A DNA stretch of 55,460 bases from Spirochaetota bacterium. GTDB taxonomy: Bacteria > Spirochaetota > UBA4802 > JAFGJZ01. The stretch is from NCBI GenBank assembly GCA_029554345.1, contig JAKPJF010000185.1, forward strand, positions 1 to 55,460, given 5' to 3'. Positions 1 to 55,460 of this stretch are shown piece after piece (the first letter of the stretch is position 1; each line of letters opens with the position of its first letter). The position numbers were made by a program, and so were the translations under genes. The notes under the pieces were generated by a model. That model did no database searches, was not told the origin of the DNA, and saw nothing but the letters and a program-made list of their open reading frames with translations.

Positions 1-1112
1 CCGATTCTTCCGCTGACTTCTTTCAGCTGAGTATTCATCGCTAGAAGTCTGTCTGATATTTTATTGGAAACTTCACGGTTCTGAATAGACTGATTAAGAA
101 ACATTTCTGAAAAAGTCTTAAGAGAATGAGCCTGTGAAATAACATCCGAGGTAAAGGATACCGCCTGATCTGCAAATTCGAGCTGACTCTTTGATTTTTC
201 ATTAACACTTGAAGCCTGTTTCCAAATTGAAACCGCTTTCTGCTTGATGGTGTCTGTCTGATTGTAAAAATTTAAATCGAAAGAAAGGGCATTTTTTGCG
301 CTTTGGATTTCATCCAGTAGTTTTTCAGAAAAAACCCGGACATTATCCGAACCTTCTATCGCCGTTACAGCATCATTATCCATCGTAACAAATCTTGATT
401 TTACATCAAGAAGCATCGACTTCTGACTCTCTATTCTGGATGCGGATTCTTCAGCTTTACGTACAAGTTCCATTACCGAATCTTTCTGGCTTTGAAGAAT
501 TACAGGTATTTCCGAAAAAAGCTCGCTGCCTTTTGTAACATCCGATAAAACGGCCTCATTGTCGTCAATAAGCGACTTTACCCCGTCTGTAAATGGTTGA
601 ACTACTTTAACGATATTTTCAAGATTCTGTGAAATAAAGTTACTCATTTCATTAAGCTTATTGGCAAGAATATCAAAAACACCTGATTTAGAAGAGTATT
701 TACTGGATACAATTGACGCATTTAGAGCCAAAGTAAATATTTTATCCGTATCGCGTTTAATTTCAGCAACAATCATTGTCAAACGCTGAATTTCACGGGC
801 AATACCATTGAGATCATTTTTTATGTTTGTGAGATTGGAAACAACAGAAGTGATTGTATAGTCACTGTCCTTGACATCCTTTATTGTACCTTCAACGTCA
901 CTCGAGCTGTCCGACAGATTCTTTCTGACAACTTCGAAACTTTCTTTTATACTTGAACTGGAGTCAATAACTTTATCAAGTAAAGCCATTGACTCTTCAG
1001 TTAAAGTTTTTCTGATTCTTGAATTTCTATTTACATCCTTTGCCGCCGAAATCGTCTCTTTTGCAAGAGCATCCATCTCGTCAATTCCGGGTTTGATGCC
1101 GCCTATCTCCAT
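1..1112 (-). CDS. Soluble MCP-like signalling protein (C-terminus cut off by window edge)
   Basis: The reading frame is open from the ATG at 1112 to the window edge, giving at least 370 residues with no stop. An AGAGGTG ribosome-binding site lies just upstream of the ATG. There is no signal peptide or membrane helix in the visible part, so the protein is probably cytoplasmic. It is almost entirely heptad-like helix. Near residues 110-150 it has a recognisable but degenerate chemoreceptor hairpin: TLALNASIVSSKYSSKSGVF stands where receptors usually read LLALNAAIEAARAGE. The Glu and Arg residues of the tip are replaced by Ser and Lys. It lies 68 bp downstream of a complete MCP on the same strand, so the two may be co-transcribed. 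Its role is inferred as a chemotaxis-like signal transducer or scaffold. The altered tip makes normal CheA/CheW coupling doubtful. Confidence 0.7.
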   Translation of the reverse strand, partial: MEIGGIKPGIDEMDALAKETISAAKDVNRNSRIRKTLTEESMALLDKVIDSSSSIKESFEVVRKNLSDSSSDVEGTIKDVKDSDYTITSVVSNLTNIKNDLNGIAREIQRLTMIVAEIKRDTDKIFTLALNASIVSSKYSSKSGVFDILANKLNEMSNFISQNLENIVKVVQPFTDGVKSLIDDNEAVLSDVTKGSELFSEIPVILQSQKDSVMELVRKAEESASRIESQKSMLLDVKSRFVTMDNDAVTAIEGSDNVRVFSEKLLDEIQSAKNALSFDLNFYNQTDTIKQKAVSIWKQASSVNEKSKSQLEFADQAVSFTSDVISQAHSLKTFSEMFLNQSIQNREVSNKISDRLLAMNTQLKEVSGRI

Positions 1113-1180
1113 AAACACCTCTGAGCAAACACTCTTTATTTATACAAATACTTTTTGAAATTAGTCAAGCTAATATATTT

Positions 1181-2878
1181 TTATCCCGTAATATCTTTCA
1201 GCGATTCAGCCAGCTTTATAATATCATTGGTCTTTGAATTCAAGTCGTTTATCATACGGTTAAGCGTGTCGCTCAGACCGGCAATTCCTTCAATCTCCCG
1301 GATATGATTGCTGATTGCCTCCCGCATTTCCTCGCCGTGAGCCTTGTTCTTTTCCATCAAAGACTCTGCTCCTATCATATCCTGATATACTTTTTCGCCG
1401 GTTTGGCGGTTATTAACTGCAATTTCACCGTGTTTTACGACCATATTCTGGTATAATGCTGATATTACGACTGTATCCTTGTAATAATTTCTTATACGCC
1501 GCAGACTTTTAACTGCTTCAGAGATATCTTCCCTGCATTTATTTAATACTTCCCAATTATCCGAAACAGATTCAGTGACTCTTTCAAAATATGAGGATAG
1601 AACCTCAGTCTGCGCACTTGACTTTTCAGACAAACGGTTAACACCATCAGCAACAACGGCAAAACCCTTGCCGAATTCACCGGCACGGGAAGCTTCAATT
1701 GAGGCATTCAGCGAAAGCATGCTGGTTTGGTCAGATATCTGTTCAATTTCCTTAATAGCTTCCCGTACAGTGGAAGCCGTATTATTGAGATCGGAAAAAA
1801 TATTTTCTGATGATCCAAGAGATGAATCAACATTTGTAAATTTATTATAAATTTCATCAATTGTTCTGCCCAGTTCCTCCTGCTCGGGAGATAGATCCAG
1901 ATCTTCGAATCTTGGGATTCCCGAAAGACCATCTCCCGTTCGGGAAACATCATCGGCAATCTTCCGGATTTCGGAAATCGTTGATTGAGTAATCGCAAGT
2001 ATACTCTTCCGGTCATTATCCTGTGCATAAATATTTTCGACGACCTTTGAAAGCTTCTGCCATCCGTCTATGGACATCTTAACAAGTTCATCAGACATAT
2101 TTGACAGCTCCGACCCAAGTTTCATCAAATCAAAAATCAAATCTCTTTGATTCTCAAGAACCCTGCGGAGGTGTTCAACCATCGTCACAACGCTCTCTAT
2201 CAGTTCTTTAAATACAACGCTTCCGAACATTGCAGGAACAAGAATAGGAGCAGCCGAACGGATTACAAGAAGAGAACCGGGAATACTTGGAGATATTATT
2301 CCGTAAATTGTAATAAACTGTGCGACAGCAATGGAGAGAAAAGCAAGAACAAGCCTGAACCGGTAGGTTTTTCTGTATTTTACAAGATGATAGATTGAAA
2401 AAAGAAGAATTACTATGAAAAAAACAGAAAAAATCATCTGAAGATAAGATGAAGAAAAAACCATTCCTTCCCTGTATCCGTGAATCCATATTGCCTGAAT
2501 CACACCGTAAACAAAAATCATTGATGCCATTGCGAAACGTATTGCAAAGGCAAATTTTTTCTTATTTGAAACAAAGTTATAAACAAAAGCCCGCGCGAGC
2601 GATAAAACTATTATTGCAAAAACTGAGTTTGTAATAAGCGGAATATATTTCTGTGAAAATTTGATACCGTAAAAAAGGTCCGCTGTCAATGTTGCAGTCG
2701 TCAGAATATTTATCATTGTTATACAGCTTGCCGCAACAAGCTTATAAACAAGATCTTCACGTCTTGTTCTGACATATTCGGCAAGCAGAATATACACCAT
2801 CAGAGAGAAGAGCAAAGTCTGCGTAAAATGAAGCAGAGCTATGCCGGGTTTGTTCTGCAAAAAATTAATTATCTCCAT
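1181..2878 (-). CDS. Methyl-accepting chemotaxis protein with N-terminal seven-helix membrane domain
   Basis: 565 residues. The first 225 or so hold about seven hydrophobic segments (near 10-30, 45-65, 78-100, 110-132, 145-165, 173-195 and 203-225), resembling the seven-helix sensor modules of some histidine kinases and cyclases. There is no periplasmic Cache or four-helix domain. A long coiled coil follows, and residues 376-425 carry the chemoreceptor signalling hairpin (TSMLSLNASIEASRAGEFGK, then GFAVVADGVNRLSEKS), which contacts CheA and CheW. HAMP is not obvious. The ATG at 2878 lies inside the end of the upstream TauE-like gene (10-base overlap), implying coupled translation. A sensor embedded in the membrane could read lipophilic or membrane-state signals, or partner the permease; that is inference. 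Confidence 0.85.
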   Translation of the reverse strand: MEIINFLQNKPGIALLHFTQTLLFSLMVYILLAEYVRTRREDLVYKLVAASCITMINILTTATLTADLFYGIKFSQKYIPLITNSVFAIIVLSLARAFVYNFVSNKKKFAFAIRFAMASMIFVYGVIQAIWIHGYREGMVFSSSYLQMIFSVFFIVILLFSIYHLVKYRKTYRFRLVLAFLSIAVAQFITIYGIISPSIPGSLLVIRSAAPILVPAMFGSVVFKELIESVVTMVEHLRRVLENQRDLIFDLMKLGSELSNMSDELVKMSIDGWQKLSKVVENIYAQDNDRKSILAITQSTISEIRKIADDVSRTGDGLSGIPRFEDLDLSPEQEELGRTIDEIYNKFTNVDSSLGSSENIFSDLNNTASTVREAIKEIEQISDQTSMLSLNASIEASRAGEFGKGFAVVADGVNRLSEKSSAQTEVLSSYFERVTESVSDNWEVLNKCREDISEAVKSLRRIRNYYKDTVVISALYQNMVVKHGEIAVNNRQTGEKVYQDMIGAESLMEKNKAHGEEMREAISNHIREIEGIAGLSDTLNRMINDLNSKTNDIIKLAESLKDITG

Positions 2879-3651
2879 AGTTCAAGCATCCATACCGCGC
2901 CCTTAATGATGTAAAAAATACCTATGATAATAATTGCTATTGAAAAAACAATCTTTAGAATCTTCTCAGGAAGATATCTGGAAATATATGGTCCGATTTG
3001 TCCGCCGATTATCACTCCGGATGCGGCAAAAACCCATATATTAAGCATAATAAGTCCGGCATGAAGATTAAGTATTGTAATAATCCAGTCGCCTGTAGCT
3101 TCAAGAAGTATTGCTGTTGCGTTTGCTCTTCTCGTTTTAATTTTAAGCCCCTTTTCCAAAACAGGCTGACTCAATTCCGCTATTCCTGTGCCGGTTGAGG
3201 CAGAGAAAAAACCTCCGATAGGCGGAATCCACATAAAGGGATAAATATCTTCTATCGGAATATTTTCTTTAGTTCCGTAAGAGTTTCTTATTGCAGAAAA
3301 AAGCTGAAGAAAAGCCAGAAAAATTAAAACCAGACCGAGAATCAGTTTGAGCAGATTTCCGTTTATAATCAGCAAAGCATAATTCCCGAGAACAACTCCA
3401 GGAACAGTAAGCATGATCATAGTAAAACCTATCGGAAGCTCAACCATTTTATACCAGAGATATCTCAATGCACCGCTGGTCATTCCGACAGTTTCCGTTG
3501 CAATTCCAGTTGCAACGGAATTCTGTACAGGAATCTGAAGAACAAGATTATATATCGGCTGAAACAAAACTCCGCCCGAAAAACCTGATGAATTCGCAAG
3601 CACTGCTATTACAACGGCTATGGGAAACATATACCAATATTCTAGACTCAT
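2869..3651 (-). CDS. TauE/SafE-family membrane permease
   Basis: 260 residues with about eight hydrophobic helices arranged as two related halves. The first half has the family pattern NSSGFSGGVLFQPIYNLVL followed by NSVATGIATETVGMTSGALR. The second half has FFSASTGTGIAELSQPVLEK followed by RANATAILLEATGD. This matches the TauE/SafE (formerly UPF0721) family, which exports sulfite, sulfoacetate or related organosulfur anions across the inner membrane. The length is typical. The substrate cannot be read from sequence. The gene lies 12 bases downstream of the HAMP protein gene and overlaps the following MCP gene by 10 bases, so the three are probably one transcript. The pairing with a receptor suggests a transport-sensing module, but this is only inferred from position. 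Confidence 0.85.
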   Translation of the reverse strand: MSLEYWYMFPIAVVIAVLANSSGFSGGVLFQPIYNLVLQIPVQNSVATGIATETVGMTSGALRYLWYKMVELPIGFTMIMLTVPGVVLGNYALLIINGNLLKLILGLVLIFLAFLQLFSAIRNSYGTKENIPIEDIYPFMWIPPIGGFFSASTGTGIAELSQPVLEKGLKIKTRRANATAILLEATGDWIITILNLHAGLIMLNIWVFAASGVIIGGQIGPYISRYLPEKILKIVFSIAIIIIGIFYIIKGAVWMLELWR

Positions 3652-3663
3652 TTCACCTCCGGA

Positions 3664-4479
3664 TTACTCAGCAATATTTTTGTAGTGTGAAAGAGTCTCA
3701 TCAATCTCTTTCTGGGTTATATCGGATGAAATAGAATATGAAGAATAAGTATCCATGAAACTGTGGAGCGACTCGATATCAACACTCATTTTTGAAAGAA
3801 TTTTTTCGACTTCCCTATAAGTTTCAAGCATAGTCTTAAAATCGGATATTTTTAACCGGCGGCTTTCGAGAACATTATCGGAATTTTCTACACCGCTTAA
3901 TGTTGAAAGCTGATTTACCGCAAATGCAAGTTTGACATTATAATTATCCAGTTCTCTGCGCATCTGTTTTATCATGTCCTGAAGACCGATATTCATATCA
4001 TTTACAAGATTTGCCATCTGCCCTATCTCGTCCTCCGAAACAACCGGCGCATGAGCATTTAAATCACCGGAAGCTATTTTCTTCGTTGCGTCAACCAAAA
4101 GCTCCATTGGAACGACAATATCTTTTGTAAACATGTTGAAAGCACCGATTACACACACAGATACTACCAGAAGCATTAAAAGCATTCTGTTTCTCAACTG
4201 GAGAATAGGCTGGTTCGCACTATCTGCATCAAAATTTTTTTCAAGCAATTGAAATTGATCAGGAGAAAGAATATTCCTTGCATGTTCCGTATAGTTTTGC
4301 AGAATTTTTTTCTGAAACACGGGAGAACTCACTTCAAGAATAATCTGAACACTTACTGAAATTGTTACTATAGCTATCAGTATAAAGTATATTGACAGTT
4401 TTTTCTTAAGCCGTGAAGGATTAGCATGCTTTCTTGTTAAGCGGTTCTTCAGAGCATTAAAAGTGATTTTCATCAGCAT
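3664..4479 (-). CDS. HAMP-domain membrane protein with coiled-coil tail and no output domain
   Basis: 271 residues. One membrane helix lies at about 28-50, then a short extracytoplasmic segment of some 60 residues, and a second helix at about 95-115. A HAMP domain follows (near 115-170: DIVVPMELLVDATKKIASGD, then EDEIGQMANLVNDMN). The remaining 100 residues are predicted helix or coiled coil, with no kinase, cyclase, phosphatase or chemoreceptor signature. It looks like the input half of a transducer. It is the first gene of the minus-strand block with the TauE-like permease and the MCP, so it could pass a signal to the MCP through coiled-coil contact. That is inference. The ATG at 4479 is preceded by an AGGAGA-like site. 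Confidence 0.75.
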   Translation of the reverse strand: MLMKITFNALKNRLTRKHANPSRLKKKLSIYFILIAIVTISVSVQIILEVSSPVFQKKILQNYTEHARNILSPDQFQLLEKNFDADSANQPILQLRNRMLLMLLVVSVCVIGAFNMFTKDIVVPMELLVDATKKIASGDLNAHAPVVSEDEIGQMANLVNDMNIGLQDMIKQMRRELDNYNVKLAFAVNQLSTLSGVENSDNVLESRRLKISDFKTMLETYREVEKILSKMSVDIESLHSFMDTYSSYSISSDITQKEIDETLSHYKNIAE

Positions 4480-4612
4480 TCTCCTGTCTCTCAGATTTTA
4501 ACCAGCGATATTTTCAAGGTCAATTATTAATTACAAATGGAAAAAATAATATGCACTTTTACAATAAATCATTTAATTCGCGCCGCTCACCAAAACCGCC
4601 GAAGATTATTTC

Positions 4613-5356
4613 CTATTTCACATTAACAATGAAGCCGTAATGTTTTAAAAGAAACTGAACCGGCTTTCTTAATAAAGCCCATAGTATTATTGCCGAAAAA
4701 ATCAAAGCCAAAGGAAATAAAACGACGGAATAATACATCTTCTGCGGCATAATAATAAAATCAGCGGGAATATTATTACTGTAAAAATAGCCGCTTGTTT
4801 GAATTTTAAGCATTGAAAATTCTGAAAAAGAAACAGATAAAATAATAACAAAAATAATATCTCGCGGCAAATGTGATTTTTCTAAAAACAGAACCGAAAC
4901 AAAAAGATATCTGGCAATATTTATGAAAAAAAACAGTGAAAACGATAATTTGACAGCGGAAATAATCGGACAATAAAAAAATGCCGGAAGCAAAGATAAA
5001 ATAAACACAAACATCCATATCCTGCCGCTTTTTAGGGAATGACGGCGCATTTTCAGAGCAAGAAAAAAAGATACAAACGAGGCAGAAAGAGAAAACAAGA
5101 ATTCATAAGCATAAGAATTAAAATAACTGATGCCTTCAAAAAAATGCGAATAATCTCTCTGTGAAATTACGCGAAAAACATTGCCGGTAAGCCAAAAATC
5201 TTCATCAGAACGGAAAGCTGCAAAAAAAACGGCAACAACAGGGAGAAAATAACACAACACCAGAAAGAAAGGAAGAGTTTTTCTGGCAAAAAAAACAAAA
5301 TCAGAAGCTAAATTTTTCAGGTCACTTTTCAAAATGTCAGTACTCCGATCCTTCAA
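4613..5356 (-). CDS. Unknown multi-spanning membrane protein
   Basis: Up to 247 residues with six or seven hydrophobic helices (near 28-48, 85-102, 115-135, 140-160, 172-190 and 215-235) and a basic C-terminus. I do not recognise the family and see no catalytic motif. The composition is rich in Phe, Ile and Ser. The longest frame starts with TTG at 5356, but that codon lies inside a repeat that looks regulatory. A second TTG at 5332, preceded by GGAG, is an equally possible start and would shorten the protein by 8 residues. The gene is divergent from the TPR gene at 5451 and is separated from the next minus-strand gene by 133 bases that hold no visible feature. Confidence 0.6.
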   Translation of the reverse strand: MKDRSTDILKSDLKNLASDFVFFARKTLPFFLVLCYFLPVVAVFFAAFRSDEDFWLTGNVFRVISQRDYSHFFEGISYFNSYAYEFLFSLSASFVSFFLALKMRRHSLKSGRIWMFVFILSLLPAFFYCPIISAVKLSFSLFFFINIARYLFVSVLFLEKSHLPRDIIFVIILSVSFSEFSMLKIQTSGYFYSNNIPADFIIMPQKMYYSVVLFPLALIFSAIILWALLRKPVQFLLKHYGFIVNVK

Positions 5357-5384
5357 ATGTTAAATCAGAAGGATTATCCTTCAA
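5348..5384. promoter_or_regulatory. Candidate operator: repeated ATCCTTCAA with perfect inverted repeat
   Basis: ATCCTTCAA occurs at 5348-5356 and again at 5376-5384, exactly 28 bases apart on the same strand. The second copy forms the right arm of a perfect 15-base inverted repeat, GAAGGAT-T-ATCCTTC (5368-5382). The cluster lies between two divergent genes, upstream of the TPR promoter and at the start of the membrane protein gene. A dimeric regulator binding site is the simplest reading; no regulator is identified. Confidence 0.35.
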
Positions 5385-5415
5385 GCATTTTTCACATAAT
5401 TGATTTCAAATATCA

Positions 5416-5444
5416 TTGACAAGAATATATCCGGACTATATCTT
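5416..5444 (+). promoter_or_regulatory. Putative sigma-70 promoter for the TPR gene
   Basis: TTGACA at 5416-5421, a 17-base spacer, then TATCTT at 5439-5444. The predicted transcription start falls at about 5451, on the ATG itself. If the promoter is real, the mRNA is leaderless or starts a few bases before the second ATG at 5457. Confidence 0.4.
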
Positions 5445-5450
5445 AAAAAT

Positions 5451-6002
5451 ATGAAGATGACCAAGAAGACAGAAAAAAACGGGACGTATACAGAGAGACT
5501 AAAGCGCATTTTAGATGATGACGTTTCCGATATTGATTCATCAGAAATCCTGAATGCGGCTTATGACAGTCTGGAAGCCGGAGATATTGACGATGCAAGA
5601 GATCTGTTTCTTATCAATATCAACATGGATGGACATTCCGAAGATTCTTTAAATGGTCTCGCGATAGCTCTTTGTGAAAACGGTGAACCAGAAAAAGCTC
5701 TGGTAGTAATAAAAAAAGCTGTAGAGCTTTACGGTGATGACGCTATTACTCTCGCTAACATGGGCACAATTCTCGCCGAAAACGGTAAATTTTCCGAATC
5801 TGTCGAGTATTATGAAAAATCCATTTCAGCTGATCCTTATTCTTCTGAAACTTATCTTGGTCTAATTGATCTTTATGTTATGTTCGGGAATCCCGCCATG
5901 GCATTTCTTTCATGCAAAAGAGCACAGGAAGCGCTGCCGGACGATCCGGACATTAAAGAAACCATGGCTCAAATTTTAATTGAAATCGCCGCTTCACTTT
6001 AA
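5451..6002 (+). CDS. TPR-repeat protein
   Basis: 183 residues from the ATG at 5451. The frame extends back to a TTG at 5400, but that would place the coding region across the promoter, so the internal ATG (or the one at 5457) is preferred. From about residue 40 to the end there are four tetratricopeptide-like helix pairs, with spaced Ala/Gly/Tyr positions (NGLAIALCENGEPEKALVVI and ANMGTILAENGKFSESVEYY are the clearest). There is no signal peptide or membrane helix, so it is cytoplasmic. TPRs serve as protein-binding scaffolds; the partner is unknown. The gene stands alone between a divergent membrane protein gene and the formyltransferase gene. Confidence 0.8.
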   Translation: MKMTKKTEKNGTYTERLKRILDDDVSDIDSSEILNAAYDSLEAGDIDDARDLFLININMDGHSEDSLNGLAIALCENGEPEKALVVIKKAVELYGDDAITLANMGTILAENGKFSESVEYYEKSISADPYSSETYLGLIDLYVMFGNPAMAFLSCKRAQEALPDDPDIKETMAQILIEIAASL

Positions 6003-6081
6003 AAAAAATCTGCGTAAAAATCAAATTATTGACTAATTTGTGCAATAATTCTCAATTGTATCACTTGCATCGGAGAAAACA

Positions 6082-7365
6082 ATGAAAGACATAAAAAGCA
6101 GTTACATGACGGTAATGGATGATCATTTCCCTGACGAAATGTCCATAACATTCGGAAATCAAACACTTAAATACAAAAAGCGCTCATGGAAAATACAGGA
6201 TGAAGGAACACTGATTGAAAAAGGTCTGCGCTATGGAGAAAATCCCGGTCAGGAAGCAGCTCTTTATGAACTGGTTAACGGAAACCTAGTTCTGGGTAAA
6301 TGTGAATTCATCACGCCAGGAAACTCACTCGTATCAGCTATAGACGAAGATTCAATGCTTCAATCAGGCAAGCATCCGGGAAAAACCAACTTTACCGATA
6401 TCGACAACTCACTCAATATATTGAAATATTTTGACCGCCCTACATCCGTAATTGTAAAACACAATAACCCCTGCGGAGTTTCTTCTTCGGATGATATTCT
6501 TGATGCTCTTAAAAAAAGTTATTACGCTGATAGAATTGCAGCCTTCGGCGGATGCGTTGCCCTCAACAAAGCCCTTACCAAGGAATGCGCCGAATTTATA
6601 GCTTCAGAATACTTTGAAGTAGTTGTTGCTCCTGAATTTGAAAACGGAGCCATGGACATTCTTTCAAAGAAAAAAAATCTCAGAATAATAAAAATTTCTG
6701 CGATGGATAATCTTTCTAAATACAAGTCCATGAGATTTGTTGATTTCAAGTCATTGATTGACGGCGGAATTATTGTTCAGCAGTCTCCTATAAACATCAT
6801 CAATTCAAAAAACGATCTAAAAATTGCCGAAACAGAATACAAAGGAACAAAATATTCCATTGAACGCAAACCGGCGGAAAATGAATACAATGACATGATC
6901 TTCGGATGGAATGTTGAACAGGGAGTTACATCAAACTCAGTATTATATGTTAAAAACGAAACAACTGTCGGAATTGGAACAGGCGAACAGGACAGAGTCG
7001 GTGTTGCCGAAATTGCTATCTTTAAGGCATATCAGAAATACTCTGACAAACTATGTTTTGAAAAGTACAAACTTCCTTTTAAAAATCTTGAACTTGCAGT
7101 ATTCGAAGGGAAAGAGTCCGCAGATAAAATTAAAGAAATAATGAATGAGACGAAAGCAGCAAAAGGCGGACTTATCGGTTCAACGATGGTTTCGGATGCT
7201 TTTTTTCCATTCAGAGACGGCGTCGATGTCGCAATAAAAGAAGGAATCTCGGCAATAATTCAGCCGGGCGGTTCTGTAAGGGATTTTGAATCAATTGAGG
7301 CATGCAACAGCGCTGATCCAAAAGTAACGATGGTATATACAGGGCAAAGAGCATTTAAGCATTAA
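6082..7365 (+). CDS. Stand-alone AICAR formyltransferase (PurH-like, no IMP cyclohydrolase domain)
   Basis: 427 residues. The sequence matches the transformylase half of bifunctional PurH, which passes a formyl group from 10-formyl-THF to AICAR in the penultimate step of purine synthesis. Visible signatures are RYGENPGQEAALYE (about 50-63), the catalytic Lys-His followed by NNPCGV (about 120-128), AAFGGCVALN (about 153-162), VGIGTGEQDRV, and the C-terminal SDAFFPFRDGVD and IIQPGGSVRDFE. The N-terminal MGS-like cyclohydrolase domain of about 200 residues is missing: full PurH is near 520 residues. An IMP cyclohydrolase must therefore be encoded elsewhere. A CATCGGAGAA ribosome site precedes the ATG, and a strong hairpin follows the stop. 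It is a single-gene unit. Confidence 0.88.
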   Translation: MKDIKSSYMTVMDDHFPDEMSITFGNQTLKYKKRSWKIQDEGTLIEKGLRYGENPGQEAALYELVNGNLVLGKCEFITPGNSLVSAIDEDSMLQSGKHPGKTNFTDIDNSLNILKYFDRPTSVIVKHNNPCGVSSSDDILDALKKSYYADRIAAFGGCVALNKALTKECAEFIASEYFEVVVAPEFENGAMDILSKKKNLRIIKISAMDNLSKYKSMRFVDFKSLIDGGIIVQQSPINIINSKNDLKIAETEYKGTKYSIERKPAENEYNDMIFGWNVEQGVTSNSVLYVKNETTVGIGTGEQDRVGVAEIAIFKAYQKYSDKLCFEKYKLPFKNLELAVFEGKESADKIKEIMNETKAAKGGLIGSTMVSDAFFPFRDGVDVAIKEGISAIIQPGGSVRDFESIEACNSADPKVTMVYTGQRAFKH

Positions 7366-7366
7366 A

Positions 7367-7390
7367 AAAGGCGGCCGTAAAGCCGCCTTT
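7367..7390. terminator. Bidirectional intrinsic terminator
   Basis: A nine-base perfect stem, AAAGGCGGC (7367-7375) and GCCGCCTTT (7382-7390), with a six-base loop. It lies two bases after the formyltransferase stop and four bases past the ferredoxin stop on the other strand. Poly-T or poly-A flanks both sides, so it can end both convergent transcripts. Confidence 0.85.
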
Positions 7391-7394
7391 AAAC

Positions 7395-7565
7395 TTATGC
7401 TTCTACAATCGCGTCCATCGGACAAACACTTGCGCAAAGCCCGCAGCCAGTGCATGAAGATGCATCAATCTGATAAGAACTAGATCCTTCAGATATAGCT
7501 TCAACCGGACACTCTGATGAACAAGCACCGCAAGATGTACATTTGTCAGTAATTTTGTATGCCAT
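7395..7565 (-). CDS. Small ferredoxin with two [4Fe-4S] clusters
   Basis: 56 residues. The protein begins [20 protein letters not shown] and later reads [16 protein letters not shown]. Two CxxCxxCxxxCP motifs, at residues 9-20 and 38-49, each supply the ligands of a [4Fe-4S] cluster, as in clostridial-type 2[4Fe-4S] ferredoxins of 55-60 residues. It is a soluble cytoplasmic carrier of low-potential electrons. An AAAGGAG ribosome site stands about seven bases before the ATG. The gene is monocistronic and shares its terminator with the convergent formyltransferase gene. A ferredoxin of this type points to anaerobic or facultative metabolism. Confidence 0.93.
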
Positions 7566-7653
7566 TGGAATACTCCTTTAAATTATGGTGTTAACAGGCT
7601 ATTTAGAGCTTAATATGAGTCAATAAAAAAAATGAATGCCGGAGTTTCTTAAA

Positions 7654-8064
7654 ATGAAGTTTTTACACAATATTTTCAAATCAAAAAAAGATAATGGCAT
7701 CTGCGCGGAATGTAAAGCCGTTTGCTGTCATCATATAGCGCTTGAAATCGACAAACCGACTTCAAAGGCATCAAAAGATCATATCCGCTGGTATCTTTTA
7801 CATGAAGGAGTTGAAGTATTTATCGACCACTCCGGCTCATGGTTCCTTAAATTCGCTACAAAATGCTCAAAACTTAAAGGCACTATGTGCGGAATCTATT
7901 CATCAAGACCCGACATCTGCAGAAATTATCCTGAGAAAAACCAGTCATGCGAATACGAAGGAGAAGGAGAATATTATAAAAGCATTTTTAAAACAGAAGA
8001 AGAATTTACAAAATACATGGACTCGAAATCATCTAAAAAAAGAAAAACTTCACCGCATCGATAA
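7654..8064 (+). CDS. YkgJ-family cysteine-cluster protein
   Basis: 136 residues from the ATG at 7654, chosen because GGAG sits nine bases upstream. An in-frame ATG at 7636 lacks a ribosome site. The cysteine pattern is that of the YkgJ (CxxCxxxCC) family: CAECKAVCC near residue 18, then KCSKLKGTMCGIYSSRPDIC, and a last Cys in NQSCEYEG. The family is thought to bind Zn or an Fe-S cluster through these cysteines; its function is not settled. The C-terminus is a basic Lys/Ser tail. The last 32 bases overlap the end of the convergent LysE gene. Confidence 0.8.
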   Translation: MKFLHNIFKSKKDNGICAECKAVCCHHIALEIDKPTSKASKDHIRWYLLHEGVEVFIDHSGSWFLKFATKCSKLKGTMCGIYSSRPDICRNYPEKNQSCEYEGEGEYYKSIFKTEEEFTKYMDSKSSKKRKTSPHR

Positions 8065-8656
8065 TAATAAAAACACCTAGAATTATCAGGACAATTCCCA
8101 TAAGCAATTCAAGCAAACGGCGTTTTGTCATGTATCTGCTTCTAACAGAAGCAGATGCAAAAATAAATGCTGCCAGAGAAAACCAGAATAAAGTAACAAA
8201 CAAGACTGTTGCAGAATAAATTATTTTTACAGATATTGTAATTTCATCTGTTATAAATTTAGAAAATATTGATACATAATACAGGCCTGCTTTGACATTT
8301 GTGATGTTAGTAATAAAACCCGAAAAAAATGATTTTCCTTCCGACTTAACAGAAAAAGAATCATCCGAAGTTTTCGACATTGTTCTGATTGAAGAATAAC
8401 CCATATAAATAAGATATATTCCGCCGATTAGCATTATAGCGCTTCGTAAAGACGGAATGTTGTTTATTATCGCTGAAATTCCGAATACGGCTCCAGCAAC
8501 TAAAAATACGTTTCCGCAAACAATTCCTAATGAAGTAAACAATCCGCTTCTTCTGCCGTATAAGACACTGTTTCTTACAGTCAAAGCAACATCAGGTCCG
8601 GGACTCATCACGGCTAATAAATGAATGAAAGAAATAGAAAGAAGTGATATTATCAT
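8033..8656 (-). CDS. LysE/RhtB-family amino-acid exporter
   Basis: 207 residues with six hydrophobic helices. The N-terminal MSPGPDVALTVRNSVLYGRR (from about residue 16) is the family signature, followed by GLFTSLGIVCGN. The length matches RhtB/LysE exporters (about 205), which expel amino acids such as homoserine, threonine or lysine through the inner membrane; the substrate is not predictable. Its ATG shares a base with the stop of the upstream outer-membrane protein gene (TAATG), so translation is probably coupled. The 3' end overlaps the convergent YkgJ gene by 32 bases. Confidence 0.88.
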   Translation of the reverse strand: MIISLLSISFIHLLAVMSPGPDVALTVRNSVLYGRRSGLFTSLGIVCGNVFLVAGAVFGISAIINNIPSLRSAIMLIGGIYLIYMGYSSIRTMSKTSDDSFSVKSEGKSFFSGFITNITNVKAGLYYVSIFSKFITDEITISVKIIYSATVLFVTLFWFSLAAFIFASASVRSRYMTKRRLLELLMGIVLIILGVFIIIDAVKFFFF

Positions 8657-9891
8657 TAAAATTTCTGAATTACTGCGAACATAATGTTCGGAATAAACTC
8701 ATATGATTTTATTTTGATAGATAATGCGTCCGACTTTAATTCAAGTTTGTTAAAAATTACATAATTTGAACTTGCAACAATGAATTTAGTGTCAGGTGAG
8801 ATTTTTTTATCAAAACCCATAGAAAAAATAAAAGCCCTGACATCGATATTATTCCGGTTAGATTCTGATAATGTTGAGAAATCTTCTTTCTGACGTATTT
8901 GTAAATATCCGAGACCGCATGAAAATGCCGATGAAGTAGAAAACGAATATTCATATCCAAGTTTTTGCTCAAACCTAAATGAGTTTGAACGCTTTATATC
9001 TTCTATCATAATATCTCCGTTAGATATATTAATAGAATATGTCTTATCATCATGTTTGGTTGGGATATAAATTGCAGTTTCTGCGATTAATGAAGATTTC
9101 TTGTAACGTTTTAGAACTCCAAGGGTTATAGACGGAGATTTAGTCATTTCGAATCCTGACGAGCTTGAATTTTTTCCGTTTACACTATCAGATTCATAAT
9201 AACTATAATCATATTTTTTTTTAGCAAAAGTACCGCCTGATAAAATTATGCCGATTTCATATTTATTTCTTCTGCTATTTGCATGAAATCCTAAAGCGGG
9301 ACTAATATTAAGCGATTTTATATTTGATTTTCTTATATTATCCGGGATTTGAAATTCTTTTTCATCTTTTTTTTCATTTTTGTAAGAACAATACATTCTT
9401 AACCCAATAGAATAATCAGAAGTCATTTTATACCCGGCGCTGAGGTAAGATCCTACTGCATTACTTTTTTCATTGTTAGAATATCTGTCACTTCCTGAAT
9501 ATGTCCCGCTTGATTTACGAGATTTATAATTATCATCATCCTGAAGAGCAAACGATAATCCGAAAGATATTTTTTTTGACGATTTCACAAAAGATAAATT
9601 CGAAGAAAAAGTTTTACGGGAGTCAGTCTTATTACTGCCTGCATCAACGCCGTTTATCTCAAACTGAGAAGATTCCCCTTTCGCATATGGAGAGCCGTAA
9701 AGAAATACACCAAAAGATGAATGAGTTCTTGTAAGAAGAGCCGGATTCTTTACGGCATTAAAAGGACCATCATCATAAACAGACATCATTCCGCCGGCAG
9801 AGATCCCATTAGCCCTGAGCCCCTGAGAAAACAAAAGCAGTATCAAGAATAATATTAAAAATAAATTATCTCCGAATTTTCTCAAAAACAA
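8656..9891 (-). CDS. Predicted outer-membrane beta-barrel protein
   Basis: 411 residues. A long hydrophobic N-terminus (residues 8-27) ends near LRANG, fitting a signal peptide. Next comes AGGMMSVYDDGPFNAVKNPA, an arrangement seen in PorV/FadL-like barrels. The rest alternates short amphipathic strands rich in Ser, Tyr, Lys and Gly, and the chain ends in Phe (VIQKF), the usual barrel-insertion signal. No characterised family could be named with confidence. It overlaps the upstream gene by 10 bases, and its stop is fused to the LysE start, so the three form one transcript. An envelope role is inferred. Confidence 0.7.
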   Translation of the reverse strand: MFLRKFGDNLFLILFLILLLFSQGLRANGISAGGMMSVYDDGPFNAVKNPALLTRTHSSFGVFLYGSPYAKGESSQFEINGVDAGSNKTDSRKTFSSNLSFVKSSKKISFGLSFALQDDDNYKSRKSSGTYSGSDRYSNNEKSNAVGSYLSAGYKMTSDYSIGLRMYCSYKNEKKDEKEFQIPDNIRKSNIKSLNISPALGFHANSRRNKYEIGIILSGGTFAKKKYDYSYYESDSVNGKNSSSSGFEMTKSPSITLGVLKRYKKSSLIAETAIYIPTKHDDKTYSINISNGDIMIEDIKRSNSFRFEQKLGYEYSFSTSSAFSCGLGYLQIRQKEDFSTLSESNRNNIDVRAFIFSMGFDKKISPDTKFIVASSNYVIFNKLELKSDALSIKIKSYEFIPNIMFAVIQKF

Positions 9892-10340
9892 TACCTCGCA
9901 GAAAGGCCGAATTTTAGAGGATAAAACCTATCGTCTTTTTTGGTTACAATGTTAAAAAGCGGATGCCAGTCAAGAGACAATGCTAAAGGAATTTGCCTAA
10001 ACCTGTATTCAAGCCCTATTAAACCGTCGGGACCTGCAACCGGTGTGTCTTTTTCCCAAATCCCCAAATGCCCTCCGACTCCCGCATACCACTGAAACTC
10101 CGAAGAAACCCCAGGTAAATTATTCTGCAACACATAAAAAGCATGAAACTCAATACCATGGTCAAGATCAGAAAGAGCCATCAGTTCAACTGCATTCGGT
10201 TTAGCAAAAAAATATTTATAAGACAAACCGTGATTACCATCTCTGCCCGCCTCAAGCCTTGCTCCAAGCGCCGCCTTATAATCTGAAGCGAAACATACAC
10301 TAGAAATTATTAAAAACAAAATACCAAAACATTTTTTCAT
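9882..10340 (-). CDS. Small exported barrel-like protein
   Basis: 152 residues. A clear signal peptide covers residues 1-18 (ending SVCFAS). The mature part of about 134 residues has alternating hydrophobic and polar strands with Gly and aromatic positions (YKAALGARLEAGRDGNHG, FQWYAGVGGHLGIWEKDTP) and ends YCF, with terminal Phe. This fits a small eight-strand outer-membrane barrel, though a secreted beta-sandwich is possible. I do not recognise a named family. It is first in a three-gene run with the larger barrel protein and the LysE exporter. Confidence 0.65.
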   Translation of the reverse strand: MKKCFGILFLIISSVCFASDYKAALGARLEAGRDGNHGLSYKYFFAKPNAVELMALSDLDHGIEFHAFYVLQNNLPGVSSEFQWYAGVGGHLGIWEKDTPVAGPDGLIGLEYRFRQIPLALSLDWHPLFNIVTKKDDRFYPLKFGLSARYCF

Positions 10341-10421
10341 CTGTCACCACCATAAGCTCTAAAATATTTCCAGCAAGACAGAATCATAAAATTGCTTAAT
10401 ATTATATCAAGAATTTTTTGT

Positions 10422-11105
10422 TTAATCAAGTATTATTAAATTATCAAGAAAAGTATTCATTATTTGAAAATTTAACGGTATGTTGGTTTTACCAGCAATA
10501 ATATCATTGATACTCTGGACATATCTTGATTTATCTATATCCTCTGCACAATTTTCGATCATCGATTTAATTGAATCATCATCTGACTCAATGTGAAATT
10601 GCAATCCGACCGAGTTTCCGTAAACAAATCCCTGATTATCACAAGCTTCGCTTTGAAAGATTTTTACCGCGCCGTCCGGAATATTAAAACACTCACCATG
10701 CCAATGGAATGCTTTAAACTTGGAAGGGAATACTTTTGCAATTCCGATATCATTTGTTTTTTCGACATCATACCAGCCGATTTCCTTATATTTATTTGCT
10801 GATACTTCCGCACCTAGTACATCGGCAATAAGCTGGGCTCCGAGACAAATACCCAGCATTTTTTTATTTTGAGATATGCATTTCTCAATGAATTTTTTTT
10901 CATTGTTCATCCATGGATACTTCAGTTCTTCATTTACGCTCATCGGTCCTCCCATAATTACCAGAAAATCTAAATCCGATAAATCAGGAAACAATTCCGA
11001 CTCGAAAATTTTTGTAAAAGAAATATCAATAGAACGGGATGACGCCCATTTTAGAATACCCGCAGGAGTCTCAAAGGGAACATGCTGAATAAAGTGTAAT
11101 TTCAT
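10422..11105 (-). CDS. Class I glutamine amidotransferase-like protein
   Basis: 227 residues, one domain. The nucleophile elbow reads MLGICLGAQLIADVLGAEV (Cys near residue 95), preceded by LVIMGGPMSVNEE. The His-Glu pair of the triad is in VGLQFHIESD near residue 170, and FHWHGE fits the substrate pocket. This is the stand-alone GMP-synthase-like amidotransferase family, also seen with gamma-glutamyl hydrolysis or transfer roles. It has no synthetase domain, so the acceptor is unknown. The gene is monocistronic, with a CCTCC complement (GGAGG) just before the ATG. Confidence 0.85.
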   Translation of the reverse strand: MKLHFIQHVPFETPAGILKWASSRSIDISFTKIFESELFPDLSDLDFLVIMGGPMSVNEELKYPWMNNEKKFIEKCISQNKKMLGICLGAQLIADVLGAEVSANKYKEIGWYDVEKTNDIGIAKVFPSKFKAFHWHGECFNIPDGAVKIFQSEACDNQGFVYGNSVGLQFHIESDDDSIKSMIENCAEDIDKSRYVQSINDIIAGKTNIPLNFQIMNTFLDNLIILD

Positions 11106-11419
11106 AATAACCTCCGGATTAATGATAAATACTATCTCATTAAGTCGCTATTTAATTTGACTTAAATCATATTATAGAGCCGTATTTTACAATTATGAAA
11201 TACTCAAACAATATATTGATTTCTTCCCGATTTAAGTCTTTCTTCTTCTAAAGCGTAATATTAATTTTACCAAGATGTATAACCAATAGTTTTTTAGTTT
11301 ATTATAATCTTTCAATTAATAATTTTACAACAAATAGCATTTAACTGATAAACGTGTCTTCAAAAAGATTATTTGACATAATTCGAATTTTTTAGAATTC
11401 TGCATCAAGAGGCTGTTTT
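11106..11419. other. Intergenic region, 314 bases, AT-rich
   Basis: This lies between the amidotransferase and ispD genes, which diverge. I see no convincing gene or RNA. Upstream of ispD there is TTGACA at 11373-11378, but the -10 candidates that follow (AATTCT at a 17-base spacing, or TAGAAT at 14) are poor. The central part is runs of A and T without a stable hairpin. Confidence 0.5.
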
Positions 11420-12115
11420 ATGTTTGAACAAATAGAATGTTATGCGATAATTCTTGCAGGCGGAAGCGGCAAACGCGCAGGAACAACTTTGCCGAAACAA
11501 TTTAACGAAATTAACGGCAAAGCAATTCTTGCGTATTCTCTTGAAACTTTTGATAGAAACAGCTTTGTTGACGGCATTGTAATTGTAACTCATCCTGATT
11601 ACTTTATGATTACCAAATCCATTATAGATAGATCACAAGTCAAAAAACTTATCGGAATAACCGAAGGCGGTTTACAACGGAAGGATTCATCATACAATGG
11701 TTTAAAATATCTGAACTGCACTTCCGATTCAATCGTAATGATTCATGATGCAGCACGCCCTTTTGTAGATGACTTCATAATTGAAAATTCTGTAAGAAAT
11801 GCAAGTTTAAGCGGAGCAACTGCGGCATATATAAACTCAACAGATACAATCGCTATATTTGAAAACAACCGCCTTAAGAATATTCCTCCGCGTGAAACGT
11901 GCTTTATGGCTCAGACTCCTCAAACATTCAGATATGATCTGATAATGCAGGCGCACCAAAATGCAAAACCTGACAAAGAATATACCGATGATGTATCCCT
12001 AGCGGTTGATGCGGGAACGGACATTACCCTCACCGAGGGTAATGCTTCAAATTTTAAAATTACAACACATGAAGATTTTGAAAAAGCACTCATCTACCTA
12101 TGCAAAAATAAGTAA
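11420..12115 (+). CDS. ispD: 2-C-methyl-D-erythritol 4-phosphate cytidylyltransferase
   Basis: 231 residues. IspD couples CTP to MEP in the third step of the non-mevalonate isoprenoid pathway. The nucleotide-binding loop IILAGGSGKRAGTTLPKQF is at residues 10-28, with the essential Arg and Lys. EGGLQRKDSSYNGL, MIHDAARPFVDD and the C-terminal YTDDVSLAVDAG and IKITTHEDFEKA-type segments match the family, and the length is standard. There is no IspF fusion. AAGAGG about eight bases upstream supports the ATG. The 3' end overlaps the convergent UDP-glucose dehydrogenase gene by 26 bases. Confidence 0.9.
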   Translation: MFEQIECYAIILAGGSGKRAGTTLPKQFNEINGKAILAYSLETFDRNSFVDGIVIVTHPDYFMITKSIIDRSQVKKLIGITEGGLQRKDSSYNGLKYLNCTSDSIVMIHDAARPFVDDFIIENSVRNASLSGATAAYINSTDTIAIFENNRLKNIPPRETCFMAQTPQTFRYDLIMQAHQNAKPDKEYTDDVSLAVDAGTDITLTEGNASNFKITTHEDFEKALIYLCKNK

Positions 12116-13409
12116 ATCCTTCTTCTTTCATTTTCTTGGGTTCATACTGATTTCTTCCGTCAAAAATTACGGGATGCTTCAACAGCGATTTCATTCTTGA
12201 AAAATCAGGATTCCTGAAATGGAACCATTCCGTAGCAATAATAAGTGCATCAGCATCCTGAAGAGCATCATAATTTTTTGAATAATACTCAACATCCTTA
12301 TCACCGAAAACAGCCTTAATGTTTTCTGCGGCAATCGGATCATATGCTTTTATTTTAGCACCGCGTGAAGTAAGTTCCCTTATTATATCAACTGCCGGTG
12401 CTTCTCTTATATCATCTGTTTGAGGCTTAAATGCGAGCCCCCATAGAGCAAATATCTTACCTTTTACATCTTCTCCGTACTGAGAAATAATTTTTTTGAT
12501 AAATCTTTCACGTTGATTTTTGTTTACCTTCTCAACTGCTTCAAGCAAATACGGTGAAATCCCGTAATCATGCGATGTTTTGATCAAAGCTTTAACATCT
12601 TTCGGAAAACAAGAGCCGCCGTATCCGATACCGGCATACAAAAATCCCTTTCCTATTCTGGAATCAGAGCCGATACCTTTTCGAATCATTTCAATATCGG
12701 CACCTGTTTTTTCACAAAGAACTGAAAGTTCATTCATAAAACTTATACGCGTCGCAAGCATTGCGTTAGCAGCGTATTTAGTCATCTCGGCGCTTGCCAA
12801 ATTCATCACATGAAATCTGTCATTTTGACGGACAAATGGAGAATATAATTCCATCATAAGTTCAGCAGTTCTGACATTATCTGTACCGATGATTACCCTT
12901 TCAGGCTTCATAAAATCTTCAACAGCATTCCCTTCCTTTAAGAACTCAGGGTTAGAAACAACATCGAATTCAATATCTGTTCTATCGCGTTCTTTCAATA
13001 CCTTTGCAATGCGTTCCTTAACTAGAGAAGCTGTTCCAACCGGAACGGTCGATTTATCAACAATTACCGTATACTTATCCATTACACGGGCAACATCTTC
13101 CGCAGCCTTAAGAACATATGACAAATCCGCGGATCCGTCTTCTCCTGGAGGTGTTCCAACCGCTATAAATACAAAAAGCGAACCTGACACAGGTTCCTTG
13201 ATATCAGTCGTAAAAGTAAGACGGCCTTCAATAAAATTACTTTTTACAAGTTCTTCAAGTCCGGGTTCATATATCGGAATAATTCCGTTTTCCAAATTTT
13301 CAATTTTTTGGCTGTCAATATCAACACAGCATACATCGTTTCCCATATCTGCAAAACATGTTCCTGTAACCAATCCGACATAACCTGTACCAATTACTGT
13401 AACTTTCAT
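12090..13409 (-). CDS. UDP-glucose 6-dehydrogenase
   Basis: 439 residues, the normal length for the family. It oxidises UDP-glucose to UDP-glucuronate with two NAD, feeding capsule or LPS sugars. The N-terminal Rossmann motif is VIGTGYVGLVTGTCFADMG. The central part has KYAANAMLATRISFMNE, with the active-site Lys and Asn. The catalytic Cys is in GIGYGGSCFPKDVKAL near residue 260. The C-terminal half has FALWGLAFKPQTDDIREAP. It is the last gene of a minus-strand run that starts at the DUF1858 gene, overlapping the peptidase stop by four bases (ATGA). UDP-mannuronate or UDP-GlcNAc dehydrogenase is a less likely alternative. Confidence 0.9.
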   Translation of the reverse strand: MKVTVIGTGYVGLVTGTCFADMGNDVCCVDIDSQKIENLENGIIPIYEPGLEELVKSNFIEGRLTFTTDIKEPVSGSLFVFIAVGTPPGEDGSADLSYVLKAAEDVARVMDKYTVIVDKSTVPVGTASLVKERIAKVLKERDRTDIEFDVVSNPEFLKEGNAVEDFMKPERVIIGTDNVRTAELMMELYSPFVRQNDRFHVMNLASAEMTKYAANAMLATRISFMNELSVLCEKTGADIEMIRKGIGSDSRIGKGFLYAGIGYGGSCFPKDVKALIKTSHDYGISPYLLEAVEKVNKNQRERFIKKIISQYGEDVKGKIFALWGLAFKPQTDDIREAPAVDIIRELTSRGAKIKAYDPIAAENIKAVFGDKDVEYYSKNYDALQDADALIIATEWFHFRNPDFSRMKSLLKHPVIFDGRNQYEPKKMKEEGFTYFCIGR

Positions 13410-14545
13410 AAATCACCTCCAACTCCTACTGATCGTAAAAAAGACTCAGTAAAGTGCCCGTTTTTGTAAATCAATTTTCCATCTGCTTCAATTTCCGAAT
13501 TTGATCTCATATCTGCAATCATATCCCAGTGAATTGCTGAACGGTTTTTCCCGCCGGTTTCTGCATATGAATCACCAAGAGCAAAATGAACAGTTCCGCC
13601 GATTTTTTCATCAAATAAGATATTTTTAGTGAAATTTTGAATCCCGTAATTGGTTCCAATTGCAGCTTCTCCAAAAGTATCCGCTCCATCGATTTTCAGA
13701 ACCTGCGAAAGCAATTCTTCGCCTTTTTGAGCAGAATGAGAAACAATTTTACCGTTTTCTACCGTAAGTTTAACACCTTCTACTTCCTCTCCCATATAAA
13801 TAGCCGGATAAGAAAAGGTGATAAATCCGTTTACGGAAGATTCAACCGGTGAAGTAAATATTTCTCCTGAAGGCATATTCCTTCTTCCGTCAGAATTAAT
13901 CCAGATTCTTCCCTCGCACGAAAATGAAATATCAGTTGAGTCATTTCTCATTCTTACTTCAGTGCATTTATTTAAATAATCCGCAATCAAACCCTGCTTG
14001 GCACTAAGTTCGTCCCAGTTTCTAACCGGATCTTCTTTATCAAGATAAGCCGAACGGACTATAAAATTCTCATATTCAGACAAATTCATTCCTGATTCAG
14101 AAGCCTGAGATTCAGTCGGATATTGACAAACACACCATTTCAATTTTCCATTCGAACTTCTTTCACTAAAAAGTTCATGCAGAATTTTAGCGGATTCATT
14201 TTTAACTTTTTTCTTTTCAGCAGAAACTCCCTGGAGCTCTTTTGCATCAAATGGAGCCCTTATTGTAAGAAAAGCGTCGAAATTCTTATAATAATTCAAT
14301 TCTGTTTCAGAAAGATATTTCAAATCATCAATCGAAGAATTTTCGTAATATATGCGCTCCGAATTTCTTAAAGCAATTTTTATTTCAGGATGAGCACCCC
14401 TGGAATAGGCGATTGAACAAAACTCATTTATCAAATCTTCTGCAAGATATGAAGATCTAATCAGAATTTTTTCATTCTTACCTACCGATAGACAATAATC
14501 CGCAAGAAGCGCGGCATAGCGTTTTAAATATTTTTCTTTCATCAT
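13406..14545 (-). CDS. M29-family metallo-aminopeptidase
   Basis: 379 residues, resembling aminopeptidase T/S (thermophilic M29 family), cytoplasmic dinuclear metal enzymes that trim N-terminal residues. Key regions are GEIFTSPVESSVNGFITF, carrying metal-ligand Glu residues, FGEAAIGTNYGIQN, and the C-terminal VHFALGDSYAETGGKNRSA followed by IHWDMIADMR, with the conserved His and Asp ligands. The protein is somewhat shorter than the usual 400-410 residues. Four-base overlaps with both neighbours (ATGA) indicate translational coupling with the YdcF-like and UDP-glucose dehydrogenase genes. Confidence 0.85.
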   Translation of the reverse strand: MMKEKYLKRYAALLADYCLSVGKNEKILIRSSYLAEDLINEFCSIAYSRGAHPEIKIALRNSERIYYENSSIDDLKYLSETELNYYKNFDAFLTIRAPFDAKELQGVSAEKKKVKNESAKILHELFSERSSNGKLKWCVCQYPTESQASESGMNLSEYENFIVRSAYLDKEDPVRNWDELSAKQGLIADYLNKCTEVRMRNDSTDISFSCEGRIWINSDGRRNMPSGEIFTSPVESSVNGFITFSYPAIYMGEEVEGVKLTVENGKIVSHSAQKGEELLSQVLKIDGADTFGEAAIGTNYGIQNFTKNILFDEKIGGTVHFALGDSYAETGGKNRSAIHWDMIADMRSNSEIEADGKLIYKNGHFTESFLRSVGVGGDL

Positions 14546-15162
14546 TTTATCTCATATTTTATTTTTAGATCATTAGCAACACGAAATATTCTATATTCAT
14601 AAATATTGTATATTTCACTAAGTAAAAAAGGCATTTTACGTTTAAAACTGTTGAACATCGATGTCGGTGTCGGAGACGAGTAATTTATTATACCAAAATC
14701 ATCGGCAATCATTGATGCTCTTTTCATATGATATGGATCGCTGACAATTATTATTGAAGAAATATTTCTGCTCGAAATAACCGGAAGCGAAAAAAGAAAA
14801 TTCTCATAAGTATTATTCGAAGTGTTTTCCAGAAGTATGTCACCGGCGGGGATACCGTTTTTAATCAGATAATCCCTCGCTACAACCGCTTCACCGAAAT
14901 CTTCAGCGAATTTTTTACCGCCCGTAAGAAGAATATATCTGCAATGCTTCGCACGATATATATTCATTGCATGATTAATTCTTTCACGAAACACCGGTGA
15001 AGGATTTTTGCCATACGCAGCAGCACCCAAAACAAAAACAGCATCAGCCGAACCTTCAAAATTCACGCGGGCAAATGAAAGAATCTGAAATGCCTGAAAA
15101 AAAAGCATACCAAACATTAGGATAAATACAATAATCAGAAAATTTCTAATCTTTTTAATCAA
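14542..15162 (-). CDS. YdcF/SanA-like DUF218 membrane-anchored protein
   Basis: 206 residues if it starts at TTG 15162. AGAAGGA lies six bases upstream, and the start overlaps the end of rsmD by eight bases. The longer open frame to 15246 would run 92 bases into rsmD and has no ribosome site. One N-terminal helix (about residues 5-25) anchors the protein. The DUF218 core follows: ADAVFVLGAAAYG, YILLTGGKKFAEDFGEA, LLENTSNNTYENFLFSL and IIIVSDPYHMKRAS. DUF218 proteins (YdcF, SanA, ElyC) are linked to envelope integrity and polysaccharide or peptidoglycan precursor handling; the reaction is unknown. This is consistent with its operon with UDP-glucose dehydrogenase. Confidence 0.85.
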   Translation of the reverse strand: MIKKIRNFLIIVFILMFGMLFFQAFQILSFARVNFEGSADAVFVLGAAAYGKNPSPVFRERINHAMNIYRAKHCRYILLTGGKKFAEDFGEAVVARDYLIKNGIPAGDILLENTSNNTYENFLFSLPVISSRNISSIIIVSDPYHMKRASMIADDFGIINYSSPTPTSMFNSFKRKMPFLLSEIYNIYEYRIFRVANDLKIKYEIK

Positions 15163-15736
15163 GATCTTTCCTTCTAAAAAATGAGATTGAGTTACTTCCG
15201 TAATCACGCCGCTTCTCATAATCAAAATATTCTGCATCAAATTCAATTACATTTTTCCCGAAATGCTGAATAACAGCCAGTGCCGAAGGTTTCAGCACTG
15301 CAGCCCTTTTTATCTTCTCAAGAATTTGATTATACAATAACACAGGGCCATCAACCTTAACATAAGGCGGATCAATAAAAATTATATCAAAATTCAATTT
15401 TTCGTTTGAACATTTATCAAGAAACCGGTCAGCATCAATATTGTGGACAAATATACCCTCACTAATATTCAGTGTACTCAAATTTTGCTTTAGCCTCAAA
15501 AATCTTTTATGGTCTAATTCAACAGCATGAACTGTATTAAATCCACGGCTCCATGCTTCGAAAGCAATCTGCCCGGAGCATGAAAAAAGGTCGAGAAAAG
15601 TTTCATTTTTTTCCATCGAAATTATGGAAAAAAAAGCCTCTTTCATCATTTGAGGAGTAATTTCGGCATTCTGAAATTTCGCGTTTGAAAAATTGACCAA
15701 ACGGCCTTTGAGTTTCCCGGATATGATACGGATCAT
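15155..15736 (-). CDS. rsmD: RsmD-like 16S rRNA (guanine966-N2)-methyltransferase
   Basis: 193 residues. RsmD methylates G966 of 16S rRNA using S-adenosylmethionine. The start MIRIISGKLKGRLVNFS is the family hallmark. SAM motif I reads FLDLFSCSGQIAFEAWSRG, the acidic motif is HAVELDHKR, and the catalytic motif is IIFIDPPYVK (D/N-PPY). The length is typical. It overlaps the DUF1858 gene by four bases upstream and the YdcF-like gene downstream, so it lies mid-operon. One caution: in motif I the usual G-A-G pattern reads CSGQIAFEA, a normal variant for this family. Confidence 0.9.
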   Translation of the reverse strand: MIRIISGKLKGRLVNFSNAKFQNAEITPQMMKEAFFSIISMEKNETFLDLFSCSGQIAFEAWSRGFNTVHAVELDHKRFLRLKQNLSTLNISEGIFVHNIDADRFLDKCSNEKLNFDIIFIDPPYVKVDGPVLLYNQILEKIKRAAVLKPSALAVIQHFGKNVIEFDAEYFDYEKRRDYGSNSISFFRRKDLD

Positions 15737-15924
15737 TTTATCGAATCATTAAGCTCTTTCAGAAATGAAACTGAATCAAGACCGTTATTCACAATGACGT
15801 GCGCAACAGTATCCTGAACCATTCCCTTGCATGACGGGCACATAAAAGAATACTTTCTGAATACTTCCGAAACAGCTGGATCAGCCATTATATCAATCAG
15901 TTTAGTTTCCGGTGTTATTTTCAT
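15733..15924 (-). CDS. DUF1858-domain protein
   Basis: 63 residues from the ATG at 15924, which has AGAGGAAAAA upstream. The open frame continues back to 15966, but that crosses the upstream terminator. The core reads MKITPETKLIDIMADPAVSE, then VFRKYSFMCPSCKGM, and fits the DUF1858 small domain (often with CxxC, sometimes fused to hybrid-cluster-like proteins). The CPSC pair could bind a metal or take part in redox chemistry. Function is unknown. It begins the run DUF1858-rsmD-ydcF-M29-ugd, each joined by short overlaps. Confidence 0.8.
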   Translation of the reverse strand: MKITPETKLIDIMADPAVSEVFRKYSFMCPSCKGMVQDTVAHVIVNNGLDSVSFLKELNDSIK

Positions 15925-15944
15925 TTTTTCCTCTGCAATTAAAA

Positions 15945-15973
15945 AAAAGGCATGTTCACTGAACACGCCTTTT
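15945..15973 (-). terminator. Intrinsic terminator after the HEAT-repeat gene
   Basis: Arms AAAAGGCATGTTCA (15945-15958) and TGAACACGCCTTTT (15960-15973) form a long hairpin with a very small loop. The single mismatch becomes a G-U pair in minus-strand RNA, followed by eight U residues. It therefore ends the minus-strand HEAT-repeat transcript just before the DUF1858 gene. Confidence 0.8.
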
Positions 15974-15993
15974 ATCTTCTATGTCATTAAAAT

Positions 15994-16446
15994 TTATTTA
16001 GACTTAGAAAATTTTTCTTCCATCTTAACAATAAAATCTTTAATAAACGGATCTGTTTCTTTTTCTTTTGCCTGAAGAAGATTGTTATATGATTCTTTTG
16101 AATCAATTCCCAATCTTGCAATCGCAAGTACTATTGTGTAACGCACATCTGAATTATTTTCTGTAAGAATGATCGCTGAAAGGCTTCTTACAACTGTTTT
16201 CTCTCCGATCAAACCTAGTGCACATGCAGACTCGACTTTTATCTCTGAATCTGAAGAAGTTTGAAGCAGATTCAAAAGCGGAGCAACAGCAGACTTCTCT
16301 TTGTTGCTTCCTGACCATTTCACAGCTTCCATAACTGTCTTTTTATCATCAGAAGAAAGATCGGCTACGTATTCTTTCGCGGATTTTGCAGCAAAAAGAG
16401 CCGCAAATGAAAACATCATAACACCTAAAACAAAAATCTTTTTCAT
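15994..16446 (-). CDS. Exported HEAT-repeat protein
   Basis: 150 residues. Residues 1-19 form a signal peptide (MKKIFVLGVMMFSFAALFAA), so the protein is probably periplasmic. The mature part contains three HEAT-like helix pairs: KTVMEAVKWSGSNKEKSAVA, EIKVESACALGLIGEKTVVR and DVRYTIVLAIARLGIDSKES. Such repeats bind other proteins; the partner is unknown. The gene has its own promoter and terminator, so it is monocistronic. It diverges from the membrane glycosyltransferase gene. Confidence 0.8.
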   Translation of the reverse strand: MKKIFVLGVMMFSFAALFAAKSAKEYVADLSSDDKKTVMEAVKWSGSNKEKSAVAPLLNLLQTSSDSEIKVESACALGLIGEKTVVRSLSAIILTENNSDVRYTIVLAIARLGIDSKESYNNLLQAKEKETDPFIKDFIVKMEEKFSKSK

Positions 16447-16476
16447 TATTTCACCCCAAATAAAAATTGGCTTTTA

Positions 16477-16506
16477 ATTATGAGCGGTAGTATTTTATTA
16501 TGTCAA
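16477..16506 (-). promoter_or_regulatory. Putative sigma-70 promoter for the HEAT-repeat gene
   Basis: Read on the minus strand: TTGACA (16506-16501), an 18-base spacer, and CATAAT (16482-16477). This is a good match to the consensus, with a leader of about 25 bases before the ATG. Confidence 0.5.
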
Positions 16507-16533
16507 TAATATTAATAGCAGGAAGAATAAAAC

Positions 16534-18165
16534 ATGAGCTTTTTTTCAAAGCATAAATACCTGATTCTAATTGCATTATCAGCCGTTTTACTTAGAATTC
16601 CGACCTATTTCAATGATTATTATGACGTTGATGAGCTTTCCGCAATAGTTCAAACAAAACAGTACTATTCCGGGCTCACACCTGGTGTAGATTTCAAAGA
16701 AAGCAAACACCCTCTATATCATGCTCTATTTAAAGTCAGTTACGGAATTAATGAAGATTACGGCTGGGTGATACTGCATATTCTCGTTTCTTTCATTGTT
16801 GCACTTACAGGAGCTGCAATTTACAGAACAACCAAGGAAATTACAGACAAATCAAAAACAGCATTTACAGCAGGAATACTCTACACTGTTATGATTTGTT
16901 CATTCAACAGATACTTTATGGCTACAAATGGTGAAATTGTATACAATTTACCTATATCAGTTGGTGCATTATCGATAGTGCTTTTTCTGAAAACTGATAA
17001 AATGTTAAATAAGATATTTTATCTGCTGCTATTAGCCTCCTCTTCTGCAATAAGCGCAGGAATAAAATTTCACGGTTTAATTATTTCCATAATTGCGGTT
17101 TTATTTTTTGTATTTATTCTTCCTTTGAGAGAAGGGAAAATAAACAGAAAATATGCACTAACAATGTTGACTGTCTTATCTGTTTTTATTGTAATTTTTG
17201 CATCAGATTATTTTATTTTTGGAAAAATTACACACAAAATTATCAATGATATATCATCAAAACTTCGATATGCGACTCATGTCTACGGATTGGAACCTCT
17301 CTCTCTAGTTTTAAAATACATTCACAGGCAGAGTTTGCTGACAATTTGGCATCCATTAATATGGATTTCATTTTTTGCTTTCACTATAAGTTTCTTTAAA
17401 AATAGAGATTTTTTTAAAACTGAAAAAACCCGTTTATTTATAATAATATCGGCAATTATCACTTATCTGATGGTTTTTGCAGGAGGTAAACGGCTTTATT
17501 TTCACTATTTCATGACTTCTTATCCATTCATATGCATGGTAAGTTCAGTTTATATCGAAGAAAGCCGGAATAAAATATCATTTTTCTTCAGAAAACATTT
17601 CAAAAAAATGCTGCTAATACCTGCTTTTTTCTTTTTCCTTTTTAACGTAAAAGATGTGATTATTAAGCATAACGCACCTGAATTGTTTATATTTGAATCG
17701 AAAGCATCATATTACTTCAGACTTATTGCTCTTGGAACAACTAATGATTATCTTATGCCGGATAAGCTTTACCATAACCTTATTGATTATATAAAAGAAA
17801 AAACAATGAAAGATGATAAGATTTTCGTATGGGGAGACGGCGCTTATATTTATTATTTTTCCGATAGACTTCCTGCCGCATATCACATGTGGCCCAAAGG
17901 AACAATAGTCGATATAACTTCTGCATATGAATCCAAAAATGCCGCTAAAATAGCAAATGCTGTTAATCGCGAAAAATATATAATTAACTATATAAAAAAA
18001 TATGATGCTGAAATATTTATTGACACTTCTGATGCGGCAACATCGAAAACGGGATCACTGTCCCCATTCACTTACAAGATCAGTCCACTCGTAAATGAAT
18101 ATTTGAAATCTAATTTCATATTCGAAACAGAAATTGATAAATTTAAAATTTATAGAAAGAAATAA
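16534..18165 (+). CDS. Multi-spanning membrane glycosyltransferase, GT-C fold (PMT/ArnT-like)
   Basis: 543 residues. About 10-11 hydrophobic helices occupy the first 375 residues, and a soluble C-terminal region of some 165 residues follows. The first extracytoplasmic loop has YYDVDELSAIVQTKQYYSG (Asp-Val-Asp-Glu near residues 29-33), the acidic motif that GT-C enzymes use to bind a lipid-linked sugar donor. DFKESKHPLYHALFK follows, as in the GT39/GT83 families. It likely transfers a sugar from polyprenyl phosphate to a lipid or protein acceptor on the periplasmic side; donor and acceptor are unknown. AGCAGGAAG is the ribosome site, and a strong terminator follows. Confidence 0.8.
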   Translation: MSFFSKHKYLILIALSAVLLRIPTYFNDYYDVDELSAIVQTKQYYSGLTPGVDFKESKHPLYHALFKVSYGINEDYGWVILHILVSFIVALTGAAIYRTTKEITDKSKTAFTAGILYTVMICSFNRYFMATNGEIVYNLPISVGALSIVLFLKTDKMLNKIFYLLLLASSSAISAGIKFHGLIISIIAVLFFVFILPLREGKINRKYALTMLTVLSVFIVIFASDYFIFGKITHKIINDISSKLRYATHVYGLEPLSLVLKYIHRQSLLTIWHPLIWISFFAFTISFFKNRDFFKTEKTRLFIIISAIITYLMVFAGGKRLYFHYFMTSYPFICMVSSVYIEESRNKISFFFRKHFKKMLLIPAFFFFLFNVKDVIIKHNAPELFIFESKASYYFRLIALGTTNDYLMPDKLYHNLIDYIKEKTMKDDKIFVWGDGAYIYYFSDRLPAAYHMWPKGTIVDITSAYESKNAAKIANAVNREKYIINYIKKYDAEIFIDTSDAATSKTGSLSPFTYKISPLVNEYLKSNFIFETEIDKFKIYRKK

Positions 18166-18188
18166 AGCCGTCCTGTTCGGACGGCTTT
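18164..18188. terminator. Bidirectional intrinsic terminator
   Basis: Perfect ten-base stem AAAGCCGTCC (18164-18173) and GGACGGCTTT (18179-18188) with a five-base loop. It lies between the convergent glycosyltransferase and lipoprotein genes and overlaps the glycosyltransferase stop codon. Confidence 0.88.
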
Positions 18189-18196
18189 ATTTGTAA

Positions 18197-18808
18197 TTAT
18201 TTCTGAATTTCTATAATAGCGCCGTCCTGTACTTTCTGCTTAACCTCAGCTTCTTTTACTTTCTCTTCCTTAGTCTTTTTGACTCTATAGCGGTCAGTAT
18301 TCAATACAGCAAGACGGAAATCATATGCTGTGAAATTGATAGACCTATCAATAACTCCTTTATTGAAATTCTGGAGCTCTGAAGGTTTTCCAAGAATACT
18401 TCCACGGTAATCCCTGATAAAAACCTTATCGAATATCTTTTTTTCACCAGATTTAACTTCAAACTTAACTTTATTCATCAATTCTTCATTAAACATCCCT
18501 ACTTTATATACTGTTCCTTCCTGCCGCACAACAGCCACAACAGTATAAATTCCAGGTTCGTAATTGATGACAATATTGCCATCTTCATCTTTTATCTCTG
18601 AAGGAATAATTACTCCATTTTTTAAATCATTAGCATTATCCAGTTTTTTGAAATATATGCGTTTAGGTGCGAATTGAAGTCGTGTATCCTCATCTTCGAT
18701 ATGAAATGTCCCTCCGAAAACCATCTTTGTAGAAAGATCAAACTCACGTACATTCTTTGAACAAGAAAAAATTAATAAAGGCAAAATAAAAACTAAAAAC
18801 TTCTTCAT
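18197..18808 (-). CDS. Predicted lipoprotein of unknown function
   Basis: 203 residues from the ATG at 18808, which has GAGGAAATTT directly upstream. A GTG four codons earlier overlaps that ribosome site and is rejected. The N-terminus MKKFLVFILPLLIFSCSKN is a lipoprotein signal with the lipidated Cys near residue 16. The body is beta-rich, with no named domain: IVINYEPGIYTVVAVVRQEG and VRDYRGSILGKPSELQNFNK-like segments suggest a small sandwich. The C-terminus is a charged Lys/Glu helix. It is the only gene between the terminator at 18164 and the 107-base gap before dnaJ. Periplasmic or outer-membrane location is inferred. Confidence 0.75.
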   Translation of the reverse strand: MKKFLVFILPLLIFSCSKNVREFDLSTKMVFGGTFHIEDEDTRLQFAPKRIYFKKLDNANDLKNGVIIPSEIKDEDGNIVINYEPGIYTVVAVVRQEGTVYKVGMFNEELMNKVKFEVKSGEKKIFDKVFIRDYRGSILGKPSELQNFNKGVIDRSINFTAYDFRLAVLNTDRYRVKKTKEEKVKEAEVKQKVQDGAIIEIQK

Positions 18809-18915
18809 AAATTTCCTCACATTAAATATTAATTGCCAGAATCAGATGCCTTAAACAATTAGTAAACCAATTATTAAAATCCAAAGTTCCAAATTATTAA
18901 TCAAATAGACTTAAA

Positions 18916-20016
18916 TCAATAAAACTGTCTCATTTCTCCCTTCAGGGATTCGCCGCTGATATCTGCAAATTCTTTCAAAAGTTCTTTCTGTCTTGCAGTA
19001 ATCTTTTTAGGAACAGTTACATTTATCCTTACAAGCAAATCACCTTTTCCATGTGAACCAATGTAAGGCATTCCGCTTCCGCGAAGTCGGAATATTTGAT
19101 TATTTTCTGTTCCCTGCGGAATTTTCATTTTCAGTGTCTGATTATAAATTGTTGGAACTTCTATATCACCGCCGATAACAGCAAGAGGGAAGGAAATATC
19201 AACAGTACATACTAGATCATTTCCGCTTCTTTCAAAATATTTATGCTTTTTAACATGAATCAAAACATAGAGATCTCCCGGGATTCCTCCACCCTGAGCA
19301 TGTTCACCTTCACCCGTTATTTTCAAGCGTGAACCCGATTCAACACCTGCCGGAATTTTAATAGTTATTTTGCGTTTCTTCGCAATAAGCCCTGTTCCGT
19401 TACAAGATTTGCAGGGTGAAGAAATTATTTTACCCTGACCATGGCATTTATAACATGTCTGTGTAACAGAAAAAAATCCCTGAGCCTGACGGATTTGACC
19501 AGCACCATTACAAACAGGACAAGTGATTGGTTTTGAGCCGGATGCAGCACCAGTCCCCTCGCACGAAGTACACGGTTCGTGACGCGGAATTTCAATCTGA
19601 ATTTCCTTTCCAGTTGCGGCCTCTTCAAGTTCTACTGCTAAATCGTATTGCAAATCGGATCCGCGTTTCTGCCGCTTTCCGCGCGAAGAAAAACCTGAGC
19701 CGAAAAATCCTTCAAATATGTCGCCGAAATCAAAGTCTCCGAAAATATCCGAAAAATCGCGGTATGCACCTTTACCGAAACCGTCAAAATTCCCGACACC
19801 TTCATGACCGAACTGATCATACTGCGCCCGTTTCTTAGAGTCTCTCAATACTTCATACGCTTCGGTTGCTTCCTTGAATTTTTCTTCAGCCTCGGCATTT
19901 CCTTTATTTCTATCCGGATGATATTTTAAAGCAAGCTTTCGGTATGCTGATTTGATCTCATCATCGTTAGCACTCTTCGCTACACCGAGTATCTCATAAT
20001 AATCTCTTTTAGCCAA
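18916..20016 (-). CDS. dnaJ: Chaperone DnaJ (Hsp40)
   Basis: 366 residues, full length. The J domain (1-70) includes [14 protein letters not shown] with the HPD motif that stimulates DnaK ATPase. A Gly/Phe-rich stretch (75-120) follows. Next come four zinc-binding CxxCxGxG repeats: [24 protein letters not shown] and CKSCNGTG. Then come the substrate-binding beta domains. The start codon is TTG at 20016, with GGAG seven bases upstream; no nearer ATG fits, and translation from TTG yields [12 protein letters not shown], the normal N-terminus. Two hairpins separate it from dnaK, which may lower its expression relative to DnaK. Confidence 0.97.
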
Positions 20017-20031
20017 AGTCTTTCTCCATAA

Positions 20032-20077
20032 AAATGCGGAAACCGCATTTAATTAAACAGGCGGCAAACGCCGCCTG
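20032..20077 (-). terminator. Two hairpins between dnaK and dnaJ (terminator or attenuator)
   Basis: Reading in the transcript direction, a first stem CAGGCGGC/GCCGCCTG (20077-20058, loop of four) begins five bases after the dnaK stop. A second stem AAATGCGG/CCGCATTT (20050-20032, loop of three) then runs into a T stretch directly before the dnaJ ribosome site. The second has the shape of an intrinsic terminator. Partial read-through would be needed for dnaJ unless it has its own promoter, which I do not see. Confidence 0.6.
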
Positions 20078-20082
20078 AATGG

Positions 20083-22017
20083 TTATTTTTTATCCTCATC
20101 AACAACTTCGTAATCCGCATCGTAAACTTTACCGTCATCAGATTTTGAAGCATTGCCATCAGAGGAAGATCCTGCATCAGCGTTCTGCTGAGTGCCGGAA
20201 GTCTGCTGAGCAGATGCTGCCTCTTTGTACATACGCTCTGCAAATTTATGGCTCGCAGTTTCAAATGCGGTTTTCGCAGTTTTGATTCTTTCAACATCAT
20301 TAGATTCAAGAGCTGATCTGAGATTGACAATTTCTTTTTCGATCTGTTCTTTTTCTGCAGCTTCAACCTTTGAAGCATTGTCTTTTAAAAGTTTTTCAAC
20401 CGAATAAATCATATTGTCAGATTCATTCTTGAGCTCAATAAGTTCTTTTGCCTTTTTATCCTCATCTGCATGAGCCTCTGCATCTCTTACCATCTTATTG
20501 ATTTCATCTTCATTCAATCCGCTTGAAGATTCAATTCTTATCTTCTGCTCCTTGCCTGTTCCTAGATCTTTGGCCGAAACGTGAACAATACCGTTGGCAT
20601 CAATATCAAAAGTAACCTCAACCTGCGGAACTCCTCTTGGTGCAGGCGGAATATCAGAAAGCTCAAAACGTCCGAGAGTTCTGTTCTGAGCAGCAAGCTG
20701 GCGTTCACCCTGAAGAACATGAATTGTTACAGCAGGCTGATTGTCAGACGCTGTTGAAAATATTTGGCTCTTTCTTGTCGGAATGGTTGTGTTTCTTTCG
20801 ATAAGTTTTGTCATTACACCACCGAGGGTTTCGATACCGAGAGAAAGAGGTGTAACGTCAAGAAGAAGAACATCATGAACATCTCCGGCAAGAACTCCAC
20901 CCTGGATACCGGCACCTACAGCTACAACTTCATCAGGATTAACTCCCTTATGAGGCTCTTTTCCAAAAATCCGTTTTACTAGCTCCTGAACCGCAGGAAT
21001 ACGCGTAGAACCGCCTACGAGAATTACTTCATCAATGTCGGCAGCAGTGAGACCCGCATCTTTAAGCGCAAGATGACAAGGTTCAGCCGAAGACTCGATA
21101 AGGTCACCGCACATCTGTTCAAATTTTGATCTCGAGAGATTTATTACTAGATGCTTTGGTCCGCTCTGATCAGCTGTCAAAAACGGAATATTTATCTCAG
21201 TTTCCATTTTATTGGAAAGTTCTATTTTTGCTTTTTCTGCAGATTCTTTTAGTCGCTGAAGAGCCATCTTGTCCTTGGAAACATCAATACCTGTCTGTTT
21301 CTTGAATTCATCAATGAGCCACTGCATTATTCTTAGGTCAAAATCATCACCGCCGAGATGAGTATTCCCGTTCGTTGATTTTACTTCAAAAACTCCGTCG
21401 CCAAGTTCAAGAACAGAAACGTCAAAAGTACCTCCGCCCAAATCGTAAACAACGATCTTATGATTTTTCTTAGCCTTATCCAGACCGTATGCCAAAGCAG
21501 CAGCTGTCGGCTCGTTTATTATACGTTCAACTTCAAGACCGGCTATTTTACCGGCATCCTTTGTTGCCTGACGCTGTGAATCGTTAAAATAAGCAGGAAC
21601 CGTTATAACCGCCTTTGTTACGGGTTCACCAAGATAATCTTCTGCTGTCTGCTTCATCTTCTGCAAAATGCGGGCAGAAATCTCCTGAGGTGAAAACTTG
21701 CCAGAAACGGTTTTCACATTAACGCCGTTCTTACCGTCATCTTCGATATCATAAGGAACAAGTTTCTTCTCTTCTGTAATTTCAGAAAATGCACGTCCCA
21801 TAAATCTTTTAACAGAACGGATTGTATTTTCAGGATTCGTAATAATCTGATTCTTTGCGACCTGACCTACAAGTCTTTCCCCTTTTTCAGTGTACGCAAC
21901 GATTGAAGGAGTTGTTCTCTGTCCTTCTGAATTCTGAATGACAATCGGCTCACCGCCTACCATTACGGAAACACATGAATTTGTGGTTCCGAGGTCAATA
22001 CCGATTATTTTGCTCAT
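20083..22017 (-). CDS. dnaK: Chaperone DnaK (Hsp70)
   Basis: 644 residues, standard length. The N-terminal ATPase begins [19 protein letters not shown] (phosphate loop 1); phosphate 2 is [20 protein letters not shown]; the adenosine region is [17 protein letters not shown]. The interdomain linker and substrate domain ([18 protein letters not shown]) follow, then a helical lid. The C-terminus ends in the acidic VDEDKK-like tail, similar to the EEVDxKK endings of Gram-negative DnaK. It is the third gene of the heat-shock operon, 26 bases after grpE, and works with DnaJ and GrpE to refold proteins. CIRCE upstream of hrcA controls it. Confidence 0.98.
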
Positions 22018-22043
22018 AAAAATCTCCTTAATAATTTATTTTA

Positions 22044-22673
22044 TCAGTTCTGCTTCGGCAAAGGTTTTGAAACCTTCACTTTGGCGCTTCTTATTACAAA
22101 ATCTTCAAGCTTATATCCTTTCTGATATACTTTTGTAACCGTATCAGTCTCTATGCCGTCCTGCATATCAATTTCAACAGCTTCATGAAAATTCGGATCA
22201 AATGGACAATTCTCTGCCTCTATTTCAGAAATAAAATGCTTTTGAAGCAAAGTTGCAATTTCTTTGGAAATAATAACAACACCTTCACTGAATGCCTTTT
22301 TTACATCATCAGCAGAAGATTCGGCCGACATAGAATTTGCAGCTTCAACTGTGCGGATTAAATCATCATTGATCTTTATTATCTCACCCGCAATTCCAAC
22401 TACAGACATTTTCTTATTCTGTTCTTCAGTTTTAGCTATACGTTTTCTAAAATTGTCGAAATCAGCCTTATTTCTAAGGAGAACATCTTTTAGAGATGCG
22501 ATTTCCTGATCTTTTTTGCACAATTCAGCCTTAAGCAGTTCAACTTCGTTTGAACAAGAACACTCAGAATCTGCACAAGCATCATTGGCCGAAGTATCAC
22601 ATCTGTCTTCAGACTGAACGCTTTCAGCCGATTCTTCAATCTTCTCTTCTCTTTCTTTTTCTTCTTTCTTCAT
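22044..22673 (-). CDS. grpE: Nucleotide exchange factor GrpE
   Basis: 209 residues. The first 45 residues are acidic and Cys/Ser-rich without clear structure (DACADSECSCSNEVELL). A long coiled coil (50-95) follows, then the beta domain with FISEIEAENCPFDPNFHEAV and DTVTKVYQKGYKLEDFVIRS, which contacts DnaK. It promotes ADP release from DnaK and acts as a temperature sensor in many bacteria. The extra cysteines in the N-terminal tail (three within ten residues) are unusual for GrpE. It lies 12 bases after hrcA in the same operon. Confidence 0.95.
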   Translation of the reverse strand: MKKEEKEREEKIEESAESVQSEDRCDTSANDACADSECSCSNEVELLKAELCKKDQEIASLKDVLLRNKADFDNFRKRIAKTEEQNKKMSVVGIAGEIIKINDDLIRTVEAANSMSAESSADDVKKAFSEGVVIISKEIATLLQKHFISEIEAENCPFDPNFHEAVEIDMQDGIETDTVTKVYQKGYKLEDFVIRSAKVKVSKPLPKQN

Positions 22674-22685
22674 TATCTCACCTTA

Positions 22686-23717
22686 CTATCTTGATACACT
22701 TGAAAGAAAGTTTGTTACCAGCCTACCCGTATAATCGACAAGAGGAACTACCTTTCTATAATCCATACGGGTTGGGCCTATAACCCCCAAAACTCCCGCA
22801 TTTTTATTTCCAATTTTATAACAACACGCGACCAGACTGCAGCCGACGACATAACTGTTATCTATCTCTGAACCGATAAATGTCTGTACAGAATCAGAGT
22901 CCATGGTACGCTGCATAATTTCTGCTAAATTTTTCTTTTCTTCGATAAGACGGAGAAACGAAGTTAAAACTTCTTTCTCAATCATGTCAGGAATATGCAG
23001 GATATTTTCAATTCCTTCTATAAAAACATCCTGCTCATTAATCGAATTCATAGCAAGCTCTACAACATCAAGAGATATCTGTTCGTTTGAACCTGAGTAT
23101 TTCTGCCTCATCTTGGCAAGTATATCCGTTTTGATGTCAAATATTGAAAAACCGGCAAACTCACTTGATAAAATATTCGAAGTTGAAAACAATATATCCC
23201 TTGTTACTCTTTCTGAAATCGTGATCTTTTTATTTATAACCACACCTGTCCGTGTAACAATAATTAAAAGAACAGTCTCGGGATCGATTGAAACAAGTTC
23301 CACCTGCTTAACAACAGTAAAATCCGGATTTGGAGTTAAAACAATACCTGCAAGCTTTGAAACAGAAGAAAGCATTTTCGTAATCGATATAAACATTTTA
23401 TCCAGATGCACTTCACTGCGCATGAAATCATCACGGATATATCCATAATCAAGATCACTGATATCGTAAGAATCCGAAAGAAAATCAACAAAGTATCTGT
23501 ACCCTGTATCTGTCGGGATTCTTCCAGCTGAAGTATGCGGATGTGTTAGAAAACCTAAAGACTCAAGATCGTACATTATGTTTCTCATTGTTGCAGGAGA
23601 AATGGTGAAGGAATATTTTTGAACAAAAGAGCGCGACCCTACTGGTCGCCCAGTAGCAATATATTCCTGTACAATCGATTTTAACACTTCTGATTCTCTT
23701 TCAGTTACAGCTCTCAT
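22686..23717 (-). CDS. hrcA: Heat-inducible transcription repressor HrcA
   Basis: 343 residues, normal length. The N-terminal winged helix begins MRAVTERESEVLKSIVQEYI and contains the recognition region SFVQKYSFTISPATMRNIMY and LTHPHTSAGRIPTDTGYRYF, the family signature. A GAF-like central domain and the C-terminal YRKVVPLVDYTGRLVTNF follow. HrcA binds CIRCE as a dimer and represses the operon; in other bacteria GroEL keeps it active. It is the first gene of the operon and lies directly behind a CIRCE copy, so it is autoregulated. Confidence 0.97.
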   Translation of the reverse strand: MRAVTERESEVLKSIVQEYIATGRPVGSRSFVQKYSFTISPATMRNIMYDLESLGFLTHPHTSAGRIPTDTGYRYFVDFLSDSYDISDLDYGYIRDDFMRSEVHLDKMFISITKMLSSVSKLAGIVLTPNPDFTVVKQVELVSIDPETVLLIIVTRTGVVINKKITISERVTRDILFSTSNILSSEFAGFSIFDIKTDILAKMRQKYSGSNEQISLDVVELAMNSINEQDVFIEGIENILHIPDMIEKEVLTSFLRLIEEKKNLAEIMQRTMDSDSVQTFIGSEIDNSYVVGCSLVACCYKIGNKNAGVLGVIGPTRMDYRKVVPLVDYTGRLVTNFLSSVSR

Positions 23718-23726
23718 ACATACCTA

Positions 23727-23753
23727 TCAGCACTCAAAATATGGGAGTGCTAA
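23727..23753. promoter_or_regulatory. CIRCE operator (HrcA binding site)
   Basis: TCAGCACTC (23727-23735), nine-base spacer, GAGTGCTAA (23745-23753). The consensus is TTAGCACTC-N9-GAGTGCTAA, so there is one mismatch. It sits between the hrcA promoter and the hrcA ATG, at the predicted transcription start, where bound HrcA would block initiation. Confidence 0.96.
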
Positions 23754-23754
23754 C

Positions 23755-23783
23755 AATATAATAAACCCACCCTAGAGCGTCAA
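23755..23783 (-). promoter_or_regulatory. Sigma-70 promoter of the hrcA-grpE-dnaK-dnaJ operon
   Basis: On the minus strand: TTGACG (23783-23778), a 17-base spacer, and TATATT (23760-23755), immediately followed by CIRCE. Position and spacing are ideal for vegetative-sigma transcription repressed by HrcA. Confidence 0.8.
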
Positions 23784-23885
23784 GTTTTTTAATCAAACGG
23801 TTTAAAGATTCAATTAAATTTCAAATTCCATTCAAAACTTAAAAAATCTCTCCTTTTATTCGTAATAAATTCATAGGAGTATTTT

Positions 23886-24335
23886 ATGAAAAAAATAAAA
23901 TCAACATTGCTAATAAACAAAAAGGCTTTCCTGCATATTTCAGATTTATGCAGGAAAAATAAAACTACAATATCAAAATCAATAGAAAGAATATTAACAG
24001 AAATGATTAAACTTCAGTTTTCCACCAATAATGTTAAAACTTTCTCATCCGTAAAATATCAAAAACGCGGCGAAGAATATTCTCTTGTTCATTACAGCAC
24101 AGCCCCTAACACATATGAGTCCTTGCTTGATATTAGAAAAATGGCAAAATTATCAATATCAAGAATGCTAAGCGATTTCATTTTAAATTTTCTTAAAAAT
24201 AAAGACGATATGCAATATTTTATGATTTTTTTTACAAAAAAATGTGATAGGAATCAAGTATATTACAATATTATGTCTCATTTTAATATTGCCAGTCAAA
24301 CTTTACGCATAGCAATAGCAGCAAAACTCGAATAG
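23886..24335 (+). CDS. Unknown protein with two ribbon-helix-helix-like units
   Basis: 149 residues; no named family recognised. Two segments share a layout of a short strand, then helix-turn-helix: DLCRKNKTTISKSIERILTE with EMIK (about residues 19-42) and DIRKMAKLSISRMLSDFILN with FLK (about 82-104). They line up on Asp, Lys, Thr/Ser-Ile-Ser-Lys/Arg and a final Lys. This resembles ribbon-helix-helix DNA-binding domains (CopG/Arc type), and two in one chain could make a single-chain pseudo-dimer. The protein is strongly basic with no signal peptide. An AGGAG site lies before the ATG. It diverges from the heat-shock operon. A DNA-binding role is inferred from the fold pattern only. Confidence 0.6.
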   Translation: MKKIKSTLLINKKAFLHISDLCRKNKTTISKSIERILTEMIKLQFSTNNVKTFSSVKYQKRGEEYSLVHYSTAPNTYESLLDIRKMAKLSISRMLSDFILNFLKNKDDMQYFMIFFTKKCDRNQVYYNIMSHFNIASQTLRIAIAAKLE

Positions 24336-24413
24336 CAAAGCTTATTTAAGGCAAATAAGTTTGATTTGACAAAAATGGACATTTCAGACTCTCTGTTCTC
24401 ATGGGGTGATTAT

Positions 24414-24605
24414 ATGAGTATGCCTGGATTCGGAGAATTAGTAGTAATCTTTTTAATAATACTTTTTGTTTTCGGAGCTGGCAAAATCCCGAGAATTGCC
24501 AGAGAAATTGGCTCAGGAATAAGAGACTTCAAAAAAGCAATGAACGGCGACGATTCAAGCGAAACAGAAGAGATAAAAACGAATAAAAAAAGCAAAAAAG
24601 CATGA
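24414..24605 (+). CDS. tatA: Sec-independent translocase subunit TatA/E
   Basis: 63 residues from the ATG at 24414, with GGGGTG six bases upstream. The open frame reaches back to a TTG at 24366 that forms part of a TTGACA sequence and is not a likely start. The short N-terminus MPGFGELVVIFLIILFVFGA is the single TatA membrane helix. It is followed by the hinge GKIPRIAREIGSGIRDFKKA, which forms the amphipathic helix, and a charged tail. TatA oligomers form the pathway for folded, twin-arginine substrates; TatC is not in the window. Its stop overlaps the start of the next gene (ATGA). Confidence 0.93.
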   Translation: MSMPGFGELVVIFLIILFVFGAGKIPRIAREIGSGIRDFKKAMNGDDSSETEEIKTNKKSKKA

Positions 24606-25453
24606 TTATTCTTTCCGGCTCAGATTCACTTCTTGCACAAAGCATACTTCCTCTTCTTCGAGAGAAAACTAAAGTTTTCGCCTTTGATCGCACAAGAGGA
24701 AGCATAAATGATCCAAACTTTCTTTCAAAGCTTGCAGAAGAAACTAAAGCTTCTATTTTCATAAATTGCGAAGAAATGAATAATGATGAAGAATGCGCCT
24801 ATAAAAGAGAAGAAGCTTATAGCATCAATTCTTTTGCTGCTGGAGAAATCGCAAAGGTTTGCAACAATTTCAATATCAAACTTATTCATATTAGTTCAAG
24901 CTTTGTTTATAGTGGGAAAGAAAACATTCCCTACTCTGAAGCCGACAACGCCGATCCTCAAAACGTTTTGGGAGACTCCAAGCTATTCGGTGAAAAAAAA
25001 ATTATTGAATCCGGATGCGATCACGTCATTTTAAGATTTCCGCAGATTTACGGCAAAGGAAACTCTTTTATTACCGACGTTCTCAGAGATTCAACCGGTT
25101 CTCGTCTCATACAGGGGCAAATTATTTCCTCTTTATATTCAAAAGACGCTGCATCTATTATCGATTCAGCAATTGAGAAAAATATCTCCGGAACATATAA
25201 TGCATCAAATTCGGGCGGCTCTGATATATTTGAATTTTTTAATTATTGCAACAAGCTTCTTGAAAAATATTCGGGAAAAAACATCATCGCAAAATTTACT
25301 TCTGTTGACTATACAGATTTTCTAAGCGCCTCTGAACCAATTCTATACAATGACCTGAATATTTCAAAAATAGAAACAACACTCGGAATTAAATTACGTT
25401 CCTGGCAGGAAGCTCTCGAAGAATACATGAAAGATTACCACCAATTCATATAA
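24602..25453 (+). CDS. RmlD-like dTDP-4-dehydrorhamnose reductase homologue lacking the catalytic Tyr
   Basis: 283 residues, the right length for RmlD, which reduces dTDP-4-keto-rhamnose to dTDP-rhamnose with NAD(P)H. Family features are the N-terminal nucleotide fold (IILSGSDSLLAQSILPLLRE), INSFAAGEIAKVCNNFNIKL, HISSSFVYSGKENIPYSEAD, and the C-terminal FSSLYSKDAA-like region. The YxxxK catalytic pair normally reads NVYGRTKLAGE, but here it is NVLGDSKLFGE: the Tyr is Leu (Leu-Gly-Asp-Ser-Lys). The dinucleotide loop also lacks the usual GxxGxxG glycines (GSDSLLAQ). The gene may therefore encode an inactive, regulatory or altered-substrate protein, as with MAT2B-like relatives. It overlaps tatA by four bases. 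Confidence 0.75.
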   Translation: MIILSGSDSLLAQSILPLLREKTKVFAFDRTRGSINDPNFLSKLAEETKASIFINCEEMNNDEECAYKREEAYSINSFAAGEIAKVCNNFNIKLIHISSSFVYSGKENIPYSEADNADPQNVLGDSKLFGEKKIIESGCDHVILRFPQIYGKGNSFITDVLRDSTGSRLIQGQIISSLYSKDAASIIDSAIEKNISGTYNASNSGGSDIFEFFNYCNKLLEKYSGKNIIAKFTSVDYTDFLSASEPILYNDLNISKIETTLGIKLRSWQEALEEYMKDYHQFI

Positions 25454-25495
25454 ATTTCAGCGAATTCAACTTAGATTCAGCTGTAAAATTTTTTC

Positions 25496-25524
25496 TTTAC
25501 AAATTAACCGTAGACATATAGTAT
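25496..25524 (+). promoter_or_regulatory. Putative sigma-70 promoter for the STAS gene
   Basis: TTTACA at 25496-25501, a 17-base spacer, and TAGTAT at 25519-25524. The leader to the ATG at 25546 is about 15 bases and contains CGGAGA as ribosome site. Confidence 0.6.
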
Positions 25525-25545
25525 TCACAACTATCGGAGACTCTT

Positions 25546-25869
25546 ATGCAAATTAACTTTCGTGACCAAGGTGAACACAAGATTCTATCTATAAACGGAG
25601 AAGTAGACCTCTACAATGTTGGCGAACTGAAAAAAATACTTTTTGCAGCAACAGACGGATCAAATAAAAGCGTGGTCATCGATATGAGAGACGTAAATTA
25701 TATGGATTCCTCCGGAATCGGTGCTCTTGTGGCAGGACAAAAAAAAATGAAGGCTCTAGGGGGAAAATTCCTTCTTCTCAATATCAGTGACGATGTCTTA
25801 AATATCCTGAAGCTGGCTACTCTAGATAAATTTTTTACAATACTTGAAGACGAGTCGGAACTAGTTTAA
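25546..25869 (+). CDS. STAS-domain anti-sigma-factor antagonist
   Basis: 107 residues, one STAS domain. The phosphorylation loop MDSSGIGALVAGQKKMKALG (about residues 52-71) contains the conserved Ser of SpoIIAA-type antagonists, preceded by VVIDMRDVNY. In the partner-switching scheme an anti-sigma kinase phosphorylates this Ser and a PP2C phosphatase removes the phosphate. A PP2C phosphatase gene lies convergently next door. No HATPase_c anti-sigma kinase gene is in the window. The stop codon shares bases with the phosphatase stop on the other strand. It has its own promoter. Confidence 0.92.
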   Translation: MQINFRDQGEHKILSINGEVDLYNVGELKKILFAATDGSNKSVVIDMRDVNYMDSSGIGALVAGQKKMKALGGKFLLLNISDDVLNILKLATLDKFFTILEDESELV

Positions 25870-27401
25870 GCAGTACGCTTCATTATCAAGACAGTCATAT
25901 CATCATGCGGAGGAACTTCTCCCCTGAATTTGTCAACATCCGCGACAATCAGCCGGTTTAGTTCATCTGCATTCATATCCGCATTAGATACTACAAGATT
26001 CTGAAGCCTGTTTCTTCCATACTCTTCTTTGAGATAATTTCTCATCTCAGTGATTCCATCCGTATACATTACTACAATGTCGCCGACTTCGAACGGAATT
26101 TCGGCCTGAAGATATTCCGAATCCTCCATAATTCCGATAGGAACACCGTCCAGCTTTGTCAGAGAGCATTTTTTGTGCTTCGCTCTATAGCAAAATACCG
26201 GCCCATGGCCTGCATTCGAAAAGGATATTTTTCCGGTAGATTTATCAAAAATAATAAAAAGCAGAGTCGCAAACTTATCAATTGCAAAATCCGCACTTAG
26301 AGATCTGTTAATCGAACTGACTATTTTTGCGCATTGAATTGTTTTCATCTGATGAAGTGCCGAAACAAAAACTGTACGAATCATAACCATAACAAGTGAT
26401 GCCGGTATTCCCTTTCCGCTCACATCGCTTATAAGTGCCCCCACTCTATTTTCATCTATTTCCTTGTAATCAAAATAGTCTCCGCCGACACCCTTTGCCG
26501 CACGCGTATACCCTTTAATCTGTATTCCGTTTTTATCATAAAAATTCATGGGATTGAGTCCTTCCTGAATTTCTTTAGCAACATCGAGCTGTTCCTGCAT
26601 CAATGCTGACTCAATCTCGTTCTTCTTTGAATCTTTAAGCTCTCCCGTCATTAAATTAAATTCACGGGCAAGAAGACCTATTTCATCTCTGGTCTTCACA
26701 TTTATCTTATAATCCAAATCTCCTTTTCCAATTATAGAAACTCCTTTTGATAATGTCTTAAGTGGTTTAGTTGTAACATGAGCCAGAAAAAATGCTATTA
26801 TAATTGAGCCTATAACCGCCGCCAGTGTTATAAAGCCCGCCATATTTCTTATTCTCTTAACCTGCTCGCGGATCATTTTATCAGAAAAACCGAGTCTAAC
26901 GACAGCAAGCTTCATATCTTTCTGGGTTCGATGATAAACAGGAAGAGCAAAGTCAAAAATTTTACCTTCAGAATCTTCTGAATCGCTGATAGAAACCTTG
27001 CGGACAATATTCTTATTTTTATATGAAAGAATATCATTGATTGAAGATTTATCAAGGACTGTTCCATTAAGCTCCGTTTTCGAACTTTTTATAACAAGCC
27101 CATCAGTATTAAAAACGTGCACATAACGAATGGAATCCTTCATTTTACCTGACTTAAGAATATTATCTACCGCAACACCAATCGCTAGATCATTTTCCGT
27201 ACTCAGCGCATCCTCAGCGATATTTGCAAGATTAACGGTTTCACGGGAAGCATAGTCCTCGATGGAACGCGTCATAATGCTTATCTCGTCTTTCATAAAA
27301 AACCAGGAAACGGAAGCAACGAGCGACGCAGATAAAAAAACCATCGCTAGGGAGAACTTGTATTTAAGAGAAAATCTTGCTTTATTTTTTTCTTTTTTCA
27401 T
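25866..27401 (-). CDS. Membrane sensor with HAMP and PP2C (SpoIIE-type) phosphatase domains
   Basis: 511 residues. Helix 1 (15-37) and helix 2 (about 190-212) flank an extracytoplasmic sensor of some 150 residues, probably Cache-like. A HAMP domain (about 213-265) follows, then a linker and a PP2C-type serine phosphatase (about 280-511). Metal-binding motifs are GVGGDYFDYKEID, ALISDVSGKGIPASLV, FSNAGHGPVF, VVMYTDGITEMRN and PPHDDMTVLIMKR. The likely substrate is a phosphorylated STAS protein, perhaps the neighbouring one. It lies nine bases downstream of the 770-residue TPR gene on the same strand, so sensing and scaffold are probably co-expressed. Confidence 0.92.
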   Translation of the reverse strand: MKKEKNKARFSLKYKFSLAMVFLSASLVASVSWFFMKDEISIMTRSIEDYASRETVNLANIAEDALSTENDLAIGVAVDNILKSGKMKDSIRYVHVFNTDGLVIKSSKTELNGTVLDKSSINDILSYKNKNIVRKVSISDSEDSEGKIFDFALPVYHRTQKDMKLAVVRLGFSDKMIREQVKRIRNMAGFITLAAVIGSIIIAFFLAHVTTKPLKTLSKGVSIIGKGDLDYKINVKTRDEIGLLAREFNLMTGELKDSKKNEIESALMQEQLDVAKEIQEGLNPMNFYDKNGIQIKGYTRAAKGVGGDYFDYKEIDENRVGALISDVSGKGIPASLVMVMIRTVFVSALHQMKTIQCAKIVSSINRSLSADFAIDKFATLLFIIFDKSTGKISFSNAGHGPVFCYRAKHKKCSLTKLDGVPIGIMEDSEYLQAEIPFEVGDIVVMYTDGITEMRNYLKEEYGRNRLQNLVVSNADMNADELNRLIVADVDKFRGEVPPHDDMTVLIMKRTA

Positions 27402-27410
27402 TTATAACTG

Positions 27411-29723
27411 CTACTGCTTCAGCAAAATCAAAGTTTGCCTGATATTGTTCTTAGCCTTTTCATGATTCGGGTCAATTGCAAGCACTTTTCTCCATTCAGC
27501 AATGGCATCCTGATACCTGTTTGCCGAATAATAATTGATTCCTCTAAAATATAATTCACGCACCCTCGCCTCCTGCTCGGATGTTAGCGCTTTTTTTACA
27601 GGAATCGTTGAACCTGATGCCCGGAGTTCCGCTTCAACTCGGTTCAAGGCTACTATAGCCTTGGTGTTTTCCGGATCTCTATCAACAACCCATCTGAAAT
27701 TATCGCGTGCATTCCTTAAATTAGCAGCTCCGCCTCTATTATAATATGCAAGAGCTTCATTATACCTGTCTTGTATTTCCTGAGGTGTCGCCGTCAGATC
27801 CGCATTTACCTGTTGCCGTACCGGTTTTCTGGAAGCAAGAGCTATCAAATTGGCAATATCCGGATACTCCGGATTTACAGATTTTAATATTTCAAATTTC
27901 TTCAAAGCTCTTGCATTGTCTTTTTTATCCAGCAATTCACGGCCTTCAGCGGCAAGCTTATCAGTGTATTCCTTAAAACGTCGCGGATCAGTTTTAATCT
28001 GACATCTTGCAAGATATTGAGCCGCAATTACATTTTGAGGAAATAAATTCAGAATTTTTCTCCAATTTTCTTCAGATTCCGCATACTTTCCTTTTTCATA
28101 CAGAATCTTTCCGTTTGCAATCAGAGATGAAACAAGATCATAGTATGGTGACGATTCGTCGATAACTTCTTCCTGCTGCTGTTTTAGAGCTTCTTTAACT
28201 CGTTTAGCAAAACCGATTGCAGTTTCATTATTCGGATCAAGTTTAATAGTTCTTTCAAAACTAATAAGTGCGTCCTTATAATTTGCCTGAGAGAAATAAA
28301 ACAAACCATTATTGAATTCCTTATCGATTTCAACAAGTTTGTCGCGAAGAAGCCTGTCTGCAAAATTTTTCTTAAGCTGTGGGATACTTTTAATACGCGA
28401 CTGGACATCTTTATAATCAGGAATAAGAGATGCCGTATTGTTAAAATCGTCAAGTGCCGCATCAAAGTCATATGAATTAATATTAGATATACCTGACTGA
28501 TAAAACTGTTCCGCCTGAATTCTTTTCTTTGCAGAAGTTTCTATTTCATAAGACAGTTTTTCAATTCTCGCAATATAATTAAGTGCGTCACGGTTTTTGG
28601 GATCCAGAGAAATAACCTGTTTATATTCAGCAAGCGAGTCAGGATATTTCTTCGCATCAAAAAATACTCTCCCAGAAGCAAGAAGAGATTTTATTTTTTC
28701 AAATTTTATTCTGTTTGAAACGGCAAGTTCCGCCTTTCTGAGTTCTTCTTTTGCATAAATATCCTGAGGCATAATTCCCAGTGCCTTCTTCCATTCAGGT
28801 ATCGATTCCTCATATTTTTCCTGCTCAACAAAACCTCTCGCAATAGTGATAAATTCATTATACTGACGTATTTTTTCTTCTGAAATTCTCCTCTTATTCA
28901 GCTCGTTTCTCAAGTCTTCTTCAAGAATCTTCATCTGTTCTCTTAGCCTGACAAGCTCAGGATCATTGGGATCAATTCTATACGCCGCCACAAAATTTCC
29001 AAGTGCATCTTTTGTGTTCGAATCAGCCTCTGCAAGAAGTGAATCTTTTCTTTTTTCTTCTTTTTGAGTACGGCTTTGCGGACAAGTATAGGGATAGGCT
29101 ATTTCAAGAAGAAGCCGGTTTAGACGTTTGAGATTATCAAGTTCCTGCTCGGTCAACTCTTCATATGGTTTATTTCTGTAATACTGAGTCCAGCGTAAAA
29201 GATTGATTACTTCTTCATCATTTTCAACCGGCTTATTTTTTTTTATCCAGATATCATAAAAAGCAGGAATCCGGATAATTTCATTTAAACGGTCAATGCT
29301 TCTATCTGAAGATATAAATCTTATCCTTCCGAAGTAATAGCCTGATTGTTTAATTTCATTCCAGAGAGCATCAAGTGAAAGCTTGCTCCTCTTAAATTCG
29401 GAATCATAGAAATCGCTTGAACCGAATTTCAGTCTTTCAATCACACCTCGGGCTTCCCAGTAAAATATTTTAGAGCGCTGAAGAGAAATATCTTTTTTAT
29501 GTTTTTCTTCATACAAAGATTCTATCTGCTGCTGTATTTTTTCATTTCCTGGATCAAGCTCAAGTGCGGTAAGCCATTCATTTAAAGACTCGGAAAATTT
29601 CTTTTGCTCATAATACTCTCTCGCTTTTTTCATTATATCATCCACCCTGGACGATTCGTTCTGCGAAAAAGAAACCGTAAGAGAAAAAATAAAAACTGCT
29701 AATATGAAAATTAAAATTTTCAA
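27411..29723 (-). CDS. Large exported TPR-repeat protein
   Basis: 770 residues. The N-terminal signal peptide (1-20) ends near SFS. TPR units are spread through the whole length, e.g. AREYYEQKKFSESLNEWLTA, AKEELRKAELAVSNRI, GLFYFSQANYKDALISFERT, and a C-terminal ELYFRGINYYSANRYQDAIA with EWRKVLAID. Helical linkers lie between blocks. The signal places it in the periplasm or on the outer membrane. It overlaps the upstream lipoprotein gene by four bases and is followed by the PP2C gene, forming a three-gene operon. It may be a scaffold presenting envelope cues to the phosphatase; this is inference. No catalytic motif is visible. Confidence 0.8.
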   Translation of the reverse strand: MKILIFILAVFIFSLTVSFSQNESSRVDDIMKKAREYYEQKKFSESLNEWLTALELDPGNEKIQQQIESLYEEKHKKDISLQRSKIFYWEARGVIERLKFGSSDFYDSEFKRSKLSLDALWNEIKQSGYYFGRIRFISSDRSIDRLNEIIRIPAFYDIWIKKNKPVENDEEVINLLRWTQYYRNKPYEELTEQELDNLKRLNRLLLEIAYPYTCPQSRTQKEEKRKDSLLAEADSNTKDALGNFVAAYRIDPNDPELVRLREQMKILEEDLRNELNKRRISEEKIRQYNEFITIARGFVEQEKYEESIPEWKKALGIMPQDIYAKEELRKAELAVSNRIKFEKIKSLLASGRVFFDAKKYPDSLAEYKQVISLDPKNRDALNYIARIEKLSYEIETSAKKRIQAEQFYQSGISNINSYDFDAALDDFNNTASLIPDYKDVQSRIKSIPQLKKNFADRLLRDKLVEIDKEFNNGLFYFSQANYKDALISFERTIKLDPNNETAIGFAKRVKEALKQQQEEVIDESSPYYDLVSSLIANGKILYEKGKYAESEENWRKILNLFPQNVIAAQYLARCQIKTDPRRFKEYTDKLAAEGRELLDKKDNARALKKFEILKSVNPEYPDIANLIALASRKPVRQQVNADLTATPQEIQDRYNEALAYYNRGGAANLRNARDNFRWVVDRDPENTKAIVALNRVEAELRASGSTIPVKKALTSEQEARVRELYFRGINYYSANRYQDAIAEWRKVLAIDPNHEKAKNNIRQTLILLKQ

Positions 29724-30109
29724 TTAGTGCTCACAATTGTTTTATTTTTAATTTTAAATAAACCGGATGAATCTTTTGACAAATATGCATCTCCGACAAA
29801 TTCAGACTCCTTTGAATCGGATCTCTTTACAACCTTGCCTCCGAATTTAATTTTCTTGGTATTAGAATCAATATCTTCAACATCGAATAATACTATATTT
29901 TTAAAATAATAATCGGAATATATTTCAGCATATTCAGATTCTGTTTTTGAAACAAATTCATATTTGTTCAGCGCAGAAAAGTTATTATTTCTGATGTGAG
30001 AAGTCCATTCTTGCAAAAAATTATCATAATAATTATCATCCGTTTTTTCCCTGCATGAAACAAAAACAATAGATAACAAAAGCAAAAAAGCGGCGGAAAT
30101 TCTTTTCAT
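29720..30109 (-). CDS. Small predicted lipoprotein
   Basis: 129 residues. The N-terminus MKRISAAFLLLLSIVFVSCR is a signal with a permissive lipobox and the lipid-modified Cys at about residue 19. The mature part of about 110 residues has an NTF2/DUF-like mix of helix and strands (NDNYYDNFLQEW-like start, YSDYYFKNIVLFDVEDIDSN in the middle). No family was recognised. It is the first gene of the operon lipoprotein-TPR-PP2C, with ATGA overlap to the TPR gene. A promoter must lie in 30110-30365. Confidence 0.7.
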   Translation of the reverse strand: MKRISAAFLLLLSIVFVSCREKTDDNYYDNFLQEWTSHIRNNNFSALNKYEFVSKTESEYAEIYSDYYFKNIVLFDVEDIDSNTKKIKFGGKVVKRSDSKESEFVGDAYLSKDSSGLFKIKNKTIVSTN

Positions 30110-30124
30110 TTATCACTCCATAAT

Positions 30125-30168
30125 GTTGCAGATTTGATACAAAGAACAAATAGTTGCAAACATGCAAC
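30125..30168. promoter_or_regulatory. Candidate operator: GTTGCA repeats with palindrome
   Basis: GTTGCA at 30125-30130 recurs at 30153-30158, 28 bases later. The second copy forms a palindrome with TGCAAC (30163-30168), loop AACA. The elements sit upstream of the lipoprotein operon, within the 256-base gap to the divergent inositol synthase gene. The rest of that gap is AT-rich, and no clear -35/-10 pair or gene is visible. Confidence 0.3.
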
Positions 30169-30365
30169 AATAAAAACGTGGATTTTGTTTTTTAGACTGC
30201 ATATTCATCAATAAACCAAAAAATCCTTGTGAAATCAATATTTTTTCTTGACTTGATCATTGAAAACTAACCTTAGTTAAGCAAGAAGAATCGTAGTGAT
30301 AAAAAAAATAAGCGGTTCAAAAGGCGCGATATTAGTTCGGCTCAAAAAAAATAAAGGAGCTCATT

Positions 30366-31685
30366 GTGAAAAAAGGAACAGGAGAAATAGCAAAAGCAGA
30401 TGGGAAATTAGGTATACTTATTCCCGGACTCGGCGCAGTCAGCACTACGCTGATCGCCGGAACTTTTCTTGCCCGCAAAGGCTTGGCAGAACCAAAGGGT
30501 TCTCTTACTCAGATGGGTAAGATCAACATAAAAAAGGACAATGAAACCAAGTATGTCAACATCAAAGATTTCGTTCCTCTTGCAAAACTTGATGACATAG
30601 TTTACGGCGGATGGGATATCTTTGAAGACAATGTTTACGAAGCGGCAAAACATGCCGCAGTTTTGACAAATGATGACTTAAACAAAGTTAAAGATGAACT
30701 TGAAGCTATTAAACCGATGAAAGCAGTTTTCTTTCCTCAGTATGTAAAAAAGCTTCACGGCACATGGATTAAATCCGGCGCTACGAAATGGGATCTTGCA
30801 GAGCAGCTCATCGCCGATATAGAAAACTTCAAAAAACTCAACAAGCTAGAAAGATGCGTTATGATATGGTGCGCGAGCACTGAAATATATCAGGAACCTA
30901 TTACAGGCATTCATGATACCATTGAAAATTTCGAAAAGGCACTGAAAGAAAGTCACCCTTCAATCGCACCGAGTATGATATATGCTTACGCAGCAATCAA
31001 ATGCGGTCACCCATTTGCAAACGGCGCACCGAATCTCTGTATCGAAATCCCGGCTCTTCAGGATCTCGCTGACAAAAACAGAGTTCCTATCGGCGGAAAG
31101 GATTTCAAATCCGGTCAGACACTCATGAAAACCATTCTTGCTCCCGGTCTTAAGGCGAGAATGATAGGTGTAGACGGATGGTATTCTACAAACATCCTAG
31201 GAAATCGTGACGGCGAAGTTCTTGATGATCCTGAAAATTTCAAAACAAAAGAAAAAAGTAAACTTTCTGTTCTCGATCAGATATTTCAGCCTGAACTATA
31301 CCCTTCTCTTTACAAAGATTATTGCCACGTTGTAAGAATCAATTATTATCCGCCTCGCGGCGATAACAAAGAAGGTTGGGACAATATAGATATCGCAGGC
31401 TGGCTCGACTATAAGATGCAGATCAAGATTGACTTTCTCTGTAGAGACTCGATTCTAGCAGCACCTATAGCACTTGACCTTGTTCTGTTTTTTGACCTTG
31501 CTCAGCGTGCTGGCATGTACGGAAACCAGGAATGGCTCTCCTTCTTCTGGAAGAGCCCGATGCATCCGGCAGACAGACTTCCTGAACACGATCTTTTCGT
31601 TCAGTCAATGAAACTCAGAAATACTCTAAGATGGCTGATGGATCATCCTCTTCAGACGCATTTCGGCGATGAACATATCGATTGA
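30366..31685 (+). CDS. ino1: Myo-inositol-1-phosphate synthase
   Basis: 439 residues. The enzyme turns glucose 6-phosphate into L-myo-inositol 1-phosphate with NAD, the first step to phosphatidylinositol or inositol osmolytes. Family features are the NAD-binding GILIPGLGAVSTTLIAG, IEIPALQDLADKNRVPIGGK, KDFKSGQTLMKTILAPGLK, STNILGNRDGEVLDDPENF, and the catalytic region CHVVRINYYPPRGDNKEG with FLCRDSILAAPIALDLV. The start is GTG at 30366 with AAAGGAGC upstream. A single gene with its own terminator. Inositol lipids are uncommon in bacteria, so the product may be a solute or a phospholipid head group. Confidence 0.95.
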   Translation: MKKGTGEIAKADGKLGILIPGLGAVSTTLIAGTFLARKGLAEPKGSLTQMGKINIKKDNETKYVNIKDFVPLAKLDDIVYGGWDIFEDNVYEAAKHAAVLTNDDLNKVKDELEAIKPMKAVFFPQYVKKLHGTWIKSGATKWDLAEQLIADIENFKKLNKLERCVMIWCASTEIYQEPITGIHDTIENFEKALKESHPSIAPSMIYAYAAIKCGHPFANGAPNLCIEIPALQDLADKNRVPIGGKDFKSGQTLMKTILAPGLKARMIGVDGWYSTNILGNRDGEVLDDPENFKTKEKSKLSVLDQIFQPELYPSLYKDYCHVVRINYYPPRGDNKEGWDNIDIAGWLDYKMQIKIDFLCRDSILAAPIALDLVLFFDLAQRAGMYGNQEWLSFFWKSPMHPADRLPEHDLFVQSMKLRNTLRWLMDHPLQTHFGDEHID

Positions 31686-31690
31686 TTTTT

Positions 31691-31719
31691 AAAAATCCGC
31701 CTAACGGCGGATTTTTTTA
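31691..31719 (+). terminator. Intrinsic terminator after inositol synthase gene
   Basis: Perfect stem AAATCCGCC (31693-31701) and GGCGGATTT (31706-31714), four-base loop, followed by six or more T. It begins about six bases after the stop, and the patatin-like gene must start beyond it. Confidence 0.88.
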
Positions 31720-31774
31720 TTTTATAAAACCAATTTATTATTGTATTATACTTCGCCCGATATCACATAGAAAA

Positions 31775-32833
31775 ATGAATTCAACAAAAAGCAATAAAAT
31801 AGGAATAGCATTAGGAAGCGGCGGATCAAGAGGGATTTCCCATATTTCCGTTCTCAAAGAAATATACAAGCTCGGAATCTGTATCGATTATGTATCAGGT
31901 GCAAGCATGGGAGCAATAATCGGCACAGCGTTCTGCGCCGGCAAACTGGATGATTTTGAAGGAATTCTTCTCCGATATTACAAAGAAGACCGGATATATC
32001 CTCTTGCAGGATTTGCAGCTTCCTCTTCGGGAATTGCCGATATCGGAAAATTCATGAAAATCTTCAGACGTATTATATTTCCATATTCACGAATCGAAGA
32101 TCTTCCCATACCTCTCTCGATAGTCTGTACGGAATTTCAAACCGGAAAACCAGTTGCATTCACTCATGGCGACATCTTCACAGCGATTCGCGCTTCAGTT
32201 TCCATTCCAGGCGCTCTTGTTCCCGTAAAATACGCAGGAACCTATCTCATAGACGGCGGAGTTTCCAACGCGGTTCCTGTTGATGTTGTGAGAAAAATGG
32301 GCGCCGACAAGGTTATTGCCGTTAACATAAACCCTCTTAACAAAATGAAAAACCGCCCGGAAATAATTGCCGACTATTCGACATTCCTTGAAACATCAAT
32401 GAATTCCTTAATAGACGGACTGATTCCTTATGACGCCGTCCAGACAAGAAAAATCAGCCTGCCTGCAATTAAAAAGAACATTCCTGCTATTATCCAATTT
32501 GTAAAAAAAACACTCAAAATGATAAAATACGCTTATGTTCATATTTTCAAAAATGAATCACGCGATATAACCAAAAAAGAAGTTTTTTTTCCTAAAAAAA
32601 ACAAACGGCTTCCCAATATTGTTGAAATTCTTTGGCAGACAATTGACATAATGCAATCAGTCAACACTCAAGCATTTTTTGAAAAATATAAACCTGATGT
32701 AATAATAGAACCTGATGTAATAGAAATATTTCCTTTTGACTTCACCCGGATTCCACAGATTTTAGCTGCCGGTGAAAAGGCTGTTTCAGAAAAAGAAACC
32801 GAGTTAAAACGGCTCATCAATGAAAATCTTTGA
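31775..32833 (+). CDS. Patatin-like phospholipase
   Basis: 352 residues from the ATG at 31775. The open frame reaches back to 31682, but that part crosses the upstream terminator. Patatin signatures are IALGSGGSRGISHISVLKEI (oxyanion hole), GASMGAIIG (GxSxG with the nucleophile Ser near residue 44) and YLIDGGVSNAVPVDVV (catalytic Asp in DGG). This Ser/Asp dyad lipase acts on phospholipids or lysophospholipids. There is no signal peptide, as in many cytoplasmic RssA-type members. The C-terminal 120 residues are helical and of unknown role. Its last 14 bases overlap the TatD gene. Confidence 0.88.
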   Translation: MNSTKSNKIGIALGSGGSRGISHISVLKEIYKLGICIDYVSGASMGAIIGTAFCAGKLDDFEGILLRYYKEDRIYPLAGFAASSSGIADIGKFMKIFRRIIFPYSRIEDLPIPLSIVCTEFQTGKPVAFTHGDIFTAIRASVSIPGALVPVKYAGTYLIDGGVSNAVPVDVVRKMGADKVIAVNINPLNKMKNRPEIIADYSTFLETSMNSLIDGLIPYDAVQTRKISLPAIKKNIPAIIQFVKKTLKMIKYAYVHIFKNESRDITKKEVFFPKKNKRLPNIVEILWQTIDIMQSVNTQAFFEKYKPDVIIEPDVIEIFPFDFTRIPQILAAGEKAVSEKETELKRLINENL

Positions 32834-33578
32834 CACACATTGTCATTTGCAATCAGATAATTCAGCCGAAACAACCAGAGAATTATCTGACGCAAAAACC
32901 GCCAATGTCGTTAAACTATTAAACAACTCTATTTCTTTCAGCGATTGGGGAAAAGTACTTAGAATTTCCGAAAAACATAAAGAGGTACTTCCCGCCTTGG
33001 GCATTCACCCCGGCTTTATCGATATGAGCATTAAATCAATAAATACAGAGTTGGCACAATGTGATCTCTCAAAATACAAGGCAGTCGGAGAAATCGGACT
33101 GGATAAAAAAAAATCTGCAATTCCGATAGAATCACAAATTGAAGTTTTTGAACTCTTCTTAAAGCTCTCGATGGAACTAAACATTCCATGTTCTGTTCAT
33201 TGTGTCTCAGCTTTTGACGAACTTATTGCCTGTCTGAAGAAATTCAAAAATCATCCGCCCGTCATAATTCATTCCTTTTCAGGCAGTATGGTACTTGCGC
33301 GTTCTTTGTCGAAATTCGGATGTTATTTTTCTGTCGGCAGAAATTTAAACAACAAAAGAAACAACAAGCAAATCGAAATGCTTAAATACATTTTTCCGTC
33401 ACTTATGATGCTTGAATCTGATTCTTCCCAAAGTAATAAAGAAGACAAGGACATTAAAAGCAACAAACCATGTTTCATTAAAGATTATATGATTATTGCC
33501 TCAGAGCTTTTAAACATACCGCCAGAATCAATTGCAGACAATACATATAAACTCTCAACAGGTATTTTCAGAAACTAA
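32820..33578 (+). CDS. TatD-family metal-dependent hydrolase (DNase)
   Basis: 252 residues, near the usual 255-260. Metal ligands are HCHL in FDTHCHLQSD (residues 4-13), Glu in AVGEIGLDKKKS (about 88), His in CSVHCVSAF and IIHSFSGSM, and Asp in LMLESDSSQS (about 200). The family has 3'-5' nuclease activity and roles in DNA repair and RNA quality control. The loop reads ESDSSQ instead of the usual ETDAP, and GLD is followed by KKK where Tyr often stands, so the sequence is somewhat divergent. It overlaps the patatin gene by 14 bases and is probably co-transcribed. Confidence 0.85.
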   Translation: MKIFDTHCHLQSDNSAETTRELSDAKTANVVKLLNNSISFSDWGKVLRISEKHKEVLPALGIHPGFIDMSIKSINTELAQCDLSKYKAVGEIGLDKKKSAIPIESQIEVFELFLKLSMELNIPCSVHCVSAFDELIACLKKFKNHPPVIIHSFSGSMVLARSLSKFGCYFSVGRNLNNKRNNKQIEMLKYIFPSLMMLESDSSQSNKEDKDIKSNKPCFIKDYMIIASELLNIPPESIADNTYKLSTGIFRN

Positions 33579-33615
33579 AACATATATTACAATAATTTAA
33601 AATAAACAGATTTAA

Positions 33616-33750
33616 CACGCCGAGTACTCAAATCCAGCACTTTATGAATTCACTACAGAAGACATTTTTCAAATTCTCAACCGCATGAGCAGTATGGAAA
33701 CTCTCCCAGCAGGAGAAAAGCCCGAAGAAATCGACTCAGAATTCAAATAA
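33616..33750 (+). pseudogene. Possible gene remnant, 44 open codons with no start
   Basis: Between the TatD and gspC genes one frame, bounded by stops, encodes ALYEFTTEDIFQILNRMSSM and continues ETLPAGEKPEEIDSEFK. Its composition is protein-like, with amphipathic helix followed by acidic tail, unlike the AT-rich gap around it. No start codon or ribosome site precedes it. It may be the 3' end of a decayed gene, or chance. No family was recognised. The rest of the 304-base gap shows no other feature. Confidence 0.3.
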
Positions 33751-33882
33751 GATCCCGTATGTTCAAATCTTTCATAATAAATATGTGCAAACAAAACTTT
33801 TGAATAAAGCATACGAAAGATACAAAACCAACGTATAAACTAATTGACTTGTAGCTCTTTTTATTGTTTTCTGACCCTGTAT

Positions 33883-34695
33883 ATGAATATTCTCAAAAAA
33901 CATCTCTTTAACATTATCGGAGCTGCAATACTTGCTTTGAGCATATCGGGTCTTATTACCGATACAGCACGGATAGTCATACATCCTGGAGAAAAAACCA
34001 GACAAACGGCTCAAAAAGTTTTTCAAGCAGACAATGCAGATAAAATAACTGATTATAATTTCATACTGAATTCAAACTTTTTTCAGCTTTCCACCACTCA
34101 AAGCTCAGAAAATTTGCAGTCGGCTTCACCTGCCAATTTAGTTCTGCTGGGAACTGTTACAGGATCTCCATCACTGGCCAGAGCAATGATAAGATCTGCT
34201 TCGGAAAACAAAGTTGAGATATTTAAAATAGGCTCTTCAGCCTGGGGATATACTCTCATAAGGATTTTAAAAACCAAAGTATTATTAAAATCAGGTTCCA
34301 GCGAATTTGAGCTTGATATGCTTAAAACTGAAGGCGGATCATCCAACCAGCAATCGAATTCTCAAAGCTCATCCAAAAGAACGATCAGCAGAGCGGAACT
34401 TCTCACAAAAATTCAGGGGAATATGGACAATATGCTGAAGGGAATGAGAGCCGGTCCTTATCGTGAAGACGGCCAAATCAAAGGATACAAGATTATGGGT
34501 CTTAGCAAAGATAACATGCTTTATGAACTTGGAATCCGTCAGGGAGACATTATTATGAGAATTAATGGTCATCCGATTGACAGCACGCAGAAATTGTTTG
34601 AACTTTGGCAGAAGCTTCCACAGGAGCCGAAAGCGCTTATTGACATTAAACGCGGAAACGATACAACGACTCTCGATTATACTTTTTCGAATTAG
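33883..34695 (+). CDS. gspC: Type II secretion protein GspC
   Basis: 270 residues from the ATG at 33883. A TTG 13 codons earlier (within TTGACT) is a poor start, and the ribosome site is weak. A membrane helix is at 8-28. The HR domain (about 85-145: LVLLGTVTGSPSLARAMIRS) links to the secretin GspD. A Ser/Gln-rich linker (155-170) follows. A PDZ-like domain (about 200-270) has GYKIMGLSKDNMLYELGIRQ and GDIIMRINGHPID. GspC connects the inner-membrane platform to the secretin and may recruit substrates. It heads the gspC-N operon. Confidence 0.85.
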   Translation: MNILKKHLFNIIGAAILALSISGLITDTARIVIHPGEKTRQTAQKVFQADNADKITDYNFILNSNFFQLSTTQSSENLQSASPANLVLLGTVTGSPSLARAMIRSASENKVEIFKIGSSAWGYTLIRILKTKVLLKSGSSEFELDMLKTEGGSSNQQSNSQSSSKRTISRAELLTKIQGNMDNMLKGMRAGPYREDGQIKGYKIMGLSKDNMLYELGIRQGDIIMRINGHPIDSTQKLFELWQKLPQEPKALIDIKRGNDTTTLDYTFSN

Positions 34696-34701
34696 GGGAA
34701 T

Positions 34702-36492
34702 ATGATGAATCTCAAAAAAGCGGCAGTATTATTATTATTGATTTTTGTTTTTTCTCCGGCTTTTGCCCAAAGAAAAACGACCGCAAAAAAGGCTCCGACA
34801 AATTTTATTCTTAATTTTAAGGATGTTGAGATATCTGACTTTATCACAATGATGAGTCAGATACTGAATAAAAATGTTGTATACGATGAACAACTCCGCG
34901 GAAAAATAACAATAAGCTCATCCAAAAATATTCCTATTTCACAGGCCCGCGAGGTTCTCATCACGATTCTTTCAGTTAAAGGTTATACGATTGTAGAAAT
35001 GCCGAATCTGATTAGAGTTGTACCTCTAAAGGATGCGCCTAAAGAAACAGACTTAATAATTGTAGACGGTCAGGAAATTAAAGTTAAGGACGATACAAAT
35101 ATTGTCTACACATGCGAAATAGAATCCGGAGATTTAAATGAAATTTTCAGAACGCTGAATTCGGTTAAAACAAACGCCATGAGCCTTGTGGTTTACCCCC
35201 CGCTCAAGTATATCATTTTTAACGGATCAGCGAGAGAAATCACAAGCCTTGTCAAACTGGCGAAATCGCTTGATAAATCAGCTACAGGCAGCACAGAAGC
35301 AATTGATTCTCAAAGTTTCATACATGTAGTAAAACTTCAGAATTCGAAGGCTGAAGACATGGCAGCAGTTCTTTCAAAAGTTCCGACTAAAAGTTCAATT
35401 GAATCTCAACGGGCAGCACCGTCTGCACCGAATCAGCCGCCGCGTCAGGTAAAAAATGATCAAATATCAATTATTCCAAGCAAAGACACTAATTCACTTA
35501 TAATAACTGCGACTCCTGAAGAATTCGCTGAAATCAAACGTCTCATTAATGCACTTGATACCGTAAGAGATCAGGTTCTCATTGAAGCCGTAATTATGGA
35601 AGTCAATACCAGCGACGGCTGGACTTTCGGAATAGACTGGTTTTTAAGAGGAAGTGCAGGACAAGGAAATGCTTTCGGAGAACAAATTCTCGGGAATGTT
35701 CCCAATTATACAGAAAAAAGCATCTATAATACAACCGTACCTCTTTTTACAGGTTTTAATCTGGGCTACTTCTCAGGAAAAGGAGCTCTCGGTTTTCTTT
35801 TATTAAACGCGACAGCAAACGATAATAAAGTCAATATTCTTTCCACACCGCAGATTCTTACACTTGATAATCAGGAAGCCGTCATTTACGCAGGATCTGA
35901 AGTTCCTGTTCCGACAAACGCAAAATATGATTCAAACAATAATCTTACTTACACTTTTGATTATAAATCTGTCGGAATTAAACTCAAGGTTACACCTCAC
36001 ATAACTGACACGGATCGTATAACTCTTGATCTCTATCAGGAAGCAAATTCAATAATAAGCGAAGGAACGATTGAAGGAGCAACCTACACGCCTCCGACGC
36101 TTGGAAAACGCGATATTACAACAAAAGTAACCGTATATGACGGCAAAACGATCGTCGTCGGAGGCTTGATCAGCAATCAAGCGAGCACTGTAGAAACCAA
36201 AGTTCCTATTCTCGGAGATATTCCGCTTTTAGGTTGGCTATTCAAAAATAAAACCGTCAAAAACGAGAAGAAGAATCTTCTGATTTTCATATCACCGACC
36301 ATAGCTACAAAAAAAGAAGTCATTGAAAACATTTCAAATGAAAAAATCAATGAACACAAAAAGCTTAACGGCGAATTCAAGCATTATAAAGAAAAAAGCA
36401 AAGATAATGAATTGAAAGAGAAAGATCAGCCGGTCAAACCGGAAGAAAATGCAACAGATAACACACAAAATGAACAGAAAGAAGTGAAATAA
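34702..36492 (+). CDS. gspD: Type II secretion secretin GspD
   Basis: 596 residues. A signal peptide covers 1-22 (ending AFAQ). The N0 domain begins at NFKDVEISDFITMMSQILNK; two or three N domains follow (IVYTCEIESGDLNEIFRTLN, VVKLQNSKAEDMAAVLSKVP), and a Pro/Gln linker near 235. The secretin core (about 300-540) includes DQVLIEAVIMEVNTSDGW, VPVPTNAKYDSNNN and TTKVTVYDGKTIVVGGLISN. A charged 50-residue tail ends the chain. The protein forms the outer-membrane gate. Its start lies seven bases after gspC, and AGGGGA precedes it. The protein is shorter than the 650-residue enteric type, probably with one fewer N domain. Confidence 0.95.
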   Translation: MMNLKKAAVLLLLIFVFSPAFAQRKTTAKKAPTNFILNFKDVEISDFITMMSQILNKNVVYDEQLRGKITISSSKNIPISQAREVLITILSVKGYTIVEMPNLIRVVPLKDAPKETDLIIVDGQEIKVKDDTNIVYTCEIESGDLNEIFRTLNSVKTNAMSLVVYPPLKYIIFNGSAREITSLVKLAKSLDKSATGSTEAIDSQSFIHVVKLQNSKAEDMAAVLSKVPTKSSIESQRAAPSAPNQPPRQVKNDQISIIPSKDTNSLIITATPEEFAEIKRLINALDTVRDQVLIEAVIMEVNTSDGWTFGIDWFLRGSAGQGNAFGEQILGNVPNYTEKSIYNTTVPLFTGFNLGYFSGKGALGFLLLNATANDNKVNILSTPQILTLDNQEAVIYAGSEVPVPTNAKYDSNNNLTYTFDYKSVGIKLKVTPHITDTDRITLDLYQEANSIISEGTIEGATYTPPTLGKRDITTKVTVYDGKTIVVGGLISNQASTVETKVPILGDIPLLGWLFKNKTVKNEKKNLLIFISPTIATKKEVIENISNEKINEHKKLNGEFKHYKEKSKDNELKEKDQPVKPEENATDNTQNEQKEVK

Positions 36493-36493
36493 A

Positions 36494-38161
36494 ATGTCTC
36501 GGAAAAAAATCGGTGAAATTCTTGTTCAAAACGGCGAGCTGACTCAGACTGAACTCGAAGCAATTCTTAAGCTTCAGAAAGATACCGGTCTGCGTTTCGG
36601 CGAAGCTCTGCTTAAACGCGGTGCCGTAACAGAAGAAGCTCTTCTTCGCGCGCTTTCCAAACAGCTCGAAATTGAATTTAGAGAAGAGCTCAAGTTTGAA
36701 GATCCCGAAGGTATTTTCAAACAACTTAAAACAAGTTTTTTTGTTAAATACAAGATGGTTCCTTTCGCTATCAAAAAGAATAAAATTTTTCTCGCTGTAA
36801 ACGAACCTAGAAATGCGCCTGTAGAAGACATTGAAATAATTTTTCCCGATTATGAAATTCATCTTGTTATTGCTACAGAAACGGAAATTTACCGCGTAAT
36901 ATCAGAAAATTTTGAAGGTGAAATCAAAAGCGATCTTGCAGAAAATCATCCTGATTATGATCTTTTTTCAACTGACATTCTTGAAACTGAAAACATTCTG
37001 GAAGCGGCAAATGACGCTCCTATAATAAAACTGGTAAACAGAACAATATCGCAGGCAGTCGACAAAAAAGCGAGTGATATTCACATTGAACCGTATGAAA
37101 ACGAACTGATAATACGTTACCGTGTTGACGGAATACTTTATCAGATAATGTCACCACCCAAAAGACTTCAGAATGCAGTGATTTCGAGAATTAAGATCAT
37201 GGCAAATCTTAATATCGCGGAAAACCGTCTTCCACAGGACGGAAGAATTCAGATTAAAGTCGGCAAAAAGGATATCGACATCCGTGTAAGCGTATTTCCT
37301 ACTTACTTCGGAGAAAGAATCGTATTAAGACTTTTGAATAAATCCGACATGAATTTTTCGATTGATTCTATCGGTTTCATACCCGAAGATTTGTCTCTCG
37401 TAAAAAAAATTCTCTCTAAACCTAACGGAATAGTTTTGGTTACGGGGCCCACCGGGAGCGGTAAAACAACTACTCTCTACGGAATGCTGACACATTTAAA
37501 TTCTCCGAAAGTAAATATACTGACAGTTGAAGATCCTGTTGAGTATCAACTCAGCGGTGTCGGACAGATGCAGGTAAAACCCAAGATCGACCTCACCTTC
37601 GCATCTGGATTAAGATCAATACTTCGTCAGGACCCTGACATCATAATGGTCGGAGAAATCCGCGACGGTGAAACGGCAGAAATCGCAGTTCAGGCGGCGC
37701 TGACCGGCCATCTTGTTCTTTCAACGCTTCATACAAACGACGCGGCTAGCGGCGTAACGCGCTTGATAGATATGGGAATTGAACCATTTCTGATTTCTTC
37801 ATCAGTAAACGCGTTTCTCGCACAGAGACTTTTAAGAAAAATCTGTCCGCACTGCAAAACATCATATAAGGCAAGCGCCGCGGACAAAAAAATTCTAAAG
37901 ATATCAAAAGACATCAAGCTATATCACGGCAAAGGCTGTGAAAAATGCCTCAACATAGGATACCTAGGCAGAAGCGCTATTTATGAGATTCTGCCGCTTG
38001 ACGATGAACTGCGCCGACTTATTATAACTAAAGCCGATGCTTCGGAAATAAAATCATGCGCCGTAAAAAAAGGAATGAAAACACTTTTTCAAAACGGATC
38101 CGAAAGAGTTCTGTCAGGAGAAACAACCCTTGAAGAACTTGTAAGGGTGACAGGATTATGA
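36494..38161 (+). CDS. gspE: Type II secretion ATPase GspE
   Basis: 555 residues. An N-terminal MshEN-like domain (1-150) begins MSRKKIGEILVQNGELTQTE. The ATPase core has Walker A VTGPTGSGKTTTLYGM (about 316), an Asp box VNILTVEDPVEYQL, Walker B DPDIIMVGEIRDGETAE and the His box. A zinc-binding tetracysteine element is CPHCKTS (about 451) and CEKCLNIGYLGRSAIYEIL (about 482). It powers pseudopilus assembly from the cytoplasm. It begins one base after the gspD stop and overlaps gspF by four bases. Confidence 0.96.
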   Translation: MSRKKIGEILVQNGELTQTELEAILKLQKDTGLRFGEALLKRGAVTEEALLRALSKQLEIEFREELKFEDPEGIFKQLKTSFFVKYKMVPFAIKKNKIFLAVNEPRNAPVEDIEIIFPDYEIHLVIATETEIYRVISENFEGEIKSDLAENHPDYDLFSTDILETENILEAANDAPIIKLVNRTISQAVDKKASDIHIEPYENELIIRYRVDGILYQIMSPPKRLQNAVISRIKIMANLNIAENRLPQDGRIQIKVGKKDIDIRVSVFPTYFGERIVLRLLNKSDMNFSIDSIGFIPEDLSLVKKILSKPNGIVLVTGPTGSGKTTTLYGMLTHLNSPKVNILTVEDPVEYQLSGVGQMQVKPKIDLTFASGLRSILRQDPDIIMVGEIRDGETAEIAVQAALTGHLVLSTLHTNDAASGVTRLIDMGIEPFLISSSVNAFLAQRLLRKICPHCKTSYKASAADKKILKISKDIKLYHGKGCEKCLNIGYLGRSAIYEILPLDDELRRLIITKADASEIKSCAVKKGMKTLFQNGSERVLSGETTLEELVRVTGL

Positions 38162-39402
38162 TTTTTCAATATGACGCCATAAATAAAAAGGGAAAGGAAA
38201 TCTCGGGAATTGTTGACGCAGTCAATCAGATCAAGGCTAAGGAAAAACTCAAAGCGGAAGGTCTGTATGTCAAAAAAATCTGGGAACACACAAAGGATTC
38301 CCCTCTTTCCAAAGAAAGCAATGTTTTTGCAAAGTACGCATCTATAATTTCTGATAAAATTTCAGCAAAAAAAATTCAAAAACTTACTCCCCTTTTTTCA
38401 CGCCAGCTTTCCACGCTTCTTAGAGCAGGAATGCCACTCAACCGTGCGATGGCGGACATAATAGATCAGACTGACAATTCTCACATGAAACTCGTTCTCG
38501 CCGACATAAGACAGAAGCTTGAAGGAGGAAGTCCTCTTTCTAAAGCAATCGCGTCGCACAACGAAGTCTTTTCCGAAATGTATTCAAACATGATCCGCAT
38601 CGGTGAAAACATGGGTTCTCTAGACACAGTGCTTGAGCGTCTAGCAGATATTGAAGAAAAAAATGCCAACATAAAGAATTCACTCAAACTGGCTTTTCAA
38701 TATCCCGTGTTCATGCTTATTTTCACATCCTGTATTGCATCTTTTCTAATGATAAAAGTTGTACCAACCATAAGCGATATGTTCATCCAGCTTAATAAAG
38801 AACTTCCTCTTCCTACGCGGATAGTTGTAGGAACCAGCTCATTTGCAGCAAAATACTGGATCATTATCTTGATAGCACTCATAGTCCTTTTTATTCTTTT
38901 CAGAAAGTATTCCAAAACACCTGAAGGACGCAGCAAAATTGATGCGTTTATGTTCAGGATTCCGGTTTTCAATCATTTCTATACAAAAGTTATTTGTCTC
39001 AGATTCTGCCAGAATCTCGGCATAATGGCACAGAACGGAGTAGATATAGTCAAATCGCTCGAAATAGTAAAAAAACAGATCGGAAATACTGTAATAGAAA
39101 AAAAGATCGAAGAAGCTTCAGTCAGGATTGTAGAAGGCGCACCTATTTCAAAGGCTTTGATAACAGCGGAATTTTTGCCGAAAATGGTAACGGGAATGAT
39201 TTCAGTAGCAGAAGCGAGCGATACGCTGGATTCAATGCTTATCAAAATTTCTGATTTGTATCAGAATGAAATTGACAGATCTCTTCTTTCACTTACAAAA
39301 ATGATTGAACCTGTTTTAATTGTATTTATGGGCGGCGTTATTGGGCTAATTGTTTTATCAATAATGCTTCCGATTATGGACTTAAATTTATCAATCCAGT
39401 GA
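38158..39402 (+). CDS. gspF: Type II secretion platform protein GspF
   Basis: 414 residues. Two homologous cytoplasmic helical domains (about 65-170 and 265-370) each precede membrane helices near 175-195, 230-250 and 385-405. Motifs LFSRQLSTLLRAGMPLNRAM and LRFCQNLGIMAQNGVDIVKS are the family signatures, and TYSN-like MYSNMIRIGENMGSLDTVLE is typical. GspF is the inner-membrane core that GspE acts on. It overlaps gspE (ATGA), with six bases before gspG. Confidence 0.95.
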   Translation: MIFQYDAINKKGKEISGIVDAVNQIKAKEKLKAEGLYVKKIWEHTKDSPLSKESNVFAKYASIISDKISAKKIQKLTPLFSRQLSTLLRAGMPLNRAMADIIDQTDNSHMKLVLADIRQKLEGGSPLSKAIASHNEVFSEMYSNMIRIGENMGSLDTVLERLADIEEKNANIKNSLKLAFQYPVFMLIFTSCIASFLMIKVVPTISDMFIQLNKELPLPTRIVVGTSSFAAKYWIIILIALIVLFILFRKYSKTPEGRSKIDAFMFRIPVFNHFYTKVICLRFCQNLGIMAQNGVDIVKSLEIVKKQIGNTVIEKKIEEASVRIVEGAPISKALITAEFLPKMVTGMISVAEASDTLDSMLIKISDLYQNEIDRSLLSLTKMIEPVLIVFMGGVIGLIVLSIMLPIMDLNLSIQ

Positions 39403-39408
39403 GGTTTT

Positions 39409-39867
39409 ATGCAAAAAATTTTCAAATTACTAAGAACGATTCGTACATCCAAATCGGGATTTACAACGCTTGAGCTAATGATAGTAATTGTAATAATAGG
39501 TATTATTACAGCGGTTAGTATTCCCAGACTAATGAAAATGCTTGATACCGGAAAAGTTACGGCTTGCAAAAAAGCAGTTGAGCAGATTACTGTTCAACTT
39601 GAAGTTTATAACATGCACAATCAGACCTATCCGACAACCGAACAGGGACTGAAAGCTCTTGTCGAGCCGGCAACAATTGATCCCGTTCCTGCGAATTTCC
39701 AAGAGGGTGGCTATTTATCAAACAAAGATTTAAAAGATCCATGGGGGCATGATTTTATATACAGATCACCTGGTGATTCTTCACGTAATTTTGAGATATT
39801 GTCTTATGGGTCCGACGGTAAGGAAGGCGGAACAGGAAATGCAGCAGACATTAAATCATGGGAATAA
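39409..39867 (+). CDS. gspG: Major pseudopilin GspG
   Basis: 152 residues. The prepilin peptidase site is SKSG/FTTLELMIVIVIIG, after a leader of about 22 residues, with Glu at +5 and a long hydrophobic helix. The C-terminal part YNMHNQTYPTTEQGLKALVE and LKDPWGHDFIYRSPGD is the calcium-binding GspG domain. It is the main subunit of the pseudopilus. The basic leader is longer than in enteric GspG (6-8 residues). The last ten bases overlap gspH. Confidence 0.96.
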   Translation: MQKIFKLLRTIRTSKSGFTTLELMIVIVIIGIITAVSIPRLMKMLDTGKVTACKKAVEQITVQLEVYNMHNQTYPTTEQGLKALVEPATIDPVPANFQEGGYLSNKDLKDPWGHDFIYRSPGDSSRNFEILSYGSDGKEGGTGNAADIKSWE

Positions 39868-40400
39868 AAGATGATTCCGGTTTCACGCTGCTTGAAGTTG
39901 TTGTCATTCTTGCTTTAATTTCGGTTTTGATGCTGATGACCGTTCCGCGAATAGCGAGATCCGTCAGAAGCGCAGATGAAAATGGAAAGATTTTTCGTTC
40001 GACGATTGAAAGAACTATTTCTGATTCAATTATGAACGCGAAAAACAATTTTATAGTTTTTCACGCACAGAAGAACGGCGAACGCATTAAGGAATTCAGC
40101 GGAAGACAAAACGGAATCTCGGTTTTGAACTTTGACGGAAATGTTTTTAAGGAATCCCCGCTTCCGGCTCTTTCGTATAAGCAGTTTCCCGATTCTTTCA
40201 CAATAGAATCGGTCATTGCCGGAAGGGGGCAAATTCTCGATTCGGGCGACATTATCGTTTCGGTTTATCCTGACGGGAAAACCGAAACGCTTGTAATCCG
40301 CGTCAGAAACAATGATAAGACAGTAAATTACCGACTTTCAAACGGAGAAATCACTCAGTCAAATGATGAAAACACTGAAAACGCATATCTTTCAAAATGA
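39858..40400 (+). CDS. gspH: Minor pseudopilin GspH
   Basis: 180 residues. The leader is short: MGIKDDSG/FTLLEVVVILAL, with Glu at +5 and a membrane helix at about 10-30. The C-terminal domain is beta-rich (SFTIESVIAGRGQILDSGDI), the GspH/FimT fold, and caps the pseudopilus. It starts inside the 3' end of gspG and overlaps gspI by 38 bases, so translation is tightly linked. Confidence 0.85.
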   Translation: MGIKDDSGFTLLEVVVILALISVLMLMTVPRIARSVRSADENGKIFRSTIERTISDSIMNAKNNFIVFHAQKNGERIKEFSGRQNGISVLNFDGNVFKESPLPALSYKQFPDSFTIESVIAGRGQILDSGDIIVSVYPDGKTETLVIRVRNNDKTVNYRLSNGEITQSNDENTENAYLSK

Positions 40401-40758
40401 GGCATATGCTCTTCTTGAAATTCTTATCGCGATAGCATTGCTTTCTACGGCTGTACTTCCGGTTTATGTTTCCGTCAGTCAGCAGTTTTCAGCCATTTCA
40501 AAAACTTCCGACTCGATGAAAGCTTCAATCTACTGCAGAAATATTATGAACGAGTTCCGTATTGAACCGTCAAAGGTCGATTTAAAAGATAAGGAAATTA
40601 AGGATAATCCGAAATTCAGGTATTCTATTGAAATTAAACGTTTTGAGCATGCTCTTCTCGGTCCGCTTGAAGCAAAAACAGTTAAAGTGACTGTATCATG
40701 GAACGAAAACGGTTCAGAAAAAACTAAAAGTCTTTCGTACATTTATCCGGACAAATAA
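40363..40758 (+). CDS. gspI: Minor pseudopilin GspI with Ala at the processing site
   Basis: 131 residues (130 if the second ATG is used). The leader ends FQNEA/YALLEILIAIALLSTAV. Position -1 is Ala rather than the usual Gly, and +5 is Glu. The remainder (YCRNIMNEFRIEPSKVDLKD, TVKVTVSWNENGSEKTKSL) matches GspI, which forms the tip complex with GspJ and GspK. It overlaps gspH by 38 bases and is followed by gspJ one base later. Identity rests on position in the operon as well as sequence. Confidence 0.82.
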   Translation: MMKTLKTHIFQNEAYALLEILIAIALLSTAVLPVYVSVSQQFSAISKTSDSMKASIYCRNIMNEFRIEPSKVDLKDKEIKDNPKFRYSIEIKRFEHALLGPLEAKTVKVTVSWNENGSEKTKSLSYIYPDK

Positions 40759-40759
40759 T

Positions 40760-41389
40760 ATGAAAAAGTATGATGACGGTTTCTCTCTTCTCGAAATGAT
40801 AATAGCTCTGGCTCTTTCTTCAATAGTTCTAATGATGATCTATGCAGCGGAAAGAACAATAATACGCGCCGTATCACAGGGTAAAAAAGAATCCGAAAGA
40901 ATATACCTTCTCTCAAACAGAATCAGAACAATTCAGTCGGATTTCAGTTCAATTTTCCTCTATGAAGAACCGGCAAAATATCCCGTTTCTTCCGAAACAA
41001 AAATATCAGGTGAGGATTATCTGATATCATTTTTTTCAATTAAATCAGCTGCAGTATTTCCGGTTACGAATTACACGGAGTCGGATCACTCATGCGACAT
41101 CGTTAATGTTTTATATAAGGTACGGGAAGAAAACGGAATAAAAAAGCTGTACAGAATCGAAAAGGAAATCACCGATTCGGAAAATCAGATTAAAACCGAA
41201 TGTGTTCTTTTCGAAAATGTATCTGAGGCAAAAGCCGAGTTTTATGCAGGCAGATCATGGAATAAAAAATGGAACAGCGCTGACAATTTCAAATATCCTG
41301 AAGCCGTCAGGCTCATCGTTGTTTATAAAGAAAAAGGCAAGGATGAGCAAATTACAATTAATGGATTTCCGGGAATGATGGGCAAATGA
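40760..41389 (+). CDS. gspJ: Minor pseudopilin GspJ
   Basis: 209 residues. The leader MKKYDDG/FSLLEMIIALAL has Gly at -1 and Glu at +5. The globular part has SRIRTIQSD-like SNRIRTIQSDFSSIFLYEEP and ends FKYPEAVRLIVVYKEKGK, typical of GspJ. It belongs to the I-J-K tip complex. It overlaps gspK by four bases. Confidence 0.87.
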   Translation: MKKYDDGFSLLEMIIALALSSIVLMMIYAAERTIIRAVSQGKKESERIYLLSNRIRTIQSDFSSIFLYEEPAKYPVSSETKISGEDYLISFFSIKSAAVFPVTNYTESDHSCDIVNVLYKVREENGIKKLYRIEKEITDSENQIKTECVLFENVSEAKAEFYAGRSWNKKWNSADNFKYPEAVRLIVVYKEKGKDEQITINGFPGMMGK

Positions 41390-42549
41390 AATCATTTATA
41401 AAATTGATTACAAAATCATATCTTGCAAGAAAGTATTTTCTTGCAAAAAAAAGAGAAACCTCAAGCGGATATACACTGGGAATAGTACTTATAGTAATCG
41501 CCCTGATTGCAATGCTTGCAACCGAGTTTCTTTCTAGCGCGGTAAAATCGATCCGGGTTTCGGCGAAAAACTCTGCGGCTGATCAGTCCGCTCTTTACGC
41601 GGAAAGCGGATTCCGTCTTGCCGAAATGATACTTGATGCTGATAAAAAAGGAACAACGGGTTCGCTTAATATAAAAACATCCGCTGAAACTGATTCATAT
41701 GACGACTTATGGGCAAGAAATATCCCTCCTCTTGATCTGGACGGATATTCTGTCAAAATTATGATTTTTGATGAGCAGAGCAAAATCAATGTAAATAACA
41801 TTTATAATGAATTTACCGACAGTTCCCAGACATTTCCGTATATAATACTGAACAATTTTTTCAAAGATATGGGATTCGATGAAAATTACACCGGATGCAT
41901 TCTCGATTATATCGACAAGGATGACTCAAAGTCGCAATACGGCGCCGAAACTTATGATTATTATTCGAGATTCAGCTCACCTGGAAGCGCGAAAAACAGC
42001 TACTTGGTATCGATAAATGAACTTCTGATGATCAAGGGTTTCAGCTGGCCGCTTTTTTACGGCATCACGGGAGGAAACTCCGGCATAGAAGGAAAACTGG
42101 TTGATAAGAATTATGAACAGGAAGATTTAAGTTTTGACATGTCTCTAAGCGATGATTCAAAACAAACTTACAAGGAAACTCTCATTGCCAGGGAAAAATC
42201 CAGGAAATTATCAGATTATCTTAGAGTTAACGGAAAAAACGACGATGCGTCTGATGATCTCAATAAAATAAACATTAATACCGCCCCCTTCCGTGTTTTA
42301 ATAGCAATTCCCGGAATGACAGACGGATTCGCCGAAGAAGTTATCGAAAAGAGAAAACTTAAACCATTCTCCTCAACAGAAGAACTATCTTCGGTAATAA
42401 CAGATCCGATAATCCGCAAAAATCACTTGACTGTATCTTCAAATATATTTTCAATCAAGGTCATTGTGTCATCGTCTGGAGGCGATTTCGAAAGTTTCGG
42501 AATCTATAACAGAAACATAAAAAAATATTATTACATGAAAACACTATAA
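41386..42549 (+). CDS. gspK: Minor pseudopilin GspK
   Basis: 387 residues. The leader is long (about 28 residues, basic), ending SSG/YTLGIVLIVIALIAMLA. It lacks Glu at +5, as expected for GspK. FDEQSKINVNNIYN and DLNKININTAPFRVLIAIPG are characteristic, the latter a helix-hairpin-helix-like region also found in the family's alpha domain. GspK caps the pseudopilus and may limit its length. It is larger than the other pseudopilins, as normal. It is followed immediately by gspL. Confidence 0.9.
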   Translation: MKSFIKLITKSYLARKYFLAKKRETSSGYTLGIVLIVIALIAMLATEFLSSAVKSIRVSAKNSAADQSALYAESGFRLAEMILDADKKGTTGSLNIKTSAETDSYDDLWARNIPPLDLDGYSVKIMIFDEQSKINVNNIYNEFTDSSQTFPYIILNNFFKDMGFDENYTGCILDYIDKDDSKSQYGAETYDYYSRFSSPGSAKNSYLVSINELLMIKGFSWPLFYGITGGNSGIEGKLVDKNYEQEDLSFDMSLSDDSKQTYKETLIAREKSRKLSDYLRVNGKNDDASDDLNKININTAPFRVLIAIPGMTDGFAEEVIEKRKLKPFSSTEELSSVITDPIIRKNHLTVSSNIFSIKVIVSSSGGDFESFGIYNRNIKKYYYMKTL

Positions 42550-44076
42550 ATGATAACAGCAGCATTTCACATAGAATCCGATTCTGTAAAACTGGTAACG
42601 GCAAAATCCAATTTTACTAATCTGGAGTTTTTATCCTCTGATTCGGAGCCGTTATCTCCCGGAAAGAAATCGGATATTTCAGGCGCAATAAAATCCTTAT
42701 GCAGCAGAAATGTAATAAATCCATCAAGAATAATTGCAACGCTTCCATCAGAAAAAGTCATCATCAAAACAGTATCCCTCCCCTTCACCGATGAAAGAAA
42801 AATAGCAGAGATTATACCGATTGAAGCTGAAGAAAACATACCGATAGATATTGATAAGATTACTTTAGTGCATCAGATTCTTTCAAAATCCAAAGAAGGC
42901 TGCAACGTTATTATAGCGGCATGCCGTACAGATTATCTTGAAGAATTTAAAAATTCCTTCTTGAATGCAGGATTAAACATCAGCGCTGTTTACCTCGAAT
43001 ACAATGCATTATTTGCTTTATATAAGTTTTCCGACTCAAACGCACATGAAGCGTCACAAATCGATTTTGGGAAAGACCGTATAATAATCAACAAAATCAA
43101 GCATGGGAAACTATCAGAAACTAAAACTATTGCCAAGGGCTATTCGGATTTTTCAAAGATTTTCACCGATGAAAAAATTTCATCTCTTGAAACGGCAAAA
43201 ATCATTTCATCTTCTGCGGATAACAAATCATCTGCTGATACAAAGAAATCAAAAAAACACAACTATGCGCCGCTTTTTGAAAAATATGAATCAGCAGCAA
43301 CAAAAACCGCCAAAAACATATTAGCATTTATAAAACCCAAGGGAGAAGAAAAAATTCTTTTTTCCGGAGTTAATCTGTTTGCTCAAAATTTCGCAGGTAT
43401 TCTCTTTAAAGAGCTCGAAATTCCTGTATACGATTTTTCTGCAGTCAATATTATCAAAAATTTTAAGGAGCAGAACTGCGAAATCCCGTGCGGAACACTG
43501 ATATGCGATCAGAATCCTTCATCACAGGCTAACTTCTTATCTCACAAAGAAAAAAAATCTGAAATTTTCAATGATGTAAAACCTGGTCTTTTCATGCTTG
43601 CTTCAGCATTATTGATATTCGTTTTATATTTCATAATCTCATCAATAGTACTTATTTCAAAAGGAAACGGATCGGGCGAAATACTAAAACAGCAGTTTAA
43701 ACAGCAGTTCCGCCAGGAAGCTAAAACCAGCGATGTGATCGCAGAAGCAAAAACCATTCTCGACAATGAAAAGAAACAGATATCAAGTTTATCTGCTGTT
43801 CTGCCGGAGAAAAAATCTATTCTGTTAAATCTGGAAGAAGCTCTTCGTTTTTTCTCAAGCGATCCCGCTTTCTCACTTAAAGATGTGACGCTGAATCAAA
43901 ATCAGATAAACATTAACGGTGAAATATCCGATCTGTCAAAAATTGATGAATTTAAGAACAAACTTAATAAAAGCGGAAAATACTCATCAGTTGACCTTAA
44001 CACAAGCTATTCGGGAAAAACCGGAGTTAAATTTACACTCTCTATAAAACTCAAAGCATCAGCGGGTAAAAAATGA
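42550..44076 (+). CDS. gspL: Type II secretion platform protein GspL (PilM-like cytoplasmic domain)
   Basis: 508 residues. The cytoplasmic part (1-330) has the actin-like fold of PilM/GspL: it begins MITAAFHIESDSVKLVTAKS, and IIATLPSEKVIIKTVSLPFT matches PilM-type proteins. A membrane helix at about 345-370 is followed by a coiled coil and a ferredoxin-like periplasmic domain (FSLKDVTLNQNQININGEIS). GspL recruits GspE and binds GspM. The start is next to the gspK stop, and the end overlaps gspM. Confidence 0.8.
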   Translation: MITAAFHIESDSVKLVTAKSNFTNLEFLSSDSEPLSPGKKSDISGAIKSLCSRNVINPSRIIATLPSEKVIIKTVSLPFTDERKIAEIIPIEAEENIPIDIDKITLVHQILSKSKEGCNVIIAACRTDYLEEFKNSFLNAGLNISAVYLEYNALFALYKFSDSNAHEASQIDFGKDRIIINKIKHGKLSETKTIAKGYSDFSKIFTDEKISSLETAKIISSSADNKSSADTKKSKKHNYAPLFEKYESAATKTAKNILAFIKPKGEEKILFSGVNLFAQNFAGILFKELEIPVYDFSAVNIIKNFKEQNCEIPCGTLICDQNPSSQANFLSHKEKKSEIFNDVKPGLFMLASALLIFVLYFIISSIVLISKGNGSGEILKQQFKQQFRQEAKTSDVIAEAKTILDNEKKQISSLSAVLPEKKSILLNLEEALRFFSSDPAFSLKDVTLNQNQININGEISDLSKIDEFKNKLNKSGKYSSVDLNTSYSGKTGVKFTLSIKLKASAGKK

Positions 44077-44594
44077 GACTCACGGAAAGAGAAAGAAAAT
44101 TACTTTATGCTTTAATCGCCATTCTCGTAATCGCGGTTTCATATAAACTTATATACGAACCTGTTGCTTCTTTTCGGGATTCTCTGAAAAAAAGGGCATT
44201 TAATTCCCAATCTTCCGCGGAAGAACTTACAAGAATATCATCTGAAATCAATTCACTTATAATGAAAAAGCAGAAATATGATCTTATTCTGCGGTCAGAA
44301 AACGATAATATTATGACTGTTATTCAGCAAAAAGCGGAACAGAACAATATAAAGGACAATCTCGCTAATATCAGAAGTACACCAAGCAATTTTCAGAATA
44401 AATTTAAAAAAGTTACAACAGATTTTAAAATTGAAGGAGCTCCCATTCAGTCAATAATCAAATTTATTTTTGATATGGAAAATGCAGGCGGCTTTATAGT
44501 TTTCGAATCTGTTACCATATCGAAAGGTCTCAAAGGAACCGACCGGTATGACGCTTCATGCAAGGTAAACACTTTCATGGCTGACAACAAATGA
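44073..44594 (+). CDS. gspM: Type II secretion protein GspM
   Basis: 173 residues. A short cytoplasmic N-terminus MRLTERERKLLYALIAILVI leads into one membrane helix (about 10-28), a coiled coil (45-75) and a ferredoxin-like periplasmic domain (IKFIFDMENAGGFIVFESVT). This layout is GspM/PilO-like, and it pairs with GspL. It overlaps gspL and gspN by four bases each. Confidence 0.82.
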   Translation: MRLTERERKLLYALIAILVIAVSYKLIYEPVASFRDSLKKRAFNSQSSAEELTRISSEINSLIMKKQKYDLILRSENDNIMTVIQQKAEQNNIKDNLANIRSTPSNFQNKFKKVTTDFKIEGAPIQSIIKFIFDMENAGGFIVFESVTISKGLKGTDRYDASCKVNTFMADNK

Positions 44595-45454
44595 ATAAAA
44601 TAAATGAAATCTTCAGAAAAATATTTCAATACGCAAATAATCTTTACGATGATGCAAAGTCGCATCCCTTTTTTAAACGCTACGTTGTTTTAACCTGCAT
44701 TCTGACAACAGTATTCACCCTTATTCTTTTTCCGGTTGATACAATAATTTTAAAAGTTTTAAGAGATGCCGAAGGTAAGTCTTTTCAATCCGCTGAAGTT
44801 TCAAATCTTAAAGCTTCTTTATTCGGTGATATTTCAATTGATTCACTGAAAATCAATCTCCGCTCGCGCGAAGAAGTTTCAATCAGCAAATTCGATTCAA
44901 CAATATCTGTTTTCTCTCTGATAAGAGGCAATGCTGACGGTGAAATCAACTCCGAACAGTTTTCATTTTCGTCACCCAAGTTCAAATTTACATCAAAAAT
45001 AAAATTAATTCCTGATGCGGAATACAGCACAAAAACAGGTGTTTTTACAAACGGCAGTCTGACATTAAAATTAACCAACTCACTGCTGGAAGGATTATCA
45101 ATTGCAGGATTCAATATAAAACCGGCAAATATAGAATCGGTAAACGGAGAAATTCTCTTTCAAGACAAGAAATATAACATTAAAGTAATTAAAATTGACG
45201 GTCAATCACTCAGGGGAACTATAACAGGAACAATTATTCCGAACGAAAATAATTTTTCTCTCTCCGTTCTCGACATCAGCTGTTCATTCGATCCCCAGTC
45301 CGGAATGTTCGACGACTACCGTATGCTTATCAACTATCTCATAGACAAAGACAGCGGCAAAATACTCATCAAACTCAAGGGAACTATCGCGAATACTGAA
45401 GTAATCACTCCAAAAATGAATATGCCTCAGATGGAAAGAAAAGATGACAAATGA
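44591..45454 (+). CDS. gspN: Type II secretion protein GspN-like
   Basis: 287 residues. A single membrane helix (about 27-52) is followed by a beta-rich periplasmic part with repeats of amphipathic strands (SFQSAEVSNLKASLFGDISI, SIAGFNIKPANIESVNGEIL). This fits the T2SSN family, an accessory inner-membrane protein found in some systems and related to AsmA-like folds. It is the last gsp gene. The ATG of the next gene lies 11 bases before its stop. No prepilin peptidase gene (gspO) is nearby. Confidence 0.75.
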   Translation: MNKINEIFRKIFQYANNLYDDAKSHPFFKRYVVLTCILTTVFTLILFPVDTIILKVLRDAEGKSFQSAEVSNLKASLFGDISIDSLKINLRSREEVSISKFDSTISVFSLIRGNADGEINSEQFSFSSPKFKFTSKIKLIPDAEYSTKTGVFTNGSLTLKLTNSLLEGLSIAGFNIKPANIESVNGEILFQDKKYNIKVIKIDGQSLRGTITGTIIPNENNFSLSVLDISCSFDPQSGMFDDYRMLINYLIDKDSGKILIKLKGTIANTEVITPKMNMPQMERKDDK

Positions 45455-45785
45455 AATGGATTTAATCATCAAAAAAGCCGAAGAACTCGGAGATAAAATA
45501 TCTCAATCAGAAATTTTTATTGCATATAAAAAAGCTTCTGCAGAGCTGATGGCAAATCAGGATTCTTTCGATAAAGTAAAACGCTTTACCCGTCTTTCGG
45601 CAGTAATGAGAGAAAAACAGAATTACGCCGAAGAAATTACACAAAGCGAGATGGATGAAGTACGAAGTCTCGCGCAAAATGTTTTTGATGACGAGATAGC
45701 AAACAATTACATCGAAGTTCAAAACGCTTTCAGCTCTCTGATGAATGATATTTTTACTGAGATTGAGATGAAAAGATCTTTTTAA
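45444..45785 (+). CDS. YlbF-family protein at the end of the gsp operon
   Basis: 113 residues, helical throughout, with the Com_YlbF (DUF964) pattern: MTNEMDLIIKKAEELGDKIS, IAYKKASAELMANQDSFDKV and the C-terminal NNYIEVQNAFSSLMNDIFTE. In Bacillus, YlbF and YmcA (with YaaT) form the RicAFT complex that influences mRNA processing by RNase Y, competence and biofilm. Such proteins are better known from Firmicutes. Here its start overlaps the gspN end by 11 bases, so it is translated with the secretion genes. A cytoplasmic regulator or chaperone for secretion is inferred from position only. Confidence 0.8.
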   Translation: MTNEMDLIIKKAEELGDKISQSEIFIAYKKASAELMANQDSFDKVKRFTRLSAVMREKQNYAEEITQSEMDEVRSLAQNVFDDEIANNYIEVQNAFSSLMNDIFTEIEMKRSF

Positions 45786-45804
45786 TCCGTTTTTTTCAAA
45801 CTTC

Positions 45805-45833
45805 TTGACACGGAAAAGCAAAAATAGTAGAAT
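45805..45833 (+). promoter_or_regulatory. Sigma-70 promoter for the PilZ gene
   Basis: TTGACA at 45805-45810, a 17-base spacer, and TAGAAT at 45828-45833. It is a near-consensus match. It lies 20 bases beyond the ylbF-like stop and gives a leader of about 30 bases. Confidence 0.72.
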
Positions 45834-45868
45834 TAAACATAGATTATTTTGTTGATCCGGCGGCAAAA

Positions 45869-46246
45869 ATGAACGAAAAAAGAAAGTTTAAACGTTACGA
45901 ATGCAAAATCAAAGTCCGCTTCGAGCACACTGAAGAGATGAACAGCTCTACTGAAGAAATCCCGCGTTTTAAAGGAAAAGGACACATCCTCGATATAAGT
46001 CAGGGCGGAATATTTATCGCAACAGATTCTAATGTCCCGGTAAGCTGCGACATCATGGTTTCCTTTAAAACTGAATCCAGGATTTTTGAAGAGAAGGGAT
46101 TTATCGTCAGAACCGGAAACCTGAAAAATAATCCTGCAGAAGTTGTTAAAAAATTCGAAAATTATGACATCAAAGAAAAGTCCTACATCGCGATTCAGTT
46201 TGAAAACCCGATAGACAATATCAATCAAATGGAATTTCACGGCTGA
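45869..46246 (+). CDS. PilZ-domain protein (cyclic-di-GMP receptor)
   Basis: 125 residues, one PilZ domain. The binding signature is present: RKFKRYECK near the N-terminus supplies the RxxxR-type basic residues, and GHILDISQGGIFIATDS holds D-x-S-x-x-G. The C-terminal FENPIDNINQMEFHG completes the barrel. It is expected to bind cyclic-di-GMP in the cytoplasm and contact a partner. The gene follows its own promoter directly after the gsp-ylbF operon and is two bases from the next gene, so the PilZ protein and the 295-residue protein are likely partners. Confidence 0.88.
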   Translation: MNEKRKFKRYECKIKVRFEHTEEMNSSTEEIPRFKGKGHILDISQGGIFIATDSNVPVSCDIMVSFKTESRIFEEKGFIVRTGNLKNNPAEVVKKFENYDIKEKSYIAIQFENPIDNINQMEFHG

Positions 46247-46247
46247 T

Positions 46248-47135
46248 ATGCAGACTCAATTTGTTTACATTGATGACATCACCAAGATTGACTCATCAAA
46301 GGCAACCGTATATGATCTGAACAAGAGATATATTGACTCTGAAGGCAATATGTACGGTCTCAAATATAACCGCGAATCAAAGAAAATTGAAATCATAAGA
46401 CTTCTGAGAACATCGATGCAGCATGCACAGATGGTCGCAAAAAGAATGAAGGAAAAGATGAAAGCTGATCTGCCGAAACTTTCATCTGACGAAGAAATAA
46501 TTTCCAACAGCGTTAATCACGACACGGCAGAAACATTTGAAGAAGCAGAAGAAGCTTATGCAAGCGGCACCAAAATAGTACCGGATATGTTTGTAGCAGA
46601 CAGGTTCAACGATCTTCCGATCTTCAAAGAAAGGCTTAAAGGTCTTTTAAGGAATGTTGCTAATTCAAATATCAACTCGCGCGAGCACCGCGAAATTTCA
46701 ACACCGCTTGATGAGGTTATCCGCAATATCGAAATTGACGGATTAGGAAAAATTGAAAAAATAACCTCATCTTACAGAGAACTCACTGAATACCCGAGAT
46801 CAATCAATTATTACATCGGACGTCTGGATAACCGGGCAAGGGAAATACTTAACAATATTCACGCCGATTCAAAAAAAATAAAATTCATCCTTTGGATGGA
46901 AATGCTTCACTCACTTAAGGAATTTTATCAGTCAGTGGGCAAAATGCTGATATCGCTTGAAAGAAATCTTGAAAAAACAGCAGAGGAACGCCTGTCGAAA
47001 ATAGGCGCTCTCGAACGGCAGTCATACAATGACGCACGAACCACCATATCCAACACAAAATCCGATATTGAGGAAATGTCGAGAAAGCTGAATGATTTCG
47101 AACTGTTTATTTACAGTTCTGACAATGTCTGTTAA
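46248..47135 (+). CDS. Unknown coiled-coil protein following PilZ
   Basis: 295 residues; no family recognised. The first 60 residues form a small mixed domain (MQTQFVYIDDITKIDSSKAT). A charged stretch follows, including acidic AETFEEAEEAYASG. Residues 110-190 are helical and basic. The last 100 are long helices likely to form a coiled coil (SLKEFYQSVGKMLISLERNL, DIEEMSRKLNDFELFIYSSD). There is no signal peptide or membrane helix. It starts one base after the PilZ stop. The four-base overlap with the convergent gene is in the terminal codons. A partner role for PilZ is plausible but not shown. Confidence 0.65.
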   Translation: MQTQFVYIDDITKIDSSKATVYDLNKRYIDSEGNMYGLKYNRESKKIEIIRLLRTSMQHAQMVAKRMKEKMKADLPKLSSDEEIISNSVNHDTAETFEEAEEAYASGTKIVPDMFVADRFNDLPIFKERLKGLLRNVANSNINSREHREISTPLDEVIRNIEIDGLGKIEKITSSYRELTEYPRSINYYIGRLDNRAREILNNIHADSKKIKFILWMEMLHSLKEFYQSVGKMLISLERNLEKTAEERLSKIGALERQSYNDARTTISNTKSDIEEMSRKLNDFELFIYSSDNVC

Positions 47136-47497
47136 TTATTTTCTGATTTTCGTAGAATCTCTTCTGCAAATATTTTCAGCTTCGGATGAACCTTCGGCTG
47201 GGGTAGACTGATTTTATTTTCTTCCTTTTCGGCATTGTCATCTTCGCGTATCAGCTTGGTAAATGCAAAAATCATGCGGTCAAAGATTTCACTTACACGG
47301 TCTTCCCTTCCGGCCATTTTATAGTATTTATAAGCGAAAAGCGGCATTTTTTTATCGAAGTAAAAATAATCGGCAATTCTTGTTAATCCGTCTTTATACA
47401 TTGTGCTGACGAATATTTTTTCTGCTTCGGTGAGCTTTCCCTGATTAAAAAGCTCATTGCCCTTTCTTATCAATGCCGCACGTTCGGAACTATCCAT
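47132..47497 (-). CDS. Unknown small TPR-like protein
   Basis: 121 residues. Helical pairs at the N-terminus (LIRKGNELFNQGKLTEAEKI, then TRIADYFYFDKKMPLFAYKY) look like two TPR-type units. The C-terminus is charged and probably flexible. I recall similar small proteins in spirochaete genomes but cannot name a family, and this is not verified. Its start overlaps the end of tex by eight bases on the same strand, and its end is convergent with the 295-residue protein. Function unknown. Confidence 0.65.
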   Translation of the reverse strand: MDSSERAALIRKGNELFNQGKLTEAEKIFVSTMYKDGLTRIADYFYFDKKMPLFAYKYYKMAGREDRVSEIFDRMIFAFTKLIREDDNAEKEENKISLPQPKVHPKLKIFAEEILRKSENN

Positions 47498-49628
47498 CGG
47501 TCTTCCTTCTGAGAGAAATTCTCTTCAGCTCTTTATCGACAGAAATAACCTCCGTCATTAGAGATTCTCCGACCTTGACTGCATCAGATATATTTGAAAT
47601 AAACTTATCCGAAAGATTGGATATATGAATAAGACCGTCCTGATGCACTCCTATATCGACGAAAGCTCCAAAAGCCGTAACATTCGTCACTACACCCGAC
47701 AGAACCATTCCTTCGCGCAAATCATCCAAAGTCCGTACAGAGCTGTTAAAATCAGCATATGAATACTGCTTTCTAGGATCGCGTCCCGGTTTTGAAAGTT
47801 CTTTCAATATATCATCAAGAGTATATGTCCCGGCCGAAGAATATTTCTTTTTATCAATACGTGAAAGCAAATCCGGACTCAAAATTAAATCATTCAGACT
47901 AACACCGGCGTCTTCAGCCATCTTCATTACTATGGAATAGCTTTCCGGATGAATAGCTGACGAATCAAGCGGATTTGAAGCGTCCTTAATACGCAGAAAA
48001 GCGGCACACTGCTCAAATGCCTTCTCTCCAAGACCGCTTACTTTTTTGATATCCGTTCTGGATTTAAAACCCTTGAGCTCATTTCTTTTTTTAACAATTT
48101 TAGCTGCAAGAGAACTTCCGACACCGGACACATAAGAAAGAATCTCAACCGATGCGGTATTAACGTCCACACCGACTTTATTAACGCACAATTCAACTGA
48201 ATCTTTCAGAGCATCTTTGAGCTCCTTCTGATCAACATCATGCTGATACTGACCGACGCCTATGGCACATGGATCTATTTTTACTAATTCCGACAAGGGA
48301 TCCTGAAAACGGCGTGCGATATTTACAGCGCTTCTTACGGTAAGATCAAGATCCGGAAACTCCCTGCGTGCAGTTTCTGACGCAGAATATACCGAAGCCC
48401 CGGATTCGCTAACCATGACGACAGGAATTTCTTTTGGAATAAAATCTTTAATAAAATCCTCTGTCTCCCTTCCGGCGGTTCCGTTTCCTATCGCAATAAA
48501 CTCAACTGTAAATTTATCGATTATCCTCTTTACTGCAGCCTTTGCCTCTGCTTCTTTTTTTTGTGGTTCATGAGGGAAAATGACATCATATCCGAGAAAT
48601 TCATTCGTTTTGCCTATGACGGCAAGCTTGCATCCGCTTCTGAAACCCGGATCAATTCCAAGAATAGTTTTGCCTCCGGCGTACGGAGACAGAAGAAGAT
48701 TTTCGAGATTTTCAGCAAAAATTGATATTGAAAATTTTTCGCTTTTTGCGATATAGTTGCGGAGAACTTCGTTTGAAACCGATGGAAGAATGAGCCGTTT
48801 AAGCGAATCAAGCGCGGCTTTTTCAATTTCTTCCGAAAATATATTCTGTTTCTGAATATAATCTTTTTTTATTTTTCCGAGAAAAATATCTTCATTCTCG
48901 GCATCAACGCTTATTGAAAGTACACCTTCATTTTCTCCGCGGCGCAGAGCAAGAATTCTATGCGGCGGTTCTTTTGATATCGCAGATGAAAATGAATAGT
49001 ATTGTTCGTATTTTGTGCGTTTATCCTTATAGTCTTTTTTAACCTTTGATGAAATGATTCCTTTTGAGGTTATTTCTTCCCGGACGGTTTTTCTTATGCT
49101 GCTGTTTTCGGATATCATTTCTGCAATGATATCTAGAGCACCGCTCAAAGCTTCATCGGCTGTATTAACCTGTTTTTCAGGATTGATAAACCTTTTCAAT
49201 ATTTCGGATTTATCTTCTTTTTCGGCAGAATGCAGAATGATTTCTGCAAGTTCAGCTAGTCCTTTCTCCCGTGCAATCGACGCACGTGTCTTTTTTTTGG
49301 GTTTATATGGAAGATAAATATCTTCAAGCATATCAGAATCACTGCAGTCGATGATTGTCTTTTTCAATTCATCAGTCATCTTTCCCAGAGATTCTATTAC
49401 TCCGATGATATAATCTTTGCGTTCCTCGAGTGATTCAATCTCTTTATATCTTCGCGAAACATGAAGAACCTGTTTCTCGTCCATGTTTCCGGTCATTTCT
49501 TTTCTATAACGTGAGATGAACGGAACAGTACACCCGTCCTTCAGCAGATTGACGGTATTTATAACACAAACGGATTTTACTTTAATTTCAGCCGAAATGA
49601 TTTCGGCAATTGCTTCTACTTTTATCAT
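47490..49628 (-). CDS. tex: Tex-like RNA-binding transcription accessory protein
   Basis: 712 residues from the ATG at 49628, whose A is shared with the stop of the M15 gene (TAATG). A TTG three codons earlier is less likely. An N-terminal helical domain is followed by the YqgF/RNase H-like fold (TILGIDPGFRSGCKLAVIGK, AIGNGTAGRETEDFIKDFIP), tandem helix-hairpin-helix motifs (ILSYVSGVGSSLAAKIVKKR, VSGLGEKAFEQCAAFLRI) and a C-terminal S1 domain (MVLSGVVTNVTAFGAFVDIG). Tex binds nucleic acid and RNA polymerase and affects transcription of toxins and stress genes. The length is slightly below the usual 750-780. Confidence 0.95.
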   Translation of the reverse strand: MIKVEAIAEIISAEIKVKSVCVINTVNLLKDGCTVPFISRYRKEMTGNMDEKQVLHVSRRYKEIESLEERKDYIIGVIESLGKMTDELKKTIIDCSDSDMLEDIYLPYKPKKKTRASIAREKGLAELAEIILHSAEKEDKSEILKRFINPEKQVNTADEALSGALDIIAEMISENSSIRKTVREEITSKGIISSKVKKDYKDKRTKYEQYYSFSSAISKEPPHRILALRRGENEGVLSISVDAENEDIFLGKIKKDYIQKQNIFSEEIEKAALDSLKRLILPSVSNEVLRNYIAKSEKFSISIFAENLENLLLSPYAGGKTILGIDPGFRSGCKLAVIGKTNEFLGYDVIFPHEPQKKEAEAKAAVKRIIDKFTVEFIAIGNGTAGRETEDFIKDFIPKEIPVVMVSESGASVYSASETARREFPDLDLTVRSAVNIARRFQDPLSELVKIDPCAIGVGQYQHDVDQKELKDALKDSVELCVNKVGVDVNTASVEILSYVSGVGSSLAAKIVKKRNELKGFKSRTDIKKVSGLGEKAFEQCAAFLRIKDASNPLDSSAIHPESYSIVMKMAEDAGVSLNDLILSPDLLSRIDKKKYSSAGTYTLDDILKELSKPGRDPRKQYSYADFNSSVRTLDDLREGMVLSGVVTNVTAFGAFVDIGVHQDGLIHISNLSDKFISNISDAVKVGESLMTEVISVDKELKRISLRRKTDG

Positions 49629-50365
49629 TATAAACAAACCGGACTTATTGTATTTACATATTCTTCCGCTTTATCGATGAAAAGCTCAGATCCGGAAAAC
49701 TTTTTTAAAATATAAAAATCTTTCTTTGAAGAATATCTTTCATTCCATTCTTTTATAAATTTCTTTGACAAAGGAAGATAAGACCAATGCCACTTTTCTT
49801 CCTGATAACCGGCACTTCTGCCGGAAGTATAGGGCTGTGCGAAACCGAATCTGGCGGCATTTACAACAAGCCAGGTATATAAAATCTGACCGTCACCGCT
49901 TTCGAAAAAAGTATTATTAAGCGAATTGATGTCGAAGTCGGTCCCCCAGTGATGACGGCTGGTTCCCGGCATCGATGAAAAATCCAGAATATTTATGCCG
50001 CGTTTATATAAATTCTTTTCTTTGGAATAAGCCCCGTTCCACTTGGAATTCCAGATTCGAGCCTGATCGTCATATGTTCTTGTGGAACTTATCACGGTAA
50101 TCTTTATCGATACTTCCTTCTGATTATTTTTATTTCGTTCTGAATTTAATTCTTTGATATAAGAATCGAAAGCTGCAGACATTTTTTCAAGCGCGTAAGC
50201 GGCATCTTTCCGCAGATAATGAGTTTTAGAATCAGTCCGGATAAATGTTTTTCTCAGATTGATAAAAGATGAATCTGATGACGGATTAATTCCGCCGGCA
50301 AGATCTTTAAGCTCATAAGCAAAGGCAAAAAACGGGATTAAAAGTCCAAAAAGAAGTTTTTTCAT
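49628..50365 (-). CDS. M15B-family D-alanyl-D-alanine carboxypeptidase-like protein
   Basis: 245 residues. A signal peptide (1-16, ending FAFA) exports it to the periplasm. Zinc ligands appear in GTSRHHWGTDFDIN (SxHxxGxxxD with His and Asp) and in EEKWHWSYLPLS (WHW, with Glu as catalytic base nearby). This fits VanY/DdcY-type M15 peptidases that remove the terminal D-Ala of peptidoglycan stem peptides. STRTYDDQARIWNSKWNGAY is the other conserved block. It overlaps tex through TAATG. A cell-wall trimming role is expected. Confidence 0.88.
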   Translation of the reverse strand: MKKLLFGLLIPFFAFAYELKDLAGGINPSSDSSFINLRKTFIRTDSKTHYLRKDAAYALEKMSAAFDSYIKELNSERNKNNQKEVSIKITVISSTRTYDDQARIWNSKWNGAYSKEKNLYKRGINILDFSSMPGTSRHHWGTDFDINSLNNTFFESGDGQILYTWLVVNAARFGFAQPYTSGRSAGYQEEKWHWSYLPLSKKFIKEWNERYSSKKDFYILKKFSGSELFIDKAEEYVNTISPVCL

Positions 50366-50448
50366 ATTCTCTCCATTTAATTCATTATCCGGCGATACGG
50401 AAATCCGTCCATTATTTTCTTAATAAAAATAAGAGCCACATGTAAATG

Positions 50449-51879
50449 TTAAAAATTTATGTTTTCATAAAATTTTTTTTCAAAGGAGGCATCATCGGTA
50501 AGACTGATAAATTTAATTATTTTTCTAAATTCTTTAAGTTCATCAATGTATCCGGAATTTTCCAGAGAATACTCCGCAGATTTCAATGACAAATTTCCGG
50601 CAACTATTACTTCAGATTTTTCAGCAGAAGGGAAAAATCCGAGAGAAAACATATGTGATGAATTCACCGTTGATGCAAAACTTCCGGCAAGAATTACATG
50701 ATCAGATTCATCAAAAACAAATCCTGATTTTTCAGAAAGTATTTCCGCACCGCTTCTGCATGCAGATTTCACAAGCTGAACGGCACGCACGTCTTTCTGG
50801 CTGATATATACATCATCTTTCAGATAAATAAGCTTTTCTCCATCAGCGGAAGAATCGCCGTTTGCGATCTTTCCGCTTTTGTCTATCTGACCGGTTTTGA
50901 TTAAAATGCTGAAAATATCAGCGAGCCCGCTTGCAGCAATTCCCAGAGCTTTGCTGCCGGAATAAAGCTTATAATCAATTCTGGGATAAATACCCGAGGC
51001 AGAAATTATAGCCCCTTCCCCGGCTGTCATACCGCATGAAAGATTCATTCCTTCTACTGCAGGGCCGAGAGGAACACTTGAGGCATAAACAGTATTTTCC
51101 GAAATAAAAGCCATTTCAGCATTTGTACCCATGTCGCAAATGAATATTTTTCCGCGGAAATTTCTGAAAGCATAATAAGCGCAACCCAGAAAATCCGCAC
51201 CGAGAAATGATGTAAAACACGGCAGTATCTTCAAACGGCAATTATCATTAAGTTCACTGAATATTCCGTGATAGTTATCCAATTCTTCGATAGGGGCCTC
51301 ATACGGATAAGTTCCCATTTTCTCGGGACTGATTCCGCAAAAGAGCGCAAGCATCACGGTATTACCGGATACTGCAATGTCGAAAATGCCCCGTACATCA
51401 TCTTCCGAAACGCACAGATTTTTGATATTTTCCGCAAGGGCATTGCGGATAAAGGCGGTTAATTTAGCGTATTCACGCGAGGCTATCCGTGAAATCACAT
51501 CGTGACCGAAAATCCTCTGCGGATTCAAAAAAGACGCCGCTTCATAAAATTTTCCATCGATGAGGGCTGAAATCTTTACAACAGTTGTACCTATATCGAC
51601 TGCAAAAGTACCGGATTTCACCTTCGATGATTTTTGAAAAATCCGAGAATCCGGCATAAACACCGTCAAATCAGAAGATAATATGTAATTGCAGGATTTA
51701 ACCGGTCTTCTTCCGTCATTGTCTTCTATGTCAACGAGACACTTGCCGCAACTTCCTTTTCCGCCGCATGGAGTATCAGGAAATATTGAAAAAAATGCCA
51801 ACACCTCAGTGAGAAGCTTTCCTTCATCAAATTCAGCATTTGAATTTCCGGGACTAATCGTGACTCTGAACTTTCGCAT
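50449..51879 (-). CDS. RACo-like ASKHA ATPase with N-terminal [2Fe-2S] domain
   Basis: 476 residues. The N-terminal 75 residues are a plant-type ferredoxin: PCGGKGSCGKCLVDIED gives Cys-x5-Cys-x2-Cys, and SCNYIL the fourth Cys. An ASKHA (DUF4445) ATPase follows, with phosphate 1 FAVDIGTTVVKISALIDG, phosphate 2 ICDMGTNAEMAFISENTVYA and adenosine motif VILAGSFASTVNSSHMFSLG. RACo-type proteins reductively reactivate corrinoid proteins of methyltransferases using ATP. This one is shorter than the roughly 600-residue RACo, with little linker domain. No corrinoid or methyltransferase gene is nearby. It diverges from the GlgD-like gene. Confidence 0.85.
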   Translation of the reverse strand: MRKFRVTISPGNSNAEFDEGKLLTEVLAFFSIFPDTPCGGKGSCGKCLVDIEDNDGRRPVKSCNYILSSDLTVFMPDSRIFQKSSKVKSGTFAVDIGTTVVKISALIDGKFYEAASFLNPQRIFGHDVISRIASREYAKLTAFIRNALAENIKNLCVSEDDVRGIFDIAVSGNTVMLALFCGISPEKMGTYPYEAPIEELDNYHGIFSELNDNCRLKILPCFTSFLGADFLGCAYYAFRNFRGKIFICDMGTNAEMAFISENTVYASSVPLGPAVEGMNLSCGMTAGEGAIISASGIYPRIDYKLYSGSKALGIAASGLADIFSILIKTGQIDKSGKIANGDSSADGEKLIYLKDDVYISQKDVRAVQLVKSACRSGAEILSEKSGFVFDESDHVILAGSFASTVNSSHMFSLGFFPSAEKSEVIVAGNLSLKSAEYSLENSGYIDELKEFRKIIKFISLTDDASFEKKFYENINF

Positions 51880-51920
51880 GCACCGATTGGGCCAGATCGG
51901 GCTAAAAAAGCGAGAATTTT

Positions 51921-51941
51921 TTGCATTTCGTCATAATGCAA
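51921..51941. repeat. Inverted repeat in the RACo/GlgD intergenic region
   Basis: TTGCAT (51921-51926) and ATGCAA (51936-51941) with a nine-base spacer, midway between two divergent genes. It abuts TTGACA at 51948. It could be an operator for either gene. It shares TTGCA/TGCAA half-sites with the palindrome at 30153, though with different spacing. Confidence 0.3.
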
Positions 51942-51998
51942 GTTTGATTGACAAAAAATACGCTTTTGACCGATAAATACAATAAGGAGAAAGAAGGA

Positions 51999-53174
51999 AT
52001 GAACAGCTTAACAGTATTTATCTACCCTTCTGCAAGAGACAACTCACTTCTATCTCTGACGGATTTCCGATCAAAATTCATGATGCCGATCGGCGGCAAG
52101 TTCCGTATTGCGGATTTTGCGCTCAGAAATGCCCTTACTGCGGATCCGTATCAGATAGTAATGTATAGTGATGTGTTCGATGATCTGCATCCTTATCTTG
52201 ATACTCATCCGATAAACCAGAAAACAAAATGTAAAATCATACCCATTGTCGATGATTCTCTGGATGTCAAAGAACTCGCAAAAACCGTAAAGAAACATGA
52301 AACCAGCCATTATCTTATTTATTGCGGAGACAATCCGGCGCTTATAGATTTCGGAGCGATGTACGACTACTACATAAAAAAGAAAAAAAACAAGACTGTC
52401 CTTTTCCAGCTGAAAAATTCAGAAAAAGCGTCGATGGCAAACACCGCACTCATGACAACAAAGAAGAACTTTATTTCCGTTCTGAGTGAAGCGATTAAAC
52501 AGAAAAGGAACTCCCCTCACCTGCTTGAAATGATCAATAATATGCTCATAAACAAGGGCGTCGAGAAGTCAACGCATCATGCCGAAATCTGGCCGGTCAG
52601 AAATATACCCGACTTCTATTCACTCAATTATAATCTGCTTTCAGGTGATTTATTCAAAACAATTTATACCGATCCGATTTTGACTGGCGGAATCAAGACA
52701 GATCAGCCGGCAAAAATAGGACCTAACGCAAATATTTCATCATCTTTTATTTCTGAAGGATGTATCATAGACGGAAAAGTTACAGGATCCATTATTTTCC
52801 CGGGTGTCATTATAACAGAAAAAGCCGAGGTCAAAGACTCAATTATTCTGCCGTACGTCACCATAGCAAGAAATGCCAGAATTGAAAATGCAATAATAGA
52901 CGAATTTACCGATTATGCGAATTCGCCTTTCATTTTCAATATCGGCGAATACGCGCGCATCGGATCCGATGCTGACGGACTCCGCAACAGCGATTATCCT
53001 AAATCTCTTTTCTCAAGCATAAGTTTAATCGGAAAAAACTGTCTCATTCCGACCAATTCAAACATCGGTTCAGCATGTTTTGTTGCTTCCGCAACCGGTT
53101 TTTCTTTTTTTGAAAAGACTAAAACACTTGAAGACGGACTTTCAATTGTACCTTATCCCGAAATCTATTCATAG
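51999..53174 (+). CDS. GlgD-like ADP-glucose pyrophosphorylase homologue
   Basis: 391 residues from the ATG at 51999, with AAGGAGA and AGAAGGA upstream; a TTG at 51948 belongs to a TTGACA element. The N-terminal nucleotidyltransferase fold has the FRSKFMMPIGGKFRIADFAL block, matching the (F/V)PFGG(R/K)YRLIDF of GlgC/GlgD. The catalytic GGxGxRL loop is missing (SARDNSLLSL in its place), as in GlgD regulatory subunits. A left-handed beta-helix follows (NANISSSFISEGCIIDGKVT, SIIFPGVIITEKAEVKDS). It probably modulates glycogen synthesis with a GlgC partner that is not in the window. It could also be an inactive sugar nucleotidyltransferase. Confidence 0.75.
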   Translation: MNSLTVFIYPSARDNSLLSLTDFRSKFMMPIGGKFRIADFALRNALTADPYQIVMYSDVFDDLHPYLDTHPINQKTKCKIIPIVDDSLDVKELAKTVKKHETSHYLIYCGDNPALIDFGAMYDYYIKKKKNKTVLFQLKNSEKASMANTALMTTKKNFISVLSEAIKQKRNSPHLLEMINNMLINKGVEKSTHHAEIWPVRNIPDFYSLNYNLLSGDLFKTIYTDPILTGGIKTDQPAKIGPNANISSSFISEGCIIDGKVTGSIIFPGVIITEKAEVKDSIILPYVTIARNARIENAIIDEFTDYANSPFIFNIGEYARIGSDADGLRNSDYPKSLFSSISLIGKNCLIPTNSNIGSACFVASATGFSFFEKTKTLEDGLSIVPYPEIYS

Positions 53175-53184
53175 GGGCGGATAA

Positions 53185-54843
53185 ATGAAATATCTTATAA
53201 CGCTTTTTCTGTTCATTGCTTTTGCGGCCGATACAGAAGCCAAAGACTTGGCAGCAATAGAATACAAGATTGATAATCCCGATTCATCTTTTACAAGAGA
53301 AACAGGCAGGGATTATGCCAAGCTCATCGCAATTTCAGCTAACGTAACCAAAGGTTTGAATATCTACAACCCCTTTCAGCTTGAAAAAGACATATCTGGA
53401 ATGGGTATATATCCGGAAAGAAATCTTACTCTCGAAAATCTTTCAGCACTTTGCGCAACCAGATATATTGACTACGCTGTGAGCGGAAAGCTTTACAAAG
53501 TTTCGAAGGGATTCAAATCAGAAAGCATTCTCTATTCGGCAGACACTAAGAGCATTATTTCAAGATCGAGCTCAACAGCCGCAACAATCAATGAACTCGC
53601 AGGAAAAGATGCCCTTAAACTTTTTTCATTCATTAAAAATAAACCTTCTGTAAAAGAAAAACAAACAAAAACAATCGCTCTTCTTCTTGATTCTTCATAC
53701 AATATGAACGAGGAATTTCCGGAAACAAAAGAAGCTATAAAGGATTTTGCTCTCGGCATTTTTTCCGACTATCCCGGAAGTACTGTTTTTGTACTTCCTT
53801 ACAATAACAAGACTCCCCTTCGTTCAATAGATGCTCCCGCCAGCAGTCTGATATCAATAGAAGCACTGCTGTCAAAAATCAAACTTAACGGCGGAAACGA
53901 CGACGCCTCATTTACAAACGCATTAAGTTTTGCGGTTGAAAACATGAGATGGAATAAAACTTCTGACAATTCAATATTCATAATATCAAACTCGTCTTTT
54001 AAGGATTCTTTAAACGCTTCAAGATACGCCAGAAGAGCGGCTAACAAAAAAATAGCTATTAACTGCATGATACTCGGAAAAACCTCCGGAAATGATTCAA
54101 TAAACTATTCAAGATTATCAGACATGTCGCGGGGATTCTCTGCGGATGTTTCCTACCGCCAGACATTGTATGACATAAAAGGAAAAAATTTCTATCTATA
54201 TTACGAACGTGCAAGATTATTCGAAGGCGCCTCGGACGAAAAATACTGGCAGAATGGTCTATTCAAGTATCCTCAAAAAAAACGTTTCGGATACGCTAAA
54301 GGTCCGGGATTTGCCGATGAAATTTTTGTAAAAAAAGGCAGCAGCATCAATCCCTATAACATGTCGGAATATTACCGCAGAAACGGGGAACGGGGATTTA
54401 TAAATGCAAAAAATGTAGAATCGAATATCCGTAAAGCCATTCTCGGTTTTAAACAGCTTTCAACTGAAACTCATACCAAAAGCAAACTTGCACGGGTTCT
54501 CGTATCACAGGGCGGCATATCTTTATGGATCGATGTTTATGACACTGATTCGCTTGATTTTTTCACGAAAAAGAAGAACCTGGGATATTCACTCCCTCTT
54601 GGTGTAATCATTCAGCAAAAAAAAGATGAACCCTACGGATTCACTTTCAATCCATATAAATACGTGACAGTTTTCAGCGGCGAATTTATTCCGGAATCGG
54701 TAAAAATTTCACTTCCCGATATCGCTAAAAACCCTAAAAAATACATGGATGGAAGCTTCATGAATCCTTCTCTATGGTTTGTTGAAGTTAAAGTTGAAGA
54801 AGTACGTACCGTTGAGTCAAGTGATGATGTGCGCGGCGGATAA
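53185..54843 (+). CDS. Exported protein with degenerate VWA domain
   Basis: 552 residues. A signal peptide (1-19) ends near EAK. Residues 25-150 hold a TolB/FlgO-like N-terminal region (NLTLENLSALCATRYIDYAV). A von Willebrand A-like domain (about 155-330) has IALLLDSSYNMNEEFPETKE, where the MIDAS reads DSSYN instead of DxSxS, then GGNDDASFTNALSFAVENMR and FIISNSSFKDS. The metal-site Asp and Ser are partly replaced. The C-terminal 200 residues are beta-rich and unrecognised. It lies ten bases after the GlgD-like gene. Location is probably periplasmic or surface. Confidence 0.7.
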   Translation: MKYLITLFLFIAFAADTEAKDLAAIEYKIDNPDSSFTRETGRDYAKLIAISANVTKGLNIYNPFQLEKDISGMGIYPERNLTLENLSALCATRYIDYAVSGKLYKVSKGFKSESILYSADTKSIISRSSSTAATINELAGKDALKLFSFIKNKPSVKEKQTKTIALLLDSSYNMNEEFPETKEAIKDFALGIFSDYPGSTVFVLPYNNKTPLRSIDAPASSLISIEALLSKIKLNGGNDDASFTNALSFAVENMRWNKTSDNSIFIISNSSFKDSLNASRYARRAANKKIAINCMILGKTSGNDSINYSRLSDMSRGFSADVSYRQTLYDIKGKNFYLYYERARLFEGASDEKYWQNGLFKYPQKKRFGYAKGPGFADEIFVKKGSSINPYNMSEYYRRNGERGFINAKNVESNIRKAILGFKQLSTETHTKSKLARVLVSQGGISLWIDVYDTDSLDFFTKKKNLGYSLPLGVIIQQKKDEPYGFTFNPYKYVTVFSGEFIPESVKISLPDIAKNPKKYMDGSFMNPSLWFVEVKVEEVRTVESSDDVRGG

Positions 54844-54850
54844 AAATATC

Positions 54851-54879
54851 TTTACAGACTATATGATTTCTGTTAAATT
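54851..54879 (+). promoter_or_regulatory. Putative sigma-70 promoter for the last gene
   Basis: TTTACA at 54851-54856, a 17-base spacer and TAAATT at 54874-54879, eight bases after the VWA gene stop. The leader to the ATG at 54892 would be very short, with ACGGAGAA as ribosome site. Confidence 0.45.
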
Positions 54880-54891
54880 TACGGAGAAATT

Positions 54892-55460
54892 ATGAAAAAG
54901 TTTTTTTTGTGTTTATTTATCACTTTTCTTTATGCTTCTCTTTATCCGCAAACTCCGGTTAAAGCAGTTGTATATTCATTCCAAAATCAGACAGAACAGC
55001 AGAAATATTCATACTTTTCCGAAATACTTCCTCATAGCGTATCGAAAGAACTTTCACGCCTTAACTACTTAACTGAAAGAGAAAATGTTTCAATTAATCC
55101 GGAACCGCCGGCTTCTGCAGAGTATGCTGAAAAATTAAAAAAAATATCTGAAGAAAAAAACGCAGATTATGTTATAACCGGTTCATTTGCAGTATCGGGT
55201 AAAAACCTTACTGCGAAATCGCATATTTATATCAGAAGAACCGGACGCATTTTTGAATTTTCATCAGAACAGGAAACCGGACCTTTTATCTCAAAAATAG
55301 TCAATGACATATCGGAAAAAACAGCATATTATATCGACAGATACATTCCGAGAATGACCGAAGAACCAGAATTTGATCCCAAGAGCAAAAAATTCGAAAA
55401 AAAAGGTTCCGTAAAACTTTTGGCCAAGAAAGAAGATTCAGTAATTTACTACACAACCGA
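54892..55460 (+). CDS. Exported TolB-N-like protein, cut off by window edge
   Basis: 189 complete codons are visible and the frame stays open to the edge. A signal peptide (1-20) ends near LYPQT. Residues 22-140 have the mixed fold of TolB N-terminal or FlgO-like domains: VKAVVYSFQNQTEQQKYSYF, SEEKNADYVITGSFAVSGKN and FISKIVNDISEKTAYYIDRY. The last visible residues, SVIYYTT, resemble the start of a chitobiase/hexosaminidase C-terminal-type domain. It resembles the N-terminal part of its upstream neighbour, so the two may be related by duplication. Its role is unknown; an envelope location is expected. Confidence 0.65.
   Translation, partial: MKKFFLCLFITFLYASLYPQTPVKAVVYSFQNQTEQQKYSYFSEILPHSVSKELSRLNYLTERENVSINPEPPASAEYAEKLKKISEEKNADYVITGSFAVSGKNLTAKSHIYIRRTGRIFEFSSEQETGPFISKIVNDISEKTAYYIDRYIPRMTEEPEFDPKSKKFEKKGSVKLLAKKEDSVIYYTT

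Follow-up and report, generated by a model that had tools for sequence, protein, structure and literature searches.

A predicted single-chain double ribbon-helix-helix protein family of spirochaetes and a DNA box that appears constrained inside its own genes

Ribbon-helix-helix (RHH) repressors of the CopG/Arc/MetJ type dimerise from two chains, and MetJ, which serves here as an analogy, reads an 8-bp box per dimer. Natural RHH proteins made of a single chain are already known (TraY and AvtR), and the fold alone has precedents. F-plasmid TraY is described as a single polypeptide that contains the complete fold of an RHH dimer (PMC12117103). According to a review (PMC5569661), the AvtR chain carries two RHH motifs in tandem; the protein binds DNA as a monomer, acts as repressor of its own gene and is proposed to oligomerise along DNA (in one figure legend of that review the labels of AvtR and SvtR are interchanged). 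For Leptospira, passages of two papers (PMC3493377, PMC12457778) show RHH proteins only as toxin-antitoxin annotations. A literature search for paralogous RHH proteins in spirochaetes returned, among the matches listed, none that by its title concerned a family of the kind described here. We compare with these systems a gene found in a 55,460-nt stretch of DNA from a Spirochaetota bacterium, the whole of which is called the window below. G numbers denote genomes (G000 being the genome to which the window belongs, or own genome) and L numbers the loci of the analysis.

The window gene and the predicted fold of its product

The features of the gene are collected in Table 1. It is divergent from hrcA, and the CGT of its upstream motif sits 25 bp ahead of the start codon. 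As a sequence-only reading of the locus had stated, the product is basic, unrecognised and encoded divergently from the heat-shock genes: we count 26 K/R versus 12 D/E, and neither Pfam (only a sub-threshold match, E = 0.041) nor NCBIfam recognises it. The sub-threshold Pfam match, to the HTH of Tc3 transposase, was rejected as an identity for the protein, and the Ras-like and other PDB matches returned by a sequence-only search were attributed to chance (E of at least 0.35). Just upstream of hrcA, at window positions 23727-23753 on the minus strand, lies a CIRCE element, TTAGCACTC-N9-GAGTGCTG, about 130-160 bp ahead of the start of the RHH gene. The family upstream motif is ~100 bp closer to that gene, and on this argument, which rests on motif positions only, heat-shock control through the CIRCE element is not favoured. 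Directly downstream of the RHH gene there is a TatA-like ORF (24366-24605), followed by an RmlD-like ORF (24602-25453), both named by eye.

Table 1. Positions of the features of the window gene (window coordinates)
Feature	Position	Strand	Description	Basis
Putative single-chain double RHH gene, 149 aa	23886..24335	+	ATG start	
AGGAG ribosome-binding site	23875..23879	+	upstream of RHH gene	
RHH unit 1 (predicted)	23895..24026	+	strand residues 4-11, helices 12-25 and 29-47	AlphaFold2, profile
RHH unit 2 (predicted)	24078..24197	+	strand residues 65-72, helices 74-87 and 91-104	AlphaFold2, profile
VKYQ motif	24051..24062	+	common to window protein and DUF1564	
C-terminal region	24198..24332	+	three predicted strands	AlphaFold2
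Degenerate embedded site GATAGGAATC	24246..24255	+	two changes from GATAGTTATC	
Upstream motif TATTCGTAATAA	23857..23868	+	family consensus taTTCGTATtaa; putative -10 promoter element or operator	

The same reading had proposed that two similar segments, each preceded by a strand-like stretch, could let one chain form an RHH dimer; structure prediction had been suggested as a check, and a model without an intertwined ribbon or helix pairs, or lack of profile similarity between the segments, had been named beforehand as a refutation. Neither of these two conditions spoke against the proposal. The two look-alike segments do exist (residues 19-42 and 81-104, 62 apart) and share D20/D82, K26/K88, T28/S90, I29/I91, S30/S92, K31/R93 and K42/K104. 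Within the window sequence alone their similarity does not exceed chance, since the best 24-residue diagonal was matched by 111 of 500 shuffles and the best 40-residue diagonal by 67 of 500. The profile similarity is present: with family profiles built from 69 sequences, unit 1 aligned to unit 2 without a shift of register over 36 columns (probability 79%, P = 1.5e-5), and neither profile aligned with the C-terminal region. On this profile evidence we regard the homology of the two RHH units across the family as real.

AlphaFold2, given the window sequence together with 10 own-genome paralogues, predicted the strand-helix-helix arrangement twice in a single chain, with a strand ahead of each segment (pLDDT 79, pTM 0.63). 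Both strands are paired in this model according to DSSP; the pairing partner was not inspected. Confidence is low at residues 104-113 of the C-terminal region, which is the fastest-evolving part of the protein relative to its G001 orthologue. The same two-unit plan was predicted for a divergent relative, L052 (pLDDT 74, pTM 0.61). In structure comparisons, both units aligned jointly to the whole of the TraY, AvtR and single-chain Arc structures: for TraY, Z was 10.5 with an rmsd of 2.4 over 102 aligned residues (window model) and 10.7 with 3.0 over 99 (second model); for AvtR, 8.9 with 2.9 over 80 and 8.0 with 3.4 over 82; and for permuted single-chain Arc, 7.2 with 3.0 over 83 and 7.9 with 3.2 over 82. 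Foldseek placed chains of the F relaxosome first for the window model (E = 4.4e-3, probability 1.00) and found nothing at E 0.001. These chains (9f0x and related) are TraY in our own reading of chain length and fold, the match lists giving only entry titles. As far as the models go, F-plasmid TraY is thus the closest solved match of the window protein; the absence of other folds from the match lists carries no meaning. The proposal that one chain forms the RHH dimer is borne out by both models and their structure matches, as a prediction and with DNA binding untested, and the ORF probably encodes a single-chain double RHH protein whose DNA binding is inferred. The predicted DNA-facing residues are K5, T7 and L9 in unit 1 and L67, H69 and S71 in unit 2; these strand positions are presumed from the general RHH pattern and are not drawn from any solved complex.

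A multi-copy family in one order of spirochaetes

Eleven dispersed family members were found in the own genome, a 3.03-Mb draft; a further match, in contig C32, lay inside a 1022-residue SbcC-like ORF and was dropped. The family is present in 22 of 39 genomes of the order (own genome included), with 1 to 39 matches each at an E-value of 0.01 or better, and a broader profile gave 17 to 40 matches in four genomes, some of them cut by contig ends. When 296 genomes of the phylum were scanned, with at most 13 candidates scored per genome, 24 matched at E 1e-4, of which 23 belong to the same order. Relatives that carry a name come from Spirochaetes or Spirochaetota MAGs (seven of seven loci), and the family member L097 had no match in phage and plasmid collections. 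Y58 of the VKYQ motif is invariant in alignments A1 and A2, and Q59 in A1.

The 18 own-genus copies form one clade (100/99); the family expansions are therefore largely lineage-specific. Within a genus, however, copies are orthologous and syntenic: all seven G001 copies are syntenic with own-genome copies, and 12 of the 13 G013 copies have a syntenic locus in G026. Movement of the family as a mobile element within a genus, which was considered, is not favoured in view of this synteny. Family proteins of G000 and G001 share 56-87% identity, against more than 90% for 22 of 28 listed neighbour matches, and thus evolve faster than their neighbours. In six of the seven G000-G001 orthologue pairs dN/dS is 0.15-0.40 (the seventh is saturated and has no defined value), and the genes are therefore under purifying selection.

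The gene set used for the counts below has 99 rows. It is complete for G000 (11/11), G001 (7/7) and G013 (13/13), nearly so for G026 (16/18), and partial for G002 (4/16), G004 (5/18), G005 (11/14), G008 (8/40), G010 (7/38), G020 (8/17) and G003 (9 rows, 7 of them distinct, of 31); copies from these last seven genomes are those among the matches listed, or the best-scoring ones. The truncated copies L111 and L114 were left out of the codon, covariation and site counts (L114 also out of the tree), and two duplicate proteins without a site were dropped for the 97-gene count and kept in the 99-row tables.

The box inside the genes and elsewhere in the genomes

Most family genes examined contain, in the 3' half and after the second RHH unit, the 10-bp quasi-palindrome GATAACTATC. 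Among 97 distinct genes, the exact site occurs in either orientation within codons 100-150 in 44, and a site with at most one change in 69; in a control stretch of the same genes (codons 20-70) the numbers are 0 and 4. The range of codons 100-150 misses at least one known site (L081). The box is in frame in 68 of the 69 genes, where it encodes a conserved C-terminal Asp-Asn-Tyr for which the codons GAT AAC TAT are used almost without exception. Among own-genus genes, AAC TAT is found at the site in 15 of 15, with AAT used for 145 of 187 Asn residues elsewhere in these genes. Over the whole set, the Asn column is AAC in 54/56, the Tyr column TAT in 57/58 and the Asp column GAT in 63/63, the simulated means for the commonest codon being 33.7, 41.9 and 49.0. 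A codon scan of 85 columns placed Thr-Asp-Asn-Tyr among the outliers (z of 7.1, 4.3, 6.4 and 4.6); additional columns scored high (V91, R84, L95, G146, E5 and I94, z 4.1-6.7) because the null of the scan ignores relatedness. The codon exceptions, all outside the own genus, are L111 (TAC) and L120, L206, L211 and L214 (AAT), and the AAT forms give a perfect palindrome or nearly so.

Where the protein motif varies, the DNA stays close to the box: DNN is written GATAACAATC, YSY TATAGTTATC and HNY CATAACTAT, and DSY is GATAGTTATC, the reverse complement of the site. Reverse-orientation boxes occupy the same place in four genes, and in L197 and L209 Asp is lost with the box kept in reverse; that the site is kept in both orientations argues for duplex DNA. 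These comparisons, which rest on sequences only, show the embedded box to be constrained at the DNA level. The window gene itself has only a degenerate box, identical in its G001 orthologue, and no intact box was found in the window gene, in L013 or in the divergent G003 subfamily (which does have His69). As a genome-wide element the degenerate form is not supported: GATAGGAATC has six copies in the own genome versus one for the backwards control, near chance for such a 10-mer. The boxes of L014 and L097 (His69; Arg5 and Glu5) and of L226 (Thr69, Arg5) are drawn from GATAACTATG, GATAACTATC and CATAACTATG. A literature search for GATAACTATC returned nothing on spirochaetes by title, and one for an RHH site within its own coding sequence found nothing.

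A second codon-constrained spot was seen at the SVS codons of RHH unit 2, where Val-Ser is written GTT TC in the Val-bearing genes of G005 (10/10), G004 (4/4) and G002 (4/4), GTT making up only a quarter to half of the other Val codons there; the pattern is absent in G008 (0/2) and G010 (2/6).

Most family genes are also preceded by the motif taTTCGTATtaa (EM on 67 upstreams), usually 22-48 bp ahead of the start and often behind an A/T tract. At a score of at least 9 it occurs in 43 of 71 family upstreams versus 10 of 285 neighbour upstreams; for G013 and G026 together, 22 of 29 family upstreams have it, versus 14 of the 648 regions ahead of ORFs in an 800-kb part of G013 (two of the 14 precede family genes). 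The matrix was trained on the family and is a description, not a blind test. The motif may be an operator, or else a promoter used by an alternative sigma factor. In G013, a Y1/RAYT-like transposase gene (C3:168887-169517, within L235; named by eye from its NHIHLLI motif) is preceded by an A/T tract and a CGTATA motif as in the RHH family, and the first gene of a type III restriction-modification-like island (C3:51077-57105; by eye) has a family-type upstream motif.

Copies of the box are dispersed in the genomes that have the family. GATAACTATC has 1490 copies in the 22 genomes with the family versus 110 for the backwards control, and 61 versus 90 in the 17 genomes without it; the medians per megabase are 17.5 and 0.74 (Mann-Whitney P = 2e-7). 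In three family genomes (G010, G014 and G029) the density is not above the highest non-family value. The flanks of the box differ by lineage: the 14-mer CCGATAACTATCGG occurs in 16 of the 39 genomes, all 16 with the family, and has 129 copies in G013 and 0 in G000, and GGATAACTATCC is absent from G013 but occurs 17 times in G000 and 7 times in G001 (against 0 and 1 for the controls), as well as 9 times in G019, 5 in G004 and 4 in G005. The variant CATAACTATG is enriched in G010 (33 versus 5 for the control) and G020 (12 versus 1), where family genes carry it, and in G005 (10 versus 2), where one family gene does (L125); this search was chosen after CATAACTATG had been seen in the G010 and G020 genes. 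By coordinates, 9 of the 33 copies in G010 and 4 of the 12 in G020 (one at a match edge) are inside family genes, and the rest are elsewhere.

In 800 kb of G013, 38 of 58 boxes are intergenic although ~90% of the sequence is ORF, and 23 of these 38 belong to two arrays with a 21-22 bp period. One intergenic region of this genome (C2 280385-280711; L261) contains 16 head-to-tail boxes in 21-22 bp units. In the own genome, 30 of the 36 copies were viewed in context: unrelated ORFs contain 22 of them and family genes 2, and the other 6 are located between ORFs, where two hairpin-like pairs in C12 account for four. These inverted pairs (C12:1758-1788 and C12:3739-3769) read GGATAGTTATCC-AAAAAAC-GGATAACTATCC and are hairpin-capable. 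Boxes lying mostly within ORFs do not make the pattern of a simple promoter operator. The core ATAACTAT was found within 200 bp upstream of 16 of the 99 family genes, about 20-130 bp before them, and upstream of none of the other 83; in 11 of these 16 genes the upstream and internal 10-mers are identical, also where the form is a variant, as in L016 (G..G) and L125 (C..G). In L206 the two boxes share their ends, and in L097, L104, L211 and L218 they differ. At three loci of G034 (L147, L148 and L150), GATAACTATC is interleaved with a second repeat, GGGGTCAGAGCA/TGCTCTGACCCC, with a 42-bp period in L147 and L148; a sequence similar to this second repeat is present upstream of the Y1 transposase gene of G013.

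Residue-base covariation, possible readings and known systems

Covariation was analysed in the 75 of 99 rows with a site of the form NATA(AC/GT/AT)TATN, the 24 rows without one being excluded. Base 1 is G or C in 71 rows, and in 69 of them it matches residue 69 (His with G in 61, non-His with C in 8; the exceptions are L136 and L210). Base 10 is G or C in 66 rows and matches residue 5 in 59 (Arg with G in 14, non-Arg with C in 45; seven exceptions). When both residues are considered, genes with non-Arg/His have G..C in 43 of 50 cases, those with Arg/His have G..G in 8 of 13 and G..C in 4, those with Arg/non-His have C..G in 6 of 7, and the five with non-Arg/non-His have five different forms. 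Paralogues within a single genome, G020, differ accordingly: the His69 genes L198, L206 and L214 have G first, and the Arg5 non-His69 genes L202, L218 and L226 start with C. From a midpoint-rooted FastTree tree, we counted ~4 switches of residue 69, ~3 of base 1, 9 of residue 5 and 8 of base 10. The Fisher P-values of the two pairs (4e-9 and 2e-8) are overstated, because the independent events are few. In these alignments, each end of the box tends to covary with a residue predicted to face DNA, the two residues belonging to opposite RHH units. Because the Asp codon begins with base 1, part of the covariation of this base with residue 69 could lie within the protein; how a mid-strand residue would set an outer base is not obvious geometrically.

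We consider it likely that the product is a single-chain RHH pseudo-dimer of a multi-copy, site-specific family in which each chain binds the box of its own gene, binding and regulation being inferred. One chain would form, as predicted in both models, the two-stranded ribbon for which two chains are usually required, and would bind one box through it, an inference without binding data that the residue-base covariation supports indirectly. Unit 2 (residue 69) would set base 1 and unit 1 (residue 5) base 10, and the two ends of the box would be able to change separately. Boxes upstream of some genes and inside genes could serve self-regulation by blocking or looping, and those dispersed elsewhere may be other targets of the protein; both suggestions are inferred. 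The window copy would have kept the protein and the upstream motif, with the internal box only degenerate. A wider interpretation, which we prefer by a modest margin of belief only, is that the family writes its own site into its own gene, that the units read opposite ends, that specificity and address change together while copies multiply and acquire new targets, and that the genome-wide boxes form an address system with lineage dialects.

It remains possible, if doubtful, that the protein is mainly a site-specific chromosome organiser, comparable to ParB with its parS address, and not a transcription regulator. This concerns the use of the box and not its binding, and it overlaps with the pseudo-dimer reading. 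Both protein and box are present in many copies, the boxes are dispersed and partly phased at ~two helical turns, most of those in the own genome are inside ORFs, and a parS inside the parB gene is a precedent. Box numbers, however, do not scale with gene numbers (40 matches and 87 boxes in G008, 13 and 264 in G013), and the boxes ahead of 16 of the 99 family genes suggest regulation.

We think it unlikely that some other factor reads the box, such as a master regulator or a protein of partition, uptake or recombination, with the RHH genes only as its preferred carriers or targets. The location of the box in coding sequence, its 21-22 bp arrays and its occurrence mostly in unrelated ORFs of the own genome are unlike the usual operator and would suit such a factor, as would flanks that vary by lineage. 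Yet the outer bases covary with residues of the very RHH protein that the gene encodes, and the G020 paralogues differ in base 1 according to residues 69 and 5; a single outside factor would not track each of them.

Very little speaks for Asp-Asn-Tyr as merely a protein motif, with residue 69 covarying with residue 121 through an intramolecular contact. The box is almost always in frame, and a change of base 1 from G to C turns Asp121 into His121; but AAC and TAT are fixed against local codon usage, two genes without Asp have the box in reverse, and the DSY, DNN and YSY variants hold the DNA pattern or nearly so. In addition, copies are enriched outside family genes, and base 10, which covaries with residue 5, belongs to a codon with a freely varying amino acid. 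Least credible of all is a REP-like mobile or parasitic repeat present in family genes by chance and unread by the RHH protein: the intergenic excess in G013 (much of it in two arrays) and the upstream motif shared by the Y1-transposase-like gene would agree with it, but the box keeps its place in genes that share, across families, about 20-30% identity, is enriched only in family genomes and covaries with the protein.

The pseudo-dimer reading has a practical side. The targets of regulators are seldom known, and protein-DNA recognition codes are therefore hard to read from sequence; here most genes examined hold the presumed target inside, and protein-site pairs could be read straight from genomes. 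If the reading is true, an RHH recognition code becomes testable, in a natural case of specificity split between the halves of a chain. It would also provide the first clue to what this large and unnamed family does in an order of uncultured spirochaetes, and possibly a clue to DUF1564 too.

DUF1564 (PF07600) is collinear with the family over both units and the YQ motif and is likewise a multi-copy family of this phylum (9 of 149 genomes). The two align with hhalign over 102 columns (E = 1.6e-4, probability 50%), and the family HMM matches 4 of 20 DUF1564 loci (E = 3e-7 to 9e-6, values that apply to a small ORF set; two of the four are near-identical), so that a distant relationship is supported with moderate strength. 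The window protein has no match to the DUF1564 Pfam model above the cut-off, and the own genome has 0 matches. GATANNTATC is absent from the 20 DUF1564 genes checked, with one match elsewhere in a DUF1564 locus, and a literature search on DUF1564 found nothing. CopG/Arc/MetJ repressors share the strand-helix-helix units; CopG is the best PDB sequence match of the family profile, a weak one to unit 1 only (E = 0.57). An unsystematic inspection by eye of 11 own-genome loci revealed no recurring neighbour that might be a type II toxin-antitoxin partner.

AvtR (4hv0) is an archaeal viral protein, from Acidianus filamentous virus 6, with 12-15% identity, and its 91-residue chain is without the C-terminal extension, unlike the window protein. 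TraY, the top solved match of both models, shares with the family a complete RHH dimer fold within one chain. No relaxosome genes were recognised, among ORFs judged by eye, around the window gene or in 10 flanking own-genome loci. TraY differs in sequence (8% and 16% identity), and the family, in contrast to it, is chromosomal and multi-copy and has a C-terminal extension and an embedded site. What is new beyond the known single-chain RHH proteins is this self-carried site with its two-ended covariation.
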